31,357 nt of DNA, from the IMG/VR virus record IMGVR_UViG_3300037584_003644, positions 1-31,357 of that record. The stretch is one strand, 5' to 3'. This DNA is from a virus. Under the pieces are notes generated by a model, which saw nothing but the letters and a program-made list of their open reading frames with translations, did not search any database and was not told the origin of the DNA. Both the position numbers and the translations under genes were made by a program. The first letter of the stretch is position 1, and each line of letters opens with the position of its first letter. This document shows, piece by piece, positions 1-31,357 of the stretch.

Positions 1-158
1 TGAATCTTTGGGACATAGTTACACTAGGAGAAATGGAAGGAAACTTGACCATTAAAACGGGAGAGCATGAAAACGCAAAGAAAGAGGCGGACGAATTTGG
101 AGAACGTTATGCCCAATTTTTAAGAGACCAAGAAAACCAAGACCCGGAGAATAATTAA
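1..158 (+). CDS. Tail assembly chaperone-like protein, 3' end (partial, second copy)
   Basis: This is the last 51 codons of the gene found complete at 30546-31142, cut by the window start; the first full codon is at base 3. It ends TAA at 156-158 and abuts the tape measure ATG at 159. It exists twice only because the window runs past one genome length, so it should not be counted as a separate gene. Confidence 0.9.
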   Translation, partial: NLWDIVTLGEMEGNLTIKTGEHENAKKEADEFGERYAQFLRDQENQDPENN

Positions 159-373
159 ATGATTGCTAAGTTAATGGCGCAACTCGGTTTGGACGCTAAA
201 CCCTTTAACCAAGGGATGAAAAACGTTGGCCGAAGCGTTAAGAAATCCGGCAAGAAAATGGCGGGAGACTTGAGGGGGCAAATGGCTGGAGTCTTTGCGT
301 TAGGGTTTTTAACGAAAGCGAGCGCGGACGCTATCCAATTTGCTAAAGATGTTAAAACATTCTCGCACCAAAT
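1..373. repeat. Terminal redundancy, left copy
   Basis: Bases 1-373 match 30985-31357 with an offset of 30,984. I compared them base by base and found two differences: G314 versus T31298 and G320 versus A31304. Both fall at third codon positions of the tape measure gene (Thr ACG/ACT and Ala GCG/GCA). This is the overlap expected when a circular or circularly permuted genome is assembled from a population with minor variants. Confidence 0.95.
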
Positions 374-1496
374 CGGATTAACAACGGACCAGTTCCAGCA
401 AATGGACTACCTATTTAAAACGGTAGGAGCAGACACTAACGATGTGACCGACGCATTTGGAACGTTGACCGACAAAATGCACGACGCAATGAGCGGGTCC
501 GCTGGTGTTAAAGAGGATTTTAAACTATTAGGCTTAGAAGCGGATAAGATGAAAGGCAAAACCCCTTGGGAGGCTTTTATGCTTTTCGCTGATGCTGCAA
601 AAAATACAGACGACAAAAGCCGGGTTTTAACTGCAACTATAAGAACTTTCGGAGACGATTTAGGCCGGAGAGTTTTGCCTTTAATTAGTGAAGGGTCAGA
701 AGAACTAAGAAAAATGGCGGAAGCTTCTGGAGAGTTTGCAATAAGCGAGGAAGCTTTAAGTTCTTTAGACTTAGCAGCAAAAAAACTTGATGCGTTTTCT
801 GCGAGTAACCGCGAATGGTTTGGGGAGTTTCTTGGGAATCTTGTAGACTTCGGACACGGTTTTATTAACACCTTTCAAGGTGTGGTTGTAGCTCCGTTAA
901 ATGGTTTGTTTACGGGTCTATTTAGTTTGTTTGATGATAACACAACATTTGGAGAAGCTTTTAAAGTTGGTTTTGATGATGTTTTAAACGAAGCCCGAAC
1001 ACAAAAAAAACGTTATGAAGACATGACTAAAAAAGGGGGAGCAGACCCTGCCGCAAAGTTTTTAGGGCAAGGCATGGATTTTGAATTAGAGAAACAAATA
1101 AAGACTTTAGAGGAACAAGTTAAAAAACGTAAAGAGCAATTAGATTTTGCGAAGCTTACAACTACCGAGCAAAAAGAGCAGTTGAAACTTCAAAAGCAAC
1201 AAGCAGAAGCAGAAGCGAAAAAGTTAAGGGCAACGGGCAAGCCAGAAGACAAAAAGAAAGCTTTAGAGCTAGACGTTAAAGCAATGGACGCGGCGCAAAA
1301 GCTTAATAAGTCGTCTGCCGCTAAAGCTGGGGCAAGTCGTTCCCTTACAAGTGCCCAACAAATAGGGGCATTAGTAAGAAGTCCACAAGGCTTGGTTAAC
1401 TTAGCCAAACAACAGTTGGCAGTCCAAAAAGGCATTGAGGCAAACACTAAGAAGGCGGCAACCGGGCAAACCGGCGAAAATATATACCCATCATAA
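159..1496 (+). CDS. Tail tape measure protein
   Basis: Tape measure proteins set tail length, fill the tail tube and help DNA entry. The 445 residues have the usual build. The N-terminal region (about 1-115) is Lys/Ala-rich with a stretch typical of tape measures, 'LTTDQFQQMDYL', at 74-85. A hydrophobic segment spans about 221-258. A long charged coiled coil spans about 308-385, rich in Lys, Glu and Gln. At the family rule of roughly 1.5 angstroms per residue, 445 residues predict a short tail of about 65-70 nm (inference). The ATG follows the upstream TAA directly, so it is probably translationally coupled to the chaperone-like gene. Its stop overlaps the next ATG by one base. The 5' end recurs at 31143-31357. 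Confidence 0.88.
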   Translation: MIAKLMAQLGLDAKPFNQGMKNVGRSVKKSGKKMAGDLRGQMAGVFALGFLTKASADAIQFAKDVKTFSHQIGLTTDQFQQMDYLFKTVGADTNDVTDAFGTLTDKMHDAMSGSAGVKEDFKLLGLEADKMKGKTPWEAFMLFADAAKNTDDKSRVLTATIRTFGDDLGRRVLPLISEGSEELRKMAEASGEFAISEEALSSLDLAAKKLDAFSASNREWFGEFLGNLVDFGHGFINTFQGVVVAPLNGLFTGLFSLFDDNTTFGEAFKVGFDDVLNEARTQKKRYEDMTKKGGADPAAKFLGQGMDFELEKQIKTLEEQVKKRKEQLDFAKLTTTEQKEQLKLQKQQAEAEAKKLRATGKPEDKKKALELDVKAMDAAQKLNKSSAAKAGASRSLTSAQQIGALVRSPQGLVNLAKQQLAVQKGIEANTKKAATGQTGENIYPS

Positions 1497-2323
1497 TGGC
1501 AACAATAATAGGAAAAGAAAAATTAGTTAAAACCGGGAGGCGTTACTCTTGGAATAAACAAAGCGGATTCTCTAGTGAGGTCCGATATGAAGGGGAGAAA
1601 GATGCCGTTAGAAAGTTAATGAGTCGTTTCGTAGGTAGCGTTGACGACGTTAACTATGAAACCAGCGGACCAACAGCAACATTAACCGCAAGGATTAACC
1701 GGGATAATACCGGAGGCGGAGGGGGAGAGAACGAGGCAGAAGTAACGACAACATGGGAGTTAATTGGTCAAGACACACAAAAAGACATTCGGTCACATTG
1801 GAGAATTTTAACGCTACACCCCAACACAATTAAAGACGTAGAGAAAGCAGTTGAAAAAGTAAACGACGGAACTTATGCAAACGCCGCCGCCGCTTTTGCT
1901 GTTAACATTCACACCGGAACAACTGCAACCGGAGCTTGGACAAATAACGCAAAGTTTCTTTATTTCATGTTATCTAAAGGCCAAGAGAATTGGTTGGACT
2001 TTGAATATGTTTTAAGAAAATCGGAGTTAGTTGCGTCGGATTATCAAAGGCAAATGGCTACTTATGGGGTGGGTTATATTTGGACAACACAACAAGTAGC
2101 AAGCGCGGAAGGAATGCCCGGAATGATTCAAGCAACTGTTAGCGATATTCCCGCACCTACCTTTACTGTTGACGGTGATATAACAGGAACCGGTTACACT
2201 TATAAATGGAGGTGGTTAAAGAAATCTCCACAAGTTACACAAGTAGCCGGTGGAAGGTTTGAGCGGAACCAAGAGTGGCAATTAAACATTTGGCCAAACT
2301 TTATTTACCCGGAAGCTAGTTAA
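1496..2323 (+). CDS. Tail protein downstream of tape measure (distal tail/tip candidate)
   Basis: 275 residues, starting in a TAATG overlap with the tape measure stop. I do not recognise the family. The N-terminal half is beta-like, with a flexible Gly run near residues 72-77 and a 'TWELIGQDTQ' stretch. The middle is Ala-rich. The C-terminus has several Trp/Tyr-rich strands ('YTYKWRWLKKSPQ') and ends without a repeat or anchor. Lambda-like phages place distal-tail and tip-hub proteins immediately after the tape measure, so a tail-tip role is inferred from position only. The next gene starts on the base after its stop, so they are probably co-translated. Confidence 0.6.
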   Translation: MATIIGKEKLVKTGRRYSWNKQSGFSSEVRYEGEKDAVRKLMSRFVGSVDDVNYETSGPTATLTARINRDNTGGGGGENEAEVTTTWELIGQDTQKDIRSHWRILTLHPNTIKDVEKAVEKVNDGTYANAAAAFAVNIHTGTTATGAWTNNAKFLYFMLSKGQENWLDFEYVLRKSELVASDYQRQMATYGVGYIWTTQQVASAEGMPGMIQATVSDIPAPTFTVDGDITGTGYTYKWRWLKKSPQVTQVAGGRFERNQEWQLNIWPNFIYPEAS

Positions 2324-2524
2324 ATGATTCGTGTCCCACCAAAACTAAAAGGCAACTCACCCGAGGCAGCTTATCATAATCAAATTAGAGATGTTATTTT
2401 ATCTTTAATTCCGGTTGAGTCTAGCAATACCAATTTTAAACGAACAACCCGAGGACTTATTCGGGAAGGTAAAGCAAAAGGAAAAACGACAAGTGGCGGA
2501 AGCGGCAAAGCGGTTTGGCTGTAA
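2324..2524 (+). CDS. Small basic hypothetical protein
   Basis: 66 residues, ATG immediately after the preceding TAA. It is basic, with a Lys/Gly-rich C-terminus (about residues 46-62), and has no membrane segment or recognisable motif. Its last ten bases overlap the TTG start of the large tail gene, so its translation may deliver ribosomes to that weak start. It could instead be a small tail-tip component. Function unknown. I trust it because the junctions on both sides are exactly those of the surrounding operon. Confidence 0.55.
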   Translation: MIRVPPKLKGNSPEAAYHNQIRDVILSLIPVESSNTNFKRTTRGLIREGKAKGKTTSGGSGKAVWL

Positions 2525-5500
2525 ATTATTTAATAGGAAACGAACAACCAACAGCGGACCGAATGAATGCACTATGGTCCGAGGCGGACGCTATCCTTAA
2601 CAAAGCTCTTAACGGTTGCTCTACTTATTTATTATCACATATTGGGGCAAGTTCTAGCCCTTCAAGTTATCCACTTAGTTATCTCTATAAAGGTAATGAG
2701 TTTATTTGGTATCCCGGAGTTCCCCATGGGCCAACTTCAAGCACTCCAATTTATGCCGCGTTTGAAACTATCCCAAACACTTACAACCAATCGACCTATG
2801 ACACAGCGGCAGCAAACGCAACCATTAGTAGTTACGCTAATGGATACGCTTATGTAGCTGGGAGTAGTACACCTAATTTAAAAAGGTCTCTTAAAGCCCA
2901 CACCCGAGATAACGGTGGGGTTACACATCAAATTTGGGAATATACAGAACCTAGCCCGGAGAAGGTTTGGCAAATGGCAGTAAGTGAATTGCTAATTGCG
3001 GAGGGTAGCGGAAATCAGTTTTCAATTCCTGATGATTATAATAAATATAATTGTTTCCGTGTTCATAATTTAACAAATAGAGATTATACTATTTATTGCG
3101 GCAGCATTAGCGACCCTCATAAAACTTTTACATTACCCGCATATAATCAAATGAGCGTTAGGCGCATAGGCACAACGTTTTACCATGATTACAATTATTT
3201 CTTTAAGTGCATACCAACAGACCCAAGGTTCTTATTCTTTGACAGCTTTGAGGGTTCAATAGCTCAAACCATGCGAGCTAACAACATAACAAACCCGAAT
3301 TATTTATATAATGTTTTTGAATATGTGGGAATGGATAATAATCCGTTTTTAAGTACTGCCGGACATCATCAAAGAATTTTTTTTAATTCAGCAACTCAAA
3401 ACGACATAGGAGACGAATATAAAGACGAAGGGTTATTTCCTGAGATTACAAACAGTACAAAAATTGCTGATGTAGTTTACCATAAAGGACAAATTGGATA
3501 CCGAAAAAAAGACACCTCTAGTAGCACTCTTGAAACCGGTACAATTGATTTCGATGGTTGGGGTTCTTTTAAGGCTGAGTTAAACACAATTGATGCAAAT
3601 ATTGAACCAAGCGCAATATCGAACAATGATGACACTAATTTAGCAACTAACGCAACACCTAGCCTCTTAGAGCTTTGGCCTTTATCAACAAACGTTTTAC
3701 AAATTAACGACGTTAACGCGGTTTTAAGTTTAGAATCTACAACCTACAAATTACAGACGCATTTTTTAAAGGTCCCGGACATTCATCAATATTCAACTAC
3801 TATAGGTGCAGACCTAGCATTACAGCCTAAAAGTTTTAGGAATTATCATGCGCTTTGGAATGAAATATCAAGCAGTGGAGCAAACCCAGATAAAGTTGGG
3901 ACGGGTTACGATGGTACAGACAAAGACGTAGCTTATTTAAAGTCTCAAGTAGAAAATTATTGTAGCTTGTCTAACCCGGAAGAGAAACACGTTATAATCA
4001 CCTCTGAGGGTCCTAAACTAATTTGGCGTGATGTCTTTGGTATTCATTCACCTTTAAGCGGGGGAGATAATGCAGCTTATTGGGGCGGGGCAATGACTAA
4101 CCACTCTTTCACACTTACGCTAGACAGTGGGACGCTAAATTTAAAATGTAATCAAGAATGGTTTATCCCTTTAAGGTTACATGATGCGAGCTACATGGGT
4201 GGTCATGCTAGAGGGAAAGCAAGCTACCTTTATGCTTATACTTGCGGTTGGCCAAGTATGTGGAAGGATTCATTCTTTAACGCTGTTGGAACTAACTACC
4301 GGCATCATGTTGACACTCATAAGTTCCACCGTATGCACGAAACACCAAGGAAGGTTAGACAATACGAAACAGCAACACCTATAACAGCGGGGACAGAAAC
4401 CTTTAAACATAACGACATTGAAGGGGACCCAACGGGAGAAGACTTAACGCTTAACGACATTGGAGACTTAACGTCTTCAGACATTAAATTTTTAACGAAC
4501 GACATAGACGCAAAGATTAGCAAAGGTTCGTTTGCTGGCGGCGAAATAAATAATCCTAACTATCCTAGGTTAGTTATAGACGATGTGATTCTTGAGGTAG
4601 AAAACTCTAAAACTGCTACAAATCTTAACACAACAAAAACCCCGGCAAGTTATAACCGAGTTAATTTATTAAAAGAACATTACAATAATTTTGCCGTGTT
4701 AGTTAAGAAGGCGGATAAGATTAGACCGTTAAGCATTGATGAGGTTTATTTTGGTAATCGTATTATGAAACCCGGAACGGGTTGGTTTAATGGTTCTGTT
4801 GCGCCTATTGATTTATACGAGGGCTTTGTAGACGGAGACAGTCAAGACGACTTATATACGGACTTATTAGGTGCAAGTAAGATTTATGATTACACTGATT
4901 TCCCTGACAGCACAGCAATAAGAAACGCGGCATCAACAAGCGTAGCAAGCAACGCAAGCCAGCACGAACGGGACGACGTTGACGACTTCAGATATGTTAA
5001 AATTTCAGATGTCAAAGATTTTGCAGACGCGGAGGGTTTAGGCTTTAGATTTGAAGAGGTAGCCGCGCCTTGCAGTTGGGTAGCAAGTTTAAGCCAAGAT
5101 AATCCTTACATTGGTAACACTATTTCCGTAACTAATGCTTTCTTACTAAACACAAGTGGAACAGCAAACTACAAAGCTTATATAACAAGCGGTGGTTTTA
5201 TTACTGGGGTTAATTATGGTGTTAGTTTAAACTATGTTCCTTTAGTGTCTAATGAAAGTGATATTGACGAAACAACTTTGGGCCAAACATTTTATAAGCA
5301 ACCAACGGCATCATTTTACAATTTAAACCCTATGGGTAAAAGCAACGGACCGACTCAAGCGGACGGAACGACTTACGGTGCTAAGTCTTCTTTCTTTAAC
5401 AATCCACTAGGATTGGTTATACAAATTGTAGACGGCACAAACGGACGCACAAATAACCCTAGGGCTAACCTTGGTATAAAGCCTATGAAAACTATTATAA

Positions 5501-5685
5501 CGACCGGTAGTTCTGGTTTAGAAGGTGGGTTAGAAATTGATATTGATGATAGTAGACGGGTCGAAACTGCCGTAACCGAATTAGAAAACATTACAACCGA
5601 CAAACATTATTATTACCCAACCAAACCGAGACACCGCTACACTTATCTCTGTCAAATAAACGCGGCTAAGACGCACACCGCTTAA
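2515..5685 (+). CDS. Large tail protein, 1056 residues (tip/central fibre candidate)
   Basis: This is the longest gene in the phage. The only nearby start is TTG at 2515 inside the end of the previous gene. The N-terminal block 'IGNEQPTADRMNALWSEAD' at about residues 7-25 looks like an adaptor that docks on the tail. The rest is rich in Asn, Thr, Ser, Tyr and aromatic residues without clear internal repeats, as in virion beta-structure. A His/Trp-rich patch ('GGHARGKASYLYAYTCGW') lies in the middle. I see no peptidase or lysozyme signature. Size and position after the tip genes fit a central fibre or tip protein that contacts the host, which is inference. The ATTTGAAAC element overlaps its stop codon. 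Confidence 0.6.
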   Translation: MAVNYLIGNEQPTADRMNALWSEADAILNKALNGCSTYLLSHIGASSSPSSYPLSYLYKGNEFIWYPGVPHGPTSSTPIYAAFETIPNTYNQSTYDTAAANATISSYANGYAYVAGSSTPNLKRSLKAHTRDNGGVTHQIWEYTEPSPEKVWQMAVSELLIAEGSGNQFSIPDDYNKYNCFRVHNLTNRDYTIYCGSISDPHKTFTLPAYNQMSVRRIGTTFYHDYNYFFKCIPTDPRFLFFDSFEGSIAQTMRANNITNPNYLYNVFEYVGMDNNPFLSTAGHHQRIFFNSATQNDIGDEYKDEGLFPEITNSTKIADVVYHKGQIGYRKKDTSSSTLETGTIDFDGWGSFKAELNTIDANIEPSAISNNDDTNLATNATPSLLELWPLSTNVLQINDVNAVLSLESTTYKLQTHFLKVPDIHQYSTTIGADLALQPKSFRNYHALWNEISSSGANPDKVGTGYDGTDKDVAYLKSQVENYCSLSNPEEKHVIITSEGPKLIWRDVFGIHSPLSGGDNAAYWGGAMTNHSFTLTLDSGTLNLKCNQEWFIPLRLHDASYMGGHARGKASYLYAYTCGWPSMWKDSFFNAVGTNYRHHVDTHKFHRMHETPRKVRQYETATPITAGTETFKHNDIEGDPTGEDLTLNDIGDLTSSDIKFLTNDIDAKISKGSFAGGEINNPNYPRLVIDDVILEVENSKTATNLNTTKTPASYNRVNLLKEHYNNFAVLVKKADKIRPLSIDEVYFGNRIMKPGTGWFNGSVAPIDLYEGFVDGDSQDDLYTDLLGASKIYDYTDFPDSTAIRNAASTSVASNASQHERDDVDDFRYVKISDVKDFADAEGLGFRFEEVAAPCSWVASLSQDNPYIGNTISVTNAFLLNTSGTANYKAYITSGGFITGVNYGVSLNYVPLVSNESDIDETTLGQTFYKQPTASFYNLNPMGKSNGPTQADGTTYGAKSSFFNNPLGLVIQIVDGTNGRTNNPRANLGIKPMKTIITTGSSGLEGGLEIDIDDSRRVETAVTELENITTDKHYYYPTKPRHRYTYLCQINAAKTHTA

Positions 5686-5694
5686 ATTTGAAAC
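5686..5694 (+). promoter_or_regulatory. Late-region element ATTTGAAAC, copy 1
   Basis: One of six exact + strand copies of a nonamer. It begins on the base after the stop of the 1056-residue gene and lies 27 bases ahead of the GTG at 5722. The role is inferred from constant spacing and from its occurrence ahead of structural genes. Confidence 0.5.
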
Positions 5695-5721
5695 CCTTAA
5701 AACTTGGGGCAAAATGCTCAT

Positions 5722-6810
5722 GTGGCTAATCTGCTCAAGCTATTTGTTGACCTACAAGACGATGTTTTAGTAACGTCTTCAATAGATTCCTCCCCTATAA
5801 CACTCCCGGACCTTATCCAAGGGGACCAAATTCCTTTAGAAGTTTATTTGTTGGTAAAGGATGAAAGCGGCGGGTTTGCCTCACAATATAAAACGCTACC
5901 AGATAACTTAACGGTTAAAGTGGGTTTAGTTAACCCTAGCGGGGCTACAAGTGCTACCGCATACTCTACAGTCAGTTTGACGCGCAAATATCGAGTAGGA
6001 GCAGCAAAGCCGGTAGCCGGAGGCAGTAACTACACTTTAAACGACGAACTTAAACCCCCAACAGGCTCGGCAAGTGATGACCCTGTTTTGGTCGTTAAAG
6101 GGGTTGCCGCTGGTGCAATTACCGAGTTAGCAGTTAAGGACAAAGGGATATTTGCCACTAAATCAGATTCCGCATTAACTTTAAGTGATTTTATTGTTGC
6201 GGATAGCAGCACTAGCGGAGGTACTTGCCGCATAGATTGGGAAACATTCCACGCGGGGACTTTAGACTTAAACACTGCCGGGGTTAATAACACTTTATTA
6301 GCCGGTAACACTGGTAGCCCAAACAGTAGCGCAACCGCAACACTTGAAATAGAAATAACAGGGACAAGCATATCACGGACCCCTATACAACAATCTATTA
6401 CAATTAAAGCCGATGGCATTAAAAGCGGAACCGGAAACAGCACAAGCGCGGCGGGTTATATTAAACTAGACAAAGCAACCGTAACAGGGACCGCAACAGT
6501 AAACGCTTTAAACGTTGCAAACTCTTCTTATGTCCGTTTGGACAATTCCGGGTTTAGTGGTAACGCTAATTTAAACGGTATAGCGGGGGGTGTAGATGGG
6601 TACTTATTACATATCTATGTTAATGCCAATTCTACAAGTCAGACTTTAACAGTTAACAGCCTGTCCGGTAGTGCTACAAGCGCGGACCGTATTAACATAA
6701 TGGACACCAGTTTAGTAATTACCGGGGACGGTGTAATTACCTTAATTTACGAAGGGACCGAAGGTTATTGGCAAGTCCTAAGTGCCCGAGATGCTGGTGG
6801 GGCGGAATAA
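5722..6810 (+). CDS. Putative tail/baseplate beta-structured protein
   Basis: 362 residues from GTG 5722; an in-frame TTG at 5704 would add six. I prefer GTG because it restores the 27-30 base spacing from the ATTTGAAAC element seen at four other genes, and there is no in-frame ATG nearby. The N-terminus ('LPDLIQGDQIPLEVYLLVKD') resembles the first beta domain of baseplate upper proteins. The rest is a Gly/Ser/Thr/Asn-rich beta-solenoid-like chain with many 'TATVNALNVANSS'-type strands, ending in a compact strand set ('LIYEGTEGYWQVLSARD') seen at C-termini of phage fibre proteins. It is probably a structural tail or fibre protein. I cannot name the family. Confidence 0.6.
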   Translation: MANLLKLFVDLQDDVLVTSSIDSSPITLPDLIQGDQIPLEVYLLVKDESGGFASQYKTLPDNLTVKVGLVNPSGATSATAYSTVSLTRKYRVGAAKPVAGGSNYTLNDELKPPTGSASDDPVLVVKGVAAGAITELAVKDKGIFATKSDSALTLSDFIVADSSTSGGTCRIDWETFHAGTLDLNTAGVNNTLLAGNTGSPNSSATATLEIEITGTSISRTPIQQSITIKADGIKSGTGNSTSAAGYIKLDKATVTGTATVNALNVANSSYVRLDNSGFSGNANLNGIAGGVDGYLLHIYVNANSTSQTLTVNSLSGSATSADRINIMDTSLVITGDGVITLIYEGTEGYWQVLSARDAGGAE

Positions 6811-6818
6811 TTTGAAAC
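6810..6818 (+). promoter_or_regulatory. Late-region element ATTTGAAAC, copy 2
   Basis: It overlaps the last base of the preceding stop codon, with 28 bases to the ATG at 6847. The gap is AT-rich and also contains AGAAAG about 10 bases before the ATG, a weak ribosome binding site. Confidence 0.5.
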
Positions 6819-6846
6819 ACAAAAAATTTAAAAGAAAGTAATACGC

Positions 6847-7158
6847 ATGTCGGAGATAAACATAACGGACGGTTATATAACAAGCGGGAGCGCAAACGGT
6901 AACACCGCACTCGGCACAACTACGCAAGTAGACACTTTAATTGTAGTGGCTCATAAAGCCGCAGAAACCGAAAACGCAAGCACTGTTTATTTGCGTAAGG
7001 TTGGCGGGACAGTGAAAATACCATTAGAACCGGGAGACGTTTTAAGCGTTACGGGTCCAAACGGGGAAGAGTTCACACTCAGTCAATGGGAGATATGTAA
7101 CAAAACAGCCGGAGACGGATGCGGATTTGTAGCAATAGACCACTCACCATTTGATTAA
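6847..7158 (+). CDS. Small structural protein, paralogue of the N-terminal domain at 28159
   Basis: 103 residues with no membrane segment. Read against residues 1-98 of the protein at 28159-28794 it aligns almost without gaps. Shared blocks are (I/V)xIxDGxI, GNTxLG, YLRKxGGxVxIPxxP, LSxTxP, FxLxQWEI and DxCG(F/Y)xA, with about a third of positions identical by eye. The tail module therefore carries a free copy of a domain that the head module carries fused to a connector-like domain. Such small beta domains often decorate capsids or tail tubes, which is inference. It sits between two tail/fibre genes and behind its own ATTTGAAAC element. Confidence 0.7.
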   Translation: MSEINITDGYITSGSANGNTALGTTTQVDTLIVVAHKAAETENASTVYLRKVGGTVKIPLEPGDVLSVTGPNGEEFTLSQWEICNKTAGDGCGFVAIDHSPFD

Positions 7159-7163
7159 TAATA

Positions 7164-9482
7164 ATGTCTAACTTTACTTTAATAAAAAAGAACCCGGCAC
7201 CGGGCGAAGTCACAAGCTCGCTAACAAATGCGGAATCTGGCGGGCTTCATTTTGATGGTGCCACAGGAAATATCGACATTGCCTCGCCGCCCGACTTGGG
7301 GACTAAATTTAGTTTTGAGTTTGTTGCAAAAGCTGATTCTTGGTTAACTTCAGGGGCACGCCATTTAATAGATTTTGGCAATGGCGGTAGATTTGTTTTT
7401 GGTGGTGGGCCAAGCACTTCAAATTTGCAAATTTATGATTCACAATGGCGTGATTTTGGCGTGTCAGTTTTGGATGATTTAAATGTTCATCATCTCGTTG
7501 TAACAGTTGATGGAAGTTCTGCGGTTCTTTATGATAACGGGATTCAAGTCGGCACGTTAACGCTAGGAGGTAACTCAGACATTGACAGTTGCTCTGATGG
7601 TGCGATTGGTTCGTATTATAACAATGCCGCATTAAGCAATTTCAACGGCACTATATCGCAAACACGGTTTTATAATCGCGTTTTATCCGGTTCGGAAGTT
7701 AAAGAAAAATTCGAGAACAAAAATCTAGAATTTTCTGATATTTACGGTAGTCAGACTAAGAAAATTGATAGTGATTTTAATGGCAGTCTTGACGGCTGGG
7801 ACACTTACAATGATTGGAACACTCAAACTAATAACAGTAACGCTATGCAATTGGGTGCGAGTGCAGCTACTCAAGTTTGTCGTAATAACGTTTCATTAGT
7901 TGGTGGCAAAAAATACAGAGTTGAATACACAGCTAGTGCGTTGACGGGTGCGCCTACGTTTAATTGTTACGACTCAGGAATATACACGGCAAAACACACA
8001 ATCACAGCGGGTAGTAATTCGTTTGAAATGGATTGGCCAGTCGGTCAGTCGGTAGATTTTTTATACATTCGAGCAGAATCTGCAACCGCAGCGGTAACGC
8101 TTGACGACATATTTGTTTATCAAATAGGAGCGGTTAGTTCGTATGAGTTGCAAACGGCAAACCCTACACAATCTTTGATGGTTCAGGATTCTAGCGGCGC
8201 GGCAGATGGCACTTGTTCGGCTTCTGGAGTTAGTCAGATTCAGCCTCTTACTCAATTAAACAGTAAGGCAATTTCTGTTTCTGCTTCAACCGCTCGCACT
8301 CCAATTGACGGGGCTATTGTTGCCGATAAAGCGGGTATAGGAACTGGTTCACCGGGCCGACTGCTTGAATTATCAGACGCTACAAACCCAGCTCTTAGAA
8401 TAAATAACGGCAATTCAACCGCTGACATAGGAGTTGCTTCAAGTGCCGGTGCATTATTAACAGGAGCGGGAGACGATGATTTAGTTATAGCTCGAAACGG
8501 TGCGCACGGCATTGCGATTGGAACGAACGGTACAACTCGTATGGCGATTTCATCGGCGGGACTCGTAACAATTAATCAAGACGGCCTTGCTATAAAAATT
8601 GACGGAACAGCCAATACGACGAAAGGTATAATGCTGCGTAACACTGGTAACCAGCACGGTTATTTACAAACAGACGGCAACCTAAAATTAATTGCTGAAG
8701 ATGCGGGCAAATCGATGTCTTTTTACACTGCTGATGATGGCACTGGTGCGGCCAGAATGGTGATTGATTCGGCGGGAGTTGTGAACGTTGGTGCACAAAC
8801 GCAAATACAAACAGGTTCAAATAGTGATGTTGGCTTATTACTCGGGGCTGACAGTGGCGCATCCACATTAACTAATTCAAATTTGAAACGAGGTAGACTA
8901 GCAACACCTCATTACACCAATTCTGAAAAACCTGTCGGGGGTCTGTACATTGAGGGCGCGACTAGTGCTAACAATGTTAATATTGGAGGTGGGTCTTCTT
9001 TATTTAATGCAGCTACATTAATTCGTTTCTGGACTGCCGCAAATAATACGACTGATACTGGCACTGCTCGATTAACAATTGATGCGACGGGCCTAGCCAC
9101 ATTTTCAAACGGAATTGTTACTTCTGAAAAAGGAGTGATTAGTGGCTCATTAACAATTGCAGATGATGCGGTAACGACTATCACGCCAGCAAGGAAGGGC
9201 GGTTGGATTAGCATAGTGTTTGACTCCAATGTTGCGCCCGAAGGTCAATACCCGAATCATACAATTAGCGGGCAAGTGTTCTTTGACTGCGGCACAAGTC
9301 TTAATATTTTCAAATCAACCGCTTACAGCGGGATGTCTGCAAACCTAGATGTATCAACAAGCGATGTGGCGGGTACGACTGGCACTGATGGTAATGTAAC
9401 AGTGGCAGTGCAGTCTGCTGTTGTGAAAATTGAAAACAGAAGCGGCGGAACTCGTCGTTTGAACTACACGATTATTAATTAA
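7164..9482 (+). CDS. Tail fibre with lectin-like domains (receptor-binding candidate)
   Basis: 772 residues. About residues 20-185 form a LamG/concanavalin-like lectin domain ('FSFEFVAKADSW', 'HHLVVTVDGSSAVLYDNG', 'NGTISQTRFYNRVLSGSEV'). About 200-320 look like a second carbohydrate-binding module ('GSLDGWDTYNDWNTQ' through 'VTLDDIFVYQIG'). About 385-640 are fibre-shaft repeats of the 'GIGTGSPGRLLELSD' / 'TRMAISSAGLVTI' type seen in many tail fibres. The C-terminal 130 residues form a distinct tip domain. The protein therefore probably binds surface glycan on the host. The gene starts five bases after the small structural gene, and the short genes after it may be assembly factors. An internal ATTTGAAAC lies at 8881-8889. 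Confidence 0.78.
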   Translation: MSNFTLIKKNPAPGEVTSSLTNAESGGLHFDGATGNIDIASPPDLGTKFSFEFVAKADSWLTSGARHLIDFGNGGRFVFGGGPSTSNLQIYDSQWRDFGVSVLDDLNVHHLVVTVDGSSAVLYDNGIQVGTLTLGGNSDIDSCSDGAIGSYYNNAALSNFNGTISQTRFYNRVLSGSEVKEKFENKNLEFSDIYGSQTKKIDSDFNGSLDGWDTYNDWNTQTNNSNAMQLGASAATQVCRNNVSLVGGKKYRVEYTASALTGAPTFNCYDSGIYTAKHTITAGSNSFEMDWPVGQSVDFLYIRAESATAAVTLDDIFVYQIGAVSSYELQTANPTQSLMVQDSSGAADGTCSASGVSQIQPLTQLNSKAISVSASTARTPIDGAIVADKAGIGTGSPGRLLELSDATNPALRINNGNSTADIGVASSAGALLTGAGDDDLVIARNGAHGIAIGTNGTTRMAISSAGLVTINQDGLAIKIDGTANTTKGIMLRNTGNQHGYLQTDGNLKLIAEDAGKSMSFYTADDGTGAARMVIDSAGVVNVGAQTQIQTGSNSDVGLLLGADSGASTLTNSNLKRGRLATPHYTNSEKPVGGLYIEGATSANNVNIGGGSSLFNAATLIRFWTAANNTTDTGTARLTIDATGLATFSNGIVTSEKGVISGSLTIADDAVTTITPARKGGWISIVFDSNVAPEGQYPNHTISGQVFFDCGTSLNIFKSTAYSGMSANLDVSTSDVAGTTGTDGNVTVAVQSAVVKIENRSGGTRRLNYTIIN
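8881..8889 (+). promoter_or_regulatory. ATTTGAAAC copy inside the fibre gene
   Basis: This is the only exact copy not followed by a supported gene start. It lies within codons of the fibre shaft. It may be a chance or relict copy, or may drive the 3' part of the gene; nothing decides between these. Confidence 0.25.
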
Positions 9483-9483
9483 A

Positions 9484-9735
9484 ATGAAGGCAATACCACA
9501 TTCAGAATTAGAAAATCATTGGCTCGTTGGAGAGCCTCAAATATCCGTAACAGAAACTTTCGACGAAGAAGGCAATGCAATTCTTGACGACGAAGGTAAT
9601 GCAGTTACAGAAGAAACTGAAACAATTATAAACACTCAACTCGTGGCTTGTGCGCCAAATGACTCAAGCGCAGAAAGAGCGGTTGAATTATTGCAATCAG
9701 AACCAGTAGTCGAGGAACTAGCAACAACCGAATAA
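9484..9735 (+). CDS. Small acidic hypothetical protein
   Basis: 83 residues, ATG two bases after the fibre stop. Strongly acidic, with two near-tandem copies of a 'DEEGNAILDDEGNAV' type segment (about residues 25-43) rich in Glu and Asp, and no membrane segment. Proteins of this size and charge directly behind a fibre gene are often fibre-assembly or capping factors, but I do not recognise this one and offer that only as context. Confidence 0.55.
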   Translation: MKAIPHSELENHWLVGEPQISVTETFDEEGNAILDDEGNAVTEETETIINTQLVACAPNDSSAERAVELLQSEPVVEELATTE

Positions 9736-9742
9736 TTTAGAC

Positions 9743-10087
9743 ATGATACAAGTTAACGTAATCCCGAAACCTGATGAGGGCAAAAACTTCTCTAAAGTTG
9801 TAATTGCTCTTAATAGCGTCAACGACGCGCCTTATTCGCTACAGTATGCTGTTCAAGCATTCGGTAAAGATAGTGAGGGCAGTTTTATGCCTTTGCCGTT
9901 ATATAATGGTTTATACCGTCTTGAGGGCGAAAATTGGACTAATTGGACTTCCGAAAGTGCTGACAGTGATAACGCTTACATTACTGGTTTAGTTCTTGCT
10001 GATTTGGGCATAGAGCAAGATATGACACAACCAGAAATTGAGCCGGTCGAAATGGTTACAGAGGAACCGACTGAAGGCGGCGAATAG
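9743..10087 (+). CDS. Hypothetical protein behind the tail fibre
   Basis: 114 residues. The first about 90 form an even, beta-like domain with conserved-looking aromatic positions ('NGLYRLEGENWTNWTSE'). The last about 20 are an acidic Glu/Pro tail. There is no signal peptide or membrane segment. Its stop overlaps the GTG start of the next gene. Small proteins with this kind of core occur after fibres in other phages, where they are generally unassigned. Function unknown. Confidence 0.55.
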   Translation: MIQVNVIPKPDEGKNFSKVVIALNSVNDAPYSLQYAVQAFGKDSEGSFMPLPLYNGLYRLEGENWTNWTSESADSDNAYITGLVLADLGIEQDMTQPEIEPVEMVTEEPTEGGE

Positions 10088-10377
10088 TGTTTGAGGTTCA
10101 AACAACTCCCAAAGAAGACCTACCGGTTAGCCTTGTCCAAATACAAATGGTGGGGGCGCAAGAGTTTGGTTTTCTCTTTAAAGCTTACGGTTTCAAAACT
10201 AAGACTGTAGAGCAAGATGACGGGACAACAGTAACAACAACACTACCAGACGCTTTAATAGAGCAAGACATTTCTATTACTGGAACAACTTGGGAAGAGT
10301 TTAGAAAAAGCAATAAATCAGAAAAAGATTTTATAGGGGATTTGGCAATTAGTTTAATGGGATTGGGTGAGGAGTGA
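10087..10377 (+). CDS. Hypothetical protein at the end of the tail module
   Basis: 96 residues from GTG 10087, overlapping the last base of the preceding stop. It is a soluble mixed alpha/beta protein with an acidic C-terminus. 'SITGTTWEEFRKSNKSEKDF' at about residues 62-81 is predicted helical. No family recognised. It ends in a GTGA overlap with the small membrane protein at 10374, so it is transcribed and perhaps translated together with the lysis cassette. Confidence 0.55.
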   Translation: MFEVQTTPKEDLPVSLVQIQMVGAQEFGFLFKAYGFKTKTVEQDDGTTVTTTLPDALIEQDISITGTTWEEFRKSNKSEKDFIGDLAISLMGLGEE

Positions 10378-10538
10378 ATGGAACAGATATTAAAGTGGGT
10401 GGGGCTACATTGTTTGGTTGGGTTTCAAACCTCACTAATATAAACGAAATTTTGACAGTAATATTAACAGGCTTATCGGTTGTGTATGTTGCTGTTAGAT
10501 TGGCTAAAGAGCTAAAAAATAAAAATGAAAAAAACTAA
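10374..10538 (+). CDS. 54-residue single-membrane-segment protein, holin-like
   Basis: Read directly from the sequence: GTG at 10374 overlaps the previous TGA and TAA is at 10536-10538. The soluble start (about 1-22) is followed by one hydrophobic helix at about 26-44 ('ILTVILTGLSVVYVAVRLA') and a Lys/Asn-rich tail. It directly precedes a second small membrane protein and a spanin pair, so it is best read as a holin, antiholin or other lysis-timing component. The evidence is length, one clear membrane segment and context. Its last 14 bases overlap the ATG of the next gene. Confidence 0.55.
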   Translation: MNGTDIKVGGATLFGWVSNLTNINEILTVILTGLSVVYVAVRLAKELKNKNEKN

Positions 10539-10719
10539 GGGTTATAGAACAACAGAGTTTTGGTTAGCCTCAATAACTGCCTTGATAGGTATTTTATTTG
10601 CTAGTGGACTCATTGCCCCGGACTCAGGCGCAGACAAAACACTAGGCTTAATTGCTTCGGTAATGAGTTCTCTAGGGTATTCAGTGTCTAGGGGTCTCAC
10701 TAAACGCACACAACAATAA
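10525..10719 (+). CDS. Putative holin, two membrane segments
   Basis: 64 residues. The basic N-terminus is followed by a hydrophobic helix at about 11-30 ('TEFWLASITALIGILFASGL'), a short loop with Pro/Asp, a second helix at about 39-57 ('TLGLIASVMSSLGYSVSR') and a basic tail. Two helices in about 65 residues ahead of spanin genes fits a class II-like holin. The 'TEFWL' opening is familiar from small phage membrane proteins called holins. It overlaps genes on both sides. It would form the inner-membrane lesion during lysis (inference). Confidence 0.6.
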   Translation: MKKTKGYRTTEFWLASITALIGILFASGLIAPDSGADKTLGLIASVMSSLGYSVSRGLTKRTQQ

Positions 10720-10958
10720 TGGTAGAGGCTTTAATAGCCTTAATATCTACTGTTATTGTCTTTTGGTTAAAGAGACGAATAGCCCGGGAGACTTCCCGGA
10801 AAAAACGATTAGAGGAAGCGTTAAACAATGTTGACCAGCATATTAAAGACGGGGACGTTGACGCTGTTAATAAGTCTCTTGAGCATTCTCTCCGCCGGTT
10901 GCAAATCAATAACGGTAATAGACTCGAACAAGATAGTCCAAAGACTCCCAAAAGGTAA
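10719..10958 (+). CDS. Putative inner-membrane spanin (Rz-like)
   Basis: 79 residues. The N-terminal membrane helix (about 3-17, 'EALIALISTVIVFWL') leads into a basic helical region with coiled-coil potential and a soluble tail. The lipoprotein gene at 10828 begins inside it in another frame, the nested Rz/Rz1 arrangement that supports the call. One caution is that the positive charges follow the helix ('KRRIARETSRKKR'), whereas an inner spanin should have them before it, so by the positive-inside rule the C-terminus could face the cytoplasm. It is also short for Rz. It could be an unrelated small membrane protein. Confidence 0.45.
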   Translation: MVEALIALISTVIVFWLKRRIARETSRKKRLEEALNNVDQHIKDGDVDAVNKSLEHSLRRLQINNGNRLEQDSPKTPKR

Positions 10959-11058
10959 AACTTACACACCAAAACTAAACGGGTACTTTGTCCCGGATGC
11001 TCGAATGAGAGATATTTTGCAACAGTTAGAAATTAAGGGGCATGAAAACGAAGAATAA
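10828..11058 (+). CDS. Putative outer-membrane spanin lipoprotein (Rz1-like)
   Basis: 76 residues with a clear lipoprotein signal: a basic start, a hydrophobic core at about 10-20 and the lipobox L-S-A-G-Cys25. The mature part is 52 residues with a 'LPKGKTYTPKLNGYFVPDAR' core, a pattern I associate with small phage lipoproteins in lysis cassettes. A GAGGAAG site about 10 bases upstream sets the ATG at 10828, nested in the Rz-like gene in another frame. The protein would sit in the outer membrane of a diderm host and pair with the inner spanin for the last lysis step. The lipoprotein call is firm; the spanin role is inferred. Confidence 0.68.
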   Translation: MLTSILKTGTLTLLISLLSILSAGCKSITVIDSNKIVQRLPKGKTYTPKLNGYFVPDARMRDILQQLEIKGHENEE

Positions 11059-11362
11059 ACCAAAGAGGATTAGGATTTTAAACCTTAATTGGACTGTTAA
11101 GTTCGTCAATAAAAGCTGCAAAGAAACAAGCCAAGCTTGGGGGTGGTGCGACCCTTCAGAGCAAACCATATTTATTTATGAAGACCAAAAGCCGGACGCT
11201 ATGGCGGACACTTTTTTACATGAATGCTTACACGCTATTGTCTACTCGTTAGGTGTAGACGTTAAAGAAGAGGAGAACATTGTTCACAGGATAGCTACCG
11301 GGCTTTGTACGGTATGGAAACAAAACCCTAGTGCGTTTAAATGGTGGGAGTCTTTATTATGA
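11042..11362 (+). CDS. HExxH-motif putative zinc metalloprotein
   Basis: 106 residues. 'TFLHECLHAIVYSL' contains His60-Glu61-x-x-His64, the zinc-peptidase signature, and Glu76-78 downstream could give the third ligand. There is no signal peptide or membrane segment, so it would act in the cytoplasm unless exported through the holin lesion. Similar short HExxH proteins are frequent in phage genomes as SprT- or ImmA-like putative peptidases, and the substrate is unknown. It overlaps the lipoprotein gene at its start and the phosphoesterase at its end (ATGA). Because the cassette lacks a conventional endolysin, a cell-wall peptidase role cannot be excluded but is unsupported. Confidence 0.6.
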   Translation: MKTKNKPKRIRILNLNWTVKFVNKSCKETSQAWGWCDPSEQTIFIYEDQKPDAMADTFLHECLHAIVYSLGVDVKEEENIVHRIATGLCTVWKQNPSAFKWWESLL

Positions 11363-12102
11363 AAAGATGGTTAGCATTTGGAGATACCCATGGGGACAAT
11401 GTTGATGAGGACGCTTTAAACTCTCTTATTAAATTTAAGAAACAATGGAAACCTCATTTAACAATTCACTTAGGGGACATATTTGACTATAGAGCATTAC
11501 GCAAAGGCATTAGCCAAACGGAATCGGATGCCTACGACGGTTTGAGGGCGGACACTCTCAAGGGTTACGAATGCCTAGAAAAGACTAAGCCGGATGTTTT
11601 ATTAATGGGCAACCATGACCATAGAATATTCAGAGTAGCGGCAGAACATCCTAATGGAATTGTCCGGGAAGCGGCAGAGCAGGGCATTGCGGGGATATAC
11701 AAGGCAGCTAAACGGGTTAAGTGCCAAGTTATACCTTACCATTACAAGACCGGTATTTATACAGTAGGGACTCTAAATTTCCTACATGGCTACACCGCCA
11801 ACCTCCGAGCAGTAGCGGAACACGCTAACCACTACGGTAATGGAGCGGATTCTAGTGTTGTAATGGGTCATTTGCACCGAGTGGAGCAATCTAGCGGAAA
11901 ACGTCACGGAAGGGCACACGGTTATTCTGCCGGTTGTTTATGCAATTTTGAAGAAATGAGTTATGCGTCGCATAGGCTTGCTACGTCTATGTGGCAAGTA
12001 GGGTGGAGTTATGGAGTATATGACGACAACAACCACCAAGTGTGGTTAGCCACTAAAATGGGGGACAAATGGGTATTACCTACTGGAGTCGAAACATTAT
12101 GA
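11359..12102 (+). CDS. Calcineurin-like metallophosphoesterase
   Basis: The ATG at 11359 is chosen because it makes the ATGA overlap common here; an upstream ATG at 11341 would add six residues. The 247-residue protein has the full set of metal-binding motifs. These are GDTHGD (Asp9, His11), GDIFD (Asp40, Asp43), GNHDH (Asn85, His86), FLHG (His143) and GHLH (His171, His173). The fold cleaves phosphomonoesters or phosphodiesters with two metal ions. Phage relatives are mostly uncharacterised, with nucleic-acid or nucleotide substrates possible. It lies among genes between lysis and attP, where accessory genes often accumulate. Confidence 0.85.
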   Translation: MKRWLAFGDTHGDNVDEDALNSLIKFKKQWKPHLTIHLGDIFDYRALRKGISQTESDAYDGLRADTLKGYECLEKTKPDVLLMGNHDHRIFRVAAEHPNGIVREAAEQGIAGIYKAAKRVKCQVIPYHYKTGIYTVGTLNFLHGYTANLRAVAEHANHYGNGADSSVVMGHLHRVEQSSGKRHGRAHGYSAGCLCNFEEMSYASHRLATSMWQVGWSYGVYDDNNHQVWLATKMGDKWVLPTGVETL

Positions 12103-12308
12103 GCGATTGGGTTGAGATATTTGCAAAACATTTAAGGACAAAAGTACCGGAGGGGTACGAAACAACCTCCGAGATAGCAAAAAAAACAGATGCAAAACAC
12201 TCCGCAACGTATGAGCGTCTAAAGTTATTACACAAAAGGGGTGTAGTTGATTGCGTGGAGGTGACGCATAACGGAAAAAGTGCCAAAGCGTGGAAGTACA
12301 AAACCTAA
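12099..12308 (+). CDS. Small winged-helix-like DNA-binding protein
   Basis: 69 residues from ATG 12099 in an ATGA overlap with the phosphoesterase stop. The core 'TTSEIAKKTDAKHSATYERLKLLHKRGVVDC' (about residues 22-52) has the pattern of a helix-turn-helix followed by a wing. It is basic overall. It is probably a transcriptional regulator or DNA-binding accessory protein close to the attachment site, and a role near integration/excision control is possible. No specific family is named. Confidence 0.55.
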   Translation: MSDWVEIFAKHLRTKVPEGYETTSEIAKKTDAKHSATYERLKLLHKRGVVDCVEVTHNGKSAKAWKYKT

Positions 12309-12507
12309 CCGATTTTTGGGGCACATCACACCAATAAAAGAAGGTAAGAAATGGGTCTTAAAAAGCCTATGTTTAGGCATGGTTACACCTATAGGTTCTA
12401 GGTTGCAAAGGGGAGACCCTTGGCCTATATCGGGGGAAGTGTTCGCAACAAAGAAAGAAGCTTTAGTTGCAGCGGACAAGCTAAACCAATATTTAGGAGT
12501 CAAATAG
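12280..12507 (+). CDS. Small hypothetical protein before attP
   Basis: 75 residues from GTG 12280, overlapping the previous gene by 29 bases. It is basic, with a middle 'GKKWVLKSLCLGMVTPIGSR' that looks like short beta strands and an alpha-helical end ('TKKEALVAADKLNQYLG'). The overlap and the absence of a family make this a moderate call. It is the last gene before the attachment region, and its stop lies 11 bases before the first arm-type repeat. Confidence 0.45.
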   Translation: MPKRGSTKPNRFLGHITPIKEGKKWVLKSLCLGMVTPIGSRLQRGDPWPISGEVFATKKEALVAADKLNQYLGVK

Positions 12508-12518
12508 CCATCCTTAAA

Positions 12519-12538
12519 TGTTCACTTATGTTCACTAA
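12519..12538 (+). repeat. Arm-type direct repeat, left copy
   Basis: TGTTCACTTATGTTCACTAA is identical at 12691-12710. Each 20-bp unit is itself two near-identical decamers (TGTTCACTTA / TGTTCACTAA). The pair brackets the attachment core, the layout of integrase arm-binding sites. Confidence 0.65.
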
Positions 12539-12570
12539 GACCTTAAATATTCATATTTCCTAACAAAAAG

Positions 12571-12597
12571 TGGTGGAGGCGGGGAGAGTCGAACTCC
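12571..12597 (-). other. attP: attP core matching the 3' end of a tmRNA/tRNA gene
   Basis: On the - strand this reads as the end of a tRNA-like gene: a T-arm GGAG-TTCGACT-CTCC, then CCGCCTCCACCA. It carries discriminator A73, CCA, and U at position 70. U70 (for the G3-U70 pair) plus A73 are alanine identity marks shared by tRNA-Ala and tmRNA. The T-loop TTCGACT is closer to tmRNA (ssrA) than to typical tRNA-Ala. Only the 3' end is present, as expected for an attachment core that restores the host gene on integration. The tyrosine integrase begins 120 bases downstream. On the + strand the same stem followed by T6 at 12598-12603 also looks like an intrinsic terminator. Confidence 0.75.
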
Positions 12598-12690
12598 TTT
12601 TTTACACACTGTAAATAAAGAGTTTTTGCGTTTTTCCTAATGTTATTGTGTTCCATTGTTTACCATTGTGTAAATAAGTCCTTGCTTAAC

Positions 12691-12710
12691 TGTTCACTTA
12701 TGTTCACTAA
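12691..12710 (+). repeat. Arm-type direct repeat, right copy
   Basis: Exact 20-bp copy of 12519-12538, offset 172 bp, ending six bases before the integrase ATG. Binding here could also repress the integrase gene. Between the copies lie the att core and further loosely repeated AT-rich words (TGTAAATAAAG at 12609-12619 and TGTAAATAAG at 12669-12678). Confidence 0.65.
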
Positions 12711-12716
12711 TCGCGT

Positions 12717-13964
12717 ATGCCGAAAGCTAAAAGGCGGAGGTCTAAAAAGCCTAGAATGTACGAATTAGACAATGGGTTAGGTGCTATTCATCATTGTGTT
12801 AGTTGGTATTTTGAAGGTAAGCGAAAAAAGAAATATTTTGCAAACAAAGCTTTAGCCAAAGCTAAATTTTTAGAGGTTAAATTAGCGGAAGAAAACCAGA
12901 CTCTTAACTGGGAAGCGTTAACCCCGGCGGAGCAGATAGAAATACTACAAGCAGCAAAGGTAGCTAAAGAGATGAATGTGGGACTCTCTGAGGCAGTTAG
13001 GAACAGCGCAAGCCTCTCTTTCGGCAAACCTATTAAAGCTAAACAAGCGTCTCAAATATATATTAAGCATCTAGAGGAGATAGGTGTAAAACATTTTAAG
13101 ACATACAGAGCAACAGTTACGCAATTTTATAACCATTTTGGAGACAGGGAAATGGACACGTTAGACCCTACCGAGATTAGAACATGGATTAACTCAAACA
13201 AGTTATGGAAAGCACCACGAACAAAAAACAATAAGTTAAACAATTTAGCAACATGGTGGAGGTTTTTAAAAAGGGAGGGGTTTAGTGTAGGAGATAAAAA
13301 CGTTTTTGCTGCTCCTAGCCCGGACGATGACAGTAAAGGCATAGCAAGACACAAAATACCACACAAGCGCGTTGACATACTTACAGTAGAAGAGGCGGAA
13401 CAAGTATTATTAGAGGCAATGCAGTGCCCATATACTGCGGTCATTGTTGTTTTAGTGCTATTTTGTGGCGTTAGAGTAGAGGAAGCTTGTCAACTAACAT
13501 GGGGAGACATTGACCTAGACGAAGAGGACCCCACCATTGACGTAGGGCCGGAAATAGCTAAGAAGCTAAAAGACGGGAAAACTGCCGAGCGTTATATTCC
13601 TTTAACAGATTTCCAAGCTAAGTGGATTAAGGCAGCAAAGAAAAAAGGGGGATTGTTACCGGTATCGTTAAACACTTACCAGAAAATGAAATCCGGCAAT
13701 AAAAACTTTAAAGATGTTAAGTATAAACGTAACGGCAAGATTCAAACTAGGTCTATAAAGGCTGTTCCGGCCCGTATTCCAACCTTAAAGGGTAGGGTTA
13801 ACGTGCTTCGTCATTCGTTTTGTTCTTATCATTTATGCGCTTTTGAGAACATAGGTAAGACAGCACATTACGCCGGTAACAGTCCGTCAATAATCAAAGA
13901 TGCCTATTACAACAGGATTAAAAAGAAGGTTGCAAAAAGGTTTTGGGACTTAAAACCAAATTAA
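12717..13964 (+). CDS. int: Tyrosine site-specific integrase
   Basis: 415 residues. The basic N-terminus (about 1-50) would bind arm sites, a SAM-like core-binding domain spans about 105-195, and the catalytic domain about 215-400. Catalytic residues visible are Arg253 in 'FCGVRVEEA', Arg365 in 'NVLRHSF', His384 in 'TAHYAG' and the Tyr397/398 nucleophile. The usual first His of the HxxR box is Asn362, a change also seen in some relatives. The 'LRHSFCSYHL...GNSPSII' C-terminus is reminiscent of integrases from Verrucomicrobiota. It would catalyse integration at, and excision from, the tmRNA-like site just upstream. Confidence 0.92.
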   Translation: MPKAKRRRSKKPRMYELDNGLGAIHHCVSWYFEGKRKKKYFANKALAKAKFLEVKLAEENQTLNWEALTPAEQIEILQAAKVAKEMNVGLSEAVRNSASLSFGKPIKAKQASQIYIKHLEEIGVKHFKTYRATVTQFYNHFGDREMDTLDPTEIRTWINSNKLWKAPRTKNNKLNNLATWWRFLKREGFSVGDKNVFAAPSPDDDSKGIARHKIPHKRVDILTVEEAEQVLLEAMQCPYTAVIVVLVLFCGVRVEEACQLTWGDIDLDEEDPTIDVGPEIAKKLKDGKTAERYIPLTDFQAKWIKAAKKKGGLLPVSLNTYQKMKSGNKNFKDVKYKRNGKIQTRSIKAVPARIPTLKGRVNVLRHSFCSYHLCAFENIGKTAHYAGNSPSIIKDAYYNRIKKKVAKRFWDLKPN

Positions 13965-13990
13965 AAAAAATAAAAATATTTAAAAAAAGT

Positions 13991-14019
13991 TTGACGGTGG
14001 GGGACACCCTGTTTAAAAC
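13991..14019 (+). promoter_or_regulatory. Sigma70-like promoter for the regulatory region
   Basis: TTGACG (13991-13996), a 17-base spacer, then TAAAAC (14014-14019). The first supported start downstream is the ATG at 14044. The spacer contains a near-copy of the 13-bp palindrome found three more times within the next kilobase, so the promoter is probably repressible. Confidence 0.55.
13996..14008. promoter_or_regulatory. Operator-like palindrome in promoter spacer
   Basis: GGTGGGGGACACC differs at two central positions from GGTGGGGTCCACC, the reverse complement of the repeated element. It lies between the -35 and -10 hexamers, the classical position for repression. Inference from sequence and place. 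Confidence 0.5.
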
Positions 14020-14043
14020 GTTTGCAAGTGACATATTTAACAA

Positions 14044-14205
14044 ATGCCAAATCAACGAGCAGACAACAAAGATAAGCTATCTGTTTGGGTGCAGGATATT
14101 GAGGAAATTGACGAGTATTGTAAGAGAACCGGTAAAAACCGGACCGAGGTGATACAAGAGTTAATTAGGGATTTAAAAAAGAAACGCCAACAAGGAAAGA
14201 AATAG
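14044..14205 (+). CDS. Ribbon-helix-helix regulator
   Basis: 53 residues read from the sequence (ATG 14044, TAG 14203-14205). The order is a basic start, a short strand 'KLSVWVQDI' (about 11-19), a helix with Glu/Asp, a turn 'TGKNRTEV' (about 29-36), a second helix 'IQELIRDLKKK' and a Lys/Gln tail. This is the MetJ/Arc/CopG pattern, in which dimers insert the strand pair into the DNA major groove. It is the first gene after a promoter holding an operator-like palindrome, so autoregulation is likely. It is a candidate lysogeny or early-region repressor. A longer overlapping frame from 13943 is rejected. Confidence 0.65.
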   Translation: MPNQRADNKDKLSVWVQDIEEIDEYCKRTGKNRTEVIQELIRDLKKKRQQGKK

Positions 14206-14211
14206 CTAAAA

Positions 14212-14751
14212 ATGGATGAATTACTAAATAAATTAAAACAGGAACAACTTGAGTCTCATTATCACCAAGGAAACTCAACAAATACAAACAGCTTTAAAAC
14301 TTTAGGCAAATTAAACATTTTAATAATACTAATGTTTGTTTTGGGTAGTTTATTTATTTTTACTCAAAATTTAAAAAACGACGATACGGCAGAAGTTGAG
14401 AAATTTTGGAAATTTTTTTGGAAAGCTTCAGCGTATAGCGCACAAAACGATTACGAGCAGATGAATATTAATTTAAACAAAATGTTAGACTTACCTTGTT
14501 GTAATTTAAACCGTTTAAACCGCGCTTTAAATAAATCAGATGAATTTTGCTCACAATTGTCAGGAGGTATATCCTCTCGAATTGTTTTATTTGAAAACAA
14601 AAAAATTAAAACCGCAATTGATAACATGGTGAAAATTAAAAAAGATAACCCAGAGCAATGGGAAAAATTCATAAATTCTCAAAGTTTGAAACAAACAGAT
14701 TTAAGCGAAAAAAAAATAAACAAGGTGGACCCCACTTTAGGCAATACATAA
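14212..14751 (+). CDS. Single-pass membrane protein of unknown function
   Basis: 179 residues. The soluble N-terminus (about 1-34) is followed by one membrane helix at about 35-52 ('ILIILMFVLGSLFIFTQN') and a long Lys/Asn-rich domain with a 'CCNLNRLNRAL' pair of cysteines near 95-96. By charge, the C-terminal domain probably lies outside the cytoplasm. The gene is markedly AT-rich. It lies between two ribbon-helix-helix genes in the putative lysogeny control region, a place where superinfection-exclusion or lysogenic-conversion genes are common. That role is only suggested by topology and location. The first exact-core copy of the palindrome overlaps its 3' end. Confidence 0.6.
   Translation: MDELLNKLKQEQLESHYHQGNSTNTNSFKTLGKLNILIILMFVLGSLFIFTQNLKNDDTAEVEKFWKFFWKASAYSAQNDYEQMNINLNKMLDLPCCNLNRLNRALNKSDEFCSQLSGGISSRIVLFENKKIKTAIDNMVKIKKDNPEQWEKFINSQSLKQTDLSEKKINKVDPTLGNT
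14724..14736. repeat. Palindrome copy (GGTGGACCCCACT)
   Basis: It matches the element at 12 of 13 positions. It lies in the last codons of the membrane-protein gene, 35 bases before the ribbon-helix-helix gene at 14772. Confidence 0.55.
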
Positions 14752-14771
14752 ACTTTTTATAAAAATTAATA

Positions 14772-14933
14772 ATGGAAACGATAGGACTAAAAATTAGCAA
14801 ACAATTGAAAATTAAATTGAATCAACACGCAAAACAAACTGACAGAAGTATTAGTTCTGTAGTTAGGTTAGCAATTGAGAGTTTTTTTGCAAAAGGTGGA
14901 CCCCACCAAAAAGGATTTTCTAAAAAAAATTAA
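14772..14933 (+). CDS. Second ribbon-helix-helix regulator
   Basis: 53 residues read from the sequence (ATG 14772, TAA 14931-14933). A strand 'TIGLKISKQL' (about 3-12) is followed by a helix, the turn 'TDRSISSVV' (about 23-31) and a second helix 'RLAIESFFAK', then a short basic tail encoded across a palindrome copy. The fold pattern is Arc/CopG-like. Palindrome copies lie before it, in its last codons and just after it, so this protein or its neighbour at 14044 is a reasonable candidate to bind them. The gene is AT-rich like its upstream neighbour. Confidence 0.6.
   Translation: METIGLKISKQLKIKLNQHAKQTDRSISSVVRLAIESFFAKGGPHQKGFSKKN
14895..14907. repeat. Palindrome copy GGTGGACCCCACC
   Basis: Exact copy within the 3' codons of the second ribbon-helix-helix gene, 43 bp from the next copy. 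That is close to four helical turns, so both would face the same side of the DNA. Confidence 0.6.
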
Positions 14934-14937
14934 CAAA

Positions 14938-14950
14938 GGTGGACCCCACC
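14938..14950. repeat. Palindrome copy GGTGGACCCCACC before the RlpA-like gene
   Basis: Exact copy in the 38-base gap between TAA 14933 and ATG 14972. It lies between a weak TTAACA (14930-14935) and an AT-rich TTTATAAAA (14955-14963), so it could block transcription of the secreted protein. Confidence 0.55.
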
Positions 14951-14971
14951 AGAATTTATAAAACCAAACAA

Positions 14972-15361
14972 ATGAAAACATTAATAACAATAATAAGTAG
15001 TGCGTGTGTGTTTATGTGGGTTGTGTCTCGACCTTATGCCGAGCCTCCAACCCTTACAGCCTCTTACTATGGAAAAGAGAGTAAGGGTTTAACGAGTTGC
15101 GGAGAATATTTCGACGGGACCTCTCTAACGTGTGCGGTATGGGAGATAGACGGCAAACCAATACCCATGCACTCCCTTTTAAAACTAACGTTAGGACCTA
15201 ACAGCGTAGTTACTCGGGTAAATGATAGGGGACCAAATAAAAGACTTTTAAAAACCCGTCAAATAGACGTTTCCGAGGCAGTTTTTAAGAAGCTAAATAA
15301 CAACGACACAAGCGCGGGATTAATAAAGGTTAAGGTAGAGATTTTAAGGTTAGGAAAATGA
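14972..15361 (+). CDS. Secreted RlpA-like (double-psi beta-barrel) protein
   Basis: 129 residues from ATG 14972; an in-frame GTG at 14939 is rejected because it would bury the signal peptide. Residues 1-23 form a signal peptide ending in Ala ('PYA'). The rest is a double-psi beta-barrel with RlpA landmarks: 'ASYYGKESKGLTSCGEYFD' (Glu45), 'LTCAVWEIDGKPIP' and 'VVTRVNDRGPNKR' (Asp85). RlpA enzymes are lytic transglycosylases that act on peptide-stripped glycan. The His usually found after the LTxA block is absent, so activity is uncertain. It sits in the early/lysogeny region, not the lysis cassette. It may be an endolysin or a lysogen-expressed envelope factor. Confidence 0.72.
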   Translation: MKTLITIISSACVFMWVVSRPYAEPPTLTASYYGKESKGLTSCGEYFDGTSLTCAVWEIDGKPIPMHSLLKLTLGPNSVVTRVNDRGPNKRLLKTRQIDVSEAVFKKLNNNDTSAGLIKVKVEILRLGK

Positions 15362-15525
15362 CATATAAGGAAGCGGCAAAATATTTAGGTGTAAAGGTTT
15401 CAAGGCTTAGAACATGGGCAAGAAACAGGCAAATACCGGTTATACGTTATGGCTATAGGACGCACGTTTTTAAGCGTAGCGATTTAGATAAGTTCATGGA
15501 CGAAAGGACAGTCAAAGCAAAATGA
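15358..15525 (+). CDS. Excisionase-like helix-turn-helix protein
   Basis: 55 residues read from the sequence (ATG 15358 overlapping the preceding TGA; TGA 15523-15525). 'TYKEAAKYLGVKVSRLRTWARNRQIPVIRY' (given here only by its core, AAKYLGVKVSRLRTW at 6-20) followed by 'FKRSDLDKFM' is the HTH_17/MerR-like layout of excisionases and small winged-helix DNA-binding proteins. It could direct excision with the integrase or act as a regulator. It is the last protein gene before the structured non-coding block. Confidence 0.7.
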   Translation: MTYKEAAKYLGVKVSRLRTWARNRQIPVIRYGYRTHVFKRSDLDKFMDERTVKAK

Positions 15526-15530
15526 ATTTA

Positions 15531-15709
15531 ACCTCACCACTATCTCGCCAAACCCTCCCGGGTTTAAATCCAATGGGGGTTTATTTGGTTAACCCATTGG
15601 TTAGGTGGTGGGGTGTTTTTGGCATGGGACTAAGAGACTCAATAAATCCCGCCGCCGAGTGGCGGACACAATGCCAAGACTCATACTCTAAAGCTTTCGA
15701 GTGTGGGTC
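15531..15709 (+). ncRNA. Highly structured leader or non-coding RNA, undescribed
   Basis: Three folded modules can be drawn by hand. Module A is an 11-bp closing stem (15531-15541 with 15604-15614, two G-U pairs) holding two hairpins: 15550-15555/15560-15565 (6 bp, loop TCCC) and 15570-15577/15593-15600 (8 bp). Module B is a 7-bp closing stem TTGGCAT/ATGCCAA (15619-15625/15671-15677) holding GGGA/TCCC (15626-15629/15647-15650) and CCGCC-GAGT-GGCGG (15652-15665). Module C is an 11-bp hairpin (15678-15688/15699-15709, two G-U pairs) with a 10-base loop. The block fills the only sizeable gap between the excisionase-like gene and the recombination operon. It could be a riboswitch-like or antitermination leader, or a separate RNA. 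I do not recognise a known class. Confidence 0.55.
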
Positions 15710-15738
15710 TAAATTTATCCGAAAGGAAAACAACAAAA

Positions 15739-16593
15739 ATGGAAAATAATGCACTAACAGTAAGAGAGAACCCCGCCGAGCTTATGCGACAGTCTACCGA
15801 CGTTGCTGGAGTTTGTCGGGAGATAGTTAAAAAAACAGCAACACCAATACAAGGTAAGCAATATGTATGCGTTGAGGGGTGGACAAGTATAGCCGGGGCA
15901 CATGGTTGCGTTGCCGGAACAGAGGAACCCGTAGTGGTAGAAGGAGGTATTCAAGCCAAAGGTTATGTTAAACGCATATCAGACGGCATGGTTTTAACTA
16001 CTGGTTACGGGTTTGTGGGTGATGACGAGAAAACTTGGGCTAATCGTGATGAATACGCAAAACGCGCAATGGCACAAACTAGAGCAGTTTCTAGGGCTTG
16101 CCGTATGGCATTTAGCCACGTTGTAACTCTAATGGACGCTAACCTTGAAACAACACCCATGGAGGAAGTACCCGCCGGAGGATTTGAAAATGCAAAACCC
16201 GCAAACGTGAAACCAGTACAAACACCAACACCAACAAGGCAACCCGTTAAACGGGTGATTGAAGCAGAACAACCTAAACCGGCAACGACTGACTTCATGG
16301 AAATGAAGGTAAGGGGCGAATGGTCAACGCATGAGTTAGGGTTTGGAAAATACAAAGGGGACACTTTAGGCAAAATAGCAGACGAAGACCCTAGTTATAT
16401 GGATTGGTTAAGTAAGAGACAACCAAAACCAAAAGAGGATGGTAGCTTATGGGAAAGTGATATTATTCTTAATCGCTATTTAGAAGATTGGAGACAGGAA
16501 CACTCCGGGCAATTGAAAGCGGTTAAAGATTTAGTTGCAGAAGTTAAAGACGCACCACCTAAACAAATAGAGGACGACGACGTTCCATTTTAA
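15739..16593 (+). CDS. Phage recombination/annealing-like protein with SSB-type tail
   Basis: 284 residues from ATG 15739, which has GAAAGGA about 12 bases upstream; an earlier in-frame ATG at 15703 lies in the structured leader and is rejected. About residues 10-145 match a phage family I know by its 'RAMAQTRAVSRACRMAF' helix (109-125) and 'TTPMEEVPAG' exit, commonly next to recombination genes. About 197-252 ('ELGFGKYKGDTLGKIADEDP') resemble the small domain at the C-terminus of exonuclease X-like proteins. The last residues, EDDDVPF, are a textbook SSB C-terminal tip, the docking site for replication and repair proteins. It probably binds or anneals single-stranded DNA and recruits host partners. 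The exonuclease at 16836 is a likely partner. Confidence 0.65.
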   Translation: MENNALTVRENPAELMRQSTDVAGVCREIVKKTATPIQGKQYVCVEGWTSIAGAHGCVAGTEEPVVVEGGIQAKGYVKRISDGMVLTTGYGFVGDDEKTWANRDEYAKRAMAQTRAVSRACRMAFSHVVTLMDANLETTPMEEVPAGGFENAKPANVKPVQTPTPTRQPVKRVIEAEQPKPATTDFMEMKVRGEWSTHELGFGKYKGDTLGKIADEDPSYMDWLSKRQPKPKEDGSLWESDIILNRYLEDWRQEHSGQLKAVKDLVAEVKDAPPKQIEDDDVPF

Positions 16594-16600
16594 TTAAAAA

Positions 16601-16849
16601 ATGAATATAAACAAAATAGCAGAACAATTAAATTGCAAACCTCAAGACGTTGAAAAAATTGTTAACAACAACAACAAGGAGCAAATATTATCTAAAAATA
16701 AATCAGAAACTAGATTGATAAATTTTAGATTTAGACTAACCGACGTTGAGGCATTAGATAACTACGCGGCAAAGTGTAATATTTCGCGTACTAAAGCGGT
16801 TGAAGATTTAATTAATAATCATTGTTTAGCTAACCATGATATTCTTTGA
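16601..16849 (+). CDS. Ribbon-helix-helix-like DNA-binding protein
   Basis: 82 residues, ATG seven bases after the preceding stop. The N-terminal helix ('NKIAEQLNCKPQDVEKIV', about 4-21) and Asn/Lys-rich linker lead to 'LINFRFRLTDVEALDNYA' (about 39-56) and 'CNISRTKAVEDLINNH' (about 59-74), which is a strand-helix-turn-helix pattern of the CopG type. Its end overlaps the exonuclease ATG by 14 bases, so it is part of the recombination operon. It is perhaps a local regulator or an accessory DNA-binding protein. Confidence 0.55.
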   Translation: MNINKIAEQLNCKPQDVEKIVNNNNKEQILSKNKSETRLINFRFRLTDVEALDNYAAKCNISRTKAVEDLINNHCLANHDIL

Positions 16850-17474
16850 CATTGAAACAGGACCGTTAAGCGAGGAAGAGTTAAAGAAGCGTGAACCCTC
16901 TAAAGGTTTTCAAGCAAGAGCAAATCTAACGGACCCCAAAAAGATAGAGGATGATATAGCTGCAAAGCGTGAAAACTGGAAAGAGAAAGCTACGTTAAGC
17001 GCGTACACATCAAGAGTGTGGGCGATTGGATACCACAAGGACGGAGACACTAGCATTGACCATTATGGGCCTAACCCTAGTAACACTAACGAGGCGGGAA
17101 TGCTTGAGTGGTTTTTTGAACAGGCAAACGGACAGCATCAAATGTGTGGGTTTAATATTAATGCCTTTGATGTTCCTTATTTAATCCGCCGAGCCTATGC
17201 CCTTGGTGTTTATATTCCCGGAAACATTAGGAACCCAAAGTATTTAAGAGACAAGTTTTTGGACCTTATGGACCTATGGACCTTGTGGACATATCGAAGC
17301 GAGGCAAATAACCGCATTAGTCTAAACGCATTGGCAAAGCATTTAGGGTTAGAAGGCAAGACGGACAGCGGAGCTAACTTTTGGCGTAACATGATTAGCG
17401 ACCAAAAAAACGCATTAGCTTATCTAAAGCGTGACGTAGAGTTATTAGTAGAAGTTCACGACAAGATTGGATAA
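16836..17474 (+). CDS. DnaQ-like (DEDD) 3'-5' exonuclease
   Basis: 212 residues. Exonuclease motifs are complete: I is 'FFDIETG' (Asp5, Glu7), II is 'GFNINAFDVPYL' (Asp112) and III is 'AYLKRDVELL' (Tyr196, Asp200). The overall build resembles predicted PolB-like 3'-5' exonucleases and carries no polymerase domain. In phage recombination modules such a nuclease trims DNA ends so that an annealing protein can act; the neighbour at 15739 is the obvious partner. The ATG overlaps the previous gene, and the stop shares a base with the next ATG. Confidence 0.82.
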   Translation: MIFFDIETGPLSEEELKKREPSKGFQARANLTDPKKIEDDIAAKRENWKEKATLSAYTSRVWAIGYHKDGDTSIDHYGPNPSNTNEAGMLEWFFEQANGQHQMCGFNINAFDVPYLIRRAYALGVYIPGNIRNPKYLRDKFLDLMDLWTLWTYRSEANNRISLNALAKHLGLEGKTDSGANFWRNMISDQKNALAYLKRDVELLVEVHDKIG

Positions 17475-17890
17475 TGCCATACCAACCAGCATTTGACCTA
17501 GACCTTAAATTTGGGGAACAAGGGGAAGAATGGATTAGCTTATTATTAGCTAACCAATACAAATGCCAAGGATGTGGAGAGGAGCAGGGTTTAAGGGTAG
17601 AGGTAAAGCGAGAGAGAGATATGTGGCACTCTACTGGAAACCTTTTTTTTGAATTTCAATACAATGGAAACCCAAGCGGTTTTAAATCCACCAAAGCTGA
17701 ATGGTGGGTACATATTTTAACGCTTCATGGTCATAATAAGGGAGCGTTAATTATACCCGTATGGAAGTTAAGGAGTGAACTGAGAAAACTGGTTTCCGAA
17801 GGAGTGGCGCGGGTAACACCCGGCGGAGACTACAACAAAGCTCGGGGGGTACTGCTACCCCTCGGGCAAGTTGGGAGGTTATTTATATGA
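17474..17890 (+). CDS. PD-(D/E)XK nuclease-like protein
   Basis: 138 residues. 'DLDLKFGEQGEEWI' (8-21), then 'LRVEVKRERDMW' with a Glu-x-Lys pair (about 43-45) and 'TGNLFFEFQYNGNPSG' (about 54-69), is a layout I associate with small phage proteins predicted to be restriction-endonuclease-like nucleases. The CxxC pair in 'YKCQGCGEEQ' (about 29-38) may bind metal or be structural. It stands between an exonuclease and a resolvase, so a DNA-processing role fits. Assignment to the PD-(D/E)XK superfamily rests on the short motif and context only. Confidence 0.58.
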   Translation: MPYQPAFDLDLKFGEQGEEWISLLLANQYKCQGCGEEQGLRVEVKRERDMWHSTGNLFFEFQYNGNPSGFKSTKAEWWVHILTLHGHNKGALIIPVWKLRSELRKLVSEGVARVTPGGDYNKARGVLLPLGQVGRLFI

Positions 17891-18396
17891 AGCCAATTAA
17901 GATTTTAAGCGAGTTACCACCTAGAGAGAAATATAACCCGGGCAAGGTAACAATAGGAATAGACCCGGGACTAGGTGGAGGCATTGCGGTTAATTATGCT
18001 ACTGACAAGGTTTATACCTTTAATATGCCTCAAGATGTTGACGACCTTAGAGATTTAGCCGAGCGCATAACATACCCGGATAGTAGCAACACTGTTTATA
18101 TAGAAGACGTTCCCCCGTTTGCAGGGAAACAGTTACCCGGGGCGCGTATGTTTAGGCTGGGAGAGAATTGCGGAGTTATTCGGGGTATCTTCTCCGGTTT
18201 ATATATAAAGACTGTTCTAGTGCGTCCTCAAGAGTGGCAAGGGGCATTAGGGTTAAAGAAGGAGAAGGGAATGGAGCAATCCGCATGGAAAAGGGAGTTA
18301 AAACAGGCAGCTCAAGAGCTTTACCCGGACATAAAGGTAACACTAAAGACAGCGGACGCGCTTCTTATAATGCACTACGGATTAACCTATGAGTGA
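17887..18396 (+). CDS. RuvC-like Holliday junction resolvase
   Basis: 169 residues. RNase H-fold acidic residues are in place: 'TIGIDPGLGGGIA' (Asp26), 'VYIEDVPPF' (Glu73) and 'LKTADALLIMHYG' (Asp157). The length matches RuvC-type resolvases. It would cut four-way junctions formed during replication or recombination so that packaging can proceed. The ATG overlaps the previous stop (ATGA) and its own stop overlaps the next ATG. Confidence 0.82.
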   Translation: MKPIKILSELPPREKYNPGKVTIGIDPGLGGGIAVNYATDKVYTFNMPQDVDDLRDLAERITYPDSSNTVYIEDVPPFAGKQLPGARMFRLGENCGVIRGIFSGLYIKTVLVRPQEWQGALGLKKEKGMEQSAWKRELKQAAQELYPDIKVTLKTADALLIMHYGLTYE

Positions 18397-18571
18397 GGAA
18401 GAACCAACTACCATGGAGTCAGTACATAACATGATAGAAAAAATAGGGGATAAATTAGACTATTTACCGTTAAAAGAATATGGCAAAGACAAGCATTACA
18501 TAGAGGAACAAAGGAAGTTTTTAGAGGAATTAAAGGAGACATTTGAATGGGTTGTGGAAGATTATGAATAA
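18389..18571 (+). CDS. Small acidic helical protein
   Basis: 60 residues, ATG inside the end of the resolvase gene. Strongly acidic and helical (Glu/Lys-rich, 'YIEEQRKFLEELKETFEWVVED' region, about 36-57, with coiled-coil potential). No family recognised. The tight overlap with both neighbours supports it as a real gene. It could be a small partner protein of the replication module. Confidence 0.5.
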   Translation: MSEEEPTTMESVHNMIEKIGDKLDYLPLKEYGKDKHYIEEQRKFLEELKETFEWVVEDYE

Positions 18572-18887
18572 ACCGGGCTTAGTAAATTTAAACAGTAAAC
18601 AGAACTTACAAAAGTGTAATTACATTATTGATAAGATAGCCGATAGGTATGGGTATAAGAGGGGGGACATATTAGGGAAGAGAAGGACAGTAAAGCACAT
18701 TTGGCCAAGACACACGGCAATGTATTTGTGTCGTTTATGTGGGCTAACTTTTCAAGAGATAGGGGAGATATTTAATAAGGACCATGGGACAGCAATCAAC
18801 GCTTGTAACAATATTAGGAACCTATGTGACACCGAGCCTAGACTAGCCAAGGAGTTTAAAGAGCTAAGAGAAATGTTTAACCTATGA
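18564..18887 (+). CDS. Stand-alone DnaA domain IV-like protein
   Basis: ATG 18564 overlaps the previous gene by eight bases; a TTG at 18543 would add seven residues. About residues 14-86 of 107 look like the DNA-binding domain IV of DnaA. They carry 'YGYKRGDILGKRRT' (basic loop), 'WPRHTAMYLCRLCGLTFQEIG' (helices 3-4) and 'NKDHGTAINACNNI', matching the DHTTVLHA signature. No AAA+ ATPase part is present. In chromosomal DnaA this domain binds DnaA boxes. Here it may steer or block host DnaA, or recognise the phage origin. The replication initiator with internal iterons follows directly. Confidence 0.75.
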   Translation: MNKPGLVNLNSKQNLQKCNYIIDKIADRYGYKRGDILGKRRTVKHIWPRHTAMYLCRLCGLTFQEIGEIFNKDHGTAINACNNIRNLCDTEPRLAKEFKELREMFNL

Positions 18888-19489
18888 GCTATATAGACCT
18901 AATTAATGCTTTCTGGAGACTACACCGACAGAAGCAATTTAGTGCTAATGCGGTTGCTGTATTCTTCCATTTATTGAATATAAACAACTACCACAAGTGG
19001 GCGGAATGGTTCGAGTTAAGCTATGACAATATGGCATTAACGTTAAAACTCGATAGACGAAAGTGCATGCGTTCTGTGCGCGAACTATCGCTAAAAAAGG
19101 CTATCTCGTCGGAAAATCAGGGGGGTAGATTACCCAATAAATACAGTATTAAAAGTGCCTTGCAGTACCAAAACGGTACTACAAATGGACTACAAAGTGT
19201 ACTACAAACGGACTACAAACGGACTACAAATGGTACTCTATTAAAGAGTATAGAGAATAGAGATATAGAGGGGGAGAGGGTAAAACCCCCCACAAATAAA
19301 CCTAGGGTGTTCATGTCGGACCTAAAGGCTAAGAAGGCTATCCTAGAGAAACGGTTAAAGGCTTTAAAGGATGCAGGGTATGAGGACGCTTGGGGGCATC
19401 AGTATGCCAACAAGGAGGACAGACTCAAAGCGAGGGAACTGAAACAACAATTGAAAGCTTTGGAGGACAGAATGCTTGAAGCAGTTTGA
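18884..19489 (+). CDS. Replication initiator/replisome organiser-like protein carrying the origin
   Basis: 201 residues, ATGA overlap with the DnaA-like gene. About residues 1-90 look like the winged-helix N-terminus of phage replication organisers (lambda O/DnaD-like: 'NAVAVFFHLLNINNY', 'LSYDNMALTLKLDRRKCMRSVREL'). About 97-120 are encoded by tandem iterons, giving a Thr/Asn/Gln-rich linker. About 143-198 are a charged helix ('KKAILEKRLKALKD'). Initiators with an origin inside their own gene are known from lambda O. The protein would bind the iterons and recruit host helicase loader or helicase, since no phage helicase is seen. Confidence 0.68.
   Translation: MSYIDLINAFWRLHRQKQFSANAVAVFFHLLNINNYHKWAEWFELSYDNMALTLKLDRRKCMRSVRELSLKKAISSENQGGRLPNKYSIKSALQYQNGTTNGLQSVLQTDYKRTTNGTLLKSIENRDIEGERVKPPTNKPRVFMSDLKAKKAILEKRLKALKDAGYEDAWGHQYANKEDRLKARELKQQLKALEDRMLEAV
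19178..19230 (+). repeat. Five 11-12 bp iterons, candidate replication origin
   Basis: ACTACAAA starts at 19178, 19189, 19201, 19212 and 19223 (spacings 11, 12, 11, 11), usually preceded by GG or GT, so one copy per helical turn. An inverted repeat TACTCT...AGAGTA (about 19234-19250) and an AT-rich, purine-biased stretch to about 19270 follow and could be the unwinding element. Position inside the initiator gene mirrors the lambda origin. Confidence 0.65.
19462..19466 (+). promoter_or_regulatory. Shine-Dalgarno GGAGG that selects the TTG start
   Basis: GGAGG lies nine bases before TTG 19476 and is one of the strongest ribosome sites in the window. It supports that start over the in-frame ATG at 19509. 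Confidence 0.5.
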
Positions 19490-19892
19490 TGACGCTTGGA
19501 ATTTTAGGATGTTAGCCTTGGCAGTGGTAGAGCAAGCGGTGATTGATTACCGTGTTAGCTTAGAGGCTAGGGTTATCCATGAGGACGGTAAGGTTAGACC
19601 TATCCTAATCAAGAGGGTTGAGAGGTTGCCAACAATGTTGTTAGCCGATGAGGTTAAAACCCTCCGCCCCTTTCTATTCAAGGGAGGCTTAGAGGTGTGG
19701 CTGTTGGCCTTTAGGCTTAACGTCAATGCCTCGTCTATCCGTCGAGGTTTGAAACATATCGAAAAGAATTTTAAACGTAGTTGCCATGAGGGGTATTTAA
19801 ACGACAAGCAACAGGGACTTTATGAGTCTGCAAAAACTTCGTATGAGCCTCTTTTAAGTCCCGGGTGGGGTCCACCTAACCAATCAGAATAA
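19476..19892 (+). CDS. Putative DNA-binding late regulator
   Basis: 138 residues from TTG 19476 with GGAGG at 19462-19466. The N-terminal helices ('MLALAVVEQAVIDYRV') lead into a central region and a helix-turn-helix-like 'GGLEVWLLAFRLNVNASSIRRGLKHI' region (about residues 70-95). Proteins of this build just upstream of terminase genes are often late-gene regulators (position of lambda Q or RinA), but I cannot assign a family. A copy of the 13-bp palindrome, in reverse orientation, lies in its last codons, and a TTTGAAAC lies at 19748-19755. It is a candidate activator for the ATTTGAAAC late elements. Confidence 0.5.
   Translation: MKQFDDAWNFRMLALAVVEQAVIDYRVSLEARVIHEDGKVRPILIKRVERLPTMLLADEVKTLRPFLFKGGLEVWLLAFRLNVNASSIRRGLKHIEKNFKRSCHEGYLNDKQQGLYESAKTSYEPLLSPGWGPPNQSE
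19864..19876. repeat. Palindrome copy, reverse orientation (GGTGGGGTCCACC)
   Basis: Exact reverse complement of the element at 14895 and 14938, some 5 kb away, in the 3' codons of the putative late regulator and 19 bases before the next start. It may tie late control to the same repressor. Confidence 0.5.
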
Positions 19893-19894
19893 AA

Positions 19895-20110
19895 ATGTTA
19901 TCAGCAACACGCACAGCGTTCTTAAATGTAGGTTATATTCTCCTACTGGTGGGGTATTACTGTTTTGTTTTGCTTTCTTGCCTCATAGTGGCTGTTTTTA
20001 TACACTTCGTGGGTCCTTCCAAGAGCTTTTTGTCGCATGGTCCGGGTCTCCCTTATTTTTTTAGAAAAAGCCCTTCGACCCCCCTTTACAAACCAGACCG
20101 AAATGAATAA
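19895..20110 (+). CDS. Possible small membrane protein upstream of terminase
   Basis: 71 residues with a hydrophobic stretch at about 11-39 ('VGYILLLVGYYCFVLLSCLI'), long enough for one or two helices, then a Pro/Ser-rich tail that runs into the terminase small-subunit start. The stretch is more pyrimidine-rich than its neighbours. It could be a real short gene, or it could be non-coding DNA holding the packaging start site, since cos or pac commonly lies just before the small terminase gene. I see no decisive evidence for either. Confidence 0.35.
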   Translation: MLSATRTAFLNVGYILLLVGYYCFVLLSCLIVAVFIHFVGPSKSFLSHGPGLPYFFRKSPSTPLYKPDRNE

Positions 20111-20612
20111 GGACAAAGTAACCCTCACTAGAATTGCCTCGTTATTGGGTGTAAGTCGCCAAGCCCTATATAATTGGAAGATAGAAAAAGACGCACCCCA
20201 ACCAGATGCAAACGGTAATTACTCCTTGGGTGAGTGGTTAAGTTTTGTGCAAAAGAAGGGTAAGAAGGGACGTAATGACGTATCTGAGCAGGAACTAAAA
20301 AACCGGAGGTTACTTGCCCAATGTAAAAAGCTAGAGGCGGAATTGCTTATACTGCAAGGCAGATGGATACCCCGGAAATCTGTAGCAAGATATATGGAGG
20401 ATGTATTTACGTCATGCCGTTCCAAAATAATGGCAAGCCAGATAGATGATATAAGCAAAGATGATATTTTAAATGAACTTACAAGACTCAAGAGTGCCGA
20501 GAGAGTGGTTGCCCGTGTTGACGAAGTTGGACGAGACGTTTCAAGCTTGGAGACCCCCGCCGAGGTTGACAGTGACGGAATGGGCGGAGAAACACCGGAG
20601 GCTATCGAGTGA
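20103..20612 (+). CDS. terS: Terminase small subunit (Nu1-like)
   Basis: ATG 20103 is preferred; an upstream frame from 20037 has no ribosome site and would add 22 unrelated residues. 169 residues. The N-terminal helix-turn-helix 'TLTRIASLLGVSRQALYNWK' (about 7-26) is followed by 'GNYSLGEWLSFVQKK', a helical oligomerisation region with 'LLAQCKKLEAELLILQGRWIP' and a C-terminal acidic segment expected to bind the large subunit. This is the Nu1 type of lambda-like phages. It recognises the packaging site and loads the motor. It overlaps the large subunit by 140 bases. Confidence 0.8.
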   Translation: MNKDKVTLTRIASLLGVSRQALYNWKIEKDAPQPDANGNYSLGEWLSFVQKKGKKGRNDVSEQELKNRRLLAQCKKLEAELLILQGRWIPRKSVARYMEDVFTSCRSKIMASQIDDISKDDILNELTRLKSAERVVARVDEVGRDVSSLETPAEVDSDGMGGETPEAIE

Positions 20613-22347
20613 GGCAAGCGCAAGACCCGGAGCTTATCGGGTAAAGAGTGCCCCGTACCAACAGGGTCCCATGGATGCGGTTATGGACCCCGAGGTCCAA
20701 AGCATAACATTGATGTGGGCAAGTCAGACGGGTAAGACGGAAGTCATTAACAACATAGTTGGCTTTTATATCGCACAAGACCCTAGCCCTATCTTGTGTT
20801 TGCAACCTACTCTTGAGATGGCAACCACATGGTCCGGGGACAGGCTTGCTCCTATGGTTAGAGATACCGAAGTTTTAAAACGTCTAGTTGCAGACCCCAA
20901 GGCTCGGGACAGTGGCAACACCAAACTACACAAAAGGTTTTTAGGCGGACACATTACAATGGCTGGAGCAAACTCCCCGGCATCATTAGCGGCAAGACCT
21001 ATTAGAGTTTTGTTGTGTGATGAGGTGGACCGTTACCCAAGTAGCGCGGGGACAGAAGGGGACCCGTTAAGTCTTGCAGAACGAAGGACGGACACATTTC
21101 ATAACGCAATCATTATCAAGACAAGCACCCCAACAGTTAAGGGATTGTCCAAGATAGAATTGGAATATTCATTAACAGACCAGAACGAATGGTGGTGTCC
21201 GTGTCCCAAGTGTGGAGAACACCAGACAATGAAATGGAGGCAAGTGATATGGGAGAACGAAGATTTAGAAAGCGCACATTACAAGTGTGAACATTGCAAC
21301 GTTAGCCTAACCGACGAGGAGAGGGTTGCCATGGTAATGGCTGGAGAGTGGCGAGCAGGGCAAGAGTTTAACGGTAAGAGAGGCTATTACCTAAACGGGT
21401 TGTGTAGTGTGTTCCCTGCAAAGAAAGGTTTTAAAAACCGATTACACCAAGCGGTAGTTGGGTTTATAGAATCCAAGAAAAGAGGAACCGAAGGAATAAA
21501 GACTTGGACTAACACATTCATGGCTGAAGCTTGGGAGGACGTACACGAAGAGGTTCAACCCCACTACCTAATGGCTAGACGAGAAACCTTTAACGCGGAA
21601 GTCCCCGAGGGTGGTGTTATCTTAACTTGTGGGGTTGATATACAAGCGGACCGTTTAGAGACAGAGGTGGTAGCGTGGGGACCGGGTGAGGAGTCTTGGG
21701 GAATTGAGTACCGGCAATTTATCGGTGAACCAACACACCCCGGAGTATGGAAGAACCTAGACGAGTATTTACAAACTAGATTTGAGACTGAAGACGGTAG
21801 AACTTTACCAATAGCCGGGTGTTGTGTGGACTCAGGATTTCAAACGCAACAAGTTTATCAATTTGTTTACCCTAGACAGCCAAGAAATATTTTTGCCATC
21901 AAGGGAATGGGTGGATTCGGTAAACCGATTGTATCCCGCCCAACCAAGTCTAGTGTTAAAGGTGTTAGGCTTTACACAATAGGAACCGACACCGCTAAAG
22001 AGTTAATTTACGGACGTTTAAAGATTGATGAACCCGGTTATGGTTATAATCATTTTAGAATCGGTAATGGTTATGATGAGTATTGGTTTGAGATGTTAAC
22101 CAGTGAAAAAGCAGTTAGCAAAATGCAAAGGGGAGTTAAGACAAGGGTATGGGAAAAGAAAAGCGGAACAGCAAGAAACGAAGCGTTAGACGTTAGGATA
22201 TACGCTTACTGCGCTTTGGTTATTCTAAACCCTAACCTAGAGAAGTTAGCTAGAAACCTAGAAGCAGAACCGGAAACCAAACAACCAAAACGACAACCTA
22301 GAAGTCCGATAAGGAAAGGCGGGTTTGTAGGTAATTTTAGGTCTTAA
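20473..22347 (+). CDS. terL: Terminase large subunit (GpA family)
   Basis: 624 residues. The opening 'VTEWAEKHRRLSSEASARPG' (about 34-53) is characteristic of GpA. The ATPase has a deviant Walker A 'WASQTGKTE' (82-90) and Walker B 'VLLCDEVDR' (179-187). A zinc-ribbon is at about 242-275 (Cys242, 244, 247, 272, 275). The RNase H-like nuclease has 'CGVDIQADRLE' (Asp389), 'CCVDSGF' and 'NEALDVRIYAYCAL'. It cuts concatemers and pumps DNA into the prohead. GpA motors are mostly of the cos type, which predicts defined cohesive ends rather than headful packaging (inference). Start 20473 lies inside terS. Confidence 0.93.
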   Translation: MNLQDSRVPREWLPVLTKLDETFQAWRPPPRLTVTEWAEKHRRLSSEASARPGAYRVKSAPYQQGPMDAVMDPEVQSITLMWASQTGKTEVINNIVGFYIAQDPSPILCLQPTLEMATTWSGDRLAPMVRDTEVLKRLVADPKARDSGNTKLHKRFLGGHITMAGANSPASLAARPIRVLLCDEVDRYPSSAGTEGDPLSLAERRTDTFHNAIIIKTSTPTVKGLSKIELEYSLTDQNEWWCPCPKCGEHQTMKWRQVIWENEDLESAHYKCEHCNVSLTDEERVAMVMAGEWRAGQEFNGKRGYYLNGLCSVFPAKKGFKNRLHQAVVGFIESKKRGTEGIKTWTNTFMAEAWEDVHEEVQPHYLMARRETFNAEVPEGGVILTCGVDIQADRLETEVVAWGPGEESWGIEYRQFIGEPTHPGVWKNLDEYLQTRFETEDGRTLPIAGCCVDSGFQTQQVYQFVYPRQPRNIFAIKGMGGFGKPIVSRPTKSSVKGVRLYTIGTDTAKELIYGRLKIDEPGYGYNHFRIGNGYDEYWFEMLTSEKAVSKMQRGVKTRVWEKKSGTARNEALDVRIYAYCALVILNPNLEKLARNLEAEPETKQPKRQPRSPIRKGGFVGNFRS

Positions 22348-22356
22348 ACTTTAATA

Positions 22357-22434
22357 ACCCCCATAAACAGGGGGTAGGATAGGGGTTGACCCTATATAAC
22401 CTAACTGGTAGGTTTCTTTGACCGGCAGGACCGG
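22357..22434 (+). ncRNA. Run of short hairpins in the terL-cargo gap
   Basis: Four stems stand side by side: ACCCCC/GGGGGT (22357-22362/22370-22375), ATAGGG/CCCTAT (22379-22384/22390-22395), AACCTA/TAGGTT (22398-22403/22409-22414) and CCGG/CCGG (22422-22425/22431-22434). The last three have 5-base loops. None is followed by a T-run, so this is not a clear intrinsic terminator. It may be a leader structure, processing site or transcription barrier for the cargo genes. Confidence 0.4.
22386..22414 (+). promoter_or_regulatory. Possible promoter for the cargo island
   Basis: TTGACC (22386-22391), 17 bases, then TAGGTT (22409-22414). The -35 matches five of six consensus bases and the -10 keeps TA...T. 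The hairpin stems overlap it. It would give the island independent expression. Confidence 0.35.
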
Positions 22435-22440
22435 AACCAA

Positions 22441-22989
22441 ATGAAAAAGAATAGAGAATATAATGGCCTAAGTTATTACTTAGAATTGGATAAGGCATTT
22501 GTTAACAGCAAAGCGCAAGGTCCGTATGTGGTTGATATGCCTTATGGTAATAGTATGCGCTCAAAACCAACTAAGGACTATTGGGAAATCATGCAGTTAA
22601 TTTATTTTGCTGATGCTATTGGTGCAAATTTAGGTTGTGTAGAACGAGACATGGGTGTTGATGAGGTTGAGTATATTCGTTTTCACGATGTAGCTCTCTA
22701 TGACATTAATTATAGTAGCGAACAAATCAATGAGCGCGGTTTTGAAAAATCAACTTTTAAACTTTTAAAGCGTTTAGTTGTTCGTTTGTTTTATTGGTTG
22801 CCCGAGGAAAACTTTAAGACAGCACAAGAGATTTTAGACTATTGCGCTAAGTTTGGTTATGACTCAATGACTTTAGGAGATTTCCGTAAGGCAGTTGCAG
22901 AAAAAGCCAAACAAATGAATTTAGAGGAACCTTGTGAATATGAAGGCGAGCGGGATAACGCTGGTTTACCTTTTGCTTATTCTTTTTAA
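22441..22989 (+). CDS. Cargo gene 1: hypothetical soluble protein
   Basis: 182 residues. Mixed alpha/beta with several aromatic-rich stretches ('DYWEIMQLIYFADAIGANLG', 'LLKRLVVRLFYWLPEENF') and a helical C-terminal half. No signal peptide, and no family recognised. It opens a five-gene group lying between terminase and the head genes, where lambda-like phages normally go straight from terL to the gpW gene. Such insertions (morons) often carry lysogenic-conversion or anti-defence functions, but nothing in this sequence shows which. Confidence 0.6.
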   Translation: MKKNREYNGLSYYLELDKAFVNSKAQGPYVVDMPYGNSMRSKPTKDYWEIMQLIYFADAIGANLGCVERDMGVDEVEYIRFHDVALYDINYSSEQINERGFEKSTFKLLKRLVVRLFYWLPEENFKTAQEILDYCAKFGYDSMTLGDFRKAVAEKAKQMNLEEPCEYEGERDNAGLPFAYSF

Positions 22990-23011
22990 CCAAAAAGAAA
23001 GGAACAAACGA

Positions 23012-23251
23012 ATGACAATATTTCGGGTAAAAATATATAACAGCGACAATAAGTTAATCCATGATGAATATGCACACAGTAATAACCATGCTAACAAGAT
23101 TGCTTCTCATTGGGAAAATTTGCCTGTGAATTTAGGCTTTAGAATTGATAAGAGGTCTTATCGAGTTTTAAATTCAAAACAAGGCTGGATTGATTTTCTA
23201 AACAAAAGAAGAAAGGAACAAAATAAAGACTTACAAGTTACGAGTAGATGA
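23012..23251 (+). CDS. Cargo gene 2: small hypothetical protein
   Basis: 79 residues from ATG 23012, with AAAGAAAGGA about 10 bases upstream; the same frame extends upstream to 22934 but that part overlaps cargo gene 1 without a site. 'MTIFRVKIYNSDNKLIHDEYAHSN' opens a beta-rich, basic protein. The start of the next gene reads 'KTYKLRVDDYIIYEKNYIVEANS', a loosely similar pattern, so the two may be distant paralogues (inference). Function unknown. Confidence 0.55.
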   Translation: MTIFRVKIYNSDNKLIHDEYAHSNNHANKIASHWENLPVNLGFRIDKRSYRVLNSKQGWIDFLNKRRKEQNKDLQVTSR

Positions 23252-23645
23252 CTATATTATTTATGAAAAGAATTATATAGTTGAGGCTAATTCTGTTAAG
23301 GAAGCTAGGGAGAAGTTTAAGCGCGGGGAGTGGATTGATTCAGAGGGTGAAAATGATTCAACATTTTATAAGAGCATTATTAAAAAGGTTACACAAAGAA
23401 TTTATAAGGATACCTTTCTTGAGTTCCTTGCGTCCGAAGGTTGGGAGATGCGTAAAGGTAAGAAGTACAGCCCTAACGTCCTTTATAAAAACGTGGCAGG
23501 GTTTAGCCATTCACTGTTTTGGTTTTGTACTGAAAACAAAGCAGAGCAGTTTATAAATAAACCAAGCGGGGCGGAGCTTTGGGGCACATTTAATTATGAT
23601 GATGGTTTAAGTTCTCTTAAAGTAGATAAGGTTTTAAAAGTATGA
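23223..23645 (+). CDS. Cargo gene 3: hypothetical protein with apparent ATA start
   Basis: The frame is open from 23202 to TAA-free 23645 and codes for well-behaved protein (about 140 residues), yet has no ATG, GTG or TTG until ATG 23448. At 23223 ATA is preceded by GAAAGGA at the same distance used by cargo gene 2. Reading from there gives '(M)KTYKLRVDDYIIYEKNY', continuing through 'SVKEAREKFKRGEWID' to 'SSLKVDKVLKV'. Either ATA is used, the ATG mutated to ATA, or only the 65-residue part from 23448 is made. The 'GWEMRKGKKYSPNVLY' and 'FWFCTENKAEQF' segments are compact and aromatic. Function unknown. Confidence 0.5.
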   Translation: MKTYKLRVDDYIIYEKNYIVEANSVKEAREKFKRGEWIDSEGENDSTFYKSIIKKVTQRIYKDTFLEFLASEGWEMRKGKKYSPNVLYKNVAGFSHSLFWFCTENKAEQFINKPSGAELWGTFNYDDGLSSLKVDKVLKV

Positions 23646-23914
23646 AAAACAAAAAAAAAGAAACTACTGTAATTGTTGAAGCGTATGTTCCCGGCGGGAT
23701 TGGTATTATAAAAAAAATGTTACAACCTATTAAAGAGGTTCAAAAGGTCCAATCTAACAAACTATTAAAACTAGACGCAAAAAATAATTATGATGTAACA
23801 AAGTTTGGAATAGCTCTTTTAGAAAATGAAAAAGAGAGTGTTAGTCTTACAATATCAAGAATTGATGGAGATAAAATCTTTTCTGTTGATTTACATTTGC
23901 AGTCCTTAACGTGA
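23642..23914 (+). CDS. Cargo gene 4: small hypothetical protein
   Basis: 90 residues, ATGA overlap with the preceding stop. A Lys-rich start (first seven residues) is followed by 'TTVIVEAYVPGGIGIIKKML' and a beta-rich C-terminal half ('SVSLTISRIDGDKIFSVDLH'). There is no membrane segment strong enough to call and no known family. The C-terminal overlap with the next GTG start keeps it in the same transcript. Confidence 0.55.
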   Translation: MKNKKKETTVIVEAYVPGGIGIIKKMLQPIKEVQKVQSNKLLKLDAKNNYDVTKFGIALLENEKESVSLTISRIDGDKIFSVDLHLQSLT

Positions 23915-24078
23915 AAAAACCAATTAAATGCCCTAAGTGCGGTCATAAGTTAAACCTTGGCACTCTTATGGGTTCTCGTACTTCAGACGCTAAAAAAGAA
24001 TCATCAAAGGCTAACGCAAGCAAACCACCCCGCCCGGGAAGCAAGCCAAGGGGTAGACCGCGTAAGTCTGAAATTTGA
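23911..24078 (+). CDS. Cargo gene 5: mini-protein with CxxC zinc half-site and AT-hook
   Basis: 55 residues read from the sequence (GTG 23911 in a GTGA overlap; TGA 24076-24078). The N-terminus 'IKCPKCGHKL' holds a Cys-x-x-Cys-Gly-His zinc-knuckle half, so dimerisation may be needed to complete a metal site. The C-terminal half is disordered, rich in Ser, Lys and Pro, and ends 'GSKPRGRPRKS', whose R-G-R-P core is an AT-hook for the DNA minor groove. It is likely a DNA- or RNA-binding regulator. The stop codon lies inside the ATTTGAAAC element, so its 3' end was shaped around that element or vice versa. Confidence 0.6.
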   Translation: MKKPIKCPKCGHKLNLGTLMGSRTSDAKKESSKANASKPPRPGSKPRGRPRKSEI

Positions 24079-24081
24079 AAC
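24073..24081 (+). promoter_or_regulatory. Late-region element ATTTGAAAC, copy before gpW-like gene
   Basis: Overlaps the stop of the AT-hook mini-protein, with 30 bases to ATG 24112. It marks the switch from cargo genes to the head module. Confidence 0.55.
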
Positions 24082-24111
24082 ACAAATAAACCCTCATACT
24101 ATCGCCGTTAA

Positions 24112-24678
24112 ATGGCGGCGACTACACCGACAATAGAACCGTATGAGTTAATTGCCGGGGACACACTTAGATTTGATAAGACGGTGGTGGACTACACCCC
24201 GGCAGATGGGTGGTCCCTAAGTTATTCATTTAGAAGCAAAACCGGAACCGGTTTTAACATCTCCGCATCGAGTAACGCTAACGATTACTCTATAACTGTT
24301 GCCGCTTCTGTTACTGCTAATTACACCGCTGGAACTTATGCTTGGCAAGCTTACGTTACCAAATCCGGTGAACGTTATATGGTTGATTCTGGTAAGTTAA
24401 CCATTAAAGCAAACCTCAACGCTTTAGCTACGTCCGCAACAACCGACCAAAGAACACACACCCGCGTTATGGTTGAGGCTATTCGTAGCGTCTTAGAGGG
24501 TAGAGCAACCAGTGACATGGAGTCTTACAATATTGGTGGACGAAGTGTTAACAAGATTCCAATAAACGAGTTAGCGGATTTATTGCAGAGATACGAGGAC
24601 CGGTTAAAAGCGGAAGAGGGTTTTCGTAAGACGAAGGACGGCAAGGGGACAGGCAGACTAATTAAAGCAAGATTTTAA
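24112..24678 (+). CDS. Ig-like domain fused to gpW-like head-tail joining domain
   Basis: 188 residues. About 1-105 form a beta-sandwich ('YELIAGDTLRFDKTVVDYTP' through 'VDSGKLTIKANL'). About 120-178 are helical with 'DMESYNIGGRSVNKIPINELADLLQRYEDR', cited here by its GGRSVNKIP core, a pattern of gpW family head-completion proteins. It sits between terminase and portal exactly where lambda W does, but gpW itself is only about 68 residues, so the N-terminal domain is an addition. Likely role: closing the portal after packaging and offering a tail docking surface. Confidence 0.65.
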   Translation: MAATTPTIEPYELIAGDTLRFDKTVVDYTPADGWSLSYSFRSKTGTGFNISASSNANDYSITVAASVTANYTAGTYAWQAYVTKSGERYMVDSGKLTIKANLNALATSATTDQRTHTRVMVEAIRSVLEGRATSDMESYNIGGRSVNKIPINELADLLQRYEDRLKAEEGFRKTKDGKGTGRLIKARF

Positions 24679-24679
24679 A

Positions 24680-26134
24680 ATGGGTTTAGTTGATAGAATA
24701 GCCAAGCGGTTTGGTTTTGTTAAAGAACAACAAAAAAGAAGCTTTCAAGGAGCGAGCGTGTCCCGCTTAACAAGTGATTGGCTTGCACCAACTACAACGG
24801 CAGACGAAGAAATAAGGCGGGACTTAGTTAGGTTAAGGGGACGTTGCAGGGAGTTAGAAAGAAATAACGATTATGTCCGCCGCTATTTAGACGGTCTCGA
24901 AAACAACGTACTAGGGGCGCATGGGATAGGGTTACAAATGAAGGTTATGGACCAACCCAACACCCCGGACAGATTTGCTAACTTTGCTATTGAGCAAGCT
25001 TGGACCGCATGGGGTAAAGCTGCCAATTGCACCCCAACGGGTAAAATGACTTGGCGAGACTTACAACGTTTAGCGTTGAGAAGTTGCGCTAGGGACGGGG
25101 ATGTTCTTATTAGAATTTTAAGAGGTTACAAAAATAATTTCGGGTTTGCTTTGCAGATTATCGAAGCGGACCGGTTAGACAATGACCATAACGAGACATT
25201 AAAGAACGGTAACGAGATTAGAATGGGTGTAGAGGTTGACCAGTTTGGAAAAGCAATAGCTTACCATATACTTGAAAACCATCCGGGCAAGAGTTACGCG
25301 GCAAGCTTTAGAAAGCGTCAACGTATACCAGCAAACGAAATTATCCACGTTTACAATCAAGAACGCATTAGCCAAACCCGGGGTGTTCCTTGGATGGTTA
25401 GCGCAATGACTCGGTTACAACAATTAGCCGGTTATGAAGAGGCGGAAGTTGTAGCCGCAAGAGTAAGCTCTTGTAAAATGGGATGGTTACTTAAAGAAAA
25501 CTCAGAAGGTTACACCGGTGAAGAGGATTCTGATTTCAATCATTTAATGGAAGCCGAGCCGGGAACCATTGAGGAGTTACCTAGTGGTATGAAGTTCCAA
25601 GAGTGGAACCCGTCACACCCAACAACAGCCTATAGAGATTTTGTTAAAACTTGTTTGCGCGGAATTGCCAGTGGTCTCGGAGTATCTTACGAACTAATAA
25701 GCGGGGACTTGGAGGGGGTTAATTATTCAAGCATTCGGGCGGGGGTACTAGAACAACGTGAACATTTTAAGAAGGTTCAACAGTGGTATATTGACGGGTT
25801 TGTAGGTCCAGTGTTTGAGGCATGGTTAGAGTCTGCAATGTTGGCAAACTACTTTCCGTTTAACATTGGACGATTTGACAAGATGAATGCCCCCACATGG
25901 AAACCAAGACGGTGGGCATGGGTAGACCCGTTAAAAGATTTACAAGCTAACGTTGCGGCAGTTGAGGCAGGGTTAAAGTCTAGGCGCACAATTATAGCCG
26001 AGGGAGGCGGAGACGTTGAGGACGTATTTGACCAAATAGCATTAGACAACACTTTAGCTGATGAGAAGGGGTTAAAGTTTGGTGAAGATTTGAAACAGCA
26101 AGACGAAAACGTAATCTCTGAACAAGATGAGTGA
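24680..26134 (+). CDS. Portal protein, lambda family
   Basis: 484 residues, ATG two bases after the gpW-like stop. Landmarks of the lambda gpB family are 'RELERNNDYVRRYLDGLENNVLG' (about 57-79), 'RSCARDGDVLIRILRGY' (about 135-151), 'IPANEIIHVYNQERISQTRGVP' and 'GVSYELISGDLEGVNYSSIRAG'. Twelve copies form the DNA gate, the terminase docking site and the tail attachment point. The C-terminus is acidic. The last 40 bases hold an ATTTGAAAC element and overlap the protease-capsid ATG. Confidence 0.92.
   Translation: MGLVDRIAKRFGFVKEQQKRSFQGASVSRLTSDWLAPTTTADEEIRRDLVRLRGRCRELERNNDYVRRYLDGLENNVLGAHGIGLQMKVMDQPNTPDRFANFAIEQAWTAWGKAANCTPTGKMTWRDLQRLALRSCARDGDVLIRILRGYKNNFGFALQIIEADRLDNDHNETLKNGNEIRMGVEVDQFGKAIAYHILENHPGKSYAASFRKRQRIPANEIIHVYNQERISQTRGVPWMVSAMTRLQQLAGYEEAEVVAARVSSCKMGWLLKENSEGYTGEEDSDFNHLMEAEPGTIEELPSGMKFQEWNPSHPTTAYRDFVKTCLRGIASGLGVSYELISGDLEGVNYSSIRAGVLEQREHFKKVQQWYIDGFVGPVFEAWLESAMLANYFPFNIGRFDKMNAPTWKPRRWAWVDPLKDLQANVAAVEAGLKSRRTIIAEGGGDVEDVFDQIALDNTLADEKGLKFGEDLKQQDENVISEQDE
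26088..26096 (+). promoter_or_regulatory. Late-region element ATTTGAAAC, copy before capsid gene
   Basis: Inside portal codons, 30 bases before ATG 26127. The spacing equals that of intergenic copies, which argues that the element is functional rather than a stop-codon by-product. Confidence 0.5.
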
Positions 26135-28094
26135 GGAAATAGAACAACGGCACATAGTTAATGTGCAAGAGGACGCTACTACTGTAACCATCACAATGGA
26201 AAAGAACCCGGAAGAACCGGAAGGTGTTACAGAATCAACAGAACCGGACCCCGAAGGTGGAGAGGGTAATGCTTATGATGAGGACAAGGACAAGCACCGA
26301 GCAACTGAAAAAGTAGTTACCCGGGAAGCCATTAACGCTGAAGTCCGAGCATTAGAAGAGTCTAACGTGGTTGAATTGTCTTTTAGTTCCGAGACACCCG
26401 TAGAAAGAGACGGGTATTTAGAAGTTTTAGACCATAACGCGGAAAGTGTTAATTTAACGCGCTTAAACAATCGCGCACCACTTTTATTAAACCATGACCC
26501 TAATGACCAAATTGGTGTTGTGGAATCTGCTCGAATAGATGACGACAAAGTAGGGAGGGCAGTAGTCCGGTTTAGCAAATCAGCACGAGCGCAAGAAATT
26601 TACAGAGACATATTAGATAAAGTTCGTGGGTTAACGAGCATTGGTTATTATGTCCTCAATACGGTTAGGGAACAAGCTACCGAAGGGCTGGACACCTTGA
26701 GGGCATCTAGTTGGCTACCGTTAGAGATAAGCGTGGTTTCTGTACCAGCGGACCCATCGGTTGGAGTTGGCCGGAGTGTTCAAATCGAACAACCGCAACA
26801 AACTAAAACTATTAAATTAGAAAATAATAATATGAGTGAAGAAGTAAAAAACGACGCTCCTAACGTTGAGGTGATTGCGGAAAATACACGCAATGCCGAG
26901 CTTAAACGTTCTAAGGAGTTAACTGCGCTAGGCGCACGTTATAACTGCATGGATGACGCACATAACGCCATTCAAGACGGCAAGTCTCCGGGAGAGTTCT
27001 CTCGCTGGATTCTTGATAACCAACTTAAAACCGAGCCTGTTCAAGACAAGGGGGAAATCCTTGCTCCTAAAGAGGAAAAACGTTTTAGCCTTTGTGATGC
27101 CGTAGCCGGTTATCTAAGAGACGGACGTTTTGGAGGTTACGAAAACGAAGTTAGCCAAGAAGCTCAAAAGCGTTACGGTAGAGTCTCACAAGGCTTGCTT
27201 ATTCCTAATGACTTGAAAGTTCGTGACGTTACAGCCGCAACATCAGGCGGCGGACTTGGTTACGGTGGTAACACTATTGAGGACACTGTTGATTCTGCAA
27301 ACTTTATTGACCGACTATCTAATATGGTGGTTGTAGAGCAAGCGGGTGCAACTGTTCTATCTGGTCTACAAGGCAATGTTAGCATTCCTCGTATGTCTAC
27401 CGGCTCAACTGCCTATTGGGTAGCAGAGCAGGGAAGTCCTACCGAGGCTGTTCCAAGCTTTGACCAAGTAGCACTTACACCAAAACGTTTGAGCGTACAC
27501 GTTAACGTATCTAAGCAATTAATGATTCAGTCTTCTTTAGACATGGAGAATGTGCTTCGTAACGATATACTTAAAGCTCTTGCGATTGCGGAAGATTCTG
27601 CCGCTATTAACGGTAGTGGTTCTAGCAATGAGCCAACCGGAATTATAAACGCTTCCGGTATTGGGGACGAAGGAGACAATCAAACAATTAACTATTCTGA
27701 AATCTGGAATGTTATAAAGCAAGTTGACCAAGATAACGCTCTTATGGGTGATTTGGTTTGGTTAACTTCTGCCGCTGGACGCGCTAAACTAGCTACAACT
27801 GAAGTGGCAAGTTCAACCGCTAAGTTCTTACTGGACTCTGACAATCGAGTTGGTGGTTATCCATTGTTCACATCGAACAACGTACCGGACAACTTGGGTA
27901 GTGATTCAAATGGTACAGCCTTTATTTTTGGCAACATTGCAGACCTTATTATTGGTCGTTGGGATGGGGTCGAAATTTTGGTTGACCCTTTTACAAGTGC
28001 AAGCTCGGGGACAGTTCGCTTAATTGTTTCTCTCTTTACGGACATTGCTGTTCGTCATCCTGAGAGTTTCGCAATGACTAAAGCAGACCTTTAA
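26127..28094 (+). CDS. Prohead protease fused to HK97-fold major capsid protein
   Basis: 655 residues. About 1-62 are an acidic leader. About 63-215 form an HK97-type prohead protease with 'LLLNHDP' (His123) and 'RGLTSIGYYV' (Ser171). About 216-330 are a linker with charged helical scaffold-like character ('ELKRSKELTALGARY'). About 355-655 are an HK97-fold capsid protein ('GNVSIPRM', 'AYWVAEQG', 'LDMENVLRNDILKALAIAEDSA', 'FGNIADLIIGRWDGVEI'). The protease should release mature capsid subunits by cutting in the linker. An internal ATG at 26832 (residue 236, after an AATAAT stretch, weak site) could give extra capsid-only product. Confidence 0.93.
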   Translation: MSEEIEQRHIVNVQEDATTVTITMEKNPEEPEGVTESTEPDPEGGEGNAYDEDKDKHRATEKVVTREAINAEVRALEESNVVELSFSSETPVERDGYLEVLDHNAESVNLTRLNNRAPLLLNHDPNDQIGVVESARIDDDKVGRAVVRFSKSARAQEIYRDILDKVRGLTSIGYYVLNTVREQATEGLDTLRASSWLPLEISVVSVPADPSVGVGRSVQIEQPQQTKTIKLENNNMSEEVKNDAPNVEVIAENTRNAELKRSKELTALGARYNCMDDAHNAIQDGKSPGEFSRWILDNQLKTEPVQDKGEILAPKEEKRFSLCDAVAGYLRDGRFGGYENEVSQEAQKRYGRVSQGLLIPNDLKVRDVTAATSGGGLGYGGNTIEDTVDSANFIDRLSNMVVVEQAGATVLSGLQGNVSIPRMSTGSTAYWVAEQGSPTEAVPSFDQVALTPKRLSVHVNVSKQLMIQSSLDMENVLRNDILKALAIAEDSAAINGSGSSNEPTGIINASGIGDEGDNQTINYSEIWNVIKQVDQDNALMGDLVWLTSAAGRAKLATTEVASSTAKFLLDSDNRVGGYPLFTSNNVPDNLGSDSNGTAFIFGNIADLIIGRWDGVEILVDPFTSASSGTVRLIVSLFTDIAVRHPESFAMTKADL

Positions 28095-28119
28095 TTAGCT
28101 AGTGTTTTATTGTTAGTGC

Positions 28120-28153
28120 AAGGGGGAGGGGTAAATTCCCCCTCCCCCTTTTT
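28120..28153 (+). terminator. Intrinsic terminator after the capsid gene
   Basis: A 10-bp stem GGGGGAGGGG / CCCCTCCCCC (28122-28131/28139-28148), extended by two A-T pairs, has a 7-base loop and T5 after it. It probably limits read-through so that capsid mRNA exceeds that of downstream genes. The T-run ends five bases before the next ATG. Confidence 0.85.
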
Positions 28154-28158
28154 CTCTA

Positions 28159-28794
28159 ATGACTATAGTTAGAATAAATGACGGCATTATTAAAAATGAG
28201 ACAGCGGGTAACACTCAACTTGGAGGTTACACGAATGTCAAAACCAGTTCGTTAATTATTGTAGGTCCGCATAGTGAACAAAATCAAAACACAATATATT
28301 TACGCAAGACAGGGGGTAACGTCGCTATTCCTGTTAACCCTTCTGAAATCCTTAGTCTTACAAGACCGGACAACAGCCAATTTAATTTAGGGCAATGGGA
28401 AATTTTAACGAAACAAGACGACGACTCATGTGGATATATTGCGTTTTCATTTGTAATAATAGACGAAAGTAGAGACATAGTTATGTTAGCAGATTTTACA
28501 TATATCATGGATGAGTGGCCTACAACTTTTACTTTTAGAGGTTCTACTTTCACAGGCTATCTAGGGGAAGTGTCGGAGGAGAATAGTTTAGAGGTTGGGG
28601 GTTTAGTGCCCGAATACGACGCGGACGTATATTGTAAAAACTCAGACTTTTCTACACCCCTTGCCATTGGTGATGTTTTAACAGTAACAGCAAGTTTTGA
28701 TTCCTTATTAGTTGGTAATGAATACCGAGTACACACAAGGGGATTATCAGACGGCAACGTTATACAATACGGTTTAAAGGCTTTAAATGAGTAG
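28159..28794 (+). CDS. Decoration-like domain fused to head-tail connector-like domain
   Basis: 211 residues. About 1-98 are paralogous to the complete protein at 6847-7158 (shared YLRK-x-GG, QWEI and CG blocks). About 104-211 ('TTFTFRGSTFTGYLGEVSE' to 'NEYRVHTRGLSDGNVIQYGL') resemble gpFII-like head-completion/connector proteins, cited from pattern only. It follows the capsid gene, where lambda-like phages have decoration and connector genes, so one polypeptide may serve both roles. Its ATG is almost touching the terminator T-run, and there is no recognisable ribosome site, so output should be low. Confidence 0.6.
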   Translation: MTIVRINDGIIKNETAGNTQLGGYTNVKTSSLIIVGPHSEQNQNTIYLRKTGGNVAIPVNPSEILSLTRPDNSQFNLGQWEILTKQDDDSCGYIAFSFVIIDESRDIVMLADFTYIMDEWPTTFTFRGSTFTGYLGEVSEENSLEVGGLVPEYDADVYCKNSDFSTPLAIGDVLTVTASFDSLLVGNEYRVHTRGLSDGNVIQYGLKALNE

Positions 28795-29227
28795 TCCCTA
28801 TAACAATATAGACTCTAAGCTAGAGTTAGCAGTTAAAGAGGTATTAACTGAGGCTAGTTGGTGGTCTACCTATTCGTCTGTCTATGACGCTCACCCCGGG
28901 ATTAATGACGGGGCATTTGAGAAAAACGGTATAATTTGTTTTGCGGAAAGCGCAGAGGAGAGAAGTAATTTATCAGGGATTTGGGTAGTGCGGATAAACG
29001 TAGAAATTAGAACGAACGTAGACCCGACAAATGCGGCAAGTACTCACCGGACTTTGTTAGCAAAGGTCCGCGATTTGTTTTTGGATTCGACACTACCCAC
29101 TACTTTAGATGCAACAGACCAAGACATTAGGACAAGCGGGGTGTCCGGGTTTCGGCTTAGTCAAAGCGTTGAGGATAGGTTTCTTGTGGGGACAATAAGT
29201 TTCGACGTTTGCGCTAGTGGCTACTAA
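28787..29227 (+). CDS. Tail terminator-like protein
   Basis: 146 residues, ATG inside the end of the previous gene. 'DSKLELAVKEVLTEASWW' (about 9-26) opens a helix, followed by a beta sheet ('GIWVVRINVEIRTNVDPTNAAS', 'LLAKVRDLFLDSTLPTTLD', 'VEDRFLVGTISFDV') with the spacing usual for tail terminators (lambda U type), which cap the tube and join it to the head. The assignment rests on pattern and position before the tail-tube gene; a neck protein is an alternative. It overlaps the next GTG by 11 bases. Confidence 0.55.
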   Translation: MSSPYNNIDSKLELAVKEVLTEASWWSTYSSVYDAHPGINDGAFEKNGIICFAESAEERSNLSGIWVVRINVEIRTNVDPTNAASTHRTLLAKVRDLFLDSTLPTTLDATDQDIRTSGVSGFRLSQSVEDRFLVGTISFDVCASGY

Positions 29228-30008
29228 ATTTACAATTGATGACGGACGCTTTTACACCGCTGTTGATAACTTGGTGGACAAGACCGGGCTAGAAGCTAAA
29301 GAGGTTTTGCGTTTAACGGGTAGGCACTTAGTAGAAACTTTAATTAAGCTAACCCCGCCGCATAGCGGGAGAGTTGGCAAAGCTTTTTCTGAAGGTTCAA
29401 AAAGCCAAAGAGACATGGGGCGCAAGAGTGTAGACATAGATATTAGTCGCGTCGTTGGTGTTCTTAAAGAGTTGAACCTTTATAAAGACCCAAAGATTAG
29501 AAAGTTAATTAACAAGAAGGATTTTAAAGCACTCTCAAGAATAATAGGGAGACCAGTAGTTAATAATGTGCCTAGTGATTTCCATAACCGATATAGAAAC
29601 CGAAGGGGAAGAGTCAACAAGACAACAGGGAAACAAGTCTTTGTAGTTAATAAAGGGGCAAAAAATAGTTACATCACAAAAGTAGCTAATAAAATAGGAA
29701 CCTATAAGTCCGGTTGGAACAAGGCAGCAAGATTATTAAAAGCAAGGGTTAGCCATGGTTGGTATAAATGGGCACAAAAACAAACCGGGAGAGGAATGAT
29801 TAGAGACCGTTCTTCTAAAATGAATTGGCCTAGGCAAGAAATAGTATTTGCTAACCTTGAAGATTACGCCACCTCAAGTTCTCAGACAAACCGGTGGTTA
29901 CGTTATGCTCAAGGCATTTCAATGGGTAAAATGAAACGTTTTTACGAGCATATGGTTAAGAGACGCATGGAGAAAGAAATGGGCAAGCCTCGGGGTTCAT
30001 TAGGTTAG
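29217..30008 (+). CDS. Basic minor tail/neck protein (gpZ or HK97 gp10-like position)
   Basis: 263 residues from GTG 29217. 'TGLEAKEVLRLTGRHLVETLIKLTPP' (about 23-48, cited by its LVETLIKLTPP core) is the helix-turn of head-tail/tail-completion proteins of the HK97 gp10 and lambda Z kind. The remainder is strikingly basic (Arg/Lys-rich 'NRYRNRRGRVNKTTGKQ', about 123-139, and C-terminal 'KMKRFYEHMVKRRMEKE'), unusual for such a protein and suited to contact with DNA or acidic partners. Likely role is tail completion. Followed by a 45-base gap with a late-region element. Confidence 0.55.
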   Translation: MATKFTIDDGRFYTAVDNLVDKTGLEAKEVLRLTGRHLVETLIKLTPPHSGRVGKAFSEGSKSQRDMGRKSVDIDISRVVGVLKELNLYKDPKIRKLINKKDFKALSRIIGRPVVNNVPSDFHNRYRNRRGRVNKTTGKQVFVVNKGAKNSYITKVANKIGTYKSGWNKAARLLKARVSHGWYKWAQKQTGRGMIRDRSSKMNWPRQEIVFANLEDYATSSSQTNRWLRYAQGISMGKMKRFYEHMVKRRMEKEMGKPRGSLG

Positions 30009-30015
30009 GGCTAAA

Positions 30016-30024
30016 ATTTGAAAC
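30016..30024 (+). promoter_or_regulatory. Late-region element ATTTGAAAC, copy before major tail gene
   Basis: In the 45-base gap after the basic tail protein, 29 bases before ATG 30054. The best-isolated copy: not overlapping any stop codon or coding frame. Confidence 0.6.
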
Positions 30025-30053
30025 AGCCACGCTAACCGTTAAAGTTTGTTTTT

Positions 30054-30542
30054 ATGGCTACAGCAAATGGCAAATATGTGGTATGGGGTGTTGCGGGAAT
30101 AACTGCGACCGGTTTTGTTTCTAGTGGTACCGAACCAATTAGTTCTGGTAATTCCGAATTGCAAAGCGTTTCAGTCTCTAATCAATCAGACGTAACAGAA
30201 ATTAAAAACGGAGCGGGGGACGTATCAATTATGGTTTATTCTAACCATAACCGTGAATGCTCTATTGAAGTTGTCCCGAGCGCGGCAACTTTAAACGGTG
30301 TTCAAGGTTACATAGAAAATTTGTTACCCGCCCCGGGAACAATTATTACTTTAGTAGAATCAGACGAACATTTAACAACATTAGACGGAAATACTGCTAC
30401 TAATAATACCGATGGTGCCACAGACGGAAAATGGTCTTATGTAAGTGGTGAATTAACTCGCTCTAATGATGCCGAGGCAAGGATTAGCATGACGCTTAAA
30501 CAGTATGCCGGGTGTGATTTAGACGTAGCAGCAGCGATTTAA
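30054..30542 (+). CDS. Major tail (tube) protein candidate
   Basis: 162 residues, beta-rich, with no membrane segment. 'NGKYVVWGVAGITATGFV', 'DVSIMVYSNHNRECSIEVVP' and 'ARISMTLKQYAG' give the alternating strands of a tube protein, and the Asn/Thr-rich loop near 120-128 would face outward. It is the right size for a tube protein and occupies the slot between tail-completion and chaperone/tape-measure genes, as in lambda V. Its own upstream element suggests high expression, as the most abundant tail protein needs. The family call is from position and strand pattern. Confidence 0.6.
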   Translation: MATANGKYVVWGVAGITATGFVSSGTEPISSGNSELQSVSVSNQSDVTEIKNGAGDVSIMVYSNHNRECSIEVVPSAATLNGVQGYIENLLPAPGTIITLVESDEHLTTLDGNTATNNTDGATDGKWSYVSGELTRSNDAEARISMTLKQYAGCDLDVAAAI

Positions 30543-30545
30543 GAT

Positions 30546-31142
30546 GTGCGGGACTTTAATGATACAATTGTCCCGGACACTTACGAGGTCCTAGGAGTTA
30601 AGTTGCGCCCCTTTAGTTTGGGGCATTACATACTCTTAGAGAAAAACAATTGCGCCTTACTCCTTGGTGGACCTGCAACGGTTTTAGATTTTGCCATTGC
30701 CGTAGTCGTTTGTAGTTCCACATTTGAGGAGTTTATAGAGTCCCAAAGAAACGGGGAAGTTGAACGTTACACCAAACGTTTAGCTAAAGTTTGCAAACAG
30801 ATTGACCTTGAGAAAGAGGCTAAGTTTTTAGCTGATTATATTGAGGAAGCTTTAACCGGTCCCTCTTATTGGTTTACTGAAAAAGGTAAAACCCTTTCCA
30901 CTCCATTACCTCAAGTTATTAGGTTGCAACTTCATAAAAACACTAACCTAACAGAAGCCGAAATAATGAACCGTCCTTTTGCCATGAATCTTTGGGACAT
31001 AGTTACACTAGGAGAAATGGAAGGAAACTTGACCATTAAAACGGGAGAGCATGAAAACGCAAAGAAAGAGGCGGACGAATTTGGAGAACGTTATGCCCAA
31101 TTTTTAAGAGACCAAGAAAACCAAGACCCGGAGAATAATTAA
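30546..31142 (+). CDS. Tail assembly chaperone-like protein
   Basis: 198 residues from GTG 30546, three bases after the tube-protein stop; an ATG at 30544 is out of frame. Helical, with 'LRPFSLGHYILLEKNNCAL' (about 17-35), Trp/Phe-rich middle and a charged C-terminal 'HENAKKEADEFGERYAQFLRD'. Its location between tube and tape measure is that of lambda G. No second overlapping frame (the GT extension) is present before the tape measure, since TAA is followed at once by ATG, so the usual -1 frameshift product is absent or not recognisable. The 3' end recurs at 1-158. Confidence 0.6.
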   Translation: MRDFNDTIVPDTYEVLGVKLRPFSLGHYILLEKNNCALLLGGPATVLDFAIAVVVCSSTFEEFIESQRNGEVERYTKRLAKVCKQIDLEKEAKFLADYIEEALTGPSYWFTEKGKTLSTPLPQVIRLQLHKNTNLTEAEIMNRPFAMNLWDIVTLGEMEGNLTIKTGEHENAKKEADEFGERYAQFLRDQENQDPENN

Positions 31143-31357
31143 ATGATTGCTAAGTTAATGGCGCAACTCGGTTTGGACGCTAAACCCTTTAACCAAGGGA
31201 TGAAAAACGTTGGCCGAAGCGTTAAGAAATCCGGCAAGAAAATGGCGGGAGACTTGAGGGGGCAAATGGCTGGAGTCTTTGCGTTAGGGTTTTTAACTAA
31301 AGCAAGCGCGGACGCTATCCAATTTGCTAAAGATGTTAAAACATTCTCGCACCAAAT
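30985..31357. repeat. Terminal redundancy, right copy
   Basis: Second copy of bases 1-373, with T at 31298 and A at 31304 where the left copy has G. The two ends come from slightly different genomes or reads of the same population. Confidence 0.95.
31143..31357 (+). CDS. Tape measure protein, 5' end (partial, second copy)
   Basis: First 71 complete codons of the gene at 159-1496, cut by the window end. The amino acid sequence is unchanged by the two base differences. Together with the left end it shows that the circle closes within the tape measure gene. Confidence 0.9.
   Translation, partial: MIAKLMAQLGLDAKPFNQGMKNVGRSVKKSGKKMAGDLRGQMAGVFALGFLTKASADAIQFAKDVKTFSHQ

Follow-up and report, generated by a model that had tools for sequence, protein, structure and literature searches.

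The gap between an Xis-like gene and a putative annealase gene in the window (the whole analyzed stretch of viral DNA, 31,357 nucleotides, IMG/VR record IMGVR_UViG_3300037584_003644) folds into a real RNA structure, and sequence comparison indicates that the shape of its core, a three-way junction (M2) with an abutting hairpin (M3), has been preserved in two related phages, and the letters hardly at all. This leader is probably a genuine, undescribed control element of the annealase gene. The features of the locus are as follows:

15358-15525, + strand: Xis-like helix-turn-helix gene (xis), 5' neighbor of the leader (HTH_17, 1.6e-11; Tn916-Xis, 8.9e-5)
15522-15749, + strand: 75-codon open reading frame (ORF) spanning the leader, with an ATGA overlap with the xis stop and a weak coding signal
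15526-15738, + strand: structured leader, the whole gap from the xis-like gene to the annealase start (z -4.3, none of 300 shuffles as stable)
15531-15614, + strand: M1, an 11-bp closing stem around two hairpins, variable (11-bp counterpart in relative G009, none in relative G005)
15619-15677, + strand: M2, three-way junction, where the covariance model of the relatives aligns and which enters the layout test
15677-15710, + strand: M3, a hairpin of 12 bp directly adjacent to M2 and to the ribosome-binding site (z -5.2; counterparts in G005 and G009)
15711-15738, + strand: ribosome-binding site AAATTTATCCGAAAGGAAAACAACAAAA, A-rich, containing a 3-bp GAAA hairpin and conserved in both relatives
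15739-16593, + strand: putative Rad52/Mgm101-like annealase gene with an ExoX-like C-terminal domain (Pfam ExoX-like_C; weak fold match) and a product ending in DDDVPF

All called genes of the window are on one strand, and the nearest named terminases, those of Roseobacter phages, are less than 50% identical. The earlier note had placed the block in the leader of a recombination gene, and indeed the annealase gene, and nothing else, lies directly 3' of it. With moderate confidence, its product was assigned as a Rad52-like annealase, based on a predicted protein model (mean pLDDT 75) whose top fold matches were Mgm101 and RAD52, both of them weak (E 2e-3 to 2e-2, TM-scores of about 0.4 at most); its N-terminal domain had no Pfam match. 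The near-perfect palindrome AGGTGGACCCCACC had five matches with at most two mismatches, against 0.07 expected, with sites at 14723-14736, 14894-14907, 14937-14950 (+) and 19864-19877 (-). These sites are probably operators of an RHH-like protein encoded at 14772-14933; in the relatives, GGGTGGAATCCACC occurs twice just before xis. Elsewhere in the window, TGTTCACTTATGTTCACTAA is repeated at 12508-12538 and 12680-12710, upstream of the integrase gene, and tandem 11-nt GGACTACAAAYG-like repeats (19165-19232) lie inside a replication-type gene (18884-19489) that adjoins a gene (18564-18887) encoding a DnaA C-terminal domain, the repeats being a possible origin. Contigs L003-L009 and L011, from related phages, all stop close to one position, some 374-436 bp before the terminase start, as if the genome had a defined terminus there, for instance a cos site, and the window continues through this shared point upstream of the large terminase gene.

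The comparison with shuffled controls that the earlier note had proposed came out in favor of the leader, which was more stable than every shuffle: the energy of 15531-15709 was -71.3 kcal/mol (z -3.9, none of 200 shuffles as stable) and that of the whole gap about -76 kcal/mol (-75.9; z as listed above), values that are suggestive only, since some coding windows of the same phage reached similar z in a scan of the whole window. When nine other gaps were compared, only 10378-10524 and 28095-28158 were strongly structured. The computed folds, which comprise nested pairs only, contained all three modules that had been described from the letters, with outer-stem pairing probabilities of 0.89-0.98 that kept in contexts of up to 1.2 kb. 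The M1 stem (15531-15541/15604-15614) had a probability of 0.97 and its inner hairpins about 0.5 each. M2 is closed by 7 bp (15619-15625/15671-15677; 6 bp in the minimum-energy fold) and holds hairpins at 15626-15650 and 15652-15665, whereas the M3 stem (15677-15688/15699-15710) has 12 bp, or 11 when 15677 pairs in M2. The start region of the annealase gene was computed to be mostly unpaired. A terminator or attenuator at M3 was ruled out, since AAATTTATCC follows the hairpin with no T run, and the scan listed no + strand terminator there.

The view that the pairing is that of RNA rather than of a DNA palindrome held up as well. Owing to G-U pairs, M3 is far stronger as sense than as antisense RNA (-15.9 vs -8.6 in the window; -15.9/-26.7/-28.3 vs -8.6/-19.1/-12.0 across the three leaders), which speaks against a DNA-level element, i.e. 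a site of attachment, recombination or replication with inverted repeats that function in the DNA itself. The adjoining xis gene and the palindromic operator-like repeats nearby would fit such a site; however, there is no inverted repeat of at least 14 nt in 15300-15800, and we regard it as highly improbable.

Relatives were sought among contigs found through their terminase and annealase genes, and a close annealase was present in only two of them, G005 and G009 (68% and 62% identical, respectively, in the search), whose Xis-like counterparts are 73-80% identical to that of the window. Searches with Xis, with the exonuclease and in the genome collection yielded no further close relatives. In both contigs the order is xis, a 65-66-aa ORF that the window does not carry, a gap of 161 or 238 nt, AATTTATTCCGAAAGGAG and the annealase gene. 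This small ORF (L014, 1062-1259; L021, 2642-2836), located between xis and the leader, is unusually conserved as DNA (14% of third positions changed vs 36% in the annealase), and within it lies a palindrome, GTTTTCCAATTGGAAAAC, that has no match in any other viral contig. Since most annealase genes of the wider family begin at the previous ORF or within about 60 nt of it, the leader belongs to the group formed by the window and these two phages.

At the same place as in the window, G005 and G009 have a three-way junction, an abutting hairpin and an A-rich ribosome-binding site, AATTTATYCCGAAAGGA. The M2-M3 layout was found in all three minimum-energy folds, while 1.25%, 0.5% and 0.25% of the respective shuffles showed it; in G005 this holds when the fold starts after the upstream ORF, as a longer stretch prefers a competing pairing, and the stability of the G005 leader exceeds that of its shuffles only slightly (z -1.2). 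Thus, the earlier description of three modules stood as regards the M2-M3 part, kept in both relatives, but a single unit was too strong a claim, M1 being absent from G005. A covariance model built from G005 and G009 only had its best match in the window at the leader (20.9 bits, E 1.8e-5; 9.0 bits for the runner-up) and gave nothing convincing elsewhere across 87 loci, and the stems keep pairing though their letters differ. On the same leader a sequence-only model scored 4 bits and the conserved tail alone 6.3 bits, while a model of the structured body without the tail did not find it; hence, the structure contributes to the score only in combination with the tail. Between G005 and G009, double compensations were seen twice in the M2 closing stem and once in M3, together with G-U changes, a two-sequence covariation equalled by 57 of 500 shuffles. 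Since the stems of the three leaders came out of register in a plain multiple alignment, a model-based one was used; in this three-row alignment, which is fitted to the structure and in which two of the three sequences are closely related, 10 pairs were altered on both sides.

No known RNA class accounted for the leader, as had been expected from its letters: Rfam 15 at the gathering threshold gave no match in the window or in the G005 and G009 loci (weak matches were at chance level), and the only match of the tRNA scans was in an unrelated contig. A DNA search of the leaders against phage and plasmid records gave no match either. Two sequence markers were rejected, namely the pattern AAATTTATYCCGAAAGGA, which matched G009 and one unrelated coding place, and the M2b hairpin sequence CCCGGTGTGTTGCCGGG, which matched both relatives and six other contigs, the window being without that loop. 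The hairpin with loop GGTGTGTTGCC, which M2b of the relatives shares, is also present in L090, L091, L092 and L095, otherwise unrelated phage contigs, where it has longer stems and apparently lies between genes.

The statement that the block holds no credible gene went too far, because the stop-free ORF 15522-15749 spans it. This ORF could be a short gene to which the RNA structure is incidental, and such a reading draws on the ATGA overlap, on the fact that just 2.5% of shuffles were stop-free, and on a codon usage in the 2.3% tail of those that were. On the other hand, G+C is flat over its codon positions, searches revealed no relatives and no counterpart in G005 or G009, all frames of the G005 leader are interrupted by stops, and the shared structure would be left unexplained; we therefore find this reading decidedly unlikely, though one block can contain both an RNA element and a short ORF. 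Nothing pointed to an independent RNA gene either: one weak + strand promoter match lay nearby (15358-15385, inside xis), in a scan whose promoter type may not be that of the host.

The reading that we favor, and consider fairly likely, is that the annealase mRNA has in this block a structured intercistronic leader that acts in cis and controls translation or stability. It is favored by the position of the block, by the mostly unpaired, A-rich start and by CCGAAAGG, which occurs once in the window, at the annealase ribosome-binding site. An early transcript that starts close to the operator-like repeats 5' of xis would carry the leader, and the fold would hold the annealase start site open independently of upstream translation and offer a point at which translation or mRNA stability could be controlled. 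Such control would most likely be exerted by the annealase itself, a probable nucleic-acid-binding protein that, by analogy with T4 gp32, may repress its own message; we put forward this most probable specific form only tentatively. Next in likelihood, a host double-strand RNase might process the leader. Phages such as T7 have intercistronic RNase III processing hairpins, and M3 resembles them in lying between co-transcribed genes just 5' of a ribosome-binding site, but it is preceded by a conserved three-way junction, and at 12 bp the hairpin of the window is short.

In the gene 32 operators of T4 and RB69, sequence diverges while structure stays similar (PMC535899), and there, as in our three phages, a folded element lies 5' of a less structured, A/U-rich ribosome-binding site. 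The gene regulated in T4 and RB69 encodes a single-strand DNA-binding protein (PMC535899), and its place would be taken here by a Rad52-like annealase, whose autogenous binding is proposed by analogy. The T4 operator consists of a pseudoknot of about 28 nt and UUAAA repeats (PMC535899), whereas the leader described here is a larger three-way junction plus hairpin, as seen in nested folds, and no UUAAA repeats were found by eye in the A-rich annealase start region.

A different function would be antitermination like that of the HK022 put RNA, which comprises two stem-loops in about 70 nt (PMC9378689): early-transcribed M2 and M3 would bind RNA polymerase and allow read-through of later terminators without a phage protein. 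The two abutting folded modules (about 92 nt), located in a presumed early transcript downstream of an operator-like region, resemble put, and putR, situated about 270 nt past its start site, influences terminators that are 10 kb or more distant (PMC9378689), which would suit a window with genes on one strand and a strong late-region intrinsic terminator at 28121-28149 (in the gap 28095-28158, which separates the capsid gene from the following late gene). That terminator was the only one from a strict + strand search of the window, which yielded no strong intrinsic terminator in the early region; moreover, unlike put, M2 is a branched junction and not a simple stem-loop, and the conserved feature stops exactly at the ribosome-binding site. 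For these reasons we judge put-like antitermination unlikely. It is also rather unlikely that the leader represents a new class of phage RNA, whether a branched leader for self-control of a Rad52-like annealase or one acting on RNA polymerase without protein.

If the cis-acting leader is confirmed, a conserved, unclassified RNA would join the small set of phage leaders that control recombination or DNA-binding proteins, and autogenous control of annealases would become directly testable.
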